Assembly: GCA_000169115.1 (NCBI GenBank)
Contig: AAVV01000007.1
Location: 124,001-188,000 of the forward strand
DNA: 64,000 nt
Direction: 5' to 3'
Origin: a marine gamma proteobacterium HTCC2080
GTDB taxonomy: Bacteria; Pseudomonadota; Gammaproteobacteria; Pseudomonadales; Halieaceae
How positions within the stretch are numbered: the stretch's first letter is position 1; the number at the start of each line of letters is the position of its first letter. A model generated the notes under the pieces. The model was not told where the DNA came from, made no database searches, and saw only the letters and a program-made list of their open reading frames with translations. Shown here piece by piece: positions 1 to 64,000 of this stretch. Both the position numbers and the translations under genes were made by a program.

Positions 1-216
1 CCACCCGACTCACCATTTTTTCGTTAATTTATCGTAATGGCCCAAAATTCTGAAGACCACCTCTATCTATCTACTTAACCCTGACCGCCGCCAACAGGCT
101 CTTTGAAACTGTAAAACCCGGCATTGGGGCGCAGCTGTTTCTTCAGCACGGGCGGACTCAATGGATGAGACAACTACAGCCCTAACGATCAGGGCATCAC
201 TCTCTCGTCGTATTTT
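1..216. other. Window-edge stretch without a supported gene
   Basis: No open reading frame with coding character is seen here. On the minus strand a short open stretch of about 32 codons ends in TAA at about position 78 and reads plausibly (it contains KKQLRPNAGFYSFKEP). It has no start codon or ribosome binding site and is cut off upstream by a TAG, so it is at most a fossil C-terminus. The segment lies downstream of the minus-strand ferredoxin gene. Confidence 0.4.
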
Positions 217-546
217 TTATTCCTCCGGCGCTATCTCTAGAACCAAACCATTCAGCTCGGACGTCATGGATATCTGGCAGCTCAAGCGTGACCGACCGCT
301 GTCGAAATGATCTGAATAGGTAAGCAATAAATCTTCAACCTGTTCACGAGGGGGTAAGCGCGACACCCATTCCTCAGCAATATAGACGTGACAGGTGGCA
401 CAAGACGCACAACCACCGCAGGCCGCTTCCACCCCTTGGTCATTTTCAAAGAGCAATTGCATCAATGTGGCTTGCCCCGCGCTTTGTTCCAGCGTGCTGG
501 TTACACCATCGCGCGAAATGACCGTGATTTTCGGTAAATCAGACAT
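217..546 (-). CDS. Putidaredoxin-type [2Fe-2S] ferredoxin
   Basis: A 109-residue adrenodoxin/putidaredoxin-family ferredoxin, the soluble one-electron carrier that usually feeds class I bacterial cytochromes P450. The ligand spacing is exact for the family: Cys43-x5-Cys49-x2-Cys52-x37-Cys90, with an extra Cys46 inside the loop (CGGCASCATC). Length matches the roughly 105-residue norm. It starts at ATG 546 and has no partner on its own strand. The likely redox partner in this window is the CYP153-like P450 at the other end (62.7-64 kb), although the Rieske oxygenase at 5.6 kb also needs an electron donor. No ferredoxin reductase gene is visible in the window. Confidence 0.93.
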   Translation of the reverse strand: MSDLPKITVISRDGVTSTLEQSAGQATLMQLLFENDQGVEAACGGCASCATCHVYIAEEWVSRLPPREQVEDLLLTYSDHFDSGRSRLSCQISMTSELNGLVLEIAPEE

Positions 547-675
547 CGTAAAAACATCTCCTAACTATTAAGCACCAGTAGCAAAGTCATTATCATAACC
601 CTGAAGGCCTCACCCATTTGTAGCGTACAAAATCGGTAAAAGCGCTGTTCAAGGCAGCGCGCAATCTTCATTAAT

Positions 676-721
676 CAGTGGCACAATGCCACTGTTCGTG
701 AACACAAACAATCTTGTTTGT
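676..721. promoter_or_regulatory. Two inverted repeats in a divergent promoter region
   Basis: The 285-bp gap between the divergent ferredoxin and acyl-CoA ligase genes holds two perfect inverted repeats side by side. One is CAGTGGC-5 nt-GCCACTG at 676-694. The other is ACAAACA-ATCT-TGTTTGT at 704-721. Their position between divergent catabolic genes suggests operators for a TetR- or MarR-type repressor. This is inferred from symmetry and position only. The second repeat continues into TTGTTTGCTT, which resembles half of the repeats at 17420 and 28022. Confidence 0.45.
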
Positions 722-831
722 TTGCTTAATGCAGATTGCGATACCCTTGTAACACCACCCCACTGCGTCGGGCAGCTAAAAGCGGACGCTGATGCGATGA
801 TAATAATAGGTTTAGGCGCGACAGGAGCTCC

Positions 832-2421
832 ATGTCTCAGGACACATATCGAAACACCACGCTAGCAAGGGCAGCCCAAAAATTGTCTCAGGATTGCCCT
901 GACGAGATTGCTATACACTTTGATGATGGCTCAAACATCACCTACGGCGAAGCGTGGGCTTCCGGTGCAGCCCTCGCCTCGGCTTTACTTGCCCGAAAAA
1001 TAAATCCGGGCGATACCGTGAGCTTTCAGCTTCCCAACAGCCGATTTTCCGTCATTGTCATGCTAGCCGCGGCCATTGGCGGATTCGTCATAAACCCCAT
1101 TGTGCCCATTTATCGCAATAAAGAGGTGGGTTACATCCTGCGCCATGCGAAAACTCGCGCTCTTTTTATTCCTGCTGAATTACGTGGCTTTAATTACGTA
1201 GCCATGACTGAGCAACTTATGGGCGACTGCCCCGACCTGCGTCAGGTAATTTATTTAGGTGAATTACAAGATTTACCCGACAACTTTGAAACATTCAATC
1301 AGGTACTCGGATCAGGCAAAAATCAGCGCATAGATCCCGTTCAAGCCGATCCAGACGAGACCAAAATACTGCTCTACACTTCGGGAACAACGGGCAACCC
1401 CAAACAGGTACGCCACAGCCACAACACCCTTACCGCCGCCCTCGATAACGGAGTTGAAGGCTGGCAGCTAACAGACAAAGACCTCATGCTGATGCCCTCT
1501 CCAGTGACTCATATCACGGGATACGTTAATGGTATGGAAATGCCCTTTTTGACCGGCATTAAGACGCTGCTTATGTCTCAGTGGGATGTCACAGAAGCCA
1601 TCAAACTGATAGAAAATTACGGCGCCACCGCTTGCGTTAGCGCGACTCCATTTCTTAAAGAGCTGGTGGACACCTGTCAGCAACAAGGGAAGACCTTACC
1701 GGGCTTTCGTTTGTTTGCCTGCGGTGGCGCTTCAGTACCTTCAGCCCTGATTCATTCTGCTTGGGATACCCTTGATAATTGCCGGGCCGTGCGAGTTTAT
1801 GGCTCAACCGAAGTTCCTTTAGTTACTGTGGGTTTCCTGGGGTCCGAACAACGGAGTCTGGCCGCCGAAACTGACGGCCGAGTTGCCAACTATGACGTAA
1901 TGATTGTTGATGATCAGGGCAACGAGTTGGGCCTCGATAACGATGGGGAGATTCTAGCCAAGGGCCCCGCAATGATGCTGGGATACAGCGACAAGGAGCA
2001 AAATCGCGAAGCTTTTACGCCATCGGGCTATTTTCGAACGGGCGATATCGGTCGCTTAATGGCATCGGGAGCTCTGGTTATCTCTGATCGAAAGAAAGAC
2101 ATTATTATTCGAGGAGGGGAAAATATTGCCGCCAGAGAAATTGAAGAGGCCCTGCTTTTGTCCGACGCGATCGTAGAAGTAGCGATAGTTGCGGTACCTC
2201 ATAGCCGATTGGGCGAAGGTGTGGGCGCGTGTATTGTTCCCGCAGCAGGATTTCAGGTGGACATGGATCATTTGCGCGAACTATTAGCCCTCAGTGGATT
2301 GGCCAAACAAAAATGGCCGCAATACCTAGAGCTATTTACCGCATTACCCAAAACAGCATCGGGCAAAGTACAAAAGGACAAACTCAGACAAAGTATCCGT
2401 CAGCAGGGTGTCAGCCTGTGA
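832..2421 (+). CDS. Acyl-CoA synthetase (AMP-dependent CoA ligase)
   Basis: A 529-residue ANL-superfamily ligase that activates a carboxylic acid to its CoA thioester via an acyl-adenylate. Visible motifs are the phosphate-binding loop YTSGTTGNPK (about 182-191), the A5 motif YGSTE, the hinge region YFRTGDIGRL, and the C-terminal catalytic lysine in TASGKVQKDK (about Lys512). Overall it resembles cyclohexanecarboxylate- or medium-chain-acid-CoA ligases. The ATG is preceded by ACAGGAG. It is first in an operon with two acyl-CoA dehydrogenases and an SDR (gaps 49, 27 and 56 nt), so it probably primes a branched or cyclic acid for beta-oxidation. The actual substrate cannot be read from the sequence. 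Confidence 0.92.
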   Translation: MSQDTYRNTTLARAAQKLSQDCPDEIAIHFDDGSNITYGEAWASGAALASALLARKINPGDTVSFQLPNSRFSVIVMLAAAIGGFVINPIVPIYRNKEVGYILRHAKTRALFIPAELRGFNYVAMTEQLMGDCPDLRQVIYLGELQDLPDNFETFNQVLGSGKNQRIDPVQADPDETKILLYTSGTTGNPKQVRHSHNTLTAALDNGVEGWQLTDKDLMLMPSPVTHITGYVNGMEMPFLTGIKTLLMSQWDVTEAIKLIENYGATACVSATPFLKELVDTCQQQGKTLPGFRLFACGGASVPSALIHSAWDTLDNCRAVRVYGSTEVPLVTVGFLGSEQRSLAAETDGRVANYDVMIVDDQGNELGLDNDGEILAKGPAMMLGYSDKEQNREAFTPSGYFRTGDIGRLMASGALVISDRKKDIIIRGGENIAAREIEEALLLSDAIVEVAIVAVPHSRLGEGVGACIVPAAGFQVDMDHLRELLALSGLAKQKWPQYLELFTALPKTASGKVQKDKLRQSIRQQGVSL

Positions 2422-2470
2422 GGCGCGAGCACGCATTTGCAGACGGCATAAACAGATCGAGGGCAGCGTC

Positions 2471-3658
2471 ATGACCGATTACCAAATATTCCGAAAGTCT
2501 GTAAAAGACTTTTTGGGAGAGGCACTGACGCCAGAATTACGGCGTGCTGGAGAGCTTACAACCTCTGTATTTTCAGAGTTTAGTGCCGCACTGGCCTGGC
2601 AAAAAAAGCTGCACGCACAAGGCTGGATAGCACCCGACTGGCCCAGCGAATTTGGGGGTCCGGGCTGGGACATTCAGCAACGCTCTATATTTCAGGAAGA
2701 ATGTAAGCTCGCCAACGCACCCAGTGTTGTCATGATGGGCATCCAGATGCTGGGCCCAATGCTGATGCATTACGGTACAGAGGAACAAAAGCAGTATTAT
2801 TTGCCCCGCATGCTATCGGGAGCAGATATCTGGTGTCAGGGCTACTCAGAGCCCGGTGCAGGCTCTGATCTCGCGTCATTAAAAACGACGGCCGTTCGCG
2901 ATGGCGACAACTACGTTGTTAACGGCACCAAAATATGGACCAGCATGGCTCATCATGCCAACCAAATTTTTTGTCTGGTGCGCACCGACAAGGCCGTAAA
3001 GCCCCAGGCTGGCATCAGCTTCCTGCTCATCGACCTTGAGAGTCCCGGCATTACAATCACACCAATTGTCAGCCTCGACGGTCAAGTCGAACAATGCCAG
3101 GTATTTTTTGATGCCGTTAAAGTCCCGTGTGCAAATTTAGTGGGCGCCGAGAATGACGGTTGGTCTGTGGCTAAATCTTTGCTCGAATTTGAACGCGGCG
3201 GACATAATTTCACCATTGATGTTAAAAAACAGCTGCGTAAAATTCATAGCCAAGCCAAACTCACGCCATGGGGTGAAAAAACCCGCGCAGCAGATCCTGT
3301 TTTCCAACATCGCCTTGCTGAGGCCGAAATTGATGCTCTGGCGTTGGAACACACTGAACTCAGAATTAAGGGCGCTGTTGAGGCCGGAGGCAATCCGGGT
3401 GCCCTGTCCTCCTTAGTCAAGGTCGTAGGCACTGAACTGGGCCAGCGGCTCAATGAATTAAGCATCGATTTAGTCGGGCCCGCTGCTGCCCCTCAATGTT
3501 TAGAAGCCCTTGACCCCAATCACAAGGGCGATACGCCAGTTCCAGAACACGCACTCACTGCCATGGCGGAATATATTAACAACAGAGCCGCAACCATCTA
3601 CGGCGGCACTGCTGAAATACAGCGCACGATTATCGCAAAAAAAGTTCTGGGGCTATGA
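2471..3658 (+). CDS. Acyl-CoA dehydrogenase, large subunit type
   Basis: A 395-residue FAD-dependent acyl-CoA dehydrogenase introducing an alpha,beta double bond in a CoA thioester. It shows SEPGAGSDLASLKT (about 126-139, FAD/substrate contacts), KIWTSMAHHA, and the C-terminal IYGGTAEIQRTIIAKKVLGL typical of the family. The frame is open back to 2408, but ATG 2471 (MTDYQIF) was chosen because upstream codons would overlap the ligase and give an uncharacteristic N-terminus. The sequence is of the PimC/FadE29 type, which usually forms a heteromer with a shorter partner. That partner follows immediately, 27 nt downstream. Such alpha2-beta2 enzymes act on steroid side chains, pimeloyl-CoA and similar bulky acyl-CoAs (family knowledge). 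Confidence 0.92.
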   Translation: MTDYQIFRKSVKDFLGEALTPELRRAGELTTSVFSEFSAALAWQKKLHAQGWIAPDWPSEFGGPGWDIQQRSIFQEECKLANAPSVVMMGIQMLGPMLMHYGTEEQKQYYLPRMLSGADIWCQGYSEPGAGSDLASLKTTAVRDGDNYVVNGTKIWTSMAHHANQIFCLVRTDKAVKPQAGISFLLIDLESPGITITPIVSLDGQVEQCQVFFDAVKVPCANLVGAENDGWSVAKSLLEFERGGHNFTIDVKKQLRKIHSQAKLTPWGEKTRAADPVFQHRLAEAEIDALALEHTELRIKGAVEAGGNPGALSSLVKVVGTELGQRLNELSIDLVGPAAAPQCLEALDPNHKGDTPVPEHALTAMAEYINNRAATIYGGTAEIQRTIIAKKVLGL

Positions 3659-3685
3659 ACCCTCCATTCAAGATGAGGTTTAACC

Positions 3686-4762
3686 GTGACTGACGAACAA
3701 AATATGCTGCGGGACAGTGCAGAGCGCTACCTCAGGGAAAATTATGAGTTTGCCAGCCGGCAGAATGCCGTAGACAGCGGTAAAGCCCTTGATATCGAGC
3801 ACTGGCGTGCGTTCTCCGACATGGGGTGGACCGCGATGACTGCCCCGGAGAATGCTGACGGCTTCGGATTCGGACTCGCCGATATTGTGCCGGTTATCGA
3901 GTTGTTTGGTTATTACCTCGTTCGCGAACCCTTGCTGGAATCTGCAGTACTTGCCGGTGGCGTTATCGCGGCAGGATCAGAAGCTGCCCGAGCGCTGTAT
4001 CTACCGGGAATCATTGATGGCTCCATCATTGCAACAATTCCCCAGAGAGACAGTACTCCGTTGACTCTGCAGGCCATCGACGGGGAAGACCGTCTTCAAG
4101 GGGATCTTCAGTTCGTACCCTCTGGCGGCACTGCCAGCCACGTCCTCGCGCCAATCCAGCATGACCATGAGAACCACTGGGCAATGATTGATTTATCCCA
4201 GCAAGGGGCATCACGGGTCGCTTATAAAACCCACGATGGGCGACACGGTGCGCACATTACTGTTGACCTGCTCTACGACGACGGGTGCATTGTATTGTCA
4301 GGAACCGACGCAGACGCCGCAACGCAGGCACTATATGCTCGTGCCATGTTAGTGGCTGCCGCCGAAGGCGTTGGCGCCATGCAGGGCGCGTTAGATTCAA
4401 CCGTCGAGTACACCAGGCAACGCGAGCAATTTGGCCAGTCCCTATCGTCCTTTCAAGCGCTGCAGCATCGAATGGCAGAGATGCTTATACAAACCGAGCT
4501 AGCGCGCTCTTTGGTACTCGCTGCCTGCCGGGCTTGGGATACTCAAGCTGACAATGCCTCAACACTGGCACTCGCAGCAAAGGCTAAGGTTGACGCGGCA
4601 GCGCGCAGCGTGACCCAAGAAGCCATTCAGATGCATGGTGGGATTGCCACGACCAACGAGTATAAAGTGGGCCACTATTTTAAACGTATGGCTCTACTCG
4701 AAAGCTGGCCCCAACACCGTGATGCACTCATTGCAGAGTTCATTCAGCGTCGACAAGGGTGA
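3686..4762 (+). CDS. Acyl-CoA dehydrogenase, small subunit type
   Basis: A 358-residue acyl-CoA dehydrogenase homologue of the PimD/FadE28 type, shorter than the usual 380-400. It starts at GTG 3686 behind a GAGG sequence. The central region is eroded, while the C-terminal RxQFGQSLSSFQALQHRMAE and MHGGIATTNEYKVGHYFKR segments are intact. The Glu in TNEYKV sits where FadE28-like subunits carry the catalytic base. Together with the preceding gene it probably forms a heterotetrameric dehydrogenase in which each subunit supplies part of the active site. This is inferred from adjacency and family pattern. It lies 56 nt before the SDR of the same operon. Confidence 0.9.
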   Translation: MTDEQNMLRDSAERYLRENYEFASRQNAVDSGKALDIEHWRAFSDMGWTAMTAPENADGFGFGLADIVPVIELFGYYLVREPLLESAVLAGGVIAAGSEAARALYLPGIIDGSIIATIPQRDSTPLTLQAIDGEDRLQGDLQFVPSGGTASHVLAPIQHDHENHWAMIDLSQQGASRVAYKTHDGRHGAHITVDLLYDDGCIVLSGTDADAATQALYARAMLVAAAEGVGAMQGALDSTVEYTRQREQFGQSLSSFQALQHRMAEMLIQTELARSLVLAACRAWDTQADNASTLALAAKAKVDAAARSVTQEAIQMHGGIATTNEYKVGHYFKRMALLESWPQHRDALIAEFIQRRQG

Positions 4763-4818
4763 TTCACCGCAGACCAAACCATCGTTAATAACAAGTTAGT
4801 CCCAACAGGAGAAATACT

Positions 4819-5580
4819 ATGGACCTAGAGCTCAACGGAAAAGTGGCCTTAATTACCGGATCGACCAAAGGTATCGGTCGCGGCATTGCCGAGCGATTAG
4901 CGGCGGAAGGCTGTCATGTAGGAATATGTGCACGCAACGAAGCAGAGGTTACTGCGGCCATCGGCGAACTCGAAGCCCACGGCGTTAAAGTCGCAGGTGC
5001 CGCCGTCGACGTCGCCAGTGCCGATTCAATGCAGGCTTGGGTGGACCACTGTGTCGCCACCTTAGGTGGAGTCGATATCTTTGTTTCCAACGTATCGGCC
5101 GGTGGGGCAGATGCCTCAGAGGACGGATGGCGTGCAAACTTTGAGGTCGACATGCTCGCTACCTGGCGCGGCGTACAGCAGGTGACACCACACCTAGAAA
5201 AGTCAGAAGCCGGTAACATTGTTGTTATCTCGTCTACCGCCGCCCTTGAGGCCTTTGCAGGCGCCGTGCCTTATAGCGCCGTGAAAGCCGCCCTACTCAA
5301 CTACGCAGGCAACCTCGCTCAAGATATGGCCCCCAAGGGAATCCGGGTGAACTCGGTCAGCCCGGGCCCAGTATTTATTGATGGGGGTGCTTGGGACAAC
5401 ATCAAGCAGGCAATGCCCGAAATCTACGAAGGGACAGTCGCGGCGATCCCCATGGGTCGTATGGGCAGTGCCGCCGAAGTTGCTGACGCTGTGGCCTTTC
5501 TGGCCAGCCCGCGCTCGGGGTTCACCACAGGCACTAATATGGTACTAGACGGTGGCTTTACCAAGCGCTTACAGTTCTAG
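4819..5580 (+). CDS. Short-chain dehydrogenase/reductase
   Basis: A 253-residue classical SDR. The Rossmann motif TGSTKGIGRGIA is at about 14-25, the catalytic Ser lies in VVISSTAALE, and the YxxxK motif is YSAVKAALLNYA. The C-terminus DGGFTKRLQF is typical of the FabG-like group. It is the last gene of the ligase/dehydrogenase operon, with AACAGGAG before the ATG. Expected role: NAD(P)-dependent oxidation of a hydroxyacyl-CoA or alcohol intermediate formed after hydration of the enoyl-CoA. No enoyl-CoA hydratase or thiolase is present in the operon, so these must be encoded elsewhere. Confidence 0.9.
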   Translation: MDLELNGKVALITGSTKGIGRGIAERLAAEGCHVGICARNEAEVTAAIGELEAHGVKVAGAAVDVASADSMQAWVDHCVATLGGVDIFVSNVSAGGADASEDGWRANFEVDMLATWRGVQQVTPHLEKSEAGNIVVISSTAALEAFAGAVPYSAVKAALLNYAGNLAQDMAPKGIRVNSVSPGPVFIDGGAWDNIKQAMPEIYEGTVAAIPMGRMGSAAEVADAVAFLASPRSGFTTGTNMVLDGGFTKRLQF

Positions 5581-5590
5581 GATGCGCCAT

Positions 5591-5624
5591 GGCGGTGTGG
5601 TCTGCAGTATGAGACCAGACCGCC
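5591..5624. terminator. Bidirectional hairpin between convergent genes
   Basis: A strong stem with arms GGCGGTGTGGTCT and AGACCAGACCGCC around an 8-nt loop. It is paired along its length except for one symmetric G-G mismatch. It lies between the convergent SDR and Rieske genes and is followed by TAGTTT on the plus strand. The T-tract is short, so termination may be partly structure-driven. Confidence 0.65.
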
Positions 5625-5634
5625 TAGTTTCACA

Positions 5635-6972
5635 TCATTCAGCAGCCATTAGATCATTGAGATGCTCATGGAACGCCTGTACCCGCCGCTCTTGATTTGG
5701 CATCCAAAACCCCTGAAATCCCGACGACGCCAAGCCGGCTTGCTGGGCTCTGGCAATACTCAAATCCTGATCAGCCGTTGTCCCTAGAGTTTTTTCACCG
5801 TAAACCACCTGCTCATGCTCAGCGTCCTGAACGGGCAAATCCGGGCCACCCGCCGGTGATGGCGTCATATCTTCGCCTGCAACGCGGTTAACCAACCACC
5901 AATGGTCAAAGTAGCAGCGTCCCGCATCTTTAGCATGGGGTCGCGGCCTCAGTAACTGCACCCCATCGGGTCCCACGGTGATGACGTTATTGGGGAACAG
6001 GTTGTAAATCACATAGTCTGTTAGCTGGTAATTAGATCGATGAGCATAGTGAGAAAAGCCTCGATCAACGCCTAACTTGCGCTTAGAGTTTTGAATTGCG
6101 ATCCGAAGATCGCCCCATGTTTCCCTTCCCTGATAATCATCACTATTTACCTGCCACGCCTGCGCCATGCTCTTGAGTGGCTCACCGATGACTTCTGATC
6201 CGTACTGCTGTGAGGGCATGAAGGCAGGAAACCAACCTCGATTATGTCCGTTAGAAAAGAGATCAAACTGACAATCTTGATAATCAGCTGCGATGTAAGG
6301 TATCAGCTCTGGGTGAAGGACTTTGACATGGTAAGCCTCGTTAAAATTGTCCGTGATGATCTTCCAGTTGGCCTCTGCTTCCGCTGTGATATCCAACACC
6401 CGAACCATGTCTTCCATCCGATGGGAGTCAAGCTCTCTAGTAATCTGCTCCCCCAAAAAGGCCTCCAATGAAGCCGCCTCTAAATCGAGGTTGTACCAGA
6501 TGAGACCAAAGCGCTCCTGGCATAACACCTCTCGAAGTCGCGCTCGACCACACGGACTCTCGCGATAATCCTCTTCGTCGGGTACAGCAACCACGGCCCC
6601 CTCCCAGTCAAACTGCCAGCCGTGGTAAGGGCAGTGAAATCGTTCTACCGCGCCTTCGGCAGACTCGGTAATCCGTGTACCTCGGTGAGGACACACATTG
6701 AGAAACGCCTTCGCACTGCCGTCGGACTGGCGCACGAGAATAACCGACTCATGACCAATTTCAGCAGTAAGATAATCACCAGGCTCAGTCATTTGATAAG
6801 ACACGCCGCCAATATTCCAAACTCTGCGCCATACCTGATCGAGTTCGCGCTGCAGATAGTTATTAGAGGTGTAGCGATCAGCAGTGATAGAGTCTCCCCT
6901 AAGCGCTGGCTCAGCTTGCTTAAGCGGTCGATCCAGCTCTAGTGGCAGAGTAACGGGCTCGGTTCCGGTCAT
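5635..6972 (-). CDS. Rieske non-heme iron oxygenase, alpha subunit
   Basis: A 445-residue aromatic-ring-hydroxylating-type oxygenase. The Rieske [2Fe-2S] site is CPHRGT ... CPYHGW (Cys-x-His and Cys-x2-His) in the N-terminal third. The mononuclear iron site follows the pattern DNFNEAYHVKVLHPE, giving the His-x4-His pair, with the bridging Asp just upstream. Length and the NWKIITDNFNE segment also match choline/carnitine-monooxygenase-like and other single-component-type Rieske enzymes. The hydroxylated substrate is therefore not certain. No beta subunit or reductase is adjacent, so electrons must come from elsewhere, possibly the ferredoxin at 217-546. It is divergent from the ThuA-like gene with a 133-bp shared promoter region. 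Confidence 0.9.
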   Translation of the reverse strand: MTGTEPVTLPLELDRPLKQAEPALRGDSITADRYTSNNYLQRELDQVWRRVWNIGGVSYQMTEPGDYLTAEIGHESVILVRQSDGSAKAFLNVCPHRGTRITESAEGAVERFHCPYHGWQFDWEGAVVAVPDEEDYRESPCGRARLREVLCQERFGLIWYNLDLEAASLEAFLGEQITRELDSHRMEDMVRVLDITAEAEANWKIITDNFNEAYHVKVLHPELIPYIAADYQDCQFDLFSNGHNRGWFPAFMPSQQYGSEVIGEPLKSMAQAWQVNSDDYQGRETWGDLRIAIQNSKRKLGVDRGFSHYAHRSNYQLTDYVIYNLFPNNVITVGPDGVQLLRPRPHAKDAGRCYFDHWWLVNRVAGEDMTPSPAGGPDLPVQDAEHEQVVYGEKTLGTTADQDLSIARAQQAGLASSGFQGFWMPNQERRVQAFHEHLNDLMAAE

Positions 6973-7105
6973 AATGTTACCTTTGTAAATCGCTGATAAA
7001 GCAGTATTCCCAATGTAACGGGCACATCAGAAAAGACAAGTTAAAGGAATCCTAAACGCTCCGCATCAGTCTTCATTCTAGAGCAACACAAGGAAAGGCA
7101 AAATC

Positions 7106-7903
7106 ATGGGGATTATCAATTATCAGCCACAACTTAGCGCGCTAGTTGCCACTAAAGGACACCCTTACCCGAGAGATGCCTTTAGCGATTGCCTAGACAG
7201 CCTTGAAGGCATCACCAGTACGATTGTGGAGCAGCCTGCCAGCCAACAGTTTTTGGATCCTCTTTTGGCAACTCCATACGATGTACTCGTCTTTTACGAT
7301 ATGCCCGGCGTCGACTTCAGTACACAACCCCCAACAATTACTCCGCCTTCGGAACGCCTGAAAGAAAATATGAATCTGCTTTTTGAGTCTGGAAAAGGCA
7401 TGGTGTTCTTACACCATGCCTTGGCCTCTTGGCCGATGTGGCCAGAGTTTGGGGAGATTATTGGTGGACGATTTTTTTATAATCCTCAACACTGTCGCGG
7501 TCGACCGGTGCTCGATTCAGGCTATCGCCATGAGGTCAAGCATGACATCTCCCCAGCCTCTCCTGACCACCCCATAACACAAGGTCTGCCAAAAACTTTT
7601 CAATTAACCGATGAACTTTATTTGTGTGAAATTTTTGATGACTCGGTACAACCTCTGCTCACCAGCAACTATTCCTTTGTTCGAGAGAATTTTTATTCGG
7701 CTCATCACGCTGTGACGGGAAATATGTATTGCAACGAAGGCTGGTACCCTCCCGATGGGTCGTCGCTGGTAGGGTGGACTCGACATCACAAAAATAGCCG
7801 CATCGTATACCTGCAACCGGGGGACGGCACCGAAACGTTTGCCAACGTTAATTATCGACTGCTGCTAGCAAACGCCATTCGCTGGGCCGCTAACCACGCT
7901 TAG
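7106..7903 (+). CDS. ThuA-domain protein
   Basis: A 265-residue protein of the ThuA fold (PF06283), related to class I glutamine amidotransferases. Family landmarks are FYDMPG near residue 70, GMVFLHHALASWPMWPEFGEIIGGRF, the segment PDHPITQGLPKTFQLTDELY, and the C-terminal GWTRHHKNSRIVYLQPGDG. ThuA proteins are linked to sugar (trehalose) or glycan modification in some bacteria, but the reaction is poorly defined. There is no signal peptide, so it is probably cytoplasmic. It starts at ATG 7106 behind AAGGAAAGG. The catabolic neighbours suggest a role in processing an oxidised intermediate, but nothing in the sequence proves it. Confidence 0.85.
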   Translation: MGIINYQPQLSALVATKGHPYPRDAFSDCLDSLEGITSTIVEQPASQQFLDPLLATPYDVLVFYDMPGVDFSTQPPTITPPSERLKENMNLLFESGKGMVFLHHALASWPMWPEFGEIIGGRFFYNPQHCRGRPVLDSGYRHEVKHDISPASPDHPITQGLPKTFQLTDELYLCEIFDDSVQPLLTSNYSFVRENFYSAHHAVTGNMYCNEGWYPPDGSSLVGWTRHHKNSRIVYLQPGDGTETFANVNYRLLLANAIRWAANHA

Positions 7904-7942
7904 TTTATTCACATCCCGTTATGGCAGCGCATCTTGCAACCC

Positions 7943-8959
7943 CTAGCGCTCTCCAACCGCGACCAGATTTTTACCTTTGGTTGTGCCCGCCATCATGGCA
8001 CTGTAGGCGGCCCCTGCCTCTGACAGCCCCTGAGTGATGTTCTCCATCGCTTTAAGTTTTCCCGATAACAGCCAAGCCTCCAGTGCGGCCGATGCAGCGG
8101 GCAGATCATCGAGGTAGCTGTAAAGCAGGAATCCCTGCATTTTCAACTGGCGCTCCACAACTTGCCATAGGTTGTACAACGGCGTCGGAGTCGCCGCACT
8201 GTTATAGTCAGATATCATCCCACAACCTACAATACGTCCGCCCTGAGCCATAGTCATTAAAGCGGCATCGAGGGTTACCCCACCCACATTGTCGAAGTAA
8301 ACGTCCACGCCCTCCGGGCAGGTTCGAGCAAGCGCTGCAGCCAAATCTGGCTCTTTACGATAGTTGACCACAGCGTGAGCCCCCAACTCCTCTAGCACCA
8401 CCTCGGCCTTATCGTCAGCACCAACAATGCCCACCACACGGCACCCCTCGAGGGCGGCAATTTGACAGGCCATACTGCCCGTTGCCCCCGCAGCAGCACT
8501 CACCAGAACCGTCTCTCCGGGTTTAATACCACCAATGCGGTGGAGCCCAACGTAGGCCGTCTGACCCGAACCACCCAATGCTCCGGCATACCAACTCAGG
8601 GGAAGCGTCGGGTTGGGGGTAAGCTTTCTGAGGAGCACTGTATTCCCGTCACTGAGGGAGTAGTCCTCCCAATGGTGCAATCCGAAAACCAGATCTCCGG
8701 GCTCAAAATCCATTAGTTGAGAGGTTTCTACGCGGGCTATAGAGGGGCCCCTTATGGCACCTCCCAAGGCGATAGGTTCAAAATAATTCGCTGTACCGTC
8801 TAACCAGCTTCGAATCGCTGCTTCTAAGGACAGATAAAGATTTCGAACCACCATCTGTCCAGGGCCTGCCTTGGGTACGTGCGCTTCAACCAGACGAAAA
8901 TCACTGGCTGCGGGCACACCCTGAGGGTGAGCAGCAAGCACGACTTGACGATTGCTCAT
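7943..8959 (-). CDS. NADP-dependent MDR reductase (CurA/leukotriene B4 12-hydroxydehydrogenase type)
   Basis: A 338-residue zinc-free medium-chain dehydrogenase/reductase. Diagnostic parts are the cofactor loop SAAAGATGSMACQIAALEGC, GADDKAEVV, HAVVNYRKE, and GGRIVGCGMISDYN. The family (bacterial CurA/YncB, mammalian PTGR) reduces the C=C double bond of alpha,beta-unsaturated ketones using NADPH. The ATG at 8959 is preceded by GGAGG with a 6-nt spacer. It is convergent with ThuA (39-nt gap) and divergent from the cytochrome c-PQQ dehydrogenase. It could reduce an enone produced by ring or side-chain oxidation in this region. Confidence 0.88.
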   Translation of the reverse strand: MSNRQVVLAAHPQGVPAASDFRLVEAHVPKAGPGQMVVRNLYLSLEAAIRSWLDGTANYFEPIALGGAIRGPSIARVETSQLMDFEPGDLVFGLHHWEDYSLSDGNTVLLRKLTPNPTLPLSWYAGALGGSGQTAYVGLHRIGGIKPGETVLVSAAAGATGSMACQIAALEGCRVVGIVGADDKAEVVLEELGAHAVVNYRKEPDLAAALARTCPEGVDVYFDNVGGVTLDAALMTMAQGGRIVGCGMISDYNSAATPTPLYNLWQVVERQLKMQGFLLYSYLDDLPAASAALEAWLLSGKLKAMENITQGLSEAGAAYSAMMAGTTKGKNLVAVGER

Positions 8960-9089
8960 AATAAACCTCCACTTACTTTTTACGGATATTTACAGCTACA
9001 GCGACAAATTACTCTATAATTATGCGCTTCAAGTAGCAGCAAAAAAAATAACATCGCCAACGACAGAGTACGCCTTGAGAGGACTATTT

Positions 9090-11069
9090 ATGCTCAACGT
9101 TCATCCCAACCTTTTAGATCAGCAGCGGTATACCTCTTGGCCACTCGCGCTTACCGCCTTCATCCTCTGTGTCATTTTGGTAGGCGCCACTCAGGTCTAC
9201 GCCGAAGGTGACGCTGCCGTCCTGTCTTCAACAGACGAGATGCAGGCTGGCAACGAATTTAACGACCGCAGTGCTCTCGCGGGGGCTGCGCTCTACGACA
9301 CCCACTGTGCTACCTGCCACCTTGGTCAAGTCTACAAAGCACCGCATCAAACCTGGCTGGAAATGATGTCCCAAAAAGCCCTCTATAAGACCATGGTAGA
9401 AGGAATTATGGTGCCTCAAGCCGCCAAACTTTCGCAGCAGCAGAAAATCGATGTTATTGAGTATCTCACGTCCAAGCGCTATAAAACGGCAGCTAAGGCC
9501 TTGCAACCAAGCAACCTTTGTACGGGAGAAGCGTCAGCTTTTGCACAATGGAACAAGCAAGAGATCACCGGCTGGGGGCGAGATACCTCACGCTTTGTTC
9601 CCGATACGGTTGCAGGTCTAAACAAAGCCGATCTTCCTAAACTGCGACTCAAGTGGAGCTTCGGTTATGCAGGGGCGTTTAGAGCACGCTCGCAGCCGAC
9701 AATAGCAATGGGGGCCATCTACACCGGCAGCCAGGACGGTACGGTCTATGCGCTTGATCTCGAAACAGGCTGCGTCCGTTGGTCGTTCTCAGCCAGTGCA
9801 GAGGTGCGCACTGGCGTTGTTTTGGGTCAACACGGTAGCACGCGTCCCCTGGCGTTCTTTGGCGACATCATTGCTAACCTATACGCTGTCGACGCACTGA
9901 CCGGAGAGTTAGTTTGGAAAATCAGCGCTGATGATCACCCTAGCGCAACACTCACCGGCACACCCGCTTACCATGAGGGTGTACTTTACGCGCCCGTGTC
10001 ATCACTAGAGGTCACCGCCGCTGCAGATCCGAACTACCCCTGCTGCACCTTTAGGGGCAAGGTTATGGCGATAGATGCCAGCTCGGGAGCCTCGCAATGG
10101 GAAAGCTATACCGTCCCTGATCCAGCAAGCAAGCAAGGCGTGACCAGCGTTGGTACCGCCATACTCGCCCCATCGGGAGCCCCAGTGTGGAACAGCCCCA
10201 CACTAGACCCCGACAACAACCGCCTGTTCTTCGGCTCAGGGGAAAATTATTCATCCCCAGCAGATGGTAATAGTGATGCCATTTTCGCAGTTCGTATGGA
10301 CACCGGAGAACGGCTTTGGACTCGCCAAATTTTTTCAGGAGATGCTTGGAACGTCGCCTGCATGATGTCCGTCAACCATCCGAATTGCCCCCCCGAACTG
10401 GGACCAGACTACGATTTGGGCTCTAGTCCATTACTCGTCGAAGTGCCGGGTGCCGAGGATTTCATTGTCGCTGGACATAAAGACGGCACCGTCATTGCCT
10501 ACGATGCCGCCACCGGGGCAAACCGTCAGTGGGTGACCAAAGTTGGACGAGGCAGCATCCAAGGTGGCGTTCATTTTGGCATGGCCGCTGAGGGCGCGCG
10601 GGTTTACGCGCCCATCAATGATATGAACGACACACGCAACGGCGAATACTTAGATCCCGCATTGGCCCGCCCAGGTGTTCACGCTATTAACGCACAAGAC
10701 GGCGCCGTGTTATGGAGTCATGTACAAGAAAACACCTGCGAAGAAGACCGCCCGCTGTGTGATCCAGGCGTCTCTGCTCCACTCACCGCACTGACAGGTG
10801 CAGTTATCGCTGGGCATCTGGATGGGCACCTCCGCGCCTACGATGGCGAAACCGGTGAAGTTATCTGGGACTACGATACTAAGCAGGATTTAGACACCGT
10901 CAACGGCGTTGCCGCATCGGGCGGTGGCATGAGTGGTGCAGGAGTTGCCGTTGCCCAGGGTCACGTTGTGGTCAACTCGGGTTATGGACTCTACTTTCAT
11001 GAACCAGGAAACGCACTGTTGGTTTTTGCGGTAGACAGCAGCCCAAAATTGACCGCAAAAAGTGACTGA
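9090..11069 (+). CDS. Periplasmic cytochrome c-PQQ dehydrogenase (polyvinyl-alcohol-dehydrogenase type)
   Basis: A 659-residue secreted quinohemoprotein. The frame is open back to 8952, but ATG 9090 follows GAGAGGA and gives a clean signal/anchor segment (residues about 17-38). A cytochrome c domain follows, with CATCH at 73-77 and probable axial Met107 in GIMVPQ. An eight-bladed PQQ beta-propeller comes next, containing repeated YALDLETG/AIDAQDG blade motifs. A vicinal Cys-Cys pair in NYPCCTFRG is the disulfide that sits over PQQ in quinoprotein alcohol dehydrogenases. An N-terminal heme domain with this pattern is the arrangement of PVA dehydrogenase. It likely oxidises a secondary or polymeric alcohol and passes electrons to the respiratory chain. 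Confidence 0.9.
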   Translation: MLNVHPNLLDQQRYTSWPLALTAFILCVILVGATQVYAEGDAAVLSSTDEMQAGNEFNDRSALAGAALYDTHCATCHLGQVYKAPHQTWLEMMSQKALYKTMVEGIMVPQAAKLSQQQKIDVIEYLTSKRYKTAAKALQPSNLCTGEASAFAQWNKQEITGWGRDTSRFVPDTVAGLNKADLPKLRLKWSFGYAGAFRARSQPTIAMGAIYTGSQDGTVYALDLETGCVRWSFSASAEVRTGVVLGQHGSTRPLAFFGDIIANLYAVDALTGELVWKISADDHPSATLTGTPAYHEGVLYAPVSSLEVTAAADPNYPCCTFRGKVMAIDASSGASQWESYTVPDPASKQGVTSVGTAILAPSGAPVWNSPTLDPDNNRLFFGSGENYSSPADGNSDAIFAVRMDTGERLWTRQIFSGDAWNVACMMSVNHPNCPPELGPDYDLGSSPLLVEVPGAEDFIVAGHKDGTVIAYDAATGANRQWVTKVGRGSIQGGVHFGMAAEGARVYAPINDMNDTRNGEYLDPALARPGVHAINAQDGAVLWSHVQENTCEEDRPLCDPGVSAPLTALTGAVIAGHLDGHLRAYDGETGEVIWDYDTKQDLDTVNGVAASGGGMSGAGVAVAQGHVVVNSGYGLYFHEPGNALLVFAVDSSPKLTAKSD

Positions 11070-11274
11070 TAAACAGAGCAGTTCAAGTCAATGAGCGCTA
11101 AAAGCCAACAGCTCTTTAAGCCCAGCAGAAAGCTGATCGGCTAGCTTTCGGTGTATTGTTAGCGAAACCTTTTGATCTGCGATTTAAACCATCGCTCCTA
11201 TCATAGCGGTACAACTGAAGGCTGAAATGAAGCCGTGGGGGTTAATAGCCTGGCAGTAACGCTGGTGTAAAAAA

Positions 11275-11290
11275 GCCGGCAGATGCCGGC
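11275..11290. terminator. Bidirectional intrinsic terminator
   Basis: A perfect GCCGGC-AGAT-GCCGGC hairpin flanked by a run of A on the left (GTAAAAAA) and TTATTTT on the right. It terminates both the PQQ dehydrogenase (plus) and the LLM-ending operon (minus). The rest of the 249-bp gap shows nothing else recognisable. Confidence 0.85.
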
Positions 11291-11318
11291 TTATTTTGAT
11301 GCTCTACAACGCCGAAGA

Positions 11319-12323
11319 CTAGCCTTTCAATCGGGGCAGCACCTTCTCAGCGATATAGTTCAAACGGCGATTTCCTGACTCTACGCTTTCTCCGGGAAAC
11401 TGAGCCCAAAAGTGAATATCTGAGATCATAGGATACGTTTCAATCATAGCTGAGAGTTTTTCGACGGCCATGTCAGCATCCCAAAGTTCATATAAGCCAT
11501 TATCAATCGCAGACCTCGCATCAGGGAACAAAGGCGTCTGATCTGGTGGCCCAAAAGCGCCCCAACGGATGTATTCGTTTGACTGATAAAGCACGTGCTC
11601 TCCCACGTTAGCAGCCTCAGCCTCAGGATCTTCAGCGATTATCGCCCAGCACCCTAGGATAATATTGCCCTCTTCCGGCGACTTACCATTATTTTTAAGC
11701 GCTTCTACATACACATCCATACCAATCCCACCGGTACAGAGGAAGCCATCGGCAATTCGTGCCGCTCGATCAATAGCCGGGGGCGCCATGCCGCCGAGTA
11801 AAATCTTAGGAGCCCGCTTGGGAGTCGGTGTTATACAGAGATCCCCCACACTAAAGCGTTTGCCTTCAAAGTTGACCGGCTCACCTGACCACGCGCGACG
11901 TAAAATTTCAATGCCCTCCTCCACGAGGCTAGGGCGATGTGAAATTTTGCGGCCAAACTGTTCAAACTCTAACTGTCGGTAACCAATACCCACGCCAAGA
12001 TCGAAACGGCCTCCGGTCATAAGCGAGAGTGTTGCAGCATCTTCAGCGATTCGCACCGGATCGGCAATGGGCAACAGCATCAGATTGGTGCCCAGCTTCA
12101 TGTGCTTTGTTCTAGCACCAATTGCGGCGTGAATCATGAGTGGTGACGGCGTGTAACCGTCGTCGCAAAAATGATGCTCAGTCAACCAAACTGAATCAAA
12201 GCCCATACCCTCTGCAGCAACAATCTGATCCAATCGCTCCTCGTAAAACAGCTCAAAATCGATTTGCCAAGGCTTGGGATTACGAAAGTCGTACCACAGT
12301 CCGAAATCTACTTGGTTAGTCAT
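11319..12323 (-). CDS. LLM-class (luciferase-like) FMN- or F420-dependent oxidoreductase
   Basis: A 334-residue TIM-barrel protein of the bacterial-luciferase-like superfamily. Signatures are SVWLTEHHF (about 45-53), KLGTNLMLLPIADPVRIAEDAATLS, GRFDLGVGIGYRQLEFEQFG, and RAPKILLGGMAPPAIDRAARIADGF. Members use either reduced FMN with oxygen (monooxygenases) or coenzyme F420 (hydride transfer), and the motif set alone does not decide which. Because the window carries a full F420 pathway 16 kb away, an F420-linked reaction is plausible but inferred. It is the last gene of the six-gene operon under the 17.3-kb palindrome and ends just before a strong terminator. Confidence 0.85.
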   Translation of the reverse strand: MTNQVDFGLWYDFRNPKPWQIDFELFYEERLDQIVAAEGMGFDSVWLTEHHFCDDGYTPSPLMIHAAIGARTKHMKLGTNLMLLPIADPVRIAEDAATLSLMTGGRFDLGVGIGYRQLEFEQFGRKISHRPSLVEEGIEILRRAWSGEPVNFEGKRFSVGDLCITPTPKRAPKILLGGMAPPAIDRAARIADGFLCTGGIGMDVYVEALKNNGKSPEEGNIILGCWAIIAEDPEAEAANVGEHVLYQSNEYIRWGAFGPPDQTPLFPDARSAIDNGLYELWDADMAVEKLSAMIETYPMISDIHFWAQFPGESVESGNRRLNYIAEKVLPRLKG

Positions 12324-12337
12324 TAAAACTCCCTGAT

Positions 12338-13141
12338 CTAATTGGATTCTACAAAGCGAATAAGGCTTTCAAGATAAGCCTCACGTTCTTCAATAAACGG
12401 CGCGTGACCACTCTCTGGAAACTCGACCCCCTCGGCCTTGGGATGATTCTCAGCCACCCAACGGGATATTTCCGGAGCGACAAAGCCATCTTGCCCGCAG
12501 ATATACGAGAGGATGGGGATATCCAGTTCAGCCATAATGTCGCGTTGATCGAGATGGGCCAACTCACCTAAGGTTGACGATGCGCGGGCAGCCGAACCTA
12601 TAAAAGTGTCGCCCATCCAAGTGAGCAACGCATCAGACACTGGCTTGGCAGTGACCGCATGAGCTAGACCTGCCAGAAACGTCACACGATCCGCATTCAT
12701 TGCTTCTACAATTCCCACCACATCTTCAGCCTTACCGCCTAACGCCAAGTCGGGCTTTTGCGTATAAATCGGACTGGCACCCGCCGTTAGAATTAACGCC
12801 GCACAACGCGCCCCCAGAGAATGAGCCGCTCGTGTTGCTACAGCTCCGCCCAAAGACCAGCCGTTGAGGTAGACCGTGCTAAGCGCCAGTGAATCAACAA
12901 GTGACACAACATCGGATGCAATTGCATCAATGCTCAAATCCGCAAAGTCATGATCGGAGCGACCGCAACCCCGATGGTCAATAGTGATTACACGCAAACC
13001 TGCGTCCAGGAGCGGAATAAGCACGCTATCCCAGGTACGACCACTCATACCCCAACCATGGATCAGTATTAGAGCCTTGTCTCCTGAGCCCACATCTTCA
13101 AAGTATATGGACTTGTCTCCGTCGACATTTAATCGTGCCAT
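12338..13141 (-). CDS. Alpha/beta hydrolase
   Basis: A 267-residue alpha/beta-hydrolase-fold enzyme. The oxyanion-hole motif is LIHGWGMSGRTWD (about 26-38), the nucleophile elbow is GWSLGG (Ser near 97), and the acid/base region ends in ESGHAPFIEE with the catalytic His near 246. The size and the HGWGMSGRTWD start resemble BioH-like carboxylesterases and lactone or meta-cleavage-type hydrolases. No signal peptide is seen. It lies 2 nt downstream of the TetR gene and 14 nt before the LLM gene. In this setting it may open a lactone or ester made by a monooxygenase, or cleave a thioester. Confidence 0.88.
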   Translation of the reverse strand: MARLNVDGDKSIYFEDVGSGDKALILIHGWGMSGRTWDSVLIPLLDAGLRVITIDHRGCGRSDHDFADLSIDAIASDVVSLVDSLALSTVYLNGWSLGGAVATRAAHSLGARCAALILTAGASPIYTQKPDLALGGKAEDVVGIVEAMNADRVTFLAGLAHAVTAKPVSDALLTWMGDTFIGSAARASSTLGELAHLDQRDIMAELDIPILSYICGQDGFVAPEISRWVAENHPKAEGVEFPESGHAPFIEEREAYLESLIRFVESN

Positions 13142-13143
13142 GG

Positions 13144-13806
13144 CTAGTGCCTCGCGTTGATTACATAAAAGGTCAGCATATTTTCGAGGTACTCGAAAAA
13201 TGCGTCAAGATCCAGAGCATCCGCCGCTACTACCCATTGATAGATAGCACCAAACATCATCGAACAATAAACCCCAGCTAATTGCTGGCAATCGATGTCT
13301 GCACTGAAGTCACCCGCCTCAACTCCCTGCTCTAACCAGTTGGAGACGTCACGTCGGTAAATTTTGTGGTGATGGGCGAGGCTCGCACGAATGTCGGAGG
13401 CTTCCCCTAGGGACTCGTACCAAAGAATATACATCGCTCGCAAATACCCTGACTCGGCACGAAAAATATCCCGCTGCGCATGAATGGCACAGCGCAAGGC
13501 ATCTAATCCAGATTTACCCTTGATGTATTCGGCTATGTGCTGCTTCCAAATATCATCAAACTTATCGAATAGCTCCAACCAAAGACCATCTTTGGAACCG
13601 AAGCGATAACTCGCTAAACCTCGACTATAGCCGGCATGCTCGCCAATGTCCTTGAGGGTTGTTTTTGCGGTACCACGTTCGTTAATCAACTCAATAGCCG
13701 CTTCAAACATTTTTTTGTCAGACTGGGCACTGCGCTCTGCCTGCTTGTTCTTAGCCCCCGATGGGTCTGTGGAACTCGCGCCTACAACATTTTTATTCAT
13801 GGACAA
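13144..13806 (-). CDS. TetR-family transcriptional regulator
   Basis: A 220-residue TetR regulator. An N-terminal helix-turn-helix (TTLKDIGEHAGYSRGLASYRF, about 50-70) follows a charged low-complexity tail. The C-terminal ligand-binding part is divergent, as is usual. It lies in the middle of the catabolic operon (30 nt after the ligase gene and 2 nt before the hydrolase), so it is probably co-transcribed and self-regulating. The best operator candidate is the perfect palindrome at 17297-17321 upstream of the operon. Acyl-CoA thioesters or pathway intermediates are common inducers for such regulators (family knowledge). Confidence 0.92.
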   Translation of the reverse strand: MSMNKNVVGASSTDPSGAKNKQAERSAQSDKKMFEAAIELINERGTAKTTLKDIGEHAGYSRGLASYRFGSKDGLWLELFDKFDDIWKQHIAEYIKGKSGLDALRCAIHAQRDIFRAESGYLRAMYILWYESLGEASDIRASLAHHHKIYRRDVSNWLEQGVEAGDFSADIDCQQLAGVYCSMMFGAIYQWVVAADALDLDAFFEYLENMLTFYVINARH

Positions 13807-13836
13807 AATGTCCCTATTATTTCCTGGCTCATACGC

Positions 13837-15474
13837 TCAATCACGACAAACCTCGATGGTTAATTGATTGTCACTATGCTCTGAACGAAGCTGCTTTTTA
13901 TCGAGCTTCCCCACGCTAGTTTTAGGCAAACCAGAGACGAAAGACCAGTATTCGGGAACCCAAAATTTTGCCACTCGATCTTGCAAAAATCTCCTGATCT
14001 GTATTGCGGTCGCCGGTTGATCCGCTGTCAGCACAACGACCGCGAGGGGCCGCTCCTGCCATCGTTCATCAGCAATACCAATGACCCCAACTTCGGCCAC
14101 CCCGGGAGTTTGTAATATGGCATCCTCGAGATCAACCGACGATATCCATTCGCCGCCAGACTTAATGACATCCTTCATGCGATCAGTAAGCTGGACGTAC
14201 CCCTGAGGATTAATATGTCCCACATCCCCCGTTCTCAACCAACCGTCTGAGGTAAAGGCATCGCTTTCAATATCAAGGTAACTCCCGGTCACCCAGGCAC
14301 CACGCAACTGCAGCTCACCTACAGTTTGCCCATCTTCGGGCAGGCGCTGGTCAGATTCGTCAACGACGCGTACGCTCATTCCGGGAACCGGTCGGCCACT
14401 TTTCATGCGCCACTGTGTTTCTGGAGTATCGACTAAATCTTTTGGTGGATGTGACAACACACACATTGGACTTGTCTCAGTCATTCCCCAGCCCTGAATC
14501 ACAGGCACTCCCCAGCGATCTCGGGCGCCCTCAATCATGGACGATGGCACGGCAGATCCACCACAAACCAAGGCTCGAAAGGAACCCATATGCTCCTCAG
14601 TGAGTGACTCATCCCGGAGCAGATCGCCCAAAATCGTCGGTACCATAGCGGTCAGTGTCGGTTGTGATGCCAGGATCATAGTTTTTAAATGTTCGAGCTG
14701 CGTGTGGGGGCCGGGCATGATCATATCGGCACCCGACATCCAGCCACTGTAAGGAAAGCCCCAGGCATTGGCATGAAACATTGCGGGCAACATCAGAATG
14801 GTGTCGCGCTCCTGCACACCAAAACTATCTACAGATCGCGATGCCAAAGCATGGAGGTAGGTCGTCTTATGACTGTAAACAACGCCCTTAGGATTACCGG
14901 TGGTACCACTGGTGTAGCAAATACCGGCCGCTTGCGTCTCTGGAGTTTCAGGCCAGTCGTAATGGCACTCTTGATGCTCAAGAAGGCCGTCCAGACTGAC
15001 AATTCGCTCATCGTCCAACCCACCCTGAGGGTTGCAAACAATGATGTGCCTAACGCCTGGAATGTGATCAAGCACTGGCCGAAACTGCGCTTCCAGACGA
15101 CCGTCTACAAAGATACAACGATCGTTCGCATGGTTAATAATGTAAGCAATCTGATCTGCAGCAAGGCGACAGTTGAGCGTATGGAGAACTGCCCCCATAC
15201 CAGGAGCAGCAAGGTAGATACCTAGGTGGTTTACACCATTCCAGAGAAACGTTCCGACGCGATCTCCACTGCCTACGCCCAATGCCGCCAGGCCATTGGC
15301 CAACCGACCCGCTAGTAACTCTACTTCCTTGTAGGACCACCAATGAAGGGACTCACCGTCATAATCAGCGACACGGCTGCTAGCAAAATGTCGAGCTCCA
15401 AACTCAAAAAGAGTCCCCACTCCCAAAGGGGTATGCATCATTGTGCTCAGCATACTGGGCTCATTTATTGACAT
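13837..15474 (-). CDS. Fatty-acid/aryl-CoA ligase (AMP-dependent)
   Basis: A 545-residue ANL ligase of the FadD/AlkK-like medium- to long-chain type. Motifs are CYTSGTTGNPKGVVYSH (about 184-200), GWGMTETSP, DGWLRTGDVG, DRMKDVIKSGGEWIS, and the catalytic lysine in KTSVGKLDKK (about Lys523). The full set indicates an active adenylating enzyme. It follows the APH-type kinase gene by 8 nt in the same operon. It probably activates a free acid that the kinase and acyl-CoA dehydrogenase then act upon. A different substrate range from the ligase at 832-2421 is likely, as the two are only distantly similar. Confidence 0.92.
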   Translation of the reverse strand: MSINEPSMLSTMMHTPLGVGTLFEFGARHFASSRVADYDGESLHWWSYKEVELLAGRLANGLAALGVGSGDRVGTFLWNGVNHLGIYLAAPGMGAVLHTLNCRLAADQIAYIINHANDRCIFVDGRLEAQFRPVLDHIPGVRHIIVCNPQGGLDDERIVSLDGLLEHQECHYDWPETPETQAAGICYTSGTTGNPKGVVYSHKTTYLHALASRSVDSFGVQERDTILMLPAMFHANAWGFPYSGWMSGADMIMPGPHTQLEHLKTMILASQPTLTAMVPTILGDLLRDESLTEEHMGSFRALVCGGSAVPSSMIEGARDRWGVPVIQGWGMTETSPMCVLSHPPKDLVDTPETQWRMKSGRPVPGMSVRVVDESDQRLPEDGQTVGELQLRGAWVTGSYLDIESDAFTSDGWLRTGDVGHINPQGYVQLTDRMKDVIKSGGEWISSVDLEDAILQTPGVAEVGVIGIADERWQERPLAVVVLTADQPATAIQIRRFLQDRVAKFWVPEYWSFVSGLPKTSVGKLDKKQLRSEHSDNQLTIEVCRD

Positions 15475-15482
15475 CGCAACAA

Positions 15483-16505
15483 CTACCAGTTTCCGGCTGC
15501 GGCCTGCTCGGCCTCAGCTAATAATGCAGGAACATCGTGCTCAAGCCCTGCTGCGTAAGGCGTATCAACTTTACCCTGCACGTAGAGACCGTATGCACCC
15601 TCAACAATAGCTCCCAGCCTCCAAGCTGCTAGCGCAATGTAATAGCCCATTGCATCGGTTGAGCGCCCCGTTGCATCGGACCAAACTGCAGCCAAGTGCC
15701 TACGATCGACAACACCGGCTACTCTAGAGATCCCCTGCAAATGAGCGAATGCCGGCGGTTTCGACGCTCGCTTGTCACCCCAAAATAATAGCGCTAGCGC
15801 CACATCCATTGCCGGATCGCCTACAGTTGCCAGCTCCCAATCAATAATGGCTTTGATCTCCGGAGTTTCAGTACTCACCAATGTGTTGTCGAGGTGGTAA
15901 TCACCGTGAATCAGCGACGGGCGCTCTGTCTCGGGCATATTGCTCTGCAGCCACGAACCTAATTCAAAGAACAAAGGAAGCTCTCTCACAGACTGGTCCT
16001 TGCGAACTGCTATCCAGCGCTCTACTTGGCGGCTAACGAAATTATCAGGGCGCCCTAAGGTCGACAGATCCTCATTAGGCCAAGCAATGCTGTGCACGTC
16101 AGACAGCTGCCGCATCATGTCCTCACCCAACGCATTGGCCGCACTGATTGGATCCCAATCTGGGTTGGGAAGCGTCTCAGTAACCGAGCGACCATCGATC
16201 CATTCTTGAACTAAAAAAGAGCGTCCCATCACGTTGAGATCTTCACACCAGGCCAGTAATTTAGGTGCTTTTACAACACCCTGCACAAGCTTTAGGACCT
16301 TAGACTCCCGCTCAATACCTCTTGCAGAATTGGGCGAGATAGCCTCATCAGGCGTTGTCCTGACAACGCAAGATTGCTCATGGGACGAAAAATGCCATGT
16401 TAGATTTGAGTTGCCACCGCTCAATGGCCCCAGAAATTGAACACCAGACCAATTAAGGTTTTCTTCAAGCCAGCGACAAACGGCATCCTGAGGCGTAGTA
16501 CTCAT
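15483..16505 (-). CDS. APH-type kinase (LvaA/ACAD10-like phosphotransferase family)
   Basis: A 340-residue aminoglycoside-phosphotransferase-fold kinase. It contains the catalytic loop HGDYHLDN (Asp base, Asn for Mg) and the metal-binding DWELATVGDPAMD. ATG 16505 was chosen over an upstream in-frame codon because it creates the classical 4-nt overlap with the upstream SDR stop. In aerobic bacteria, members next to acyl-CoA dehydrogenases are not antibiotic kinases. LvaA of Pseudomonas and human ACAD10/11 phosphorylate the 4-hydroxyl of acyl-CoAs before elimination. The neighbouring ligase, SDR and divergent acyl-CoA dehydrogenase fit that chemistry. Substrate specificity is inferred, not seen. 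Confidence 0.88.
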   Translation of the reverse strand: MSTTPQDAVCRWLEENLNWSGVQFLGPLSGGNSNLTWHFSSHEQSCVVRTTPDEAISPNSARGIERESKVLKLVQGVVKAPKLLAWCEDLNVMGRSFLVQEWIDGRSVTETLPNPDWDPISAANALGEDMMRQLSDVHSIAWPNEDLSTLGRPDNFVSRQVERWIAVRKDQSVRELPLFFELGSWLQSNMPETERPSLIHGDYHLDNTLVSTETPEIKAIIDWELATVGDPAMDVALALLFWGDKRASKPPAFAHLQGISRVAGVVDRRHLAAVWSDATGRSTDAMGYYIALAAWRLGAIVEGAYGLYVQGKVDTPYAAGLEHDVPALLAEAEQAAAGNW

Positions 16506-17248
16506 GGACTCACAACCCCAAAGCTGCACATGAGTCCGCCATCAACCGGCACCGTGGCACCTGTCATGTAGCGACTTTGGGTGACCCAATAAACGACCTC
16601 AGCAACCTCCCTGTCCTGGCCCAGTCTGCCCATAGGAATCTTGGCTTTCATATTATCCATCGCCGCATCAGTCAGGCCCGATGTCATGTCAGTCAATACC
16701 AGACCCGGAATAACAAGATTGACCGTTATCCCCTGCTTAGCCATTTCAATCGCGAGAGCATTGGTCATTCCGGAAAGGCCCGCCTTCGACGAAGCGTAAG
16801 CTACGTCTCCCGGAAAACCGCGAAACCCCACGACAGCACCAATATTGATAATGCTAGAACCCGACCCCATGTGAGGCTTAGCAGCTCTAATCATATTGAG
16901 AGCCCCGGTAAGATTAACGTTGAGCACAGTTTGCCAATCCTCGGGACTGAGCCGTTCCACTTTACCGCCACGATGTACCCCAGCGTTATTAACCACGACA
17001 TCGATACGTCCGAATGTAGCAATGGTCTCGTCCACCGCACTTTGAGCAGCGGCAACGTCACTCACGTCAGCCTGAATCGCTATGGCACCTAGACCAAGAC
17101 GGCCAGCCGTGCTTATCGCCTCTTCACCTCGGGCAATCACTACCACCCGGCACCCCTGCTCGTGAGCTCGAGCGGCGATTGCAGCCCCTATACCTCGGGA
17201 CGCGCCAGTGATCAGCCATACCGGTTGATTGCTAGGGTCACCGCTCAT
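16502..17248 (-). CDS. Short-chain dehydrogenase/reductase (FabG-like)
   Basis: A 248-residue classical SDR with TGASRGIGAAIAARA near residue 14, VNNAGVHRGG, the catalytic Ser in SSIINIGAV, and YASSKAGLSGM (YxxxK). It is the first gene of the six-gene minus-strand operon and overlaps the kinase gene by 4 nt. Its promoter region is shared with the divergent acyl-CoA dehydrogenase and carries the large palindrome. Likely role: NAD(P)-dependent redox of a hydroxyacyl-CoA or alcohol. Confidence 0.9.
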   Translation of the reverse strand: MSGDPSNQPVWLITGASRGIGAAIAARAHEQGCRVVVIARGEEAISTAGRLGLGAIAIQADVSDVAAAQSAVDETIATFGRIDVVVNNAGVHRGGKVERLSPEDWQTVLNVNLTGALNMIRAAKPHMGSGSSIINIGAVVGFRGFPGDVAYASSKAGLSGMTNALAIEMAKQGITVNLVIPGLVLTDMTSGLTDAAMDNMKAKIPMGRLGQDREVAEVVYWVTQSRYMTGATVPVDGGLMCSFGVVSP

Positions 17249-17296
17249 TTTCTTTCTCCAATTCCAACGCTATGGTGTTTTCAAGTTCTGATTGGG

Positions 17297-17321
17297 TTAA
17301 ACTTGTTCGGAACAAGTTTAA
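17297..17321. promoter_or_regulatory. Perfect 12-bp-arm palindrome, probable TetR operator
   Basis: Arms TTAAACTTGTTC and GAACAAGTTTAA are separated by a single G with no mismatch. It lies 48 bp upstream of the SDR start (minus) and 235 bp upstream of the acyl-CoA dehydrogenase (plus). The core can be written ACTTG-N7-CAAGT, a pattern repeated at 33647-33663. The TetR encoded within the operon is the natural candidate to bind it (inference). Confidence 0.75.
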
Positions 17322-17419
17322 ACTAGCTAGGAACTTTAACAACCCCATTGAGTGCAGCAAATTCTTCGCAGGAGCCTGTAGAGCCTGCCAAGAAACCCTA
17401 TCGCAGGGACTGATGCACA

Positions 17420-17440
17420 TTGCTTGTTTGCGTTAAGCAA
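17420..17440. promoter_or_regulatory. Second inverted repeat in the divergent 17.25-17.56 kb region
   Basis: TTGCTT and AAGCAA arms enclose 9 nt. The segment GCTTGTTTG-N5-AGCAAG recurs almost exactly at 28023-28045. The 308-bp intergenic region holds this repeat and the palindrome at 17297, and no gene. No clear sigma-70 hexamers were picked out. It may be a second operator serving the plus-strand acyl-CoA dehydrogenase. Confidence 0.45.
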
Positions 17441-17556
17441 GTCTACACTTATCATTACATAACTCGGGCCCGGCCGCACCTTCGAACTGCAGACACCCCT
17501 CTGTAAACCAAAAAGAGAAAAACCGGGCTTAACACGCCAGATTTAGGAGAGTACCC

Positions 17557-18852
17557 ATGACATGGTCGTTTGAAACAGACGCCGACTTCCAAGAGTCACT
17601 TGATTGGATTGACACCTTTACTAAGGAAGAAATTGAGCCTCTGGATTTGGTCTTTCGGGAGCCAGGGGACCCTTGGGATCCCAACTCACCTGCTGCGGCC
17701 GCTATGGCGCCATTGCGTGAAATTGTTAAAGCCAAACGCCTTTGGGCATGCCACCTTGAGCCTGAACTCGGTGGCCAAGGCTACGGTCAAGTTGCTCTGG
17801 GTCTGATGAATGAAATTTTGGGGAGAAGTCGCTTTGGTCCCAGCGTATTTGGCTGCCAGGCGCCTGATTCAGGTAACGCGGAGATACTCGCGAAGTTTGG
17901 TACTGATGATCAAAAGGAGAGGTTTCTCAAGCCGCTGCTGAATGCCGAGATCGCCTCATGCTACTCAATGACCGAGCCCCAAGCTGGTGCTGACCCCGGA
18001 GAGTTTTTATGCACCGCAACCCGCGATGGCGACGAGTGGGTAATCAATGGCGAGAAATGGTTCGCCTCTCATGCACGCTTTAGCGCCTTTTTGCTGGTCA
18101 TGGTTGTGACCAATCCTGATGTGCCAATTCACAAAGGCGCGTCTATTTTTCTGGTTGAGCAAGGCACTCCGGGCATGGATATCATCCGGAATTCGGCTGT
18201 GGGACCCTATGTAGAACAAGGTGACGGTGTTCACGCTTACATCGAGTTTAAAGACTGTCGCGTTCCAGCTAACAATCTGCTGGGCGAAGAAGGCGATGGC
18301 TTTTTAGTCGCCCAAACACGCCTAGGTGGCGGTCGTGTACACCATGCCATGCGCAGTGTTGGAGTCATACGCAAGGCTATTGATATGATGTGTGAACGGG
18401 CTTTGAGTCGGAAAACAAAGGGGGAACTCCTTGCTGACAAGCAGATGACCCAAGAAAAGATAGCCGACGCCTACACCATTATGATGCAGTATCGACTACA
18501 CGTTCTGTACACCGCCTGGCTCATCGATAAGCACAAGGAATACAACCGCGAGGTGCGCAAGGAAATCGCTGCTATTAAAGCCGCGACACCTAAGGTGCTT
18601 TTAGAAGTGGTTTCCCGCGCCATGCACCTCCACGGCAGTTTAGGCAGTTCTGACGAAACGCCGCTGGCACACATGTGGGCGAATATCCCCGAATTAGGCG
18701 TTGTCGATGGGCCGACGGAAGTGCACAAAATAGCGGTCGCTAAAGGCGTACTGCGCGATTACGCGCCGTATGACGATTTATTCCCCTCGTACCATACCCC
18801 CACGCAACGCGCCAAAGCTTTAGAAAAGTATGGCCATTATCTAGAGGGCTGA
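17557..18852 (+). CDS. Acyl-CoA dehydrogenase (long, LvaC/ACAD10-11-like)
   Basis: A 431-residue FAD-dependent acyl-CoA dehydrogenase. Key parts are CYSMTEPQAGADPGEF (about 130-145), INGEKWFASHAR, RVHHAMRSVGVIRKAIDMMCERA, and the C-terminal MHLHGSLGSSDETPLAHMW. The TEPQAGADP and GRVHHAMR signatures mark the subgroup that includes the dehydrogenase partners of APH kinases (bacterial LvaC, C-terminal ACAD10/11). The gene is divergent from the kinase-containing operon and separated from it by the palindromic operator. TTAGGAGAG precedes the ATG. It could catalyse dehydrogenation, or the phosphate-elimination/rehydration step proposed for this group. Confidence 0.9.
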   Translation: MTWSFETDADFQESLDWIDTFTKEEIEPLDLVFREPGDPWDPNSPAAAAMAPLREIVKAKRLWACHLEPELGGQGYGQVALGLMNEILGRSRFGPSVFGCQAPDSGNAEILAKFGTDDQKERFLKPLLNAEIASCYSMTEPQAGADPGEFLCTATRDGDEWVINGEKWFASHARFSAFLLVMVVTNPDVPIHKGASIFLVEQGTPGMDIIRNSAVGPYVEQGDGVHAYIEFKDCRVPANNLLGEEGDGFLVAQTRLGGGRVHHAMRSVGVIRKAIDMMCERALSRKTKGELLADKQMTQEKIADAYTIMMQYRLHVLYTAWLIDKHKEYNREVRKEIAAIKAATPKVLLEVVSRAMHLHGSLGSSDETPLAHMWANIPELGVVDGPTEVHKIAVAKGVLRDYAPYDDLFPSYHTPTQRAKALEKYGHYLEG

Positions 18853-18933
18853 GTATCACTTTGGGCAGCTGCAGGTTGAGGTGATGCACCTTGGGGGCAT
18901 CCAGCCTGCGGCTTCAAAGCCCCAAAAAGAGTA

Positions 18934-18948
18934 AATAGCGGCGCTATT
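18934..18948. promoter_or_regulatory. Short perfect palindrome upstream of quinoprotein gene
   Basis: AATAGCG-G-CGCTATT lies 40 bp upstream of the quinoprotein start and 82 bp after the acyl-CoA dehydrogenase stop. It could be an operator or a small hairpin. No T-tract follows it. A larger imperfect stem (GCTGCAGG with CCTGCGGC) precedes it at about 18876-18912. Confidence 0.35.
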
Positions 18949-18988
18949 AGAATCCCCAAACCCAATGCCCGGGATAGGAGTTAATACT

Positions 18989-21052
18989 ATGAGATGCTTG
19001 AAACTCATCACGTTATTTCTGGCAGCCCCGATGGTGTTGCAGGCCTCCCCCGCTGCCGAAGTTTTGTATGGGGAACACTGTGCTGCTTGCCACAGTAGCA
19101 GTCTGCGTGGATCCGCCCACGGTGCGGCATTAGCGGGCAAACCCTTCCTCGATAAATGGCGCGACCAAGATGCGCAGGCGCTTCTTAACCTTAGTGTAAG
19201 CAGCATGCCTCCAGGCGAGTCACACAGCCTGTCGCAACAACAGCATATTTCACTGATTCAATACATTATCGAGCACAATGCCTCGTCGCTGGGTGACACA
19301 ACCTTATTGGCGAGTGCAGCGGCTCTAAGAGCAAGCAAGGGCGATGCAGAACCGGAAGCCGTCGAATTCTCTGGGGCCGATGCCGTCATGGACATGGCGC
19401 GAAACGCAGGTCAGTTTGAACCACGAACAGTGAAAGACTTTCGCCCAGTCACTACTGCTGATATCAATACCCCCCCAGACGAAGACTGGCTTAACTGGCG
19501 CCGCACACCGGATGGTCATGGGCACAGCCCACTGCAAATTATTAACCGGTCCAATGTTCAACGACTGGGTTTAAGCTGGTCGATCGCCATGCATCGAGGC
19601 AGCAACCAAGGCACACCACTGGTGAGGAACGGCATCATGTTTCTGACCCATCCCAACAACAAAATACAGGCAATCAACGCTGCTTCGGGCGATCTTATTT
19701 GGGAATATCAATATGCATTTCCAGAGGGTTCAAGGCTACTTGGTGGACCAACGCGCAACATAGCTATTTATGAAGATCGCTTATTTCTTGCGACCTACGA
19801 CGCCGCCGTCGTGGCCATTGATGCGCGTAGTGGTCAGCAGTTGTGGCGCAGCGAAAAAGCCGATTATCGCGAAGCCTTTACCCACAGTGCTGGACCCATC
19901 ATCGCCGATGGCATCGTGGTCAGCGGCATTAATGGCTGCGAGCTGTTTACTGATGATGGTTGTTTCATCACAGGACACGACCCTGCGACCGGAGCAGAGT
20001 TGTGGCGTACCTCGACCCTAGCCCTCCCGGGCTCTCCTGAGTTTGAGAGCTGGGGAGAGATTGCAGCAGATCGGCGAGGCGGCGGCGACATGTGGATTGC
20101 GGGTTCCTACGATGCTGAACTAGAACTCGTCATTATTGGCACTTCACAGCCAAAGCCCTGGGCGGCGGTGAGTCGAGGGATGTCTACAGGTGATGCCGCG
20201 CTCTACACCAACTCCACTTTGGCCATCGATCCCAAAACAGGTGAAATCGATTGGTACTTCCAACACATACCGGGCGAGACCATTGATATGGAAGTCGGGT
20301 TTGAGCGAATTTTGACCACCACCGACGGCGTCCCTGTGGTCATGACAGTCGGTAAAGACGGCATCCTTTGGAAGCTTGATCGTCGAACCGGCGAGTACAT
20401 TGACCTCATGGAAACCATGGAACAAAACATATTTATCGTGAATCGAGACACAGGTGCCCTGACATACCGCAACGATATCGCTGAGGCAAATATCGGGGAC
20501 ACCTTCACAGCCTGTCCGGGTATTTACGGCGGCCACAACTGGCAGTCAGCGACCTTTGACGAGACTGCGCAGCAGCTTTTTCTGCCAGTTCATCAGCTCT
20601 GTTCCGACATGACGCCGCGTGCAGTAGATCTAGGGCCCGGTGGCGGCGGTTATGGCGCTGATGTTGCCACCTACCCCATGCCCGGTAAGGAAGACGCGGT
20701 TGGCAAACTCATTGCAGTTGACGTGGTCAACATGAAACCAGTGTGGGAGGTCGAACAGGCCGCCCTGTTCTTGAGCGGTGCCTTAACAACCGATGGCAGT
20801 CTGCTCTTTATCGGCGATCTCGATCGGCGGTTTAAAGCGTTGGACACTCAGACAGGCGAAACCCTGTGGTCGACACGTCTGCCTGCACCAGCACACGGTT
20901 ACCCTATTACTTATGCCGCCAATGGCCAGCAGTTTGTGGCAATCCAAACTGGCATTGGTGTATTTCGGGCGCTGACCGCTGTGCTATTCCCAGAAATCTA
21001 CCAACCCGCTGATGGTCAGGGGCTGTTCGTATTTTCGCTCAATAATCAGTAA
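18989..21052 (+). CDS. Secreted cytochrome c-PQQ quinoprotein dehydrogenase (methanol/ethanol-dehydrogenase-like)
   Basis: A 687-residue exported protein. ATG 18989 follows GGATAGGAG with an 8-nt spacer and gives a signal peptide ending near QASPA (about residue 23). A cytochrome c domain follows at once (CAACH, about 33-37). It is joined to a quinoprotein propeller with NSTLAIDPKTGEIDWYFQH and GGHNWQSATFDE segments of the methanol/ethanol dehydrogenase type. It has GCELFTDDGC instead of an adjacent Cys-Cys pair, so the disulfide seen at the PQQ site of alcohol dehydrogenases is not evident. The N-terminal heme is opposite to the usual C-terminal heme of type II enzymes. It probably oxidises an alcohol or aldehyde. 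PQQ as cofactor is inferred. Confidence 0.87.
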   Translation: MRCLKLITLFLAAPMVLQASPAAEVLYGEHCAACHSSSLRGSAHGAALAGKPFLDKWRDQDAQALLNLSVSSMPPGESHSLSQQQHISLIQYIIEHNASSLGDTTLLASAAALRASKGDAEPEAVEFSGADAVMDMARNAGQFEPRTVKDFRPVTTADINTPPDEDWLNWRRTPDGHGHSPLQIINRSNVQRLGLSWSIAMHRGSNQGTPLVRNGIMFLTHPNNKIQAINAASGDLIWEYQYAFPEGSRLLGGPTRNIAIYEDRLFLATYDAAVVAIDARSGQQLWRSEKADYREAFTHSAGPIIADGIVVSGINGCELFTDDGCFITGHDPATGAELWRTSTLALPGSPEFESWGEIAADRRGGGDMWIAGSYDAELELVIIGTSQPKPWAAVSRGMSTGDAALYTNSTLAIDPKTGEIDWYFQHIPGETIDMEVGFERILTTTDGVPVVMTVGKDGILWKLDRRTGEYIDLMETMEQNIFIVNRDTGALTYRNDIAEANIGDTFTACPGIYGGHNWQSATFDETAQQLFLPVHQLCSDMTPRAVDLGPGGGGYGADVATYPMPGKEDAVGKLIAVDVVNMKPVWEVEQAALFLSGALTTDGSLLFIGDLDRRFKALDTQTGETLWSTRLPAPAHGYPITYAANGQQFVAIQTGIGVFRALTAVLFPEIYQPADGQGLFVFSLNNQ

Positions 21053-21296
21053 CCGGAGTTGCGCTTTACGAGTTGGCACCGCAGCAGCCCCGAACCAACA
21101 GGCATCATGATGGGCCTGACGTCAGACCCAAGGAGAACGGCAATCGCCGTTGCCATTTACACTGCTAAACCGCGGGTTGGAGACCAGCCCGCCACGCTTG
21201 GGTAAAACCTGAAACCCTTAACAAATCAAGTTTAGCGGGCAGTGCCAAGTAGCCATCTGGAATACACCCAAGTTTGGCCTCCAACTCACCCAGCGA

Positions 21297-21878
21297 CTAA
21301 AAATCACCCTCGACTGTGGTCAGGCCTAGGGCATCCCAGTCCAGCATACCGCCGCGGTAGTAATAGATTTTTTCCGCGGGAAAGCCGTCTCGTATCATGG
21401 CGCGCATCGCTGTCGGGCTTTGTGGGCAAACGGGACCATTGCAAAACCCCACCACATTCATGGCACCCCCGCAGTCCCAACCCGCAGCGCCTTTATTACA
21501 ACCAAGCTCATCCATGCGCATGGCTACCTCGGTGTAAGGGATATTCACTGCGCCGGGAATCGTAGCGTCTGAAAACCAGTCCTCAGTGCGCATATCCACC
21601 AAGATAAAGGTGGGATCATTGATGGCATTGAGCACCTCAATTTCAGTCACCGGAACAATGCCTGGCTCGGGCACCAGCGGCTGCAACCAGCCTTTATTTT
21701 TTGCACAAGGGGTCATTTGCCGAGTAATCGGCAACTCCTCTCCTGAGGCCAAAGTGGCGACAAACACCTTGTCCTCACCCACAATCCTCAAATTCTCTGC
21801 CTGTACCGAGACCGCTAACACCGCAGTACTGAGCAACATGATCACCGCAATTAATCGTCTCATCAATAGATCTCCCAT
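21297..21878 (-). CDS. Exported rhodanese-like protein
   Basis: A 193-residue protein with an N-terminal signal peptide (MRRLIAVIMLLSTAVLA, cleaved near VQA-EN), so periplasmic. A single rhodanese domain fills the C-terminal two thirds: FILVDMRTEDWFSDATIPGAVNIPY, then the active-site loop VGFCNGPVCPQS, with a second Cys in the loop. Rhodaneses of this kind move sulfur or sense redox state. Similar proteins often accompany PQQ-dependent dehydrogenases of marine bacteria, and this one is convergent with the quinoprotein at 18989 (244-bp gap). Translation may begin at M1 or at M6 (MRRLIA, 21863). Confidence 0.85.
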   Translation of the reverse strand: MGDLLMRRLIAVIMLLSTAVLAVSVQAENLRIVGEDKVFVATLASGEELPITRQMTPCAKNKGWLQPLVPEPGIVPVTEIEVLNAINDPTFILVDMRTEDWFSDATIPGAVNIPYTEVAMRMDELGCNKGAAGWDCGGAMNVVGFCNGPVCPQSPTAMRAMIRDGFPAEKIYYYRGGMLDWDALGLTTVEGDF

Positions 21879-22233
21879 TAGGATTCAAGCGATTTTTCCA
21901 CTAAAGCATATTTGTTTTTAGTCTTTAGATATAACATAAAAGCATAATGGACTGACCGGGTAAACCCATCAAGCTCGGTCATTAATTAACGCACCGTGCG
22001 GACGCTTAAACACAACGGCTAAAATTCAACCCTGCCACCGATTTAACGGTCGGTTTTGCAACGGTCAGTAACCTTCAACAAAGGTAGTGTTAAACTGGTG
22101 CCGCCTATGCCGCCGAGAGCCTGTCGTTGCTGTACTTTGCTGCCCCCTCAAAACTTTACGCCATCGCTGTTGACGCGTGTTACTGCCTCTTTTTCTGCGT
22201 TGCAAAAGCGTTCCGTAAAGCGCTAACACGATC
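21879..22233. other. Divergent intergenic region (355 bp)
   Basis: This region lies between the rhodanese gene (minus) and the O-antigen-ligase-like gene (plus). It is AT-rich near 21895-21945 (TTTAGATATAACATAAAAGC), which probably holds the rhodanese promoter. No RNA gene, repeat or convincing reading frame was seen. Confidence 0.4.
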
Positions 22234-23472
22234 GTGATAACACGACTTCTCAAGGTCTCGCTGGCTTTATTTGCCATCTCACCTTTGGTTAACGTGGGCC
22301 CAGTCAATGTCACCGCGCTATTACTTCTGCTAGCAAGCGTCCTGCAGCTGTCCACCCAACCACAACAGTTTTCTCTGTTTTGGAGGCAATACTGGGTTTT
22401 CATGCTGACGATGGTGGCCCTAACGAGCGCGTTTCTGTTATCAAATCTGCTCAATAAAAACCCGAACACGTTAGACGCTACTTTTGCACAAAGCCGATGG
22501 GTTCTGCTGCTTGCGTTTGCTGCACCGGCATTGGTCTACAGTATGAAAATGAAGGACTGGCGTGACGTCGTGTATTTTTCCGCCTCGATCACACTCGTGT
22601 TCACCATAGTTTATCTCGCAGATGCATTTACCTACCTGAAACTAGAGTCCAATTTGATATTAGACGTCATCGATGCCCAGCGCAGTGACCTGCTAAGACC
22701 CTCTTGGGTCTTCAATCCCCATCCGTTCTCACGGACTTTAATTGCTGCAATGCTGCTATTACTCGGGTGCACTCTCGTGTCTAACCGGGGAATATTACGC
22801 ACCATTTTCTGTCTTGGAATCCTAGGCCTTGGCACTTTACTGGTCTTAGGTGCCGTGCGAACCGCATTCATTGCCGTCGCCGTGCTAGCTTGCTTAAGCG
22901 TATTTTTATACCGAGGCAAGAGACTGGTAAGCAGTTTGAGCGCAGGACTGCTTCTCTGCGTTGTGGGGCTTTGGTTTAGGGGTCAACTCTTTCCAATGGA
23001 TCAAACCGATAAGAGCCTTGGGCTTCGTGAAGCACTCTTTGAACAGGGCGTTAACGCTTTTTTGGCAACACCTTGGTTTGGCGGCGGCTATCAGGCGGCT
23101 AGAGCCATTAGCTGGCCCTCTGAATTACAACAGTTCGCCGGCGCACAAACCATGGCAACCACCAATACGCATGTGCAGTGGCTGGAAATGCTAGTTAGCT
23201 ACGGACTTCTGGGAGGACTACTTTTTACAGCGCTTTGGTTGCTTAGCGGCTGGCTGGTACTAAAGGCATCTATTCAAGATAGCGGCACACGAAAACTGGC
23301 TGGGGTTCTGCTATTGCTAAACTGGATCAGTTTAACGATCGCGAGCTTCACCACCGTTTACCGCGAGTCTGAGTGGGCGCTTTGGCTCGTAACACTGATT
23401 GGCTCTCTCAGCCTGATTGAGCTACAAAAAAAAATCGAGTGGCGGAACTCCCACCCTGAAAGAGACGGCTAG
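22234..23472 (+). CDS. O-antigen ligase/polymerase-like membrane protein
   Basis: A 412-residue polytopic inner-membrane protein with about ten to twelve hydrophobic segments and a large periplasmic loop (about 260-300: FEQGVNAFLATPWFGGGYQAAR...). The motif pattern TPWFGGGY, then TNTHVQWLEMLVSYGLLGGLLF, is that of the Wzy_C/O-antigen ligase family (PF04932). These proteins transfer or polymerise surface glycans on a lipid carrier. It starts at GTG 22234 with a weak ribosome binding site, so the exact start is uncertain. It stands alone, with no glycosyltransferases near, which is odd for a dedicated surface-polysaccharide ligase. Confidence 0.82.
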   Translation: MITRLLKVSLALFAISPLVNVGPVNVTALLLLLASVLQLSTQPQQFSLFWRQYWVFMLTMVALTSAFLLSNLLNKNPNTLDATFAQSRWVLLLAFAAPALVYSMKMKDWRDVVYFSASITLVFTIVYLADAFTYLKLESNLILDVIDAQRSDLLRPSWVFNPHPFSRTLIAAMLLLLGCTLVSNRGILRTIFCLGILGLGTLLVLGAVRTAFIAVAVLACLSVFLYRGKRLVSSLSAGLLLCVVGLWFRGQLFPMDQTDKSLGLREALFEQGVNAFLATPWFGGGYQAARAISWPSELQQFAGAQTMATTNTHVQWLEMLVSYGLLGGLLFTALWLLSGWLVLKASIQDSGTRKLAGVLLLLNWISLTIASFTTVYRESEWALWLVTLIGSLSLIELQKKIEWRNSHPERDG

Positions 23473-23644
23473 CCTTTAGACCCGAGTAGCACTCTGCAAA
23501 CGCTCACTCAAAACAAAGACTGAACTTAAACTTTACAGCGCCGCTGGTGGCCGCCGCCAACATGCAACCGGAGATTAGGCTAGGAGCAAACGAACCGTTT
23601 TTAGCGCTGATAGCGTTGCCCCATTGATGCTCTCTCACGCGACC

Positions 23645-24490
23645 CTACAACCCACTCTTACCTGCCTCTCGGAGTATGGGCTGATATTCAGCAAAGTTAG
23701 GATCTCCAGGCTTTGACCCCGTCGTAAGACCTGCGTCAATCGCGATCGTTTGACCATTCACATAGCCCGACTCGTCTGATGCCAACCACAGTACTGCATT
23801 AGCGACATCTTCGGGCATACCTGCACGCCCTGGCAAAGGCGATAATTCAGCAAATGCTGGGAGCGCCTGCTCAATCCCATCAGGATCACCCACGGTAGCC
23901 GCTGCCGCCAAGGGTGTGGCTATAAGCCCAGGTGCCAAACAATTAACCCGCACACCAAAGGCACAAGCTTCAGCAGCCAGGTTCTTAGTAAGGCCTACTA
24001 CGGCATGTTTAGCCGCTGCATAAGCATGAGGGCCTAGCCCCCCCATCACGCCCGCCGTGCTACTCATACTGATAATAGAGCCACGTCCTGCACGCTTCAT
24101 GTGACCCGAGGCGTGTTTCATGCCATAGAACACGCCGTTTAAAAGAATATCTAAAGTGAACTTCCACTCATCAGTAGGGGTCGTATCCATAGGACCAATA
24201 GCACCCACGATGCCCGCATTGTTAAACATCACATCAATGCGCCCATGGTTCGCAATGGCCGCATCAACCAAACCTTTAACATCCTCCTCTCGGGTGACAT
24301 CACAGCGCAAACCCATCGCTTGACCATTGAGCGACTCAACGAAACTCGCCAAGCGATCCTCTTGAATATCCCCCAGCACGACCTTAGCGCCATGTGCCAC
24401 TAACTTTTCGGCCGTCGCTGCGCCAATACCACTCGCACCACCAGTGATGACAGCCACCTGCCCTTCCAGTCGTCTTTCCATTTGCTGCAC
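23645..24490 (-). CDS. Short-chain dehydrogenase/reductase
   Basis: A 281-residue classical SDR. It shows TGGASGIGAATAEKL, a CDVTREEDVKGLV segment, NNAGIVGAIGPMD, SMSSTAGVMGG (catalytic Ser) and YAAAKHAVVGL (YxxxK). It may start at M1 or M4 (MERRLEGQ, 24481). It is the last gene of the TonB receptor/SnoaL/SDR transcription unit (26 nt after the SnoaL gene). It resembles the cyclopentanol/3-alpha-hydroxysteroid type, but the substrate cannot be fixed from the sequence. Confidence 0.88.
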   Translation of the reverse strand: MQQMERRLEGQVAVITGGASGIGAATAEKLVAHGAKVVLGDIQEDRLASFVESLNGQAMGLRCDVTREEDVKGLVDAAIANHGRIDVMFNNAGIVGAIGPMDTTPTDEWKFTLDILLNGVFYGMKHASGHMKRAGRGSIISMSSTAGVMGGLGPHAYAAAKHAVVGLTKNLAAEACAFGVRVNCLAPGLIATPLAAAATVGDPDGIEQALPAFAELSPLPGRAGMPEDVANAVLWLASDESGYVNGQTIAIDAGLTTGSKPGDPNFAEYQPILREAGKSGL

Positions 24491-24516
24491 TCCTAAATCT
24501 TGGCGATTATCGCTGA

Positions 24517-25089
24517 CTATACTGAGGGTAGTTGATACACAAAATCATCGGGAAAACGCTGACCCACGACGCTGGCATCCAGAGCAAACATACCCCGTGC
24601 CGAAGGTGGATCAAGACGCATCCAATCGGTCATGCCGGTACGGTGGATAATTTTCCAATGGCCCCCACGCAGCTCAAATTTATCGAGGTATCTACCGCCA
24701 ACAAAAAAGTCCATCTCTGTATCAAAGGCGTCGGGACCCGCCAGGGGGTCACCGGCCCCACGCATCTTATGAAACGCCGTGAAATAGGTTTCGACATGGG
24801 CCGTAGTTTCCCCAGTCAGTTCTATCAGCGTATTACCTAATTGATGGTGTGTTCGCGCATGAGCTTTCAAAACAGCCATCGCGTAGCGCACAAAATCACC
24901 CGGGTCATCGTCAGTAGCCAATCTATCAGGCGCCGAAGAGGGCCCCTCATAGAAGTGGTTATGCGTTGACTCAGGATGAAATAGTGTCCTCAACAGCGCC
25001 TCGTCGAGACGGTCAATGGCCCGCGCGTAACGGACCACCACCTCGAGAATTTCCTGCTTCGCCAATAACTGGGAGATAGCGTCGCTCAC
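24517..25089 (-). CDS. SnoaL/NTF2-like protein
   Basis: A 190-residue SnoaL-like (NTF2-fold) protein. GTG 25089, 4 nt after the TonB receptor stop, was chosen as the start because the open frame further upstream would run deep into the receptor gene. Landmarks are QEILEVVVRYARAIDRLDEALLRTLFHPES and a C-terminal YLDKFELRGGHWKIIHRTGMTDW. This alpha+beta barrel occurs in hydratases, isomerases such as ketosteroid isomerase, and small subunits of oxygenases. It sits between the receptor and an SDR, consistent with a catabolic isomerase or hydratase. Confidence 0.82.
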   Translation of the reverse strand: MSDAISQLLAKQEILEVVVRYARAIDRLDEALLRTLFHPESTHNHFYEGPSSAPDRLATDDDPGDFVRYAMAVLKAHARTHHQLGNTLIELTGETTAHVETYFTAFHKMRGAGDPLAGPDAFDTEMDFFVGGRYLDKFELRGGHWKIIHRTGMTDWMRLDPPSARGMFALDASVVGQRFPDDFVYQLPSV

Positions 25090-25093
25090 GGTT

Positions 25094-27322
25094 TTATTCC
25101 CCAAAGTTCCAGACGATCTCCGCGCCAATGGTTCTTGGAGGACGCGTTGCTGCATATGACCAGAGGCCCGCCACATCGTAACCGTGGGTGTAACCATCCT
25201 CATCTGAAAGGTTACGGCCAAACACGCTCAAGCGGAGATCATTAATTTCCCAGTTAACCGACGCATCGAGCAGATGCTGACCGTCATTCTTGAGTTCGGG
25301 TGCATTCGTTACATTAACGTAGTGCTCGCCTAAGTAATGGTATGCGCCACGAACCCAGACACGACCGCTTGCCGTGGGCCACTCATAGGTCGCGTCAACG
25401 GTTCCCGTCAAATCAGGGGCACGGCGAAACTCGAGGTAACTAAAATCGACCTCTTGGCCACTTTGTAAATCGGTGTAACCAAAGCTGTCGTATTCGGTAT
25501 CGAGGTACCCTACGTTGGCACGTAGTGTAAGACCTTCACCAATAATTGCCTGAGCTTCCAGCTCTACACCCCAAATTTCAGCTTCTGACGCGTTGGTGAC
25601 AACCGTCTTCTGACCTGTTCCGGTATCAGAAGGCAGCTGCAGCTCTTCCTGCTTGTCGTCGTAAACCATGTAGAACACAGCACCGTTAAATCGCAACCGA
25701 TTGTCAGAGCTCTGATGCTTAAAGCCGAGCTCAAAGTTATTCACCGTTTCTGGATCGTACGGCTGTGTCGCCTCTTCTGGCGAATTGACCCGCCCGTTAA
25801 ATCCACCCGAGCGGTAACCCGACGAGTAGGTAGCGTAGGTCATCAGGCTATCACTGAGCTCATAGCGCAGGCTCGCACGCGGCGTAAACTCACTCCAAGA
25901 TTCATCAGCGTTCGCGGTCACGTTGCCCGTTTGTTCGGTGCTCTTTTCATCTTTCGTATAGCGACCGCCAAAGTTCAGAGTTAAGGCGTCGGTAATACGC
26001 CAATCAACATCAGCGAAAAGTGCTTGTGACTCGCTCTCTTGCCGCGTTTTCTGCAATATATCCAAGATAGTGCCGGGAACAACAAAGCCTACCCAAGAGC
26101 GCAGTGGGATCTCATATTCGGAGTCCCAGAGATAAGCCCCCACAACGGCATTAACAGCACCACCGTTGTCCCAGGCCAATCTGAGCTCGTGGGACTTCTG
26201 CTCGTAGGTCGCTGGGCGAGTCGTCCCGTATAAAAAGTCAGGGGTTCCATCCCAGTTAGAAATTATCGTCTCGTCAGACTCATAACTACCGAAAACATAG
26301 TCGACACTAATAGCATCGGTTGCTTGCCAGCGCGCTTCTATGATGTGCGTATCGGCATCGAATGTGGCCGCCATATCAGCTTCTACAGCCTGATCGGGGC
26401 TAGAAAAGGCAATGATCTGATCGCCTGGATCGGGGGGGATGTAACCCACGTTAGCGGTTTTACGTCGATCACCCGTGATCGTTGAATCTACGCTAGGAGA
26501 ACAATAGCCATAGCCTGAGCAGAAGACATGGCGCGCTTGCCCGGTATTCAGCAAAGGAGGCGTATCTTGGTCAGTTTCCTCAAACTGCCCCGTGTATTCG
26601 AGTTCAAGATTATCGGTGGGTGTCCAAAGAATATTCGCACCAAAGGATTGGTAATCATTGCGACCAACATCGCGACCGATTTCGTCATTGTCATAGTAAC
26701 CTTTACTTTGGTCGCGCTTCGCCGCAGACAGTTTCACGCCCACGTTCTCGCCCAGACCAAAGTTAAAAATACCGTCCATGTAATAGGTGTCGTACTCCTC
26801 ATAGCCTGCACGAATCTTGCCGCCCAGCTCTCCAGTAGGCTTGCTACGAGTGATATTAATAATGCCGCCAATTGTGTTACGGCCAAACAGGGTTCCCTGT
26901 GGCCCCCTCAGCACTTCCATGCTTTCTATGTCGATACTGCGCAGCAGACTGCCCGCATTCGAACCGATAAACATTCCATCAACTATGACACCAACAGCGG
27001 GGTCGAAGTTTTTTTCAACATCGGCAACACCCACACCTCGAATAAAGATTGCAGCAACCCCACCGGGCCCTTGAGCGGTATCATCAATGACAATGTTGGG
27101 TGAAATATTGGCAAGATCGGTAATGTCCCGAGCGAACTGGCCTTCAATTTCAGACTTCGTCAATGCACTGACGGAAAAGCCAACATCCTGTAAGTTCTCA
27201 GAGCGCTTGCGAGCCGTAACGACCACCTCCTCGAGGGCCATTTCCTGCGCTTTTAATTCTACCGTTGCCGTTGCTGAAACAATGCCAGCGAGTACTGCAA
27301 TTGCTAAGGGATGCTTTTTCAT
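25094..27322 (-). CDS. TonB-dependent outer-membrane receptor
   Basis: A 742-residue TonB-dependent receptor. The signal peptide (MKKHPLAIAVLAGIVSATA) is cleaved near KAQ-EM. A TonB box-like EEVVVTARKR, a plug domain with GVGVADVEKNFDPAVGVIVDG and VLRGPQGTLFGRNTIGG, and a 22-strand barrel region follow. Receptors of this subgroup in marine gammaproteobacteria commonly take up hydrophobic or complex organic compounds rather than siderophores (family knowledge). Co-transcription with the SnoaL protein and SDR supports uptake of a catabolic substrate. The gene ends ...IVWNFGE rather than in the usual terminal aromatic. ATG 27322 has CGGAG upstream, and a TATAAT-like hexamer lies at 27354-27359 on the minus strand. 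Confidence 0.93.
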   Translation of the reverse strand: MKKHPLAIAVLAGIVSATATVELKAQEMALEEVVVTARKRSENLQDVGFSVSALTKSEIEGQFARDITDLANISPNIVIDDTAQGPGGVAAIFIRGVGVADVEKNFDPAVGVIVDGMFIGSNAGSLLRSIDIESMEVLRGPQGTLFGRNTIGGIINITRSKPTGELGGKIRAGYEEYDTYYMDGIFNFGLGENVGVKLSAAKRDQSKGYYDNDEIGRDVGRNDYQSFGANILWTPTDNLELEYTGQFEETDQDTPPLLNTGQARHVFCSGYGYCSPSVDSTITGDRRKTANVGYIPPDPGDQIIAFSSPDQAVEADMAATFDADTHIIEARWQATDAISVDYVFGSYESDETIISNWDGTPDFLYGTTRPATYEQKSHELRLAWDNGGAVNAVVGAYLWDSEYEIPLRSWVGFVVPGTILDILQKTRQESESQALFADVDWRITDALTLNFGGRYTKDEKSTEQTGNVTANADESWSEFTPRASLRYELSDSLMTYATYSSGYRSGGFNGRVNSPEEATQPYDPETVNNFELGFKHQSSDNRLRFNGAVFYMVYDDKQEELQLPSDTGTGQKTVVTNASEAEIWGVELEAQAIIGEGLTLRANVGYLDTEYDSFGYTDLQSGQEVDFSYLEFRRAPDLTGTVDATYEWPTASGRVWVRGAYHYLGEHYVNVTNAPELKNDGQHLLDASVNWEINDLRLSVFGRNLSDEDGYTHGYDVAGLWSYAATRPPRTIGAEIVWNFGE

Positions 27323-27428
27323 ATCGTTGCTCCGGTGATAATTTTATTTATAAATTATAGTTACAGTGGAACCTTGGTCGGCTAATCCATTTGAGAACTT
27401 TGCTCTCAAACGTAGCGGGAAGTTGTCT

Positions 27429-27896
27429 TTATTCGGGCTTGCTCAGTGTGTCTCCCTCAAAACTATTGAAATAATGAATGGCGACATCACGTCGACGAAT
27501 TTTCCAAATGCCCTGACGACGTTCAACCTGATCGGTATACGTGGCTCCAACAAACGTCGCATCAGGACTACCCGCCAATAGGCCGGTACAGTCCACGTCG
27601 CAGCACGCTGTCGCGTGATCGGGATCAGAGAATTCCACGACTTGATTGGAGGTAATGTGTTGACTCATATCCCACGCTGGCCACAGCACATCGTGAAGTG
27701 CACTCAGAATGCCGCCATGCCCAGCGAAATCACCGAAGGGCGGGCCAATAGCCCAAACGCAGTCTTCCCACCATATACTCAGAAAGCGCGCTTCATCGCG
27801 TTTATCAAAACCGTGGCAGTAGAGTGAGGCGAGGTCCTCAATCGCTTGACGGCTTTCTAACCGGTCAATCTTTGACTGCAATTCGTCAATGTCCAC
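27429..27896 (-). CDS. SnoaL/NTF2-like protein
   Basis: A 155-residue SnoaL-like protein when started at GTG 27896 (VDIDELQSKIDRLESRQAI). The open frame upstream to 27968 reads as non-coding. Typical features are the opening helix RQAIEDLASLYCHGFDKRDEARFLSIWWEDCVW and a C-terminal strand pair around RRQGIWKIRRRDVAIHYF. It precedes the TonB receptor on the same strand by 106 nt, so it may belong to the same regulon. Reactions in this fold vary widely, and no specific one can be assigned. Confidence 0.78.
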   Translation of the reverse strand: MDIDELQSKIDRLESRQAIEDLASLYCHGFDKRDEARFLSIWWEDCVWAIGPPFGDFAGHGGILSALHDVLWPAWDMSQHITSNQVVEFSDPDHATACCDVDCTGLLAGSPDATFVGATYTDQVERRQGIWKIRRRDVAIHYFNSFEGDTLSKPE

Positions 27897-28021
27897 TGCG
27901 ATGGCCCCCTCACATCTGACCCAGCACACGTGTGCCACATACTCTTTGTAGCATGCTGCTTCTAGCACCCTACTTCCTAACAGCTTGGCGGTATTTTTTA
28001 TTAAGCCGCCGCCACGTTGTG

Positions 28022-28046
28022 TAGCTTGTTTGTCACTAGCAAGCTA
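28022..28046. promoter_or_regulatory. Inverted repeat between fbiC and the SnoaL gene
   Basis: TAGCTTG and CAAGCTA arms enclose 11 nt. On the plus strand A8 follows, so on the minus strand the T-run precedes the hairpin and it is not a normal fbiC terminator. The internal string GCTTGTTTG-N5-AGCAAG matches the repeat at 17420-17440, which suggests a shared operator. It lies about 130 bp upstream of the SnoaL start. Confidence 0.5.
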
Positions 28047-28083
28047 AAAAAAAGCGAGACTTGCGTCAACCCCTCTTTAGCCT

Positions 28084-30480
28084 TCAAGCCAGCTTTTTTT
28101 CCGCTTTTATTTTCGCTAGGGGCTGTTCAAGGGGCAAAATCTGCAAAACCTCTGGCTGCATTTGCGCTTTTCGCTCATCGGGAGGCGATCCATAAAGTGT
28201 TGTTCGCTGTAACGGCAAGCGATCCGCCTTAAGGATTGCTGATTGCATGGCCGCTGGCGACCAGCACTGCCCATGGCCCGCCCCAGCAGCACGAGAAATA
28301 CTTTCATTCATGAGGCAGCCGCCCAGGTCATTTACGCCGAGCTCCAGACAATGCAGAGCCTCTGTTGGTCCCAGCTTTGTCCACGAGGCCTGAATATTCT
28401 GAATGACATCACCAAGAACTATTCGCGCGATGGCATGCATACCCCGCGACTCCTCCCTCGTGGGCCCCGGTCGAGCCTGCCCTCGACGATAAAGGGGCGC
28501 CTCCCGAGCCACGAAAGGCAGTGGTACAAATTCTGTAAAGCCCCCTGTTTGAAGTTGTAATTGACGTACCGCTAACAAATGCGTCGCCCAATGCTCTGCA
28601 TGGTCTACATGCCCGAACATAATTGTTGCTGTGGAGCGCAGCCCGACCCGGTGTGCGGCCGCCATAGTATCCAACCACTGGCGGGCACTGAGCTTGTCAG
28701 GGCAAATTTTCGCGCGCACCTGATCGTCTAATATTTCCGCCGCAGTCCCGGGAACGGTATCTAATCCAGCTTTCATCAAAATCCGCAGGTAATCATCAAT
28801 ACCCAGCCCAAGCGTCTGAGCCCCATGGTGCAATTCGAGGGGGGAAAAGGCATGCACATGTAAACCAGGCTCAGCAGCTTTCACCGCCTCTACGATTGTG
28901 CGGTAAGTATTGCCGTCGTACCCAGGATGAATTCCTCCCTGCAAGCAAACCTCCGTGGCCCCCAGGTCCCAGGCCTCGGAAGCTCGGCGGGCTAACTCGT
29001 GGCCCGTTATATCGTAAGGGCGCTCTCGCCCCTCTGACTTAGGAAGCCCTTTTGAAAACGCGCAGAACGCGCAGCTGTATTTACACACATTGGTATAGTT
29101 AATATTGCGATTAACGACGAAAGTAACTGTCTCCCCTACCTGCTCCGAACGTAGCTCATTTGCGCATTCATAAACCGCTTCTCGATCTATATCAACGGCC
29201 TGAAACAGACGAACAACATCACCGTGCTCCAAAGCTTCACCGCGGCGTCGGCGACCGAGTAGTTTCAGAATCTCACGATCCTGAGTCAGCAGAACAGGAC
29301 TCATCGAGACCGATTGGGGACCTAATTCAGGCTCGCCGGGGCGCCATTTATCCGAGCGTACTCGCCCCTCAGAATCTGTGACCTCTAAACATCGAGGACG
29401 TATGCGGTCGTCTAGCCAGCTGGGGTCATTGAGATATTTAGCATAAACCGGCAACCGCGCCTTCAATATTTTTCCTGCCGCCTCCGTGGCCGCTGACAAT
29501 CGGATAATTTCCGGCCAAGGTGCCTCGGGATTGACGTGATCGGGAGTTACAGGTGAAACACCACCCCAATCGTTTAACCCTGAATCCGCGAGCTCTTGAA
29601 GGTCTTTCGGAGACAAATTGGGAGGAGCTTGAATGCTGATATCAGCTGGCAAAATCAATCGAGCAGCCGCAATTGTCCAAAGCAATTCCTGTATCGAGAC
29701 ATCGGGCCAACTTGCCATTCGAGTCCCGCTTTTGGCACGGAAATTTTGAATAATAACTTCCTGAATGTGTCCATACTGGGCATGCAACCGCGCAATATTT
29801 TTTAAATCACTAATGCGCTGAGTGCGGTTCTCACCGATGCCCAAAAGCAGCCCCGTCGTAGTGGGTATTTTTAGGCGCCCAGCACGAGCAAGTGTTGCCA
29901 GCCGTCGCCAAGGGTTTTTATCGGGGGAGCCAAAGTGCGCACCATCCCGCGCCAGCAGCGCGGGTGAACCCGACTCAAGCATCAACCCAAAAGACCCCAT
30001 GACTGGGCGTAACTGTGCTAACTCAGTGCGAGAGAGTGTCCCCGCGTTCACGTGTGGAATTAACGTTGTCTCTTTGATGATGAGCTTACAAGCAGCAACG
30101 ACATACTCAACCGTACTTGAGTAACCGTTTTCCTTCAGCCACTCCCGAGCCGCCTTATAACGGAGCTCAGGTTTTTCACCGAGCGTGAGTAACGCCTCCG
30201 TGCACCCTGCAGCCTGCCCTTCCCGGGCCACCGCCAAAACCTCATCAATGGTCATATAAGCCGCTTTCAGCCGACTCGGAGGCTGCGCAAACGTGCAGTA
30301 ATGACAAACATCACGGCAGAGTTGCGTGAGTGGTATGAACACTTTGGGGCTGTAGGTAATCACTCGACCAAAACTGTCATCGCGCAGTTCCCGCGCATGA
30401 CCGATCATGGCGGCAAGCTCTGTCGTTGCCTCAACGGGCACAGCTCTATCCCACACCCGCCTTTCCCTTGGCCTCAACAT
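28084..30480 (-). CDS. fbiC: FO synthase (fused CofG-CofH)
   Basis: A 798-residue two-domain radical-SAM enzyme that makes FO (7,8-didemethyl-8-hydroxy-5-deazariboflavin), the chromophore of coenzyme F420, from tyrosine and 5-amino-6-ribitylaminouracil. The N-terminal CofG-like half has the cluster motif C55-x3-C59-x2-C62 (CRDVCHYC). The C-terminal CofH-like half has C466-x3-C470-x2-C473 (CKYSCAFC). ATG 30480 was chosen because it overlaps the cofC stop by 7 nt, matching the tight operon. The fused form is typical of bacteria, while archaea usually have separate proteins. It is the last gene of the fno-cofE-cofD-cofC-fbiC unit. Confidence 0.95.
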   Translation of the reverse strand: MLRPRERRVWDRAVPVEATTELAAMIGHARELRDDSFGRVITYSPKVFIPLTQLCRDVCHYCTFAQPPSRLKAAYMTIDEVLAVAREGQAAGCTEALLTLGEKPELRYKAAREWLKENGYSSTVEYVVAACKLIIKETTLIPHVNAGTLSRTELAQLRPVMGSFGLMLESGSPALLARDGAHFGSPDKNPWRRLATLARAGRLKIPTTTGLLLGIGENRTQRISDLKNIARLHAQYGHIQEVIIQNFRAKSGTRMASWPDVSIQELLWTIAAARLILPADISIQAPPNLSPKDLQELADSGLNDWGGVSPVTPDHVNPEAPWPEIIRLSAATEAAGKILKARLPVYAKYLNDPSWLDDRIRPRCLEVTDSEGRVRSDKWRPGEPELGPQSVSMSPVLLTQDREILKLLGRRRRGEALEHGDVVRLFQAVDIDREAVYECANELRSEQVGETVTFVVNRNINYTNVCKYSCAFCAFSKGLPKSEGRERPYDITGHELARRASEAWDLGATEVCLQGGIHPGYDGNTYRTIVEAVKAAEPGLHVHAFSPLELHHGAQTLGLGIDDYLRILMKAGLDTVPGTAAEILDDQVRAKICPDKLSARQWLDTMAAAHRVGLRSTATIMFGHVDHAEHWATHLLAVRQLQLQTGGFTEFVPLPFVAREAPLYRRGQARPGPTREESRGMHAIARIVLGDVIQNIQASWTKLGPTEALHCLELGVNDLGGCLMNESISRAAGAGHGQCWSPAAMQSAILKADRLPLQRTTLYGSPPDERKAQMQPEVLQILPLEQPLAKIKAEKKLA

Positions 30481-31175
30481 GATACGTTCGCATTTTGCTG
30501 AGTAGCGACGGGAGCTTGTATCCGCCACATCACGCCTGAACTGCGTGCCGCTAACACCCATTTCTGTGTTGCTGGACCTAAAGACATCGCCGCATTTCGG
30601 CCCCACAACAGCGCATCCAATCCGGCCGGCGTATCTACATCAAAGGACAAGCCGGGCCTTTCCAGAACGACACGACGGTCGCTGCAAATGTTGCGCCTAT
30701 ATTCGCGAAAGCTGTTACCACCAAAACGAAAGACCGGTATGTCATCAGCGCTGAACGCCACAGCATTGGTTCCGACATTTTGATCATCGGGACAAATCAC
30801 CGTCTTGCCTTTATCAAAAGCGGTGCTTAACGCCTCCAAGTCCGCAGCAGCTAGCCCCGGCAAATCACCAAATACAACAATAATCCGTTCGCCAAAAAGC
30901 CTATCGATACCCGCAGCGAGGATCTCGTTAAGACCAACACCGCCACAGTCGTCCTCTCGGATAACTCGCAATTTTGGCGCCGCAGGCAGCACAGGTGGCC
31001 AACCAGGCCCCTGAAGAATAGTGAGTGAACGGCAATCAGACCAAGCGAGCAATGTTACGACCACATCTTGTACCATCGCCAACATCAAGTCGCTACGCTG
31101 ACTATTAGTCAGCACATCAGCAAGGCGGCTCTTCGCCTTGGGCAACGCCTTCAGGGGCAACACTACGTCAAACAA
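30474..31175 (-). CDS. cofC: Phospholactate/phosphoenolpyruvate/3-phosphoglycerate guanylyltransferase (CofC/FbiD)
   Basis: A 233-residue nucleotidyltransferase that guanylates a small phospho-acid to start the F420 side chain. Conserved parts are PLKALPKAKSRL (GTP-binding N-terminus), EDDCGGVGLNE, FGDLPGL, PDDQNVGTNAVAF, FRFGGNSFREY, and DVDTPAGLDAL. The preferred acid differs among lineages: 2-phospholactate in archaea, phosphoenolpyruvate in mycobacteria, and 3-phosphoglycerate in Paraburkholderia. The motif pattern seen does not settle which applies here. Gene overlaps are 8 nt with cofD and 7 nt with fbiC. A C-terminal tail of about 25 residues extends past the usual end. Confidence 0.93.
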   Translation of the reverse strand: MFDVVLPLKALPKAKSRLADVLTNSQRSDLMLAMVQDVVVTLLAWSDCRSLTILQGPGWPPVLPAAPKLRVIREDDCGGVGLNEILAAGIDRLFGERIIVVFGDLPGLAAADLEALSTAFDKGKTVICPDDQNVGTNAVAFSADDIPVFRFGGNSFREYRRNICSDRRVVLERPGLSFDVDTPAGLDALLWGRNAAMSLGPATQKWVLAARSSGVMWRIQAPVATQQNANVSC

Positions 31176-32130
31176 AACGTTTTACTTCCTCAATCAGCTG
31201 GCCAGCCAGCGCTATTTTTTGTGTCGTATCTGTCATCATGGTGTCACATGTAAATACACGTTCACCGCGTAACCGTAGCACCTCCGCGGCGTCTTGATCT
31301 CGTCTGTCTAAAACCCAAAGGTCAACCAGCCCTGGATGCAATGTTTTCATTTCATCCACCCACGATAACGCGGTCGGCTCCAGCCCTCGGTCAGCCATCA
31401 TTTTTGCGAGAGGCCCTTTAATAGCCGCTCCATCAACAATGGGAGCGACTGCCACAACCTGAGCAGCACGCGTCAACGCTTCAACAATACCCGAAATGGC
31501 CAACATAGGGGCCAGACTGAGATAAGGGTTTGACGGACCCAAAATAACGCAGTCGCAACCTGCTTGGAGAAAAGCAAGCAAATCAGGCGCTGGAGCGGCC
31601 TCGATCGCGCCTTGATATTCTAGCGATTCGACCTTGGGCTCACACCGGCGCCCAACAAAATAAGATTGAAAGTCTAGGTCACCCTCCGCCGTTGTAAGAA
31701 CCGTACGAACTGATTGTTCTGAAGCGGGCACAATCTGAAGTCCTCGAATACCGAGTCTCTCCGCAAGATTGCCCGTAATGCATGTCAAACTTTGCCCCGC
31801 ATCTAGCCCTTCACGACGCAAAAGGTGCATGGCAATATCACGATCGCCCAACTGAAACCAGCTAGGCCCCCCTAAGCGCTCCACCTCGGCAAGCACCGAC
31901 CAGCTCTCACTCTCACGCCCCCAGCCACGTTGCGCATCAATCGCGTCCGAAACTGCGTACAGAACACTGTCGGTATCGGGGCATACCAGCAACCCAAGAT
32001 GCTCAAAGTCATCACCCGGATTCGTTAGTACTAAAGTTTCGGCGTGTTGCACAAGCCCATAGAAACCCCGAGCCAATCTGGCACCACCCCCGCCACCCGC
32101 TAGGAGCACTGTCCTAAGCCGCGGACTCAT
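31168..32130 (-). CDS. cofD: FO 2-phospholactate transferase (CofD/FbiA)
   Basis: A 320-residue transferase joining the guanylated phospho-acid to FO to give F420-0 or dehydro-F420-0. The family start VLLAGGGGGARLARGF is followed by NPGDDFEHLGLLVCPDTDSVLY, GDRDIAMHLLRREGL, CDCVILGPSNPYLSLAPML and GAAIKGPLAKMMADRG, all characteristic. It overlaps cofE by 4 nt and cofC by 8 nt, so translation is probably coupled through the operon. Confidence 0.95.
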   Translation of the reverse strand: MSPRLRTVLLAGGGGGARLARGFYGLVQHAETLVLTNPGDDFEHLGLLVCPDTDSVLYAVSDAIDAQRGWGRESESWSVLAEVERLGGPSWFQLGDRDIAMHLLRREGLDAGQSLTCITGNLAERLGIRGLQIVPASEQSVRTVLTTAEGDLDFQSYFVGRRCEPKVESLEYQGAIEAAPAPDLLAFLQAGCDCVILGPSNPYLSLAPMLAISGIVEALTRAAQVVAVAPIVDGAAIKGPLAKMMADRGLEPTALSWVDEMKTLHPGLVDLWVLDRRDQDAAEVLRLRGERVFTCDTMMTDTTQKIALAGQLIEEVKRFV

Positions 32131-32894
32131 CGAAACATATCTGCCGAATGAGGGCGCAATAAGGCACGAGAACTCCGCGGTTCACCAGAAGATCGTGGAC
32201 AGCCTCGAATCCAGACAACCGGATTCCCCTCAGCAGCCTCGCCCTGCACTAGCGCAGCTGCAGCGGCGAGACCATCTGCCGTAGCCGGTTCAGTCACTCG
32301 AAGCTCATTGCCATAAAGATCCCGTTCGCCAACCTGATTCCAGAGCGGGTCAAGACCCGCAACGCCGATCGCATGACCCGTCGTTCCCAAGCGCCACGCC
32401 CGGCCCATACTGTCGTTAATAATGACCGGAACTTCAAATCCGTAGCTCTGGGAAAACCGCTGATTAAGACCAGAGGCACTGGCGTCTGGGTCTTGGGGCC
32501 ATAACAAAACCCGCTCCTCGTCATCCTGAGCAATATTTGAGGCATCGATGCCAGCGTTTGCAAGCACGTGCCCACAGCAGTGCTCTGCAATAATAAGACC
32601 GGGACGAGACCGTACAATTGTTCTCGATTCCGACAAAATGAGCTCTACCAAGCGCGCATCCTTCCCCGTCTCAGCCGCGAGATCAGTCGCTGCAACACCC
32701 GGTGAAACGGATGCCAAGGCAACCAATCGATCCTCAGCCTTTGACACTATTTTCTGGGCGATCACTAAGATATCGCCGGGCTCGGGTGAGAGCGCTTGCC
32801 GGGCGGTCGCAGAAACAATCAGAGCCACCAGATCGTCACCTGCAGTCACCCTGGGCAAATGCTCAACCGCTGTAAGAGTAAGCGTTGCTGGCAT
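32127..32894 (-). CDS. cofE: Coenzyme F420:L-glutamate ligase (CofE)
   Basis: A 255-residue GTP-dependent ligase that adds glutamates to F420-0. Diagnostic segments are GDDLVALI, GDILVIAQKIVSKAEDRLV, the metal/GTP region SRTIVRSRPGLIIAEHCCGHVLANAGIDASN, INDSMGRAWRLGTTGHAIGVAGL, and the closing ELRVTEPATADGLAAAAALVQGEA. It is a stand-alone CofE. The C-terminal nitroreductase-like domain of mycobacterial FbiB, which reduces dehydro-F420-0, is absent. If phosphoenolpyruvate is the precursor, that reductase would have to be encoded elsewhere. Confidence 0.94.
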   Translation of the reverse strand: MPATLTLTAVEHLPRVTAGDDLVALIVSATARQALSPEPGDILVIAQKIVSKAEDRLVALASVSPGVAATDLAAETGKDARLVELILSESRTIVRSRPGLIIAEHCCGHVLANAGIDASNIAQDDEERVLLWPQDPDASASGLNQRFSQSYGFEVPVIINDSMGRAWRLGTTGHAIGVAGLDPLWNQVGERDLYGNELRVTEPATADGLAAAAALVQGEAAEGNPVVWIRGCPRSSGEPRSSRALLRPHSADMFR

Positions 32895-32901
32895 TAGGCC
32901 A

Positions 32902-33573
32902 TCAAACCCCAGTTATACGAATGCCCGCATGGGTTTTATACTGCTTATTGATGTTGATGAGTATAGACGTCAGCGCCTCAGCCGCCGCGGCGTTATTGAT
33001 CATGCCCGCGTGAAAGCCCCTCACATCAATAATTTGGAGAATATCAATTACCTGTTGGCGCGCCTCTTTGTTGTTGCCTGTAACGAGAACGTCACAGTCT
33101 ATAGTGTCGTCACTATTGAGGTGTGCTGCCGCCACGTTCTGCATTGCACTGACAACGCGCACATTGTCACCTAGCGCGACTTGCGCTAACTGGCCTGCGC
33201 TACCGCCCTCTGGCAGCTGCACTCTTGCCACTTTTGGCGGCACCAGAGGCACGGTCACATCAACCACAACTTTGCCCTGAACAGCCTCATGTATGCTCTC
33301 TAATGTGACGCTATGTGCGGAAAAAGGTACGGTGACAAACACTAGGTCTGCTGCAGTTGCCGCTTCTGAATTGCTAGCGCCCGACACCTGTAGCGCTCCC
33401 CATCCAGAGGTCTCCCCTAGGTTTTTAAGCGCTTCAGCAGCGCCCTGTGCTCCACTTTCATTGCGGGAGCCGACGATGACTCTAAACCCTGCTCTAGCCA
33501 ATCGACGGGCCAAACCCGTACCGAGATCGCCGGTGCCACCAATGATGCCCACCGTTATTGCACTTGTTTCCAC
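32902..33573 (-). CDS. fno: NADPH-dependent F420 reductase
   Basis: A 223-residue F420:NADP+ oxidoreductase, the enzyme that links the F420 pool to NADPH. The Rossmann start VGIIGGTGDLGTGLARRLA and VIVGSRNE, then DLVFVTVPFSAH, VVDVTVPLVPP, and GFHAGMINNAAAAEALTSILI, are family hallmarks. GTG 33573 is preferred because AAGAGGA lies 7 nt upstream, whereas the in-frame ATG at 33609 has no ribosome binding site. It is the first gene of the F420 operon, 7 nt before cofE. Its promoter region carries the ACTTG-N7-CAAGT repeat. Confidence 0.92.
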   Translation of the reverse strand: METSAITVGIIGGTGDLGTGLARRLARAGFRVIVGSRNESGAQGAAEALKNLGETSGWGALQVSGASNSEAATAADLVFVTVPFSAHSVTLESIHEAVQGKVVVDVTVPLVPPKVARVQLPEGGSAGQLAQVALGDNVRVVSAMQNVAAAHLNSDDTIDCDVLVTGNNKEARQQVIDILQIIDVRGFHAGMINNAAAAEALTSILININKQYKTHAGIRITGV

Positions 33574-33898
33574 GATAAAATCCTCTTCATGACCTGCTAT
33601 GGTTGACAAGCGCTAACGGCTTGCAGTTGTATAGTGTTACTAAGAGACTTGCTGAACACAAGTAAGTTTAGCAAACTCCGCCTTAAGTCAGCCAATTCGC
33701 CCGGTATTATAATGGGCCTGCGGCAGGAAAAGAGATGGCAGCGAATAACCTAAACACTGGTGCAACCGCTGAAAACTAACGGATTAAGCCCGACTTATCC
33801 TTCGGTGCCATCGTTTCATTAAATGTCACATTGGATCGACTTAAAGAATCAACAACACTGCCCATGACAAAGCAGAGATTTTCACGAGGGAACGAAGA
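33574..33898. promoter_or_regulatory. Divergent control region of the F420 operon and the BVMO gene
   Basis: This 325-bp region has no gene. It contains CAAGC-N7-GCTTG at 33607-33623 and ACTTG-N7-CAAGT at 33647-33663. The latter has the same arms and spacing as the core of the big palindrome at 17297-17321. This suggests co-regulation of F420 synthesis and the BVMO with the 11-17 kb catabolic operon by one TetR-type protein (inference). GAGGGAACGAAGA precedes the BVMO start. Confidence 0.55.
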
Positions 33899-35524
33899 AT
33901 GCAATCATCACAAACCACTGATTTTGACGCCATCGTCGTAGGCGCAGGCTTCGCAGGTGTAGCGCTCACCCACTACTTACGCGAGGCCGGACTCACCCTC
34001 AAAGTGTTTGATCGTGCTCCCGATATCGGCGGCACTTGGGCCTGGAACAAATACCCGGGCGCAGCAACCGATAGCGAGGGTTATTACTATTGCCTAACCT
34101 TCTCAAAAGAGGTGCTGGAGGAGTGGACCTGGTCCAAGCGCTACCCCGGATGGGAGGAGACTCAAAATTATCTTCGCTTCGTAGCCGATAAGTTTGATAT
34201 GTGGCCACACCTGCAATTCAATACCGAAATAACCCGCGCAGAATACCAAGCGGACCGAGGAATCTGGGTAGTGACTACCGGAGACGGCGCGACCCACACT
34301 TGCCGATTTTTCATTAGTGGCATGGGCATGATTTCACAACCGCAGATTCCCAACATTCCTGGCCAAGCTACCTTCAAAGGTCCCTGTTTTCATTCTTCTC
34401 GTTGGCCTGAGGGACTTGAATTTGCGGGTAAGCGTGTAGGCATTATTGGTGCGGGTGCTACCACTGTGCAAATGCTGCCCGAGGTGGCTAAAACCGCTGC
34501 CAGCGTGACGGTTTTTCAACGCACACCAAACTTCGTGATGCCCGCGATGCAAAAGCCCATGACGCCAGAATGGGAAAGAGACATCAAAGAGAACTATCAG
34601 GAGATTATCGACAAGTGCCGCAATCATGTCTTTGGCATGGGATTCAATCCTCCCTCGGGTAGAACGGTTGCCGAAAGCACCCCCGAAGAAGTGCAGCAAG
34701 TTTTTGAAGAAAACTGGCATGGCAGCTTCCGCTGGGTTTTTGAAACCTTTGACGACCTTCTAGCGACCCCTGAAGCAAACAAAGCCGCTGCAGACTTTAT
34801 TATTGAAAAAATGATAAAGGCAAAAGTCGAAGACCCTGAAACAGCAGAACTACTCACCCCAAAAGGCTATCCCCTGTTTGCCAAGCGTCCGCCGCTCGAT
34901 CACGGCTACTACGAAGCTTTCAACCGCGACAACGTGAAGTTGGTCGATATTAAAGACTACGAGCCGATTGTTGAGATTACGGAGACGGGGGTTCGTACCA
35001 CGCAAAATCATCACGAGTTCGACATCATCGTTCTAGCGACGGGCTTTAAAGCTTACACCGGCGCATTGGAGGCCATGGATATTGTTGGCGAAGAGGGTCA
35101 AATACTTCGAGACAAATGGCAAGACCAATCAAGTTCAATCATGGGCGTTGCCGTTGCCGGTTACCCTAATTTTTTCATGGTGACCGGCCCTCAAGCTCCC
35201 TTTGCAAACCTGCCCACATCTATTGAACAAAATGCCCAGTGGATTAGTGAGTGCGTTAAAAAGATGAACGCCGAAGGCAAGCAGGTCTTTTACCCCAGTG
35301 TCACCGCGGAGGAGGAGTGGACTAACTTAACCGCTGAAATCCACGCACAAACTATGATGGCCGAGGGTGATAAAGTGAACTCGTGGATGATGGGGGCGAA
35401 TCGCGAAGACCGTAAAGCGCGAGTACTCATATTCTTTGGTGGCGCCCATGTCTATTACGACAAACTCAAGGAGTCTTCTGATGCCGGCTTTCCTGAGCTC
35501 GCTTTTGCGGACAGCGCTGCCTGA
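33899..35524 (+). CDS. Baeyer-Villiger-type flavin monooxygenase
   Basis: A 541-residue class B flavoprotein monooxygenase that inserts an oxygen atom next to a ketone, giving an ester or lactone, with FAD and NADPH. It has VVGAGFAGVALTHYLREAGL (first Rossmann), IGGTWAWNKYPGAATDSEGYYY, and the BVMO fingerprint FKGPCFHSSRWPEG (pattern FxGxxxHxxxWP, about 159-172). A second Rossmann GIIGAGATTVQM and the C-terminal VLATGFKAYTGALEAMDI follow. The YPGA-x-x-D box has Ala-Thr in place of the commoner Arg-Cys. It is divergent from the F420 operon. Together with the alpha/beta hydrolase it could open a ring via a lactone. Confidence 0.93.
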   Translation: MQSSQTTDFDAIVVGAGFAGVALTHYLREAGLTLKVFDRAPDIGGTWAWNKYPGAATDSEGYYYCLTFSKEVLEEWTWSKRYPGWEETQNYLRFVADKFDMWPHLQFNTEITRAEYQADRGIWVVTTGDGATHTCRFFISGMGMISQPQIPNIPGQATFKGPCFHSSRWPEGLEFAGKRVGIIGAGATTVQMLPEVAKTAASVTVFQRTPNFVMPAMQKPMTPEWERDIKENYQEIIDKCRNHVFGMGFNPPSGRTVAESTPEEVQQVFEENWHGSFRWVFETFDDLLATPEANKAAADFIIEKMIKAKVEDPETAELLTPKGYPLFAKRPPLDHGYYEAFNRDNVKLVDIKDYEPIVEITETGVRTTQNHHEFDIIVLATGFKAYTGALEAMDIVGEEGQILRDKWQDQSSSIMGVAVAGYPNFFMVTGPQAPFANLPTSIEQNAQWISECVKKMNAEGKQVFYPSVTAEEEWTNLTAEIHAQTMMAEGDKVNSWMMGANREDRKARVLIFFGGAHVYYDKLKESSDAGFPELAFADSAA

Positions 35525-35618
35525 GTCTACCGAGGCTTGATGGCTATTTTGCCCGGACTGTTACCTACACAGTCTGGGACCCTTCAGGCTTATCAACAGC
35601 CTCAGCGCAGGTAGCGAC

Positions 35619-36008
35619 GTGAGCCAAACTCCAGTAACAATGGTAAAAACGTTCTACCGCGCGGCCCCTCAGGCCGATTGGCCAGAGGTGATCCCACTGC
35701 TGCATCCTGATTTTGAAATCATAGAATCCCCTGCTCTGCCTTTCTCAGGCCGCTATTGTGGTCTAGAAGGCCTCAAAATTTTAGGCAGGACACTGGTCTC
35801 CAACTACAGCCGTTTTGACGCAACACCGAAGTTTTTTTACGAGGGCAGCGAAGGTGTCATTGCACGGGTAGCTCTGTCGGCGGTCGTGCGTAGCGGGGGC
35901 CGTTCCTTTGATACGGAAATTGCCGAGTGCTTTGGTTTTACCGACGGGCTCATCAGGGAGATACATCCCTTTTACTGGAATCCCCAATTGTTGGAATCCT
36001 CAGAGTAA
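35619..36008 (+). CDS. Small SnoaL-like (NTF2-fold) protein
   Basis: A 129-residue protein starting at GTG 35619, 94 nt after the BVMO. Sequence features are VKTFYRAAPQADWPEVIPLLHPDFEIIESPALPFSGRYCGLEGLKIL and a beta-rich C-terminus ending IHPFYWNPQLLESSE. This is the SnoaL-like/ketosteroid-isomerase-like fold. It is likely co-transcribed with the BVMO and could be a hydratase or isomerase of the same route. Confidence 0.78.
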   Translation: MSQTPVTMVKTFYRAAPQADWPEVIPLLHPDFEIIESPALPFSGRYCGLEGLKILGRTLVSNYSRFDATPKFFYEGSEGVIARVALSAVVRSGGRSFDTEIAECFGFTDGLIREIHPFYWNPQLLESSE

Positions 36009-36053
36009 GCAACTTTGCCTTAGTGCCAATCACCCATCCTGGCTTCATCAAAG

Positions 36054-37514
36054 TTAGTCGGTCGAATCAGACCCACACCAACGCGCCAACGCAACGGCTC
36101 TGCCAGCATAGTTCGGCTGATCGATCGTGAGTCGTTCCAACGTCGTAAGTCTCAGATGATCCCAAACCGCGGCCTTATGACAGAGTTCAAAATCGGCAAG
36201 CAAAGCATCGGCTAACCCTTTGTCATCATAGCCAAGTTCCGCCAGACGCTCTCTCTGCCGCTGGGCGTAGGAAGCGCCAAGTTGCAAAGCACGATCGACG
36301 ATACCCAATGCATTATTTGCCACTCGAGCAGCAAAGACTCCGTGACCGGAGGCCTCCTTTAAAATATCGTTTTTATTCCATTGGATCAGTGCACTCACAA
36401 TTTCAGCGTGTTGGATCTCTTGGTCTGTCGGTAAATCAGGGCTAAGAATTTCGGGAGGGGGCTGCAACACGGTGTTAGAGGCCCCTCGCTGAACCTCTAG
36501 CGCCAACAGGAGGTCAAGCTCTACCTCGGATATACGGCGGCCAATAATTGTACGCTCAACTGTGGGCACCGAACCATCGCGGAAAGTACTGCCCAATCTT
36601 AGACAGGTCACGCCCCACCAAAGAATGTTAAAAACCATCCACCAATCAAAATGCTCCCGAGCCACGCTACCGCCACTTGCTTTTTCATAGTCAGCGAGCC
36701 ACTGCTCTAGAGTGGCGAACCCACCGGCCTCCAAATCGTAGTGACCAAAGCGCCAGCTGGGAATACAAAGAAACGAAATATCCCGCAGTGGATCGCCAAT
36801 GTGCGCCAACTCCCAGTCAAGAACCGCCATCAACCCCTCTTCCTCCACGAGAAAATTGCCCATGCGGAAGTCAGCATGAACAAGTCGATACTCCTGGGGT
36901 TCTGGACAATGGCGGCTCAACCAACCGAAAGCCCATTCAAATACGGCGTTGGATGATCCAAATTGCCGATAAAAACGCTCTTGCTCTGCTAACAGCGCTT
37001 TGGGGGACTGAACGGGCAATTTTATCGGTAAATCAGCCGGATCTAGACTGTGAATATGCGCCAACTCACGAGCACATTGGCCACTGAGATGTTTGCGAGC
37101 CTCAGCAAACTCCGGCTTGTGCAGCAATCGATTCGGCAGTGCCTCACCGGCGATACAGCTCATGATGAACCCCTCACCCAAAGCGCTGTCTGCGGGCAGC
37201 TCAGCGATAATCTCAGGTACCTTGAGCCCGATCTGATGCAGATAATCAATTAAACCCGCTTGAGTCGCCAATGAAATAGAGCCCACATCATTGTCGGCGA
37301 TGTTGTCGATATTTTTATTGGCGCTGTTATTAGGAAGTGCCGTATTAGGCGTCGATAAAAAAGGCAATCGGCGTAGCACCAAAGGACGACCAGCGAAGCA
37401 AAAGCGCCAGCTCTCCATACTGGCGCCTCCAGAAAGCTGAGTCAGCTCGGTGACTTCGCCGGAACCTAGCTTAAGGGCACAAAGTGCCTCTAATTCTTTG
37501 ACTCTATCGTGCAT
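36054..37514 (-). CDS. APH-type kinase fused to a DUF6285-like C-terminal domain
   Basis: A 486-residue two-domain protein. Residues about 1-340 form an aminoglycoside-phosphotransferase-fold kinase with VHADFRMGNFLV (catalytic Asp and Asn) and DWELAHIGDPLRDISFL. Residues about 380-480 match the pattern of DUF6285, a small helical domain usually encoded as a separate gene after such kinases (HGVFAARVANNALGIVDRAL ... LTIDQPNYAGRAVALA). The full fusion is therefore unusual. In aerobic proteobacteria this kinase type goes with acyl-CoA dehydrogenases and probably phosphorylates hydroxyacyl-CoAs. It is convergent with the SnoaL gene (45-nt gap). Confidence 0.86.
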   Translation of the reverse strand: MHDRVKELEALCALKLGSGEVTELTQLSGGASMESWRFCFAGRPLVLRRLPFLSTPNTALPNNSANKNIDNIADNDVGSISLATQAGLIDYLHQIGLKVPEIIAELPADSALGEGFIMSCIAGEALPNRLLHKPEFAEARKHLSGQCARELAHIHSLDPADLPIKLPVQSPKALLAEQERFYRQFGSSNAVFEWAFGWLSRHCPEPQEYRLVHADFRMGNFLVEEEGLMAVLDWELAHIGDPLRDISFLCIPSWRFGHYDLEAGGFATLEQWLADYEKASGGSVAREHFDWWMVFNILWWGVTCLRLGSTFRDGSVPTVERTIIGRRISEVELDLLLALEVQRGASNTVLQPPPEILSPDLPTDQEIQHAEIVSALIQWNKNDILKEASGHGVFAARVANNALGIVDRALQLGASYAQRQRERLAELGYDDKGLADALLADFELCHKAAVWDHLRLTTLERLTIDQPNYAGRAVALARWCGSDSTD

Positions 37515-37582
37515 CGCGGGCTCCCAGAATTTTTTCAGTGCAACGTTTCATCATCAGGGACAGGTGCGTGGATACCACCCGT

Positions 37583-39295
37583 TCAGCGACGGCTGTATAC
37601 CTCTGCACCACCAATAAAAGTCTGCTCTACAACGAGCTCGCGAATATCCGAAGACTCGAGAGGACTTCCCGAAAGCACCACCATATCGGCGAGTTTCCCG
37701 GGCTCTAAAGAGCCAATCTCTTTATCCATAAACACCTGCCAGGCGGCATCGATGGTAACTGCGCGCAAGGCTTCCACAGGAGACACCCGCTGATGTTGAC
37801 CCAGCACTTCACCCCCTGTGGTTATCCGATTTACTTGGCTCCAAACCACCTGCAGAGGCAACATGGGGGTGACAGGGGTATCAGCATGGGAGCTGTAGCG
37901 AACTCCCGCATTAAGTGCCCAGCGTGCAGGGCTCATATTGGCAGCTCGCTCGGGTCCCATAAAGATCGCCGCATGGCGATCTCCCCAGTAATAGGTATGA
38001 CTGGAAAAAAAGCTGGGCGTTATACCCAAGGTAGCCATGCGCTGAATTTGGTCGTGACGACTCATCTGTGCGTGAATAAATAGAGGGCGCACTTCGGGCC
38101 AAGGCTGCGACCTCTGTGCCGCTTCGATGGCGTCTAGGGCGTCGTCTACCGAGGCATCCCCATTGACGTGGATGGCATACTGAACTTGCTGGCGGTGCAA
38201 GCCCGCCACCTGTTTAAATAAATCTTCACGAGAAACGGATGGATAGCCGCGATAAAGAGCATCACCCTTATAGGATTTATAATAAGGTTCACTTAAATAC
38301 CCGGTGAAACCCTGAATACTGCCATCTGCGATGATCTTCACCCGAGGCAGTGACAATCGCCCTGACGCCATTGCTTCAGGCCGCCACTCCCCAGATAGTA
38401 CTTCAGTTTCAACTTCTTCGAGCAATGGAAACAAAGCAACCCGTTGTGGAAACACATTGAGCTCACTCAATGGCCCAAGAAGCTTTGCGAGCCCCAGGGG
38501 CATACCACCCGCTGACGCTGTAGTGACACCCGCTTGCAGATACTCCCTCGCCGCATACGTCGTCATACGGATGCCATCGGTAATCCCAATATCAAGAGCC
38601 TTCGACAGCGCCTGCCTAGCAGCCGTCTCTTCCAGTACCCCGTTAGGCCGACGACCATCAGGAGAGCTAGGGTCTCTTTGAATGACCCCTCCTTCAGGAT
38701 CAGGAGTACTTTCATCGATACCCATCTCCGCCAATGCCGCTGAATTGACGGCGTAGAGATGCCCCGAAACGTGGCCAATCGCAATGGGGCGCGTTGTCGA
38801 GACTTGATCGAGATCTTCTCGAGTAGGATGTCGACCTTCGGCCAGAAGCGTGTCGTCATAGCCAAAGCCGGTCAACCAGTCATCAGGGCGAGCCGCATCA
38901 GCGCTTTTGAGTCGCGCTAACAGCTGAGCCATATTTTTGATACTGCCGATCGGCGGACTGTTGAGATCCGTGGAAAAGACCACCTGCCCAGACCCAGGAA
39001 AGTGCCCGTGCGCGTCGACAAAACCCGGCATTAGTGTCCTGCCCCGCAAATCAGTGACTATGGTTTTAGGGGTTACCTCAGCCAAAATGTCTTCTGTAGA
39101 GCCTACGCGGTCAATTTTTGCTCCCCGTACACTTAGCGCCTCCACCACATCGTTTTCAGCGTTTATCGTTAAAATCTGACCGTTTATAAAGACTTGATGC
39201 TCAGGGGCCTCGGGGGGCCGGGTAGCAATTTGGAAAAGTATGTACAGCCCCAATAAAAATGCGGCCAAGACCGAAAGGCCAACGCGATAAGACAT
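37583..39295 (-). CDS. Membrane-anchored YtcJ-like amidohydrolase
   Basis: A 570-residue metal-dependent hydrolase of the YtcJ/amidohydrolase 3 family. An N-terminal hydrophobic helix (about 5-24) anchors or exports it. The metal-binding HxH is in FVDAHGHFPG. Later ligands lie in AIHVNGDASVDDAL and RYSSHADTPVTPM, and the closing strand is GSLEPGKLADMVVLSGSPL. It hydrolyses C-N bonds in cyclic amides or related compounds (family knowledge), but the substrate is unknown. It lies 68 nt before the APH-DUF6285 gene on the same strand. Confidence 0.88.
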   Translation of the reverse strand: MSYRVGLSVLAAFLLGLYILFQIATRPPEAPEHQVFINGQILTINAENDVVEALSVRGAKIDRVGSTEDILAEVTPKTIVTDLRGRTLMPGFVDAHGHFPGSGQVVFSTDLNSPPIGSIKNMAQLLARLKSADAARPDDWLTGFGYDDTLLAEGRHPTREDLDQVSTTRPIAIGHVSGHLYAVNSAALAEMGIDESTPDPEGGVIQRDPSSPDGRRPNGVLEETAARQALSKALDIGITDGIRMTTYAAREYLQAGVTTASAGGMPLGLAKLLGPLSELNVFPQRVALFPLLEEVETEVLSGEWRPEAMASGRLSLPRVKIIADGSIQGFTGYLSEPYYKSYKGDALYRGYPSVSREDLFKQVAGLHRQQVQYAIHVNGDASVDDALDAIEAAQRSQPWPEVRPLFIHAQMSRHDQIQRMATLGITPSFFSSHTYYWGDRHAAIFMGPERAANMSPARWALNAGVRYSSHADTPVTPMLPLQVVWSQVNRITTGGEVLGQHQRVSPVEALRAVTIDAAWQVFMDKEIGSLEPGKLADMVVLSGSPLESSDIRELVVEQTFIGGAEVYSRR

Positions 39296-39318
39296 GATTT
39301 ACCTCAGATCGTTTTAAT

Positions 39319-39528
39319 TTAATAGTGAGGGGGTGGTGCATCGAGGGGCGCAGTATCGACCTCATCAAGGCGCGCACCTTGAGTCTTTATTTCCCCGTGG
39401 AGCATGCGCAACTGATTTTGCAACTCTAAGATCTGCTGTTGCTGGCTTACTAGGGCCTTATCTAGGCCCGTAACCGTATTTTCTAGAAACGCAATCTGCG
39501 ATTCGAGATCGGATTGTGAATCGCTCAT
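39319..39528 (-). CDS. slyX: SlyX-family protein
   Basis: A 69-residue coiled-coil protein of the SlyX family: SDLESQIAFLENTVTGLDKALVSQQQQILELQNQLRMLHGEIK, ending in the characteristic proline-rich PLDAPPPHY. Its function is unknown in general. The gene is common in gamma- and betaproteobacteria, which helps place the organism. It is divergent from yciH, with 60 bp between start codons. Confidence 0.93.
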   Translation of the reverse strand: MSDSQSDLESQIAFLENTVTGLDKALVSQQQQILELQNQLRMLHGEIKTQGARLDEVDTAPLDAPPPHY

Positions 39529-39588
39529 GTGAATTGGCTCCTTTGCGCTGCCAGCGTACTATACCCGCGCAGCAGCAGGAGGTCTCCC

Positions 39589-39951
39589 GTGAGCAAAAAA
39601 AACACGTCTTCAAATCTAGTTTTTACCACTGACGGTGGCCGTATCTGTCACCAATGCCAGCGCAAGTTACCGAACTGCGTTTGCGGTAAAGCCGCGCCCC
39701 AGAAAAGTGGCGACGGCATCGCTAGAATACGCCGGGAAACAAAGGGACGGGGCGGTAAGGCCGTTACCGTTATCGAGGGCCTACCCGTCTCCCCGGAGAT
39801 ATTGAAGGACACTGCGAAACGGCTCAAACAACGGTGCGGCGTTGGCGGCGCAGTCAAGGACGGCAATATTGAAATACAGGGAGATCAAAGGGCAACCTGC
39901 AAAGAGGTTCTCGAAAAGCTAGGCCACACCGTCAAGTTGTCGGGTGGCTGA
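39589..39951 (+). CDS. yciH: SUI1/eIF1-like translation factor YciH
   Basis: A 120-residue protein homologous to eukaryotic eIF1. GTG 39589 was chosen because AGCAGGAGG lies just upstream. An in-frame ATG at 39529 would overlap the slyX start region and has no ribosome binding site. The N-terminal zinc-knuckle-like CHQCQRKLPNCVC precedes the SUI1 core (IRRETKGRGGKAVTVIEGL ... KQRCGVGGAVKDGNIEIQGD). It acts in monitoring initiator tRNA/codon fidelity in bacteria that have it. It is convergent with the dehydrogenase gene at 39965. Confidence 0.93.
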   Translation: MSKKNTSSNLVFTTDGGRICHQCQRKLPNCVCGKAAPQKSGDGIARIRRETKGRGGKAVTVIEGLPVSPEILKDTAKRLKQRCGVGGAVKDGNIEIQGDQRATCKEVLEKLGHTVKLSGG

Positions 39952-39964
39952 CCTCCCTGTTGCA

Positions 39965-41083
39965 TCAGGACATCGTAATCAGCGTTTTTTGTCCTGTCGC
40001 TTTTCGCCCATAAGCTTGAACCGCCGACAATTCCAAAGCCTCTTCGAGGGATACACGGTCGGAATATTGACTAGCGAAGGTTGTCTTTAAACCTGAAAGA
40101 ACCCGCTGTTGCATTGCAAACATGCGCTCGAGGCCTGCACGCTGCAGGAAAGGCATCAGCAACCAGCCACTCACACTCCATGCAAAACCATAACCTCTAG
40201 TTAGAGCAGTGGGGGCTGGGTCTAGCATGCCATAAATATAGATCTGCTTGTGTTCGTCTGAGCCGTAGCGGCTCCAGACTGGCATCCTCTTCTGCGCTGC
40301 GACTTCCATTGCTGTCAAAATTTGGTTGCTCAATAGGCCGCCGCCAATGGGGTCAAAGGCTATAGTCGCCCCTGTAAGCTCTACGGCTGCCGTTAACGTT
40401 TTTTGAAAATTTTCGTCTGTGGAGTTCAAGACGTGTTCCGCGCCTTGCCCACGTAGCAAGGCAACCTGATCGTCACTGCGCACAATGTTGACCAGAGGGA
40501 TGCCATCTTCAGTACAAATGCGGTGCAACATTTGCCCAAGATTTGACGCTGCCGCGGCGTGAACGATGGCCTTATGCCCCTCCATTTTAGCCGTCTCCAC
40601 AAAGCCAAGGGCAGTCATTGGATTGACAACGCAAGAAGCACCCTCCTCCGCAGTGACATCATCTGGTAGCGCCATGCACTGCATCGCAGACATACAACGG
40701 TACTGAGCAAATAACTCACCACCAAATACGCCTACACGTTTACCCATTAGTGCCTGAGCTTCGTCACTGGAACCAGCCGCCACGACAGTCCCAGCCCCTT
40801 CATTACCCGCTGGGAGCCATTGGCCCACCCGGGTTTTCATAGCGCGCATCATAGCTTCGGGCACAGGCAGGCTTATTGCGGGAAAACCATTACGCTCAGC
40901 GGCTGTCGCCGTATCGGTGTTTAAAATACCGAACATCAAACCTAAATCTGATGGATTGATGGGAGCCGCCTCGACTTTAATCAAAACCTCATCAGGCCCA
41001 GGATCGGGAATGTCCACTTCGAACAGCGCACATTCAATCGTATTGTTTTCGTGTACGCAGGACTGGAGTTGAAGATTTTTCAT
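39965..41083 (-). CDS. MDR-family oxidoreductase (quinone-reductase-like)
   Basis: A 372-residue medium-chain dehydrogenase/reductase. ATG 41083 follows GAGAGA and is preferred over TTG 41089. Features are PINPSDLGLMFG, NEGAGTVVAAGS, AIVHAAAASNLGQMLHRIC (cofactor loop in which the usual GxxG is degenerate), and AFDPIGGGLLSNQI. It lacks the structural-zinc cysteine cluster of true zinc alcohol dehydrogenases. It probably reduces a quinone or enone with NADPH. It lies 17 nt after the lytic transglycosylase gene on the same strand. Confidence 0.82.
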   Translation of the reverse strand: MKNLQLQSCVHENNTIECALFEVDIPDPGPDEVLIKVEAAPINPSDLGLMFGILNTDTATAAERNGFPAISLPVPEAMMRAMKTRVGQWLPAGNEGAGTVVAAGSSDEAQALMGKRVGVFGGELFAQYRCMSAMQCMALPDDVTAEEGASCVVNPMTALGFVETAKMEGHKAIVHAAAASNLGQMLHRICTEDGIPLVNIVRSDDQVALLRGQGAEHVLNSTDENFQKTLTAAVELTGATIAFDPIGGGLLSNQILTAMEVAAQKRMPVWSRYGSDEHKQIYIYGMLDPAPTALTRGYGFAWSVSGWLLMPFLQRAGLERMFAMQQRVLSGLKTTFASQYSDRVSLEEALELSAVQAYGRKATGQKTLITMS

Positions 41084-41100
41084 GAACAATCTCTCTTAAC

Positions 41101-43128
41101 TTAGGGGTGAGTAATAAGTTCGTTTTGCCGCAACAACTCGGGCTTACGACCAGCCCTTTGATCGTAAATAACCGCATAGGCCAACACATTCTGAACGTAT
41201 TCGCGAGTTTCCTTGAAGGGCAAACTTTCAATCCATTGATCCGTAGGCACTTCAGAAGCTACCCAGCGACGGACCCGATGCGGCCCCGCGTTGTAACCTG
41301 CCAACGCCTTAGGGCGATGTTGCGAAAAACGATCGAGCAAACCGCGGTAATAATGAGCCCCAATAGCGACATTATATTCAGGTTGTTGCAGCTTGCTCCT
41401 TTGATAAGCAAGACCCTTTTGCCCTGCGACCATCTTTGCCGTGCTGGGCATGACTTGCATCAACCCTAATGCTCCCACCGGGGAGCGTGCCAAAGGATCC
41501 ATGGCACTCTCCCTTCGAGCAATAGACAACAGCTCCGTGATCGAAATTGACTCCACCTCTGCGTAAGCTTGAAAAATAGGTTTAAACGCTTCTGGAAAAC
41601 GTAGGTCTATCTCATCCCAGGCCCCCGCGCTATTTGCCCCATGGATCGCATAATAATCCCAGCCGTAGGCTTTAGCGGTTTGCGCCGCAGCAACTTTTTT
41701 GGTGTTGTCGAGGCGCGCAATCAGTGAGCGCCACTCCAGGCGAGCTGCCTCGGCGTCGCCCAATGCCAATAATTCTTGAACTCTCACAATTGCCGGGTCA
41801 TCAAAATACGCTGACGTATCGGATTCGATTGATGCTCCTGACAGAGCAGCTGACAACTGATAAGGCAAACCTAAACGCTGAGCAGCCAAGAACCCATAAT
41901 AACTTCGTTGTGTTGCCAGCTCACTAAGACTCCTCTCACCGGCTTCTTGATCACCGAGAGCCGTCTGTGTTTTGGCGAACCAATAGCGCCAGCGGTGGTC
42001 TTCTCGCACATCACTACTCAGCCACACCAACCCCTCGCTCACAGCTATCCAATCGGATTTTTGAATTTGATGCCGCAGGTAAATCTCTGTCAACTCGTCA
42101 TCCCTCAAGCGCGCCAAGGTTTCAACCACCCAAGGCTCCGGGGCTGCGCTTTGGGCGAACAGGCTGTGACGGACAATCAGTGCCTCCATCGCCTCTAGCT
42201 GTAAGTCATTGAAGGGCTGTACCCCCCGATTTTTTTCCAGAATTTCTCTGGCCGCACCAGGGTTAACTCTCGCGAGCCTGCGGACCCCAAGCATGACTAG
42301 CTGCGCGTGATAAACATCCGGGACATAGACCTTGTTTATCAACAGGTCAGGACGTCGATATACGGCCCCCAATTCATCGAGAAGTAACGCCAATTGTGGC
42401 GAAGCAAAGCGTTTAAGGTAACGAATAAGATGTGGCGTTCTGGCGTCAAAGGCCTTGAGAGCCCGGGACCAAATTAAAGCATCATCGGGACCTGAGCCCT
42501 CGATCATCCAGCGTTCGAAAAGAATATCGCAAGCATCGACTTGGGATTGCCCAACATTCCACAGCGCCGCTGCACCTTGCCAAGCTTCATCGACATCGCC
42601 TACCGTCCGCTGAGCACGGTAGTAGTAGCACTGTAACTCCACATCTCTAGGTACCCGCTCAGCGACCTTCAAAAATGAGTCCCAGTGGCGATCTCGCCCT
42701 TTATGAAGCAGGTAGGCATGGCGGAATCGATCATAAAGTGGCGTAGCTTCAGCGGCGCTCAAAAAGGCTTGAGCTTCACGAGGCTCTAGTGTGTGGATCT
42801 GGCCTATAAGGGCCTCGTAATCAAGATACTGAACTAAAGGATAGTCTGACAGCTGCTCTCGGATAGCTCGATATCGAGGCCCCATACCTGTTCGCAGCTC
42901 GGTCAGCGCTTCTTTGTAAAGCAGTCGCTGTGACAATAATTTGGGGGTCGTCTCGGTGACGTTTAACGAAGCATCTGAGAGCAGCACCGATGCCATCACC
43001 GAGGTTCCCCAACTAACAATTACACAAAGGACTAATATCAATAGCCCGGCACCACGTGTCACAATTCCATCTACCTTAATATTTTGGCCCAACCCCAATA
43101 GCATGGAGGTTGGCACTCCTATTTTCAA
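41101..43128 (-). CDS. Soluble lytic murein transglycosylase (Slt70 family)
   Basis: A 675-residue cell-wall enzyme that cleaves the MurNAc-GlcNAc bond, forming 1,6-anhydro-MurNAc. An N-terminal signal/anchor segment (about 25-45) is followed by a long superhelical U/L-domain of TPR-like alpha-alpha repeats. The C-terminal SLT domain has catalytic Glu in ARRESAMDPLARSPVGALGLMQVMPSTA (about residue 537). The second motif YNAGPHRVRRW is near the end. The length and order match E. coli Slt70. It starts at ATG 43128. An alternative downstream start would still retain the signal. Confidence 0.94.
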   Translation of the reverse strand: MKIGVPTSMLLGLGQNIKVDGIVTRGAGLLILVLCVIVSWGTSVMASVLLSDASLNVTETTPKLLSQRLLYKEALTELRTGMGPRYRAIREQLSDYPLVQYLDYEALIGQIHTLEPREAQAFLSAAEATPLYDRFRHAYLLHKGRDRHWDSFLKVAERVPRDVELQCYYYRAQRTVGDVDEAWQGAAALWNVGQSQVDACDILFERWMIEGSGPDDALIWSRALKAFDARTPHLIRYLKRFASPQLALLLDELGAVYRRPDLLINKVYVPDVYHAQLVMLGVRRLARVNPGAAREILEKNRGVQPFNDLQLEAMEALIVRHSLFAQSAAPEPWVVETLARLRDDELTEIYLRHQIQKSDWIAVSEGLVWLSSDVREDHRWRYWFAKTQTALGDQEAGERSLSELATQRSYYGFLAAQRLGLPYQLSAALSGASIESDTSAYFDDPAIVRVQELLALGDAEAARLEWRSLIARLDNTKKVAAAQTAKAYGWDYYAIHGANSAGAWDEIDLRFPEAFKPIFQAYAEVESISITELLSIARRESAMDPLARSPVGALGLMQVMPSTAKMVAGQKGLAYQRSKLQQPEYNVAIGAHYYRGLLDRFSQHRPKALAGYNAGPHRVRRWVASEVPTDQWIESLPFKETREYVQNVLAYAVIYDQRAGRKPELLRQNELITHP

Positions 43129-43186
43129 ATCCCTGGGTTAGCATAGGGACTTGATCCATGCTTGCCTACAAAGGTTTTAAAAAATA

Positions 43187-44236
43187 GTGATAAACAACGC
43201 AGTACGTCTCACGCAATACAGTCATGGCGCTGGGTGCGGTTGTAAAATAGCACCTGATGTTCTTGGTGAAATCCTTGCAGGCAGCCAGATCGATCCAGAT
43301 CAGTACCCTGATCTGTTGGTGGGCAACCACAGCCGTGATGATGCCGCCGCCGTCGATCTTGGAGATGGTCGGGCCATACTCACAACTACCGATTTTTTTA
43401 TGCCTATCGTTGACGATCCCTTCGACTTTGGCCGAGTTGCCGCAACAAATGCTATCAGTGACATCTATGCGATGGGGGGCCGGCCTTTGGCCGCCATCGC
43501 CATTCTTGGCTGGCCAATCGACAAATTGGCGCCCGGCATAGCCGCACGCGTCGTTGCGGGTGGGCGCAGCGTGTGCTCGAACTTGGGGTTTCCGCTGGCA
43601 GGGGGCCATAGCATCGATTGCCCAGAGCCCATTTTCGGACTGGCAGTGACCGGCGAAGTCACAATTAAACATCTCAAACGAAACAGCACAGGGTGCGCCG
43701 GAGACCAGCTGTACCTGACCAAGCCACTGGGCATCGGTGTTCTTACAACCGCAGAAAAACAGGGCAAACTTCAGGATAAGCATCAAGGCATAGCGACGCA
43801 GTTAATGTGTCAGCCCAACCAGATCGGGCAGCAACTTTCGGCAATACCCGGCGTCAATGCGATGACTGATGTCACGGGGTTCGGCTTGCTAGGGCACCTG
43901 CTAGAGTTTTGCGAGGGCGGACATCTCAGCGCAAGAATTGACAGGCCAACCGTACCACTGATGGAGGGGTTGGTAGACTATATCGCTCAAGGGTGCACCC
44001 CAGGGGGTACAGCTCGAAACTTTCACGCCTGTCGTAACAGCGCACGTGCGTTTTCCGCACATGATCAATCGATTTTTTGTGACCCCCAAACGAGTGGGGG
44101 CCTTCTGATAGCGGTTGCTCCCTATGCGACTGCCGAAGTCGAGAAACAGCTGGCTGCTGCTGGGCTACCGCACCAAAGCATTGGCGAATTAGAGCCTATG
44201 GTGGGAAATGAAAGTCAAATTAGGCTAACGGGCTAA
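43187..44236 (+). CDS. selD: Selenide, water dikinase (selenophosphate synthetase)
   Basis: A 349-residue enzyme making selenophosphate from selenide and ATP. The N-terminal catalytic motif is [13 protein letters not shown], with Cys17 and Lys20 (a Cys form, not selenocysteine). ATP-binding glycine motifs and Asp residues follow in [21 protein letters not shown] and [14 protein letters not shown]. It starts at GTG 43187. It is immediately followed by selU (7-nt gap), the classical pair for 2-selenouridine in tRNA. It also supplies selenophosphate for Sec-tRNA, relevant to the UGA-containing gene at 60.5-61.1 kb. Confidence 0.96.
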
Positions 44237-44243
44237 TAGCGCT

Positions 44244-45368
44244 GTGACAGATATTAACGATTTCCCCGCACTTTTTCGAAATCAGATCCCGCTAATCGAC
44301 ACTAGAGCGCCTGTGGAATTTAACCGCGGCAGCATGCCATCAGCAATTAATTTACCACTCATGAACGACGCCGAACGTGAGTCTGTTGGCCGCTGCTACA
44401 AGGATGATGGACCTGAGGCGGCTATCGCTTTGGGTCATCAGTTAGTAAGGGGCACTGTGCGTGATGACCGTATCGCGGCCTGGGCTGAGTTCACCCAAGC
44501 GCACCCTCAGGGCGCACTTTTTTGTTTTCGCGGAGGAATGCGCTCCAAATTATCGCAGCAATGGTTAAAGGATGCTGGCATCGATTACCCCCGCATTAGC
44601 GGGGGCTACAAAGCATTGAGGCGATGGCTAATTGACTCCAGCGATAAAATTTACAGCCAACAAGGGTTCATTGTCGTAGCTGGAAAAACCGGATGCGCCA
44701 AAACTCGGCTGATCAATCATGGCGCCTCAGGGGGAAGGCTGCCTGGGGGCATTGATCTCGAGGGACTTGCCAATCACCGAGGCTCGTCATTTGGACGCCG
44801 TGATGGCGGCCAACCCACACAAATAAACTTTGAGATCGCTGTTGATATTGCCCTTTTCAATGCGAGCGAAGAACCCGTATCCCATATTATTGCTGAGGAT
44901 GAAAGCCGGCTCATTGGCCGCTGCGCTCTGGCCCAAAACCTCCAGAGCTGTCTAAAAAGTGCGCCAATGGTAGTAGTTGAAGCTAGCCTGGAGGACCGGG
45001 TTGACCACTCCTTCGAAAACTATATTTTGGCCAACCTAGCTGACCTACAAGTTCGACTAGGGGATACGTCAGAGGCTTTCGATCATTTTACCGGCGATCT
45101 TTACGCTGCCCTTGATCGGATTAAAAAGCGCTTGGGGGGTGAGCGGCATTGTGCGCTTACGCGACAGCTTGACGATGCGATTGCCAGCCATCTCAGAGGG
45201 GACACCAGTGTTCATCGAGGCTGGATTGCTTCACTGCTTCGCGACTACTACGACCCCATGTACAACTACCAACTCGAAAACCGTAAAGAACGCATTGTCT
45301 TTCGCGGCAACGAAACCGAGGTCGCAGGGTTCTTATTGACGCAACAACATGACCCTATACTCGCGTAA
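44244..45368 (+). CDS. selU: tRNA 2-selenouridine synthase
   Basis: A 374-residue two-domain enzyme that replaces the sulfur of 2-thiouridine at the wobble position with selenium through a geranylated intermediate. The N-terminal rhodanese domain has active-site Cys94 (ALFCFRGGMRS). The P-loop domain starts GFIVVAGKTGCAKT (GKTGCAKT, 147-154) and continues with LEGLANHRGSSFG. GTG 44244 lies 7 nt after selD. Its 3' end overlaps the convergent RlmD-like gene by 14 nt. Confidence 0.95.
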   Translation: MTDINDFPALFRNQIPLIDTRAPVEFNRGSMPSAINLPLMNDAERESVGRCYKDDGPEAAIALGHQLVRGTVRDDRIAAWAEFTQAHPQGALFCFRGGMRSKLSQQWLKDAGIDYPRISGGYKALRRWLIDSSDKIYSQQGFIVVAGKTGCAKTRLINHGASGGRLPGGIDLEGLANHRGSSFGRRDGGQPTQINFEIAVDIALFNASEEPVSHIIAEDESRLIGRCALAQNLQSCLKSAPMVVVEASLEDRVDHSFENYILANLADLQVRLGDTSEAFDHFTGDLYAALDRIKKRLGGERHCALTRQLDDAIASHLRGDTSVHRGWIASLLRDYYDPMYNYQLENRKERIVFRGNETEVAGFLLTQQHDPILA

Positions 45369-46530
45369 GCACACTTAGAACCTCTAAATGGGGCGTTTGA
45401 GGGAACAAATCGAGTGGTGTGACCTGCGCCAATCTGAAGCCCTGCGCCAAAAAATCTTTACAGTCTCGGGCCCAGGTCGCGAGATCACACGCCACGTAAA
45501 TCACCGTCTCTAACTCGGCAAGCTCTTTGAGAAATGGCGTACGCACCTTGAGGCCCTCTCGCGGCGGGTCTAACACCAGTACCCGAATGCCCTGCTTTTC
45601 GTTCACCCAGGCCTCAACCGCCGGCACCGAAAACAAATTTAACGCATGAGCCTGCACCCGCTCAGGCGCCACATCAGAGAGCTGCTGCAGGGCCTGCTGA
45701 TCACCCTCCACCGCCACCACCGTCTTAAAATGTGACGCCAGTACTTCGGTGAAATTTCCTGAGCCGGCAAACAACTCCAAAACTGGTGCATCTGGCGGCA
45801 TCGAAGCAATGGCCTGCGCCAGCCACTCGCGCATGACGGCATTTTGTTGGGTATTGCCCTGACGAAACGGTAGGCGTTTATTCAGCGACGGCCCTTCAAG
45901 GTTGTCATCAAGGTCAATCGTCTGCCAGTCTTGTTTACGCCCTCGCCAGTTAGGGTTGGGTAAGGCTTTCCTCAAGCTTGCCAGAGACTCGCCATTGCGA
46001 GCACTGAGAATCGGACAGGCAGTGACATCTACTAACGTTCGAGTTCCTGCCGCCACATAGCCCAGCTTTGATCCGTCGGTTTTAAGCTGCGCTCGATTGC
46101 GATAACCCAGCTCCTTAGGGGCAGCCAACAACCCATCGAGCTGTGTTGTACCGTCATCTAGGTCTTCAAGCGTTGATTTTAGGCGCCGCAATTTGGCCGC
46201 ACTCTGAACCTGATAAGGCATAAACATCCAGGGACAACCACCGCAGTGATCTGCACTGTATCCGTGATGCTCGCACGGTGCTTCTCGACGCTGTAAGTCA
46301 GCTTTCGTTAGCGTAATGACCTGTCCCAGTCCGACCTTACCCTGTCGACCTACAACCCGAATTTCCGCGACCTCATCGATCCAAACTCCCGGCACAAAAA
46401 ATGTTCTGCCATCGGGATGGCTCACAACGCCCCTACCATCGCTGGTTAAATCGCGCACCTTTCCCTCAAAAGCACTCTCATGCTTAAAGCTCGCGTTGCC
46501 TTGTTTTGCTGCTCGCCGGTGTCTTGGCAT
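45355..46530 (-). CDS. RlmD/TrmA-class RNA m5U methyltransferase
   Basis: A 391-residue SAM-dependent RNA (uracil-C5)-methyltransferase. An N-terminal TRAM-like domain (GKVRDLTSDGRGVVSHPDGRTFFVPG) is followed by a [4Fe-4S]-type cysteine set (CEHHGYSADHCGGCPW). The Rossmann domain has LELFAGSGNFTEVLA, VLVLDPPREGL and VIYVACDLATWARD. The last motif normally reads SCNPxTLARD. The catalytic Cys is kept here, but Asn-Pro is replaced by Asp-Leu. It most likely methylates 23S rRNA (U1939 or U747 type). Exact site assignment is not possible by eye. Confidence 0.88.
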   Translation of the reverse strand: MPRHRRAAKQGNASFKHESAFEGKVRDLTSDGRGVVSHPDGRTFFVPGVWIDEVAEIRVVGRQGKVGLGQVITLTKADLQRREAPCEHHGYSADHCGGCPWMFMPYQVQSAAKLRRLKSTLEDLDDGTTQLDGLLAAPKELGYRNRAQLKTDGSKLGYVAAGTRTLVDVTACPILSARNGESLASLRKALPNPNWRGRKQDWQTIDLDDNLEGPSLNKRLPFRQGNTQQNAVMREWLAQAIASMPPDAPVLELFAGSGNFTEVLASHFKTVVAVEGDQQALQQLSDVAPERVQAHALNLFSVPAVEAWVNEKQGIRVLVLDPPREGLKVRTPFLKELAELETVIYVACDLATWARDCKDFLAQGFRLAQVTPLDLFPQTPHLEVLSVLTRV

Positions 46531-46890
46531 AATTTCGCCGTGTGCCTCGGTTAATTCAGTAAGGTACGTTAAATCGGTCTGACATTCTCCTCTGCCCTAG
46601 CAGAGTTATCGGAAAATACACCAACCAGTAACAGCCACATTGCCTCAATTACTCACTAACAGTCTGCAAGCGTCGAACACGCCTAGCGGTGCTGCACTTC
46701 CGTCACCAATGCCTTTTGCAATGCCTACAGCGAACACACTATTCCCATGGGAACAAAGAATGCCCACACAGCAATCGATTACGAATAAGCTGCCATGTCG
46801 TTTTGTCGCCCCGGAGAACCCTAATGAAGCGCCATTTTCCATAAAACCAGCATTTGGTTTCCCGCTTTTTTCCTATATGCGTATCTGAGT
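46531..46890. other. Intergenic region without a supported gene
   Basis: About 360 bp lie between the RlmD-like gene and the tRNA promoter. Overlapping short open frames exist on both strands (for example a minus-strand frame of about 89 codons ending near 46645), but none has a ribosome binding site or recognisable protein pattern. A TTCCCATGGGAA palindrome lies near 46742-46753. Nothing else was seen. Confidence 0.45.
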
Positions 46891-46920
46891 TTGGCACCCA
46901 GGAGGCTTAGGGCTTATTAT
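46891..46920 (+). promoter_or_regulatory. Promoter of the tRNA-Arg gene
   Basis: TTGGCA (-35, 46891-46896) and TATTAT (-10, 46915-46920) are separated by 18 bp, each matching the sigma-70 consensus at five of six positions. A GC-rich discriminator leads into the tRNA start at 46929, as is common for stringently controlled stable-RNA promoters. Confidence 0.65.
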
Positions 46921-46928
46921 AAGGCCCT

Positions 46929-47005
46929 CCGCCCGTGGCACAGCTGGATAGCGCGGCCCCCTCCTAAGGGGCAGGTCAGAGGTTCGAATCCTCTCGGGCG
47001 GGCCA
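46929..47005 (+). tRNA. tRNA-Arg (anticodon CCT)
   Basis: A 77-nt tRNA with encoded CCA. The acceptor stem CCGCCCG/CGGGCGG, anticodon stem GCCCC/GGGGC with loop CTCCTAA (anticodon CCT at 46963-46965), variable AGGTC, and T-arm AGAGG-TTCGAAT-CCTCT are all perfect. The D-stem GCAC/GCGC has one A-C mismatch. The first pair is C1-G72 rather than the usual G1-C72. It reads AGG arginine codons. Confidence 0.96.
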
Positions 47006-47012
47006 ATTTTTA

Positions 47013-47047
47013 AGCTACTGGTCAACACCATACCCTCAGCAGTAGCT
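47013..47047 (+). terminator. Possible terminator after the tRNA
   Basis: AGCTACTG and CAGTAGCT arms (8 bp, perfect) enclose 19 nt and are followed by AAGCCTTTT. It lies 8 nt after the tRNA CCA end. The large loop makes it a weak intrinsic terminator. Confidence 0.5.
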
Positions 47048-47289
47048 AAGCCTTTTCACCGCTGAAAATAATATTGCCAACCCCAGATCATGACCTCTCA
47101 AAACACCCTTCGACTCTGGCTGTGTCAATTGGTTCAGACCCCGACATTGACTTTCAATCGAGCTTAGCCCGTTTTGAGTTGACCAAACCCTGACCCGATA
47201 TAAGTCACAGTTTTACCATCCATCGCCAGACCAGAGAAATTTTCTTCACAGACTTGTACTGTACCCACTTAACTTCAGAGACCACATAG

Positions 47290-48267
47290 ATGCTGCCCAC
47301 ACAAACATTGCCTGATTGGTCTCGTGCTCACGGCGCGCCACTGTTCAGGGCACTGCTGCGCCATCGACCTGAAGACTTTCAAGTTACTGAGGAACTGGGC
47401 TGGGAGGTCAGCAACGACGGGGAGCATGACTACCTTTTCATCGAAAAAATCGGAGCTAACACTCAATGGGTCGCTAAGCAGTTGGCGCAATACGCTGAAG
47501 TTCCGGTAAGAGATATTGGTTTTGCGGGACTGAAAGATCGACACGCCATCACTCGACAATGGTTCAGTGTGCCACGGTGGAATTCTCCTGACTGGAGTCA
47601 GCTCAACTTGGAGGGTATACAGATTCGCTGCCTTGAGCGGCACCGAAGGAAGCTGCGTCGTGGTGCACACCAAGGAAATGCATTTGCGATTGTCCTGCGA
47701 TGCGAAACTGATGTAGACGTTAGCCGCATAACAGAGCGTATTAATCAGCTAAAGACAGTTGGTGTACCCAACTACTTTGGCGAACAGCGCTTTGGTCGCA
47801 ATGGAGGCAATCTAGGACTGGCTGAACAGTGGGCTGGGGGCAAGCGCTTACCTCGAGAGAAGCGTGGCCTCGCGATTTCCACGATTCGCTCCTTTACTTT
47901 TAATACGGTTCTTTCCGAGCGCGTTGCGCAGTCGACATGGAACCAGTTGCAATCTGGTGATAAAGCCAACCTTGAAGGATCTGGAAGTTTTTTTGATGTC
48001 CTCGACATCGATGCCAATTTGGCTGATCGATGCAAAGCCATGGACATACATCCGTCTTGCGTTCTGGTGGGTGACGGGTCAAGTTTTCAACCTGAACACT
48101 GGCAGACAGCGTTAACCAAGGCGCGCGTAAACGAGGGGCAGCGCAGTCTAAGAATTAAAGTGACTAACCTCACCATTGAAGTTCTGACGAGTCATGTTGT
48201 GCTCAACTTTTCCCTTGGTCGCGGCGCATACGCTACTGCCGTCCTTCGTGAACTGTGCACATGGTAA
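47290..48267 (+). CDS. truD: tRNA pseudouridine(13) synthase TruD
   Basis: A 325-residue TruD-family pseudouridine synthase, modifying U13 of tRNA-Glu. The N-terminal FQVTEELGWEVSNDGEHDYLFIEKIGANT and the catalytic motif GLKDRHAITRQW (Asp83) are diagnostic, followed by the insertion domain and VPNYFGEQRFGRNGGNL. The C-terminal part is complete. A weak ribosome binding site precedes ATG 47290. No neighbouring isoprenoid or surE genes, which accompany truD in enteric bacteria, are present. Confidence 0.95.
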   Translation: MLPTQTLPDWSRAHGAPLFRALLRHRPEDFQVTEELGWEVSNDGEHDYLFIEKIGANTQWVAKQLAQYAEVPVRDIGFAGLKDRHAITRQWFSVPRWNSPDWSQLNLEGIQIRCLERHRRKLRRGAHQGNAFAIVLRCETDVDVSRITERINQLKTVGVPNYFGEQRFGRNGGNLGLAEQWAGGKRLPREKRGLAISTIRSFTFNTVLSERVAQSTWNQLQSGDKANLEGSGSFFDVLDIDANLADRCKAMDIHPSCVLVGDGSSFQPEHWQTALTKARVNEGQRSLRIKVTNLTIEVLTSHVVLNFSLGRGAYATAVLRELCTW

Positions 48268-48412
48268 TTTGGGGGACTGTCGCCCCCGCCTAGGTATTGT
48301 TTGACGAACTTCAATCAACTAAACCGTATGTTGGCTAAAGCAGCCGCTCTATTTTGATTATCATCGGTGCTGACCAACTACTTTTTCACTCATTTAATCC
48401 GAGGATAAAACT

Positions 48413-49426
48413 GTGCAAGCACTACAACTGAGCAATTTTGGGGCTAGCAACTTATCACTGGTCGATATCGCGCTACCCGAACCCCGAGATCATGAAGTTG
48501 TGGTGAGGTTAAAGGCGGCTTCTTTAAATCCTCGCGACAGCCAAATTATTGCAGGGCAATTTACAACTGCGGTCGACTTTCCATTGACTCCTTTGTCCGA
48601 TGGCGCCGGCACCGTCATTGCCGTAGGCGCGGCAGTAACTCGGTTTGATGTGGGCGATAACGTCACCACTTTATTTTTTCCCAACTGGTATTCAGGTGAG
48701 GCAACTGCAGGGGAGAGAGCAGTATCGACGGGGCTAGAAGTGTCTGGCTCAGCGAGAGAAGCCGGCATTTTTCATGAAGACTCCCTAGCACTCTCTGCTC
48801 CACACTTATCCGCCGCCGAGGCAGCGTGTTATCCCTGCGCAGGTCTGACAGCTTGGTCAGCCCTCTTCGATAAGTCATCTGTTACTGAAGGTAGCTGGGT
48901 TCTCATTCAAGGGACGGGTGGCGTCGCGACCATGGGCATTCAACTTGCCAAAGCCGCGGGGGCACATGTCATTGTCATTTCATCCAGCGATGACAAGCTA
49001 AAAAAAGCTGAGGCCCTTGGCGCTGATCATTTAATAAACTACGTGACCACCCCTGAGTGGGGGGCACGGGCGTTTGAGTTGTCGGGGCACGGCGTTGATG
49101 CCGTTTTGGAAATTGGCGGGAACGCAACCCTTGAAAATTCGCTCAACGCCATCCGTCATGGTGGCCACATTAATATTATTGGGTACATGGCCGGCATCGA
49201 TATGGGCATCACCGTATTCCCCTTGATCATTAAAAATGCCAACCTCCACGGTATCGGAACGGGCAACCGTGACAGCTATGAATGCCTCATGAATTTTGTG
49301 GCAGATCACCGTATCCGTCCTCCCATTCATCAACGTTTTCCGCTACGCGAGCTGCAGCAGGGGCTAAACGCGCTAGATACCGAGAGCCCCTTTGGCAAAG
49401 TTGTTATCGACATCCCTGTATCCTGA
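48413..49426 (+). CDS. Alcohol dehydrogenase-like MDR oxidoreductase
   Basis: A 337-residue medium-chain dehydrogenase/reductase starting at GTG 48413. Landmarks are LKAASLNPRDSQIIAGQF, PLSDGAGTVIAVG, LIQGTGGVATMGIQLAKAAGAHVIVISSSDDKL and GADHLINYVTTPEW. The zinc ligand set is not obvious, so it is of the zinc-independent NAD(P)-dependent (YogA-like) type. It stands alone ahead of the AraC cluster and may be regulated by it (inference). Confidence 0.86.
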   Translation: MQALQLSNFGASNLSLVDIALPEPRDHEVVVRLKAASLNPRDSQIIAGQFTTAVDFPLTPLSDGAGTVIAVGAAVTRFDVGDNVTTLFFPNWYSGEATAGERAVSTGLEVSGSAREAGIFHEDSLALSAPHLSAAEAACYPCAGLTAWSALFDKSSVTEGSWVLIQGTGGVATMGIQLAKAAGAHVIVISSSDDKLKKAEALGADHLINYVTTPEWGARAFELSGHGVDAVLEIGGNATLENSLNAIRHGGHINIIGYMAGIDMGITVFPLIIKNANLHGIGTGNRDSYECLMNFVADHRIRPPIHQRFPLRELQQGLNALDTESPFGKVVIDIPVS

Positions 49427-49626
49427 CGCCAGAAGAGCTTTTAAGGACTTATTGGATCGCGGGCTTGCTAAAAGTCCAGTTCGCTCGCAATGCAGGCAAT
49501 GGACCCGTGATCTTATAAGAGGAAGACTCACAATCTAAATCAAGTGCAAGGTAGGCCATCGCCGCTGCAAGCTCTTAACCGACCCTTGCGCTTATTTTTA
49601 TAAGCACACCAGCACTAATAAATATG

Positions 49627-49673
49627 GGTAGTTTTCTCCGACTACCATTGCGATAGTCTATGTCTGGACTATC
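49627..49673. promoter_or_regulatory. Two similar inverted repeats upstream of an AraC gene
   Basis: GGTAGT-N8-ACTACC (49627-49646) and GATAGTC-N8-GACTATC (49652-49673) follow one another with the same 8-nt spacing and similar arms. They lie 100-145 bp upstream of the AraC gene at 49773, within a 346-bp gap (49427-49772) that has no gene. They are plausible operators for that regulator or a paralogue. Confidence 0.5.
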
Positions 49674-49772
49674 ACAGTGACGCCAATCACAGTTCCCACC
49701 AAAGGTATTGAGGAACAGACATGCAGCGTTAAAATGAAGCAACGTATCTATGCTGAAGTGGTGTAACGGCAG

Positions 49773-50783
49773 ATGAAAGACAATGGCAATCAAACCGTGT
49801 GGCGGCACATCCTGTTGAGTGTTCTCAGTACTTTTGAAGAAATGGGCGGAAATGCGGATGATCTCTTAGCCCAGTTTGATATAGAGCCTAATCAATTGAT
49901 GACCCCAAATTTCAGGGTCAAGTCCGAGGTTCTGGCAAGCATTCTGCTGCAGTGCAAAGCGGTCACTAGGCGAAGCAGCTTTGGTGTTTTAGCGGGGCAA
50001 CGCCCCCCACTAACCAACAGCCCCCTCGCAATTTCCTGGCTAGCCAGCGGCACCGCCTTAAAAGGGCTAGAACGGCTTTGTCGATACGCCTCTCTAATAG
50101 AGAGCGGCATCATCTTATCGATGGCACGACAGGCCAACACATGCACTTTACGTGTTCGTGACTGGGGGAGCACGTGGCAGCCAATAATGGAAGATATCCT
50201 CGTATCCCGGCTATGTTTCATGGCACAGAAAACGCTTCCTAAAAACACTCCACCCTTGTGTATCAAGCTGCGGCAGAAAAAGCCTGCAAGCCCCGATCCC
50301 TGGCACAATTTATTGGGCCCAGTTATTCACTGGGAAGCAGACGAAATTCAGATTACCTGGGATGACACGATCCTTTCTCAACCGCGCTTTACGGCTGATG
50401 AGGCGACCGCACAACTTAACGAAGCAATGGTCAAAAAACAGCTGCACAAACTCCCGCATCCTACTCTCGCGAAAAAAGTGGAATCTAAAATATTGATGCA
50501 AATAAATACTGTAGTGCCTGACGCAGAGCTAATTAGTCGTGACCTTGGGATGGCGTCACGAACGCTACAACGTCATCTAAAGGAGGAAGGCACAAGCTTC
50601 AAAGACATATTGAAAGAGGTGCGTAAAACGCAGGCGATAGATAGAGTACTTACCAAGTCAGAATCTATCGAATCTATCGCCAGCGACTTAGGCTATAGTG
50701 ATCAAAGGGCCTTTTCCAAAGCGTTTAAAAACTGGGTTGGGCATAGCCCCACTAGCTATAGAAGTCGATTCAAACGTTCCTGA
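49773..50783 (+). CDS. AraC-family regulator (paralogue 1)
   Basis: A 336-residue regulator with an N-terminal ligand-binding domain of the PF12625 (arabinose_bd/OruR-like) type, opening TVWRHILLSVLSTFEEMG. The C-terminal AraC double helix-turn-helix contains LGMASRTLQRHLKEEGTSFKDIL and IASDLGYSDQRAFSKAFKNWVGHSPTSYR. ATG 49773 was used, and the ribosome binding site is poor. It is closely similar to the regulator at 52893 and more distantly to those at 50948 and 54015. Ligand unknown. Confidence 0.92.
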   Translation: MKDNGNQTVWRHILLSVLSTFEEMGGNADDLLAQFDIEPNQLMTPNFRVKSEVLASILLQCKAVTRRSSFGVLAGQRPPLTNSPLAISWLASGTALKGLERLCRYASLIESGIILSMARQANTCTLRVRDWGSTWQPIMEDILVSRLCFMAQKTLPKNTPPLCIKLRQKKPASPDPWHNLLGPVIHWEADEIQITWDDTILSQPRFTADEATAQLNEAMVKKQLHKLPHPTLAKKVESKILMQINTVVPDAELISRDLGMASRTLQRHLKEEGTSFKDILKEVRKTQAIDRVLTKSESIESIASDLGYSDQRAFSKAFKNWVGHSPTSYRSRFKRS

Positions 50784-50947
50784 TAAACTCTCAGCAATGG
50801 TAAAATTCCGATAGAGACAGGGGCGACGTTAACACTCGCAGGCCTCTCAAAATCTTCCTGCATGTCAGCCTCGCTCTGATATCGGCGGTAACGTAACCCG
50901 GCGCTTCGGACAGCAACAATCATAAACCTCGGATCAAAGGCGTGTGT

Positions 50948-52000
50948 TCAGATTGTTTTCGCTACTTTGAAATAGTTCCCCGGTGAAACGCCAAACCACT
51001 TTTTAAATGCATTACAAAACGCACTCGGATCTGTGTAGCCGAGTTCATAGCCTATCTGTGCGATTGGCCTGTTACAACTCAGCTGATTTAACGCATGACG
51101 TTTGCGGACCGTAGCTAACAGCTCCTGAAAGCTTGCCCCCTCCGCCTTCAAGTGTCGTTGCAGCGTTCTAATTTCTACACCTAGGTGCGCGGCAACGGCT
51201 GTCTGCGTGACACTACCATCCAATATCGTCGCGGTAATCTGCCACTCCACACGTTGTGCCCAAGTCTGACTGGTTACCGCCGCAAGTTGCTGCATCGCTA
51301 AATGCTCATGGGCCAGCGCAAGCTCTTCATTGGAATCCAATTTAGGAGTGCACAGCACCGACGTTTCCCACCAAATTTTTGATTGCGGCGCTGCCCACTT
51401 AATTTCCTCACCAAAAAACTCATACCATGGGCTGGGGTCGTCTGGTTTACGCTGCGTAAATTCCATACGGGTGTGCTGGCAACCATCAGGCAATAGAGCT
51501 TCAATCGCAGTCAGTGTGGCCGACAACAACATATCTTCCTGAAATGAGTCCATTTTATGAGCGTTACTACCGAACGATGAGGATATTGTCAGTGCGTGTT
51601 CTTTGCCGCGCGACTCAAAACTCGCCAGAGCCCCATCGGTAATAAGTGGGAAAAGGTCCACATATCGTTGGATCCCTCGCGCGGGCGTTGGGCTTAACGC
51701 TACTGCCCATCGCAGAGCGCTATTACCAAGCGGTTCCACTTCGGCGCCAGCATACAAAGCAAAGTCTTCACGATCGAGCAATTGGGACCCTTCGGCGAGC
51801 AACTGCGACAATGAAACCGAGGGCAACCTAAATCCCGGCCTTAATAAATCATCAACGTTGATGTGGAGGCGAGATAACAGCGGTTGAGGATTTTTTCCTA
51901 GCTGCCGGAGAGCAGCGCACACCCGCACAGCTGCGTGGCGCCACACAGTAGGGGTTTCACGAACCACGACATCATCCACAGGGCTAGGCTTCAGTGACAA
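50948..52000 (-). CDS. AraC-family regulator (paralogue 2)
   Basis: A 350-residue member of the same AraC subgroup. The N-terminus is ETPTVWRHAAVRVCAALRQLG, and the DNA-binding domain has LGVEIRTLQRHLKAEGASFQELL and IGYELGYTDPSAFCNAFKKWFGVSPGNYFK. The 'Leu-Arg-Thr-Leu-Gln-Arg' recognition helix is the same as in the other three. Convergent with paralogue 1 (164-bp gap). Confidence 0.92.
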   Translation of the reverse strand: MSLKPSPVDDVVVRETPTVWRHAAVRVCAALRQLGKNPQPLLSRLHINVDDLLRPGFRLPSVSLSQLLAEGSQLLDREDFALYAGAEVEPLGNSALRWAVALSPTPARGIQRYVDLFPLITDGALASFESRGKEHALTISSSFGSNAHKMDSFQEDMLLSATLTAIEALLPDGCQHTRMEFTQRKPDDPSPWYEFFGEEIKWAAPQSKIWWETSVLCTPKLDSNEELALAHEHLAMQQLAAVTSQTWAQRVEWQITATILDGSVTQTAVAAHLGVEIRTLQRHLKAEGASFQELLATVRKRHALNQLSCNRPIAQIGYELGYTDPSAFCNAFKKWFGVSPGNYFKVAKTI

Positions 52001-52063
52001 CAGCGCACATTGATTGGTGCCGGGAGATCTCTATAGGGCAAAACAGGCTGGCTTGCTGCTGGC

Positions 52064-52444
52064 TCATGACTGGGTATTCAAAGCACTAAAAACGACCAGC
52101 AAGGCATTACACAAGTGCTGCCGCTGCGACACATTTAAACTCTCAGCACGGTCGTAAATAGAGGCCGACATTGACCCAACCGTGCTCATAAGTCCCTGTA
52201 ATATTTCAAAGGCGACCGCGCTGTGGCCTTGAAAATAAGCATCGAGAGTTTCCCTAGGCACCCCGTCAAACGCGAGATGACAATGCATGAACGCATCTTT
52301 GACAGCTCGCTCGGGGTCATCGGGTAACATCAGCGCCAATATTGCCAGATCGATTTTATCTCTCGCATTTTCCGGACTGAAAAATGCGGAGTAGCTGGCC
52401 TGGGCCCGCTGAGGTTTATTTAAAAATGTCGCCGCTTTATTCAT
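52064..52444 (-). CDS. Conserved-looking hypothetical protein (126 aa)
   Basis: Started at ATG 52444 (MNKAATFLNKPQRAQASYSA); an in-frame ATG at 52462 is possible. The predicted product is largely helical, with a Leu/Ala-rich centre (KIDLAILALMLPDDPERAVKDAFMHCHLAFDGVPRETLDAYF). It has no signal peptide or recognised domain. It is encoded on the same strand and 63 nt upstream of the AraC paralogue 2 gene, so it may be co-transcribed with it. No function can be proposed. Confidence 0.55.
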   Translation of the reverse strand: MNKAATFLNKPQRAQASYSAFFSPENARDKIDLAILALMLPDDPERAVKDAFMHCHLAFDGVPRETLDAYFQGHSAVAFEILQGLMSTVGSMSASIYDRAESLNVSQRQHLCNALLVVFSALNTQS

Positions 52445-52684
52445 TTTTGTACCGTCACACAATCAAGACAAATGTCGTGAGGCTTTAGGCGCCAAGTTGT
52501 TGTCAAAACACGACAGCTTTGCTTTTTTTCAGCTTCAAATCTACGAGCAGCTCGTTTTTGTGATTTACCTCACGTAGCAGAAGCGCCCTTTGAACTCAGC
52601 CTGCTAGGCACTTAAGAGCGCAATCATTTGCGCCTCATTACACAGTAGTAAGCTAAAAAACTGCCTCCTAAAATTGCTATTGGG

Positions 52685-52719
52685 CTCAACACTCAACACT
52701 CAACACTCAACACTCAACA
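52685..52719. repeat. Heptanucleotide tandem repeat (CTCAACA)x5
   Basis: Five perfect head-to-tail copies of CTCAACA lie in the 430-bp gap (52463-52892) between the hypothetical gene and AraC paralogue 3. The rest of the gap holds no gene. Such short perfect repeats can change copy number by slippage and so alter promoter spacing. No coding frame crosses the repeat. Confidence 0.9.
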
Positions 52720-52892
52720 GCGCAGCCTACTGTTAACAACGTGATTATATTCGCATCAATTGCTGCTTCTTCACGTAGGCACACTCTGAAAGAAAGCGCT
52801 ATCAAGTAGGGCTTAAATAAAACACATGTTGCGGAAAGGCGACAGGGGTATTAGGGTGGAGCGTGTCTTTCGGCGCATGAAGGTGGGAATTT

Positions 52893-53912
52893 TTGTTGCA
52901 AGGATCCAACAGCCGAACTGTTTGGCGACACAGTGTTTTACGCGCTTGCGTTGCCTTGGAAAGCCTCGGCTATAATGCCGATGCGTTACTCGACGAGTTT
53001 GACCTGTCGCTGAATCAGTTGTTCGAGCCGGGACTTCGCGTTTCAACTGATGCTTTCAATCTGATGCTAGCCCAGTGCCAAGTTGAGACCGGTCACGATG
53101 ACTTTGGTATCCTTGCCGGGCAATCAGTGCCGATCACCAATTCAGCCTTAGGGATCGCGGTAAGAGCTAGCGCCAGTGCACTGGATGGCATAAATCGGTT
53201 TAAAAAATTTGCCCCAGTAATAGAGAGCGGCACCGTCTTCTCAATTAAACAACACGACGACACGCATATCGTGAGTATTCGTGGCTGGAACAGCCAATGG
53301 AATCCAGCTATGCAAGACGCATTGGTATCGAGCTTGTGTTTAGCCACCGATTACCTTACCCCTGAAAATTGCAAGCCTCGGTATGTCAAATTGATCCAAC
53401 CCGAGCCCACTAACACGGCGACATGGCATGCCTGCCTTTCTGAGACAATTGAATGGGAAGCACAGGAGGTAGAAGTTGCATGGGAAAGCAAAGCCCTGCT
53501 GCACCCCCGTCTGCTCGCAGACGAGTCAACGGCCCTGCTCAACGACGCCTTAATGGAGCCTCAGCTACAGCAGGTGCTTAGAGCGAGCTTACACCACCGG
53601 GTCGAATCGCAGATCTCCCAGCATTTGCAGGCAGGAAATACGACACCGGATTTAGTCGCCAGTGATCTCAATATGGGAACGAGAACACTTCAACGTCTCC
53701 TCAAGGAGGACGGCACGAGCTTCAAGGAAATTTTAAAATTGCTTCGCCAAGAGCATGCTAAAAACTTGCTCGACACTCGAGAGCCCATTGCTCAGGTAGC
53801 CTCCAGACTGGGGTATGACGATCCAGGGACGTTTTCTAAATCCTTCAAGGCTTGGTTTGGGCTATCGCCGTCGGACTATATCGAGAACAAGAAAAATCCA
53901 ACAAAAACATAA
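52893..53912 (+). CDS. AraC-family regulator (paralogue 3)
   Basis: A 339-residue AraC regulator of the PF12625 subgroup: SRTVWRHSVLRACVALESLG at the start, and C-terminal LNMGTRTLQRLLKEDGTSFKEIL and ASRLGYDDPGTFSKSFKAWFGLSPSDY. A stop lies in frame at 52878, so the start must be TTG 52893 or 52896. AAGGTGGGA just upstream supports TTG 52893. It is nearly collinear with paralogue 1, which indicates tandem duplication. Confidence 0.9.
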   Translation: MLQGSNSRTVWRHSVLRACVALESLGYNADALLDEFDLSLNQLFEPGLRVSTDAFNLMLAQCQVETGHDDFGILAGQSVPITNSALGIAVRASASALDGINRFKKFAPVIESGTVFSIKQHDDTHIVSIRGWNSQWNPAMQDALVSSLCLATDYLTPENCKPRYVKLIQPEPTNTATWHACLSETIEWEAQEVEVAWESKALLHPRLLADESTALLNDALMEPQLQQVLRASLHHRVESQISQHLQAGNTTPDLVASDLNMGTRTLQRLLKEDGTSFKEILKLLRQEHAKNLLDTREPIAQVASRLGYDDPGTFSKSFKAWFGLSPSDYIENKKNPTKT

Positions 53913-54014
53913 TTTTTTTACGACATATAGTGCATCAATGCGTGCCCGTCAGCTTCACTGCCAATACGCTGCATAACGTTTTTAAAACAGATTTGACCCC
54001 GAGGGCGCCTGCAA

Positions 54015-55052
54015 TTACTCGCTCTGGGACTTCCTGTACTCCGCTGGCGACACACCGAACCAACCTTTAAATGCCGCTGAAAATGCACTCTGATCTAGGT
54101 AACCCAAGTCGGCAGAAATAACCCCAATGGGTTGCTCCATAGACAGGCATTTTAAGGCCTGCTCCTTACGGACGCCGGTGAGCAAACTTCGAAAGCTCGT
54201 GCCTTCAGCCTTGAGACTGCGCTGCAGTGTTCTGATTTCCAAGCCTATGTCTTCGGCGATTACTTTCTGAACCGCATTACCCTCTGCAAGCCGTGCCCTT
54301 AGCAAGGCTTTCACCTGCCTTACTAAGTCACTGCTATTTAGCCGACTTTGCAAAGCCAACTCAAAGTTCGCAGACGCTACACCCTCGTTATGAGCAGGTC
54401 GCACCCTGTGAATTGCCGCTGTTTTCCACCAAACCTTTGATTCGGTGGCACCCCAAGTTATTTGGTCTCCAAAAAACTCATGCCACGGAGCCACATCTTT
54501 CGGTGCATCTCTTTGCACCTCAATTCCAACGTACCCATCGTTTGGAGCTAAGAGAAGACGCCCTGTTTGAACCACGCCAGTGATGAACAAGTCTTCGCGA
54601 AAATATTGGGTTGGCTCAGGCCAAATTTCTGGTGGCGCCTCAAAGACAAACGCGGAAACCTCTCCTTTCAACTCGAATCCAACCTTCAACGACGAGTCAA
54701 CGATATTTGCCAGCTCTTCAAATCGAGAAAAAGCACTCTTAGCAGATCGGCTAGAGACTAGGGCATTCTGAATGAACGTATTGCCTAATGCGGGTATGTG
54801 CGTATTGATATAGAGACCCAAATCTTCGCGACCAGTTGCGAGAACACACGCCAACACAAGCCGCTGATAAGCTTCGAATGGAATTCGGGAGCCCGGTGTT
54901 TTCAACTCGGATATCCCAAGGCCAATGTCCTTCAATATAGGAAGAACATCTGACCCAAGTCGCTCAGTACCCGCACACAACCGCAAGGCAGCATACCCCC
55001 AAACTGTCCGAGTGACGTTAGCAGGAACTGCTTCAGTTGAAGGATTTCTCAT
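54015..55052 (-). CDS. AraC-family regulator (paralogue 4)
   Basis: A 345-residue AraC regulator. The N-terminus is NVTRTVWGYAALRLCAGTERLG, and the C-terminal domain has IGLEIRTLQRSLKAEGTSFRSLL and ISADLGYLDQSAFSAAFKGWFGVSPAEYRKSQ. It is closest to paralogue 2 (shared IRTLQR and WFGVSP). Convergent with paralogue 3 across 102 bp. Confidence 0.92.
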   Translation of the reverse strand: MRNPSTEAVPANVTRTVWGYAALRLCAGTERLGSDVLPILKDIGLGISELKTPGSRIPFEAYQRLVLACVLATGREDLGLYINTHIPALGNTFIQNALVSSRSAKSAFSRFEELANIVDSSLKVGFELKGEVSAFVFEAPPEIWPEPTQYFREDLFITGVVQTGRLLLAPNDGYVGIEVQRDAPKDVAPWHEFFGDQITWGATESKVWWKTAAIHRVRPAHNEGVASANFELALQSRLNSSDLVRQVKALLRARLAEGNAVQKVIAEDIGLEIRTLQRSLKAEGTSFRSLLTGVRKEQALKCLSMEQPIGVISADLGYLDQSAFSAAFKGWFGVSPAEYRKSQSE

Positions 55053-55167
55053 AGCAAATTCAGTCTCAGCCCATTAACCATGATAGAAGGTACTACAACG
55101 GAGCATGCTCTAAACCATGGATTCTGATTGGTGAGGAACATCCAGTTGCCAACCCATTTATAGCGCA

Positions 55168-55407
55168 GTGAAAGCGTTGCAAGTCAAAGCCACCACTGCA
55201 GCTTTGAGTATCGTGTTCTTTCCCAGCGATAGCGAGGAATCGGGCGTCACAAATATGCTGAAATACGACGCACTCAGGTTTAACAGCACCTCAAACGTCA
55301 TCGGTTGGCCCCGCCCGAGTAAACAGAGCGAAGAATTTTTCCTCGGCTATCAAGTAGGGCCGCGTGGCTTTAGTTATGCGTTTAAAGTTAAAGATTTGCC
55401 TTTTTAA
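55168..55407 (+). CDS. Doubtful short ORF (79 aa)
   Basis: An open frame from GTG 55168 to TAA 55407, with no ribosome binding site and no recognised domain. The C-terminal half (EEFFLGYQVGPRGFSYAFKVKDLPF) reads like a protein end, so it may be a gene remnant. It directly abuts the Fur-box palindrome. Kept only as a low-confidence entry. Confidence 0.25.
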   Translation: MKALQVKATTAALSIVFFPSDSEESGVTNMLKYDALRFNSTSNVIGWPRPSKQSEEFFLGYQVGPRGFSYAFKVKDLPF

Positions 55408-55428
55408 ATGATAATGATTATCATTAAC
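55407..55428 (+). promoter_or_regulatory. Fur box
   Basis: GATAATGATTATCATTAAC (55410-55428) matches the 19-bp Fur consensus GATAATGATAATCATTATC at 17 of 19 positions. The overlapping AATGATAAT-G-ATTATCATT (55407-55425) is a perfect 9-bp-arm palindrome. It lies 34 bp upstream of the GTG start at 55462, a typical place for iron-dependent repression. Confidence 0.85.
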
Positions 55429-55461
55429 ATGATTAAGGTAGCCGACGGCCTAGGAGACATT

Positions 55462-55947
55462 GTGGAATATAATCACCTGAGAGTTTCATTTTTAGACCAA
55501 AAGCTAGTCGAAAAACTCTGTCAATCCCATGGTGCTGCAGACAGCGCTTACCAAAGCTACTCAGACTGCGGCCTGGCTTATTTTCGACGCGATATGGCAG
55601 AGGCCGCTTTTCTAGAGTTTGGAGGTGCCTTACAAATTTGTCATTTTCAAGTATCCAAACGGGCCACTAGATCTTGGCAATGGGCAACTCGGATGGTGGA
55701 AAGTACCAACAAACTGGTTGTTACGCTCAATGAGATTCGTTGCCAAGATCTGATCGCCCCGCTGCTCGAAAAAATAAGCAATGAGCTTCATGATTTGCTG
55801 CAATCTGAAGAGTGGGGCCAGGGAGAAGACCTAACTAGGCTGAATAACTGGTGCACTGCTATGCACTGTAAAAAGCGCCAACAGGCCATGGCAAATCTCT
55901 ACAAGAACCATACTGAAAAAATGGTGATCGCGCGCACGCAACACTGA
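55462..55947 (+). CDS. Hypothetical protein under a Fur box (161 aa)
   Basis: GTG 55462 is preferred because TAGGAGA lies just upstream and the residues before it overlap the Fur box. The product (VEYNHLRVSFLDQKLVEKLC...) is mixed helix/strand, with several Cys (CQSHGAADSAYQSYSDCGLAYF; NNWCTAMHCKKRQQ) and a basic C-terminus. There is no signal peptide and no family is recognised. It resembles no known heme or siderophore protein. It is probably cytoplasmic and made under iron limitation (inference from the promoter). Confidence 0.65.
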   Translation: MEYNHLRVSFLDQKLVEKLCQSHGAADSAYQSYSDCGLAYFRRDMAEAAFLEFGGALQICHFQVSKRATRSWQWATRMVESTNKLVVTLNEIRCQDLIAPLLEKISNELHDLLQSEEWGQGEDLTRLNNWCTAMHCKKRQQAMANLYKNHTEKMVIARTQH

Positions 55948-56078
55948 CGGCCTGCGGTTTAGGCAATGCTGCAAGTACAGCAGGAGAAAATTGCTCTAGA
56001 GGTAGTAATGCCGGGCAAAGCAGTTAGACCGTTCATTGATCGCAATTGCTACCTCAAAGCACCTCAACGGGAGGAAGT

Positions 56079-56567
56079 TTAATTCGGTGAAGGATGCAGC
56101 GGTTTCGACAAGTCTGGTAATACGACAAGCTGATGCAGACCATGACGGGTACCGTCGGGGTTTAATGAAAGATAAAAACCATCAGGCTGCTGAAGTATCT
56201 TGGCGCATTGCCAACCCTCACCTACAGACGTCAAAGGCTCAGATAGCAGTACGCAGCGCTTATTATCCCTAGCCATCCAACGTCCAGCAGCCCGCCCCTC
56301 ACGGCTCACACTCCACCATCGTGTTTCGAAATATCCATCAGCGTACCAACGGGTCTCTGCCTGTACACCCGCCGTATCGAGAACTTCAGCTTTATCTAGC
56401 ACATCAGCAAATACCGATTGAATCTCTTTCGTCCCCAGCGCTCTTACTTCGTCTTGACCTTGAAGGAAATCTGAATATAACCATCCGGCCATGATCAAAA
56501 GCATCACGTAACTGAACCTTAACCGTTGACTTTGACGCTGCAAATTAGTGCCCTGTAACCTATGCAT
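56079..56567 (-). CDS. Exported or membrane-anchored hypothetical protein (162 aa)
   Basis: ATG 56567. Residues about 17-35 (RFSYVMLLIMAGWLYSDFL) form a hydrophobic segment after a basic N-terminus, so the protein is exported or anchored. The remainder is Trp/Arg-rich with repeated strands (ETRWYADGYFETRWWSVSREGRAAGRWMARDNKRC) and a pair of Cys (KRCVLL, WQCAKI) that could form a disulfide. No family is recognised. Neighbours give no clue. Composition and length support a real gene over the overlapping plus-strand frame. Confidence 0.6.
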   Translation of the reverse strand: MHRLQGTNLQRQSQRLRFSYVMLLIMAGWLYSDFLQGQDEVRALGTKEIQSVFADVLDKAEVLDTAGVQAETRWYADGYFETRWWSVSREGRAAGRWMARDNKRCVLLSEPLTSVGEGWQCAKILQQPDGFYLSLNPDGTRHGLHQLVVLPDLSKPLHPSPN

Positions 56568-56724
56568 TAGCGCTTACTTTTCGATCTTTACGCGATACAA
56601 AAATCGATAAAAACACGCTTAAGTCTCGTCCTGTAGCCCGTGTCATGCCCGGAAGAATGAACATGAAGCCACGCTTTGCGGCAACGAGAGTGCGTTGAGT
56701 TTGATTGTAGGTACAGACCCCTGG

Positions 56725-57309
56725 TTAACCCTTCAAGGCCCCACAAAACTCACAATCTAGATCAAGATTATAAGCGTTCAAAACAGTAACAATGAACTCC
56801 CGCCACTGAGCGCTGGGTGTCCAGATAGAATTCAGTGCCAAAACTGCATCATTCATCGATACCCCTTGAGCAATGACCCGATAGAGAAAAACAAAACTAC
56901 TGGCGCGCCAATTGACCTGACAATGAACCAAAGTATTTGCTCCCTCTGCCTGTTGCATCACCGCGGAAAATATCTCGTAATCTGCGACCGTGGGCGCCTC
57001 CCATATCACAGGAATATGAACAAACTGCATCCCAAGATCACGAACAATCCGATCCTCCCCCGGCAGTGAAGTGTCATGATCTCCAAACGCAAGGTACACA
57101 ATTCGCTCAACTCCAGCTTTAGAAATTACCTCAAGTGCGTCTCCTGAAGGCTGCCCGGAACTGGCTAACGAATCAGAGTAAGCGATGTAATTTACAATCT
57201 CGAGGTCATCTCCTTCCTGAGCAAAGCTTGGTACACCCGCAAGCGCGGCAAAGGCCAAGAGAAATTTGAAGAGTAATAACCCGCTACTAGAAAACGCTTT
57301 TTTTTGCAT
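56725..57309 (-). CDS. Secreted protein-tyrosine-phosphatase-like protein with an altered P-loop
   Basis: 194 residues from ATG 57309, with a signal peptide (MQKKAFSSSGLLLFKFLLAFAALAGVPSFAQ). The dual-specificity-phosphatase-like fold is suggested by YIAYSDSLASSGQPSGDALEVISKAGVERIVYLAF, an Asp/His region (FGDHDTSLPGED), and VHCQVNWRASSFVFLYRV. The last is a PTP loop, but Cys and Arg are separated by four residues (CxxxxR), not five as in the classical HCx5R. It may bind or hydrolyse phosphate differently. This loop is shared by a group of marine-bacterial homologues as far as I recall. Confidence 0.7.
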   Translation of the reverse strand: MQKKAFSSSGLLLFKFLLAFAALAGVPSFAQEGDDLEIVNYIAYSDSLASSGQPSGDALEVISKAGVERIVYLAFGDHDTSLPGEDRIVRDLGMQFVHIPVIWEAPTVADYEIFSAVMQQAEGANTLVHCQVNWRASSFVFLYRVIAQGVSMNDAVLALNSIWTPSAQWREFIVTVLNAYNLDLDCEFCGALKG

Positions 57310-57530
57310 GGTTGAGTCACTCCGCCTAATCAATTTACCTGGATGATTGTAGATCAAATGCGAACATTACTCATGTTTTGGGCAATGTAACTCGCACTAT
57401 CGGTGCGAGCCAACGATCAAACAAATTCAGCGCCTCGCCACTGTTTTAATTTTGGTGATTGGTTTATTGTGAACTCAGTCACAGTGCATTTACAAAATGG
57501 CGTCAAATGTTGCAGCAAGGAGACTCGTCT

Positions 57531-59177
57531 TTGCCCACCAATGAAGAAAAAGCGGATGAAAACAATGGCAGCCCACAATCTCCACACGCCCGTAAGTCTG
57601 CGCGTGAGCTCATCGCTATCATTGATCAGCAAGACCGGCAGCTAAGCAACCTACACACGCACATCCACAAAACCAACGTAATACGGAGTTCTTTAGAGCA
57701 AGCCGCTGATATTGCTGATTTGGGTCACGCTATTTGGGATGACCAGCTCGACCGAGATATTTACGTGTCAGACGTTATGGCTAAAATCCACGGTATGGAC
57801 GTCGCAACATATCTAGAGAAAATTTCGAGCTTAGAGGCATATGCTCTACTTGTTGTTGAAGAGGATAGAGAAGCCTATCTAGCTTATGAGAGCCAAGTAG
57901 AACACCAATCAGCTCACTCAGATTCATTCGTTGAATACAGAGTACGAATACCCAACGGTCAAATTCGGCACTTAAAACAACAGACCCGCCTCCTGCCCAC
58001 CGAGGAGGGCATTGGCCCTCAGTATCTTATTGTTATGCAGGATCTTACAAAGGCTAGGCAAGCCGAGGAGGGTTTACGTAAAGGGCAGGAAGCCCTATCG
58101 AATAGCGTTGCTTTACTTCGACTAAGCGCCAAAATAGCCAATATTGGCCACGCTATTTGGAACTACGACCTCAACACCTATTCTGAAGTTTCTGAAGAGT
58201 GGGCTGGCATTTTTGGTTATGAGCAATCTGAATTCCTAAATAAATTTGCAACGTTCGAAGCAGATTTGGAGCTAGTAGATCCGGCTGATCGTCAGCGCTA
58301 TTTGGACTATTACAATAGTGAAGAGGATCTCGATATAGAGTACAAAATTGTGCGACGCGATGGTGAAATCCGCCATGTGTACCAGTTATATCATTATGAC
58401 GGAGCTAACCCCTCACAGGCATTCGTAACATTACAAGACATAACAGAACGCAAGCGTACAGAAGCAAACCTTATTCAGTCTTCCAAAATGATTACGCTGG
58501 GCGAAATGGCTGCCGGTATGGCCCACGAATTAAATCAACCACTCAATGCAATTAATATTGCGGCGGAAAATATATCGCAACAAGCAGCTCGAGGCCGCGC
58601 CGACGTACCCGATCATATTCTTAAAAAAATCGATCGAATAAAGGAGCAAGTTTTTCGCGCATCGTCTATCACCGATCAAATGCGCATTTTCGGTCGCGAG
58701 GCTAAAGAGAAAAGCTATGCATTTGATCTAAAGGATGCCGTCAACAATGTTGTTGAGTTAATGGAACCGCAGCTCAAGCTGGACGAAATCAAAATATCGG
58801 TGGAGCCACTTGCGAATCAAATAATGATCTGGGGTCATCAGATTCGATTGGAGCAAGTCTTATTGAACTTGGTTGCCAATGCCAATTTCGCCATCAAGAG
58901 CGGTGGAAAAATACAAAAAATGCTTTCCATCGCCGTATCACAAGAAAGTGAAAGCTGGGTAACCTTGAGCGTGTCTGACACTGGGGCTGGCATTCCCGAA
59001 GGCGCACTTAAACGAATTTTCGAACCCTTCTACACCACCAAGGATGTAGGTGTTGGTACCGGCTTAGGGCTGTCAGTCAGTTTTGGCATTGTGCACGATA
59101 TGGGCGGGAATATGATTGCTGAAAACACAGCTCAGGGGGCCCGCATCAGTGTAGAACTACCCATCATCAAAGCATGA
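57531..59177 (+). CDS. PAS-domain sensor histidine kinase
   Basis: A soluble histidine kinase of 548 residues from TTG 57531, which has AAGGAG 8 nt upstream. In-frame ATG 57507 lacks a ribosome binding site. Two PAS domains (each with an IGHAIW/LGHAIW-type start; about 60-180 and 200-310) are followed by HisKA with the phospho-acceptor His in GMAHELNQPLNAI (about 332), N-box NLVANANFAIKSG, G-boxes DTGAGIPEG and GVGTGLGLSVS, and F-box FEPFYTTKDVG. There is no transmembrane segment. No response regulator gene is adjacent, so its partner is elsewhere. Likely senses a cytoplasmic signal such as redox state or a ligand. Confidence 0.92.
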   Translation: MPTNEEKADENNGSPQSPHARKSARELIAIIDQQDRQLSNLHTHIHKTNVIRSSLEQAADIADLGHAIWDDQLDRDIYVSDVMAKIHGMDVATYLEKISSLEAYALLVVEEDREAYLAYESQVEHQSAHSDSFVEYRVRIPNGQIRHLKQQTRLLPTEEGIGPQYLIVMQDLTKARQAEEGLRKGQEALSNSVALLRLSAKIANIGHAIWNYDLNTYSEVSEEWAGIFGYEQSEFLNKFATFEADLELVDPADRQRYLDYYNSEEDLDIEYKIVRRDGEIRHVYQLYHYDGANPSQAFVTLQDITERKRTEANLIQSSKMITLGEMAAGMAHELNQPLNAINIAAENISQQAARGRADVPDHILKKIDRIKEQVFRASSITDQMRIFGREAKEKSYAFDLKDAVNNVVELMEPQLKLDEIKISVEPLANQIMIWGHQIRLEQVLLNLVANANFAIKSGGKIQKMLSIAVSQESESWVTLSVSDTGAGIPEGALKRIFEPFYTTKDVGVGTGLGLSVSFGIVHDMGGNMIAENTAQGARISVELPIIKA

Positions 59178-59331
59178 TTCGCCACTTTAAGCTGGAAAGT
59201 TGCGGAAGCTCCAAAATCTCAGAAGAGGTGATAATTTACAAAAGGTAAGAAGAACACCGCTCCTGCCACCTGATGGAAGGCTTACACCGCACATCTGACA
59301 GCCTAGGTCAGTGCAAAAATTGCGTGACAAC

Positions 59332-59393
59332 AAAAACAGTTGCTTGATGTGGTTTAACCACCGCGCCGACTGGGGCCACAACCAGCTGTTTTT
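59332..59393 (+). terminator. Branched hairpin after the histidine kinase
   Basis: AAAAACAG (59332-59339) and CTGTTTTT (59386-59393) close a structure with an inner GTGGT/ACCAC hairpin (59349-59361), and the outer 3' arm is itself a U-run. It lies in the 282-bp convergent gap 59178-59459, which otherwise contains no gene. Confidence 0.5.
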
Positions 59394-59459
59394 CAATATT
59401 TCGAAGTACTAGAACCACGCCGCTACGTTCTAGTGTCGGCATTTGTGACAAACAAAACC

Positions 59460-60548
59460 TTAAGGCTTTGTGAAGCTAGGAATCTCACAGAAAACATCAG
59501 ACTCTACTTTGATACTAACGGCAGAATTACCGTGAGCTCCAGCGCACCAAGAAGGCATAACCATTGAGTACAACCCGCTACCACCGGCCTGAATGATTAA
59601 TATCTGTTCCGGACTCCTAAAAGCCATCCTTCGGGTAGGATCCTCGCCCGTATTTGCTGGTATACCGCTGAATACAGGCATAAGTCGCTTGACCGTTTCA
59701 TCGGACAAAGAGCTACGCTCATAAAGCTCGCGAGCTATATCTTCACGAGTGAGGCCTGCCTTATGCAAGATCTCACTGTGCTCAGGATTCAACACAACCG
59801 TCGCAAAACCACCGGTTAAAGAGGCATTGTTGCTGGGTGGGTTAGCCAGCGCTAACGCCAGTAACTCAAGTAATACGGTGTAGCCCTTAGGATCATCGCC
59901 ATCTCCGGCATAAATTACCGAGTGTGGCGCCTCTGCACCTACAATAGTGACAACACTGTCTTCTGCATCAAAACCCAATGAAACGTGAAGAGGCGGAAAA
60001 GGGCTGCCCTCTTCGTCCTCGGCAAGACAATATGTAAACTTGCCCGGATGACCCAGCAGAGCCATGTCCGAACTACCGGGTCTGGCTTTTCCAATGTTGA
60101 TCATGGTCAGTCGCAACGCCCGTCCTATTGTGGCATTGGCTCGATGCCCTGGACCAAGAGCACCGGTACCAGAAACAATAGGGCCACAGTTATGGCGTGC
60201 AGGGCCGTTGACAATCATCAATGGGGCGGTGCAGTGGGTTGTTGCCTGCATTTCCGTAAGGTCAAAAGCCGGCTCGATGACAGCTTTAACTGCTGCTACG
60301 ACAACCGGCATATAGTCAGGCAGACACCCCGCCATAACCGCCGCCACAGCAACCTTTTCAATACTCGCCACCCCATGACCCGGCCCCATAGTGCCCAGCA
60401 CCATATCTCCGGCCTGGCCGGAGGCCAGCACCATGCGCGCAACCCTCTCAGCCGTGGGAATAACCACGGGTAGGCCGTCAGTACACCCTCGCTGATGCAA
60501 ATCCTCAAGCGCTTGTGCCTCATCAGCTGCAGAAAGCAAATCAGTCAC
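59460..60548 (-). CDS. Conserved hypothetical protein, partner of the UGSC selenoprotein
   Basis: A 362-residue protein starting at GTG 60548, overlapping the stop of the UGSC gene by 8 nt, so the two are translationally coupled. Conserved-looking glycine-rich blocks are TDGLPVVIPTAERV, MGPGHGVASIEKVAVAAVMAG, THCTAPLMIVNGPARHNCGPIVSG, ALGPGHRANATIGRALRL, and GHPGKFTYCLAEDEE. Several Cys/His residues could bind a metal or take part in redox chemistry. It has no signal peptide and no named domain that I can recognise. The tight coupling suggests the two proteins form one enzyme complex. It is not a known glycine reductase subunit by sequence pattern. Confidence 0.75.
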   Translation of the reverse strand: MTDLLSAADEAQALEDLHQRGCTDGLPVVIPTAERVARMVLASGQAGDMVLGTMGPGHGVASIEKVAVAAVMAGCLPDYMPVVVAAVKAVIEPAFDLTEMQATTHCTAPLMIVNGPARHNCGPIVSGTGALGPGHRANATIGRALRLTMINIGKARPGSSDMALLGHPGKFTYCLAEDEEGSPFPPLHVSLGFDAEDSVVTIVGAEAPHSVIYAGDGDDPKGYTVLLELLALALANPPSNNASLTGGFATVVLNPEHSEILHKAGLTREDIARELYERSSLSDETVKRLMPVFSGIPANTGEDPTRRMAFRSPEQILIIQAGGSGLYSMVMPSWCAGAHGNSAVSIKVESDVFCEIPSFTKP

Positions 60549-61077
60549 CGCCCCCCTCCAAAGCCTGAATAATCGTGGGCGCTACTGACTCTGCGATCTT
60601 ACGCATAGTCGTCGTCTCTGTTCCTGCCACAGGGTGAGGCAACTGAACACGGGGCACTGCTGGCATGCCCAAGGACTGAGCAACAAAGTCGCCCTGAGCC
60701 CAAAATTCTTCCGTCACCAATGCAACTGCTGGAATACCAAGGTTTGCAATATTAATTCCGTCACGCACGGTGCCGGTGGTGCAAGAGCCTCAATGTCCGT
60801 AGGCAGCAATGACGCCGGAACATTCTCCCGTAATTTCCTGCAAGAGCTTGTCCCCGGCAGGAATAGTGGCGTTACCTTTGTTGTACGCCCGCAAGGTAAT
60901 ACCAGGAAACAGTGCCTGAATAGCGTCACCCACAGCGTTTAAAAATTCAACGGAATCGGGAAACCCATTGGCCAATAAACCAATCGTCGTAGCGGCTTCT
61001 GGCTTGACGGCTAGAGACAGCTCATACGGTATTTCCTCAACGCCTATTGGTGCATCTGGATTGTGATAGTCAATCAT
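60541..61077 (-). CDS. UGSC-family selenoprotein (in-frame TGA read as selenocysteine)
   Basis: A single 178-residue gene from ATG 61077 (AAAAGGAG 5 nt upstream) to TGA 60541, interrupted only by TGA at 60790-60792. Codons on both sides form one continuous protein, and the TGA falls exactly at the U of the motif that names the family: AYGH-U-GSCTTGTVRDG (U96). Without recoding the upstream part would be a 95-residue fragment and the downstream half would lack a plausible start. The sequence after the motif, GIPAVALVTEEF, resembles the Sec region of glycine-reductase B-type proteins. It overlaps its partner gene by 8 nt. A weak hairpin (GCAC/GTGC, 60765-60782) follows the TGA as a SECIS candidate. 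Function is unknown; it is probably a redox enzyme. Confidence 0.9.
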
Positions 61078-61205
61078 AAAGACTCCTTTTAAGACTCCCA
61101 ATTTAACGTACAAGGAGGGGCTATGGCTATTAAGAAGTTCCCAATGAGACTCAACCTTGATTAAGTTGACATAGCCTGACGTAACGGCGGCGCGAAAGCA
61201 CTGCA

Positions 61206-61219
61206 ATCGATATATCGAT
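61206..61219. promoter_or_regulatory. Perfect 14-bp palindrome between the UGSC operon and the transporter
   Basis: ATCGATATATCGAT is fully self-complementary and central in the 298-bp divergent region 61078-61375. Nearer the UGSC start, GGCTATG and CATAGCC arms lie 47 nt apart, and a CTCCTT string on the minus strand could pair with the UGSC ribosome binding site AAGGAG. No gene is seen in the region. Confidence 0.4.
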
Positions 61220-61375
61220 GGCCCGCATAACCACGCCTTTCCCCCATAACGCGGTCTTGAATGAATATTCCATCGCGTGTGACGGGGCACAAACAAAGCT
61301 CGACATACCGCGCTTTGAGTGGGATTGTTATGGCCGAAATAAGAAGAAAAATCCAATTGGAGAAAGGACGCAAAT

Positions 61376-62686
61376 ATGGCCGCCGAGCATGACGACAGAA
61401 AAAATATGCGTAAAGTCGCTCTCACATCACTCGCCGGGACAAGTATTGAGTGGTACGATTTTTTTATTTACGGCACTGCCGCCGCCATCGTTTTTCCAAA
61501 AGCATTTTTCCCGCAGGACCTTCCTCCCATGGTTCTGCTTATTATTTCCTTCAGTACATTTGCCGTTGGATTTGTTGCCAGACCGGTGGGCGGCATTATC
61601 TTTGGCCATTTCGGTGATAGGGTGGGTCGAAAGCACACCTTAGTCGCTGCCCTTATGATGATGGGATTGGCAACAACGCTTATCGGATTGCTTCCCACCT
61701 ATGGAAGCATCGGTATTGCGGCACCGTTGCTACTGGTTTTACTGCGCTTTATTCAGGGCCTTGCCATTGGTGGTCAATGGGGCGGTGCAATGTTACTGGT
61801 CACCGAAAGTGCCCCTGCCAATAAACGAGGCTGGTATGGCGCTTATGCGCAGGCCGGTGCTCCCGTTGGGGTCATCCTCGCTAACCTCGCGTTTATCGGT
61901 GTCAGCATGAGCATGAGTGACGAGGCCTTTATGAGCTGGGGCTGGCGGCTGCCCTTTCTCGCCAGTATCATTTTGATCGGCGTATCACTCTTTGTGCAGC
62001 TACGCCTTGAGGATACCGAAGCCTTTAAAGCTCTAAAGGCCACGCAAGACTCGCAAAGTCATACCGAGGTGGTTGTTCGATCACCAGTTTTACAGGCCCT
62101 GAAAAAATACCCCCGAACAATCATGCTCGCAGCTGGTGCATTTTTATCGGTACAAGTGACCTTCTATATTTTGATCGCTTTCACCGTTGCCTACGGGCTC
62201 AACTCACCCACCGTCAATCTGTCCCGAGAGTCCATGCTCGTAGCAGTTTTAATCGCTTCTGCGGTGATGGTGCCAACGCAGTTTTATTTCTCAGGGCTCT
62301 CTGATCGATTGGGACGAAAAAGGGTTTATCGTTGGGGCGCTATATTAACGGGGCTATGGAGTTTCGCTTTATTCCCTCTTATCGATACAGGCTCTCTGCC
62401 CCTGATTGTATTAGGCATCACTTTGGGGCTGGCTTTTCTCGGCATGCAGTATGGCCCTCAAGCCGCTTACTTTACCGAGCTATTTTCTACAGAGGTTCGG
62501 TATTCCGGTGCATCCTTGGGTTATCAAATAGGAGCCATTGTCGGTGGTGCGCTCGCCCCCACCATTGCGGTTTTGCTCTGGCACGAGCTGGGGATTATCT
62601 TCGTTTCGATCTACATATTGTTGGCAGCTTTGCTGACGCTGTGGTCGCTCTCTTTATTGGAAGAGACTGGCGGTCAACCCCTTTAA
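61376..62686 (+). CDS. MFS transporter, metabolite:H+ symporter (MHS) family
   Basis: A 436-residue twelve-helix secondary transporter. The MHS signature SLAGTSIEWYDFFIYGTAAAIVFPKAFF opens the protein, followed by FGDRVGRKHTLVAAL (the inter-domain loop 2-3 motif), RFIQGLAIGGQWGGAMLLVTESAP, and the symmetric GLSDRLGRKRVYRWG in the C-terminal half. The family imports small carboxylates (shikimate, citrate, alpha-ketoglutarate, osmolytes) with protons. ATG 61376 follows GAAAGGA. It is divergent from the UGSC pair and convergent with the P450, so it may import the substrate of either. Confidence 0.92.
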   Translation: MAAEHDDRKNMRKVALTSLAGTSIEWYDFFIYGTAAAIVFPKAFFPQDLPPMVLLIISFSTFAVGFVARPVGGIIFGHFGDRVGRKHTLVAALMMMGLATTLIGLLPTYGSIGIAAPLLLVLLRFIQGLAIGGQWGGAMLLVTESAPANKRGWYGAYAQAGAPVGVILANLAFIGVSMSMSDEAFMSWGWRLPFLASIILIGVSLFVQLRLEDTEAFKALKATQDSQSHTEVVVRSPVLQALKKYPRTIMLAAGAFLSVQVTFYILIAFTVAYGLNSPTVNLSRESMLVAVLIASAVMVPTQFYFSGLSDRLGRKRVYRWGAILTGLWSFALFPLIDTGSLPLIVLGITLGLAFLGMQYGPQAAYFTELFSTEVRYSGASLGYQIGAIVGGALAPTIAVLLWHELGIIFVSIYILLAALLTLWSLSLLEETGGQPL

Positions 62687-62727
62687 CAGTCCCGGGACCA
62701 AAAGGGGCTAGAGCTGCGAGCTTTGAC

Positions 62728-64000
62728 CTAGACCTTCGGATGCAACCTCACGGGCAGCTCATGGTAGCCTCGAACAAACGAATTGCAGGTTCTAACGGCA
62801 GGGCCGACGACCTCAATGCGCTCAAAGCGCTCCAAGATCTCTTCCCAAACGATACGCAGCTGCATCTCAGCCAATCGATTCCCCATGCATCGATGAATAC
62901 CCATACCAAAGCTTAGGTGATTGCGAACATTTGGCCGATCGATAATAAACTTATCTGCCTCGGGAATGGCATTGCTGTCACGGTTACCCGAGACGTACCA
63001 CAAAACGACGCGGCCACCCTTAGGAATAACGGTGCCGTTGAGCTCAACATCCCGTGTAGCAGTTCGACGCATGTGAGGAAGTGGCGTCTGGTAGCGAATA
63101 ATCTCAGATACCATGGATGGAATCAGTCCGTGATTTGCCTTTAGCTTGGCCATCTCAGACGGGTTTTGATGTAAATGCAGCACACCTCCCGTCATAGAAT
63201 TTCGCGTCGTATCGTTGCCACCCACAATTAACAGCATCAAGTTACCCAGATAAGAAAAGGGTTCATCGACCATGTTTTGGGTCTTGGGATCACGCTGCAA
63301 CATACGAATCAGATCAAAGGACTCCCGATCGTTGGCTTTATGGTCATGCCAGAGCTGGGTAAATGATTGCAGCATTTCACCCATGATTGTTCGACGCTCA
63401 TCGATGCTCAGACCCCGGCCCGCCGTAATACGTGCATCGGATGTAGCCGCATCTGACCAATGCGTCAACAATTGACGTTGCTCCTGAGGAAAATCAAAAA
63501 GCGTGGCCAACATTTTGGTGGTCAGATCAATGGAAACTCGATCTACCCAGTTGAAGGTTTCCCCCAAAGGCAAGCCGTCCAGCGTCTCTTGGGTACGCTG
63601 GCGAATTAACGCCTCAAATTCCTGCAGATTTTTTGGGGCGACGGCGCCCTGAACCGCCCGTCGCTGATCATCATGAAGCGGTGGGTCAGTTGCAATAAAC
63701 ATCTGTACCGACATGTCAGGTTCTGGATCCAAAATGGCAATAGAGGGCTCAGAAGAGAACGCTTCCCAGTTCTTCTCTACCTCAACAATGTCTTCGAAGC
63801 GGGTTACCGACCAAAAATCTCCGTGAGGTGCTGGCCCTGCAGGACCCTGTGCTTGATAGTGAACTGGAGCCTCACTGCGTAGCCGCTCAAAAAGTGGCTG
63901 CCAAGTATCAAACTCAAACCGCCTCGGGTCGGCTATGTCGAGTTGATCTAACGGGGTGCTCAAAGGGTCAGGCAATCCATCTTTTCGAGTAACTGCTTGG
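62728..64000 (-). CDS. CYP153-like cytochrome P450 (5' end cut by the window)
   Basis: A class I bacterial P450 of at least 415 residues. The frame stays open to the window edge, so the true start may lie beyond 64000. A TTG at 63975 is the first internal candidate. I-helix LIVGGNDTTRNSMTGG, K-helix EIIRYQTPLPHMRRTA (ExxR), and heme loop HLSFGMGIHRCMGNRLAEMQ (Cys about 363 from the TTG) are intact. The strings LMLLIVGGNDTTRNSMTGGV and VVLWYVSGNRD strongly resemble CYP153 alkane/terminal hydroxylases. It needs a ferredoxin and reductase. The window has a suitable ferredoxin at 217-546 but no reductase. Confidence 0.88.
   Translation of the reverse strand, partial: QAVTRKDGLPDPLSTPLDQLDIADPRRFEFDTWQPLFERLRSEAPVHYQAQGPAGPAPHGDFWSVTRFEDIVEVEKNWEAFSSEPSIAILDPEPDMSVQMFIATDPPLHDDQRRAVQGAVAPKNLQEFEALIRQRTQETLDGLPLGETFNWVDRVSIDLTTKMLATLFDFPQEQRQLLTHWSDAATSDARITAGRGLSIDERRTIMGEMLQSFTQLWHDHKANDRESFDLIRMLQRDPKTQNMVDEPFSYLGNLMLLIVGGNDTTRNSMTGGVLHLHQNPSEMAKLKANHGLIPSMVSEIIRYQTPLPHMRRTATRDVELNGTVIPKGGRVVLWYVSGNRDSNAIPEADKFIIDRPNVRNHLSFGMGIHRCMGNRLAEMQLRIVWEEILERFERIEVVGPAVRTCNSFVRGYHELPVRLHPKV

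Follow-up and report, generated by a model that had tools for sequence, protein, structure and literature searches.

A UGSC-family selenoprotein gene and its overlapping partner gene in the marine gammaproteobacterium HTCC2080: a probable relation to GrdB/PrdB

The window analysed in this work is a stretch of 64,000 nucleotides from the marine gammaproteobacterium HTCC2080 (GenBank assembly GCA_000169115.1, contig AAVV01000007.1, positions 124,001 to 188,000). Its reverse strand carries a UGSC-family selenoprotein gene at positions 60541-61077. The frame, which begins with the ATG at 61077 and ends with the TGA stop at 60543-60541, contains a single internal TGA (60790-60792, reverse strand, codon 96) in the context ...AAYGH-U-GSCTTG..., and translation confirmed the claim of the first-pass annotation that the frame is broken by this codon alone, at the U of the U-G-S-C motif. 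When the TGA is read as selenocysteine, a protein of 178 amino acids with Sec96 is obtained; 82 sense codons lie between the TGA and the stop of the gene, rather than the 81 counted earlier. A ribosome-binding-site-like sequence, AAAAGGAG (61083-61090, reverse strand), can be read 5' of the ATG. The overlap with the next gene, also noted earlier, amounts to the last 8 nt of the UGSC gene, which are shared with a gene starting at the GTG at 60548. This second gene (59460-60548, reverse strand), called the partner gene in the following, encodes 362 amino acids and belongs to no Pfam or NCBIfam family. A mechanical listing of open reading frames divides the UGSC frame at the TGA into two pieces, the second starting from the GTG at 60768, which is the treatment that had been expected of gene callers.

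The read-through protein matched the Pfam family PF24696 (UGSC) with 143.8 bits (E 7.4e-42; gathering cut-off 25 bits) over residues 23-174, i.e. on both sides of the TGA. This match, the presence of the selenium machinery in the host and the Sec or Cys residues of the relatives (see below) bear out the earlier assignment to the UGSC-family selenoproteins. With NF041046, the NCBIfam model for UGSC family (seleno)proteins, the window protein scored 107.5 bits, under the curated cut-off of 125. The same holds for the rest of its subfamily (HUGSCT-T/S-GTVRDG) as scanned: six further Sec members, so that all seven (7/7) lie in the range of 89.5-113.7 bits, and one Cys member (90.4 bits) stayed under the cut-off, which was passed by 3/3 scanned members of other UGSC subfamilies. 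Since UGSC selenoproteins have been in print since 2008, the window gene is only a new member of the family; what goes beyond family membership is the unit of two genes and the probable link with GrdB/PrdB.

Among 293 genomes of the host's order, 24 contained UGSC matches over the cut-off, with 34 copies altogether. In 33 of these copies there is a single in-frame TGA; the remaining copy (the Cys version of genome G052) has none. As the TGA occurs at the same codon in separate assemblies, a sequencing error at this position is excluded for practical purposes. Residue 96 of the homologues, whose comparison had been recommended in the first-pass annotation, was inspected in an alignment of 65 UGSC proteins and proved to be Sec in 59 of them and Cys in the remaining 6. 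This alignment comprised the window protein and proteins from 64 of 80 partner-centred loci (the best 80 of at least 566 relatives); L071, the loci with fusions and those lacking a nearby UGSC match of sufficient length were left out. The carriers of the Cys form are a gammaproteobacterium, Cryobacterium, Novosphingobium, two further Sphingomonadales and Natrialba. On a quick tree built without the position-96 column the Cys label needs four changes, of which at least two are forced by well-supported branches, and the shortest tree paths from the window protein lead to proteins of Halieaceae. In the 65 proteins position 96 (Sec counted as Cys) and Phe125 are invariant, and Gly97, Ser98, Cys99, Thr100 and Asp106 are kept in at least 90 per cent. 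Two relatives, L102 (9639) and L115 (998), have U-G-S-S, i.e. Ser replaces Cys99 and the second Cys of U-x-x-C is missing, which counts against the mechanism favoured below. The UGSC carriers include Halieaceae, Sphingomonas and Natrialba, which are aerobes. The host itself has a second UGSC gene with an in-frame TGA (C13:71819-72319, L016), which belongs to the DUGSCSSGSSLDS subfamily and has its own partner upstream; the gene downstream of it appeared by eye to encode a thiolase or KAS III.

The host genome (25 contigs, 99.4% complete) was searched for selA, selB and selC as the first-pass annotation had proposed, and all three were found in one run (C22:174122-177517), in which ARAGORN called a tRNA-SeC (tca). 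The gene for selenophosphate synthetase, selD, lies in the window itself (43205-44125, forward strand, corresponding to C19:167205-168125). Its product matched TIGR00476 with 411.8 bits (cut-off 125), and its frame of 351 amino acids is free of in-frame stops; it is about 16 kb from the UGSC operon and outside that operon. In the host's order selA was over the cut-off in 23/23 genomes with a TGA-bearing UGSC gene versus 38/293 genomes overall, and no selA was seen in G052 (75% complete), whose sole UGSC gene is the Cys version. In four genomes of one family (G044, G183, G204 and G224; loci L034, L035, L032 and L031) selA adjoins the UGSC gene, with 84-108 nt between the match ends, which suggests that the UGSC enzyme is a main client of the selenocysteine machinery there.

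A SECIS-like hairpin, CCG-G-CAC-(CGUGC)-GUG-A-CGG, is located at 60758-60776 (reverse strand), 14-32 nt 3' of the TGA. Its stem is nearly invariant in the window subfamily. Silent-site identity at codons +5 to +10 was 0.89-1.0 of comparisons versus 0.17-0.74 at the other codons counted, as determined in 23 rows from 20 codons before to 49 after the TGA; these rows include L048, L102, L115 and L028, the last of which is the same contig as L051. The alignment used for pairing consisted of 19 rows, 15 of them distinct, with L089 (AUGSC) added and with L048 (Ns) and L102 and L115 (HUGSS type, other hairpin) omitted. Compensatory changes in L060 and L089 preserve the stem, and 100% of the cells are paired in the 15 distinct rows, a result reached by 2/500 shuffles. 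With 15 distinct rows and two compensatory events, the evidence for the putative hairpin is modest. Nearly all of 44 relatives from other subfamilies show a stem that begins 18-19 nt 3' of the TGA, mostly with a loop of the GUG/GUA type. Of the cells in 42 distinct rows 93.2% were paired, versus 82.8% in shuffles; cells changed on both sides numbered 21 versus 5.4, and slid versions of these stems paired in 15-50%. Of the SECIS search suggested earlier, the part concerning a constrained and covarying hairpin thus stood; the plain folding energy of the window segment 3' of the TGA was no better than that of shuffles (z 0.00), and an Rfam scan gave no match at this segment. Taking the hairpin evidence together with the phylogeny, it is virtually certain that the TGA at 60792-60790 is decoded as selenocysteine. 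The reading that it is a true stop, giving a short protein and then a second one from GTG 60768, is in accord with the mechanical reading-frame listing and with the negative outcomes of the folding-energy comparison and the Rfam scan, but it has almost no chance of being correct, as the conserved PF24696 domain spans the codon, relatives have TGA or Cys there, silent-site conservation and covariation are seen 3' of it, and selA co-occurs with it.

Even at a threshold of E 10, neither Pfam nor NCBIfam yielded a match to the partner protein, and 63 members of the partner family gave scattered matches only, with E 0.018 or worse. When the 293 genomes of the host's order were searched with a partner profile, partners were found in the same 24 genomes as UGSC, with 33 copies versus 34 for UGSC, the odd UGSC copy being at a contig end. 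Partner relatives were also sought across 84,980 species, each represented by a single genome; at least 566 were detected and the best 80 loci were kept. In 73 of these 80 partner-centred loci a UGSC gene was present on the same strand within 1.6 kb, preceding the partner in 52 and following it in 21. The other seven loci comprise L067 and L081, with UGSC at 1.75-1.87 kb, L101, with UGSC at 6.5 kb, and L058, L080, L092 and L123, at which no UGSC was found (L058 is cut at a contig end). Because this sample was chosen by partner, UGSC-centred loci were also examined: a partner was present within the stretch covered in 26 of 27 (27 of the 34 copies), the exception being at a contig end. In L017 the partner is on the strand opposite to UGSC. 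Thirteen fused UGSC-partner frames occur in the 80 loci (7 plus 6 longer ones, one of the longer frames having Gln at the Sec position), and the natural fused chain L103 was predicted as one body with a pTM of 0.94. Partner rows with stops in range (L066, L102 and L124) or cut short were omitted from the partner alignments; in alignment A4, the input for structure prediction, the last residues of each UGSC row (about 8%) are misplaced. As UGSC and partner share all 24 of their genomes among the 293, the pair can be called obligate within this sample, and there is hardly any doubt that UGSC and its partner constitute an obligate two-subunit enzyme.

In GrdB a U-x-x-C motif follows a strand, and an H-P-x-G motif comes later. 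To compare UGSC with this family, the 23 genomes behind 24 of the loci were searched with TIGR01918 for GrdB-family sequences; matches were obtained in 17 of them, over the cut-off in 7. A first comparison by profile, with seven PrdB-like proteins, gave 46.8% only. With 20 GrdB-family sequences hhalign gave 94.1% (E 1.2e-7), aligning Sec with Sec and HPV with HPCG, and 93.6% without the badly trimmed row L146 (L146 was absent from the controls too, and L144 was unused). The full-length GrdB rows alone gave 93.5%, the short PrdB-like ones alone 68.2%, and the comparison with the UGSC motif masked 76.9% (E 2.1e-5). Among the controls, the reversed profile gave 0.9%, 38 column shuffles 0.4% or less, and an unrelated alpha/beta profile (GrdE-like) 9.3%. 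TIGR01918, in a search per genome, reached the UGSC protein L151 (E 1.7e-4, 20.4 bits), and TIGR01917 reached the UGSC protein L110 (E 4e-4, 19.4 bits), both far under the curated cut-offs. No curated GrdB or PrdB model of NCBIfam was listed for the window protein, and when the 65 UGSC members were run through a Pfam hmmscan with E values of up to 10 allowed, GRDB was absent from the families listed (25 of 36). A search for a PDB sequence close to GrdB for fold comparison found none, and the host genome gave no match to GRDB or to Gly_reductase (PF09338).

About 92 columns are shared between UGSC and GrdB/PrdB (TIGR01918, TIGR01917, TIGR04483, PF07355), with Sec, U-x-x-C, G-I-P and H-P in register. 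It counts against the relation that this stretch sits in a common fold class. On the strength of the profile comparisons, the Sec domain of UGSC is nevertheless very likely homologous to that of GrdB/PrdB, as a divergent relative. The two systems differ in size: GrdB has about 430-460 amino acids with a long N-terminal part, whereas UGSC has 178 and is without that part. They resemble each other in gene arrangement, as GrdB genes adjoin GrdE-like genes in several carrier genomes just as UGSC adjoins its partner. The partner occupies the place equivalent to that of GrdE/PrdA, but it is not detectably related to the GrdE-like Gly_reductase proteins or to the N-terminal part of GrdB: hhalign gave 0.1% and 0.3%, respectively. 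A separate group of proteins from Pseudomonadota (L128-L134, about 320 amino acids) has C-P-x-C-H in place of the Sec motif; the best match of L128 and L130 is PrdB, with 84.7 and 80.4 versus a cut-off of 300 bits.

In the AF2 model of the UGSC protein (pLDDT 95.4) strands and helices alternate, and Sec is located after the third strand, just before a helix. The predicted fold looks like a Rossmann/flavodoxin-like sandwich rather than the thioredoxin fold suggested in print; a 2026 review, in the excerpts available, groups UGSC with families of thioredoxin-like fold whose functions are largely uncharacterised (PMC13188914). The structural matches listed for the model were largely CheY-, flavodoxin- and Rossmann-like, and no thioredoxin row was among those listed, which by itself does not prove that the fold is a different one. 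These observations bear on an explanation in print since 2008, which would make UGSC a thiol/selenol oxidoreductase of the usual thioredoxin kind, its redox pair being U-x-x-C. The spacing of the motif agrees with it. The alternation of strands and helices, the position of Sec and the listed structural matches speak rather against it, nor would a general redox carrier be expected to need an obligate partner of 350 amino acids, and we regard this explanation as unlikely.

The genes around the UGSC loci were compared in 121 neighbour proteins (raw counts, no background set). TctC tricarboxylate receptors were the commonest family (12), and the others comprised class III CoA-transferases (4), MmgE/PrpD (4), NMT1/THI5-like proteins (4), fumarase-like proteins (3), TPP enzymes (3) and family-5 binding proteins (3). 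In a clustering of whole loci, CoA-transferase-like genes, named by eye, were present in 15/80. The acid-metabolism families among these neighbours point loosely to small organic acids as the substrates of the UGSC-partner enzyme. The genes around the UGSC-partner pair of the window itself encode an MFS transporter, a P450 and a histidine kinase; relatives do not have them consistently, and no substrate can be read from them.

The explanation which we favour, and consider reasonably likely as a whole, is that of a two-subunit selenoenzyme of reductive chemistry, composed of a Sec96 subunit related to GrdB/PrdB and a partner of its own family. Sec96 would be inserted at the UGA by means of the downstream hairpin and the selA/B/C/D machinery, and the partner would hold a small carboxylic acid against it. 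The selenolate of Sec96 would then displace a leaving group on carbon (C-N, C-O, C-S or C-halogen), Cys99 of U-x-x-C would open the Se-C adduct to form an Se-S bond, and a cellular dithiol would reset the enzyme. Reductive C-X cleavage by the pair is a tentative part of this scheme, and the pair might equally well prove to have another chemistry. For the known reductases, excerpts of PMC10298544 describe how a selenium-carbon bond is broken in an unusual way while a selenenylsulfide forms; the same excerpts state that bacterial selenoenzymes mostly serve anaerobic metabolism, which, given the aerobic UGSC carriers named above, counts against our explanation. A parallel in composition is FarB/FarE (PMC10838667, in excerpts), a GrdB-like selenoprotein with a partner without pyruvoyl-processing cysteines, for which Sec attack on carbon at the C-F bond of fluoroacetate has been proposed. 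FarB/FarE differ from the UGSC pair in being homologues of GrdB/GrdE themselves, and they serve anaerobic C-F cleavage in Synergistota (same excerpts).

The pair could also be an isomerase, racemase or lyase, in which Sec would act as a base or covalent nucleophile with no net reduction. In the Asp/Glu racemase superfamily Cys has such a role. That the model puts the Cys/Sec residue directly behind a strand, within a domain of Rossmann-like type, is compatible with this, as are the MmgE/PrpD, fumarase-like and enoyl-CoA hydratase genes among the neighbours and a weak match of one GrdB protein to glutamate racemase (E 0.01, residues 306-350). However, that match falls outside the Sec motif, the families and chains that were listed for UGSC include no racemase, and Se-S chemistry is indicated by the second, conserved Cys of U-x-x-C; an isomerase-type enzyme therefore seems improbable to us. 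Returning to the reductive two-subunit enzyme, a generalization that we offer with still more reserve than C-X cleavage itself is that UGSC and its partner might represent an unrecognised, widespread class of GrdB-like selenoenzymes without a pyruvoyl subunit, which would reductively break bonds between carbon and a heteroatom in small acids. Aerobic bacteria and, with the Cys form, a haloarchaeon would be among the carriers of this class, and its paralogues would act on different substrates.

UGSC proteins are among the most abundant marine selenoproteins; the statement of the first-pass annotation that the chemistry of the family is not established still applies in the open-access literature, as far as its excerpts go. 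In excerpts of the Global Ocean Sampling survey, UGSC-containing selenoproteins are represented by 255 Sec and 21 Cys sequences, and UGSC is found fused to 'Unknown_1', a conserved domain of unknown function (PMC2398784). Matched by description, Unknown_1 is probably the same domain as the window partner. Elsewhere UGSC accounts for 8.2% of marine selenoprotein genes (PMC9402790), further UGSC lists and distributions are given in PMC9312934, PMC5029168, PMC9402790 and PMC7539508, and UGSC-motif selenoproteins are reported from bacteria with a tRNA-Sec of anticodon CUA (PMC5330540), all as excerpted. In the excerpts of open-access literature on UGSC neither a relation to GrdB nor an obligate partner is stated; most subscription papers fall outside this scope. 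With an obligate partner and the link to GrdB/PrdB, the function of UGSC becomes a testable question, and the favoured explanation, if true, would extend selenium chemistry of the glycine reductase type into aerobic organisms. Because the window subfamily scores below the cut-off that NCBI sets for the name, and none of the libraries scanned has a family for the partner, annotation may well render the two genes in the window as fragments and hypothetical proteins.

A Chloroflexi contig (L108) carries four UGSC-type domains within 15 kb, namely a fusion of UGSC and partner in which Gln stands in for Sec (L108:5131-6852, CDQGVTQNC) and three other UGSC genes or domains. The Gln fusion is possibly a non-catalytic or altered copy. 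Together with several contigs of one Chloroflexi bin, the four domains suggest UGSC paralogues with different substrates. UGSC-partner genes also occur in two metagenome bins (L063, L105) whose titles, Klebsiella pneumoniae and Bordetella parapertussis, are probably wrong and were disregarded.
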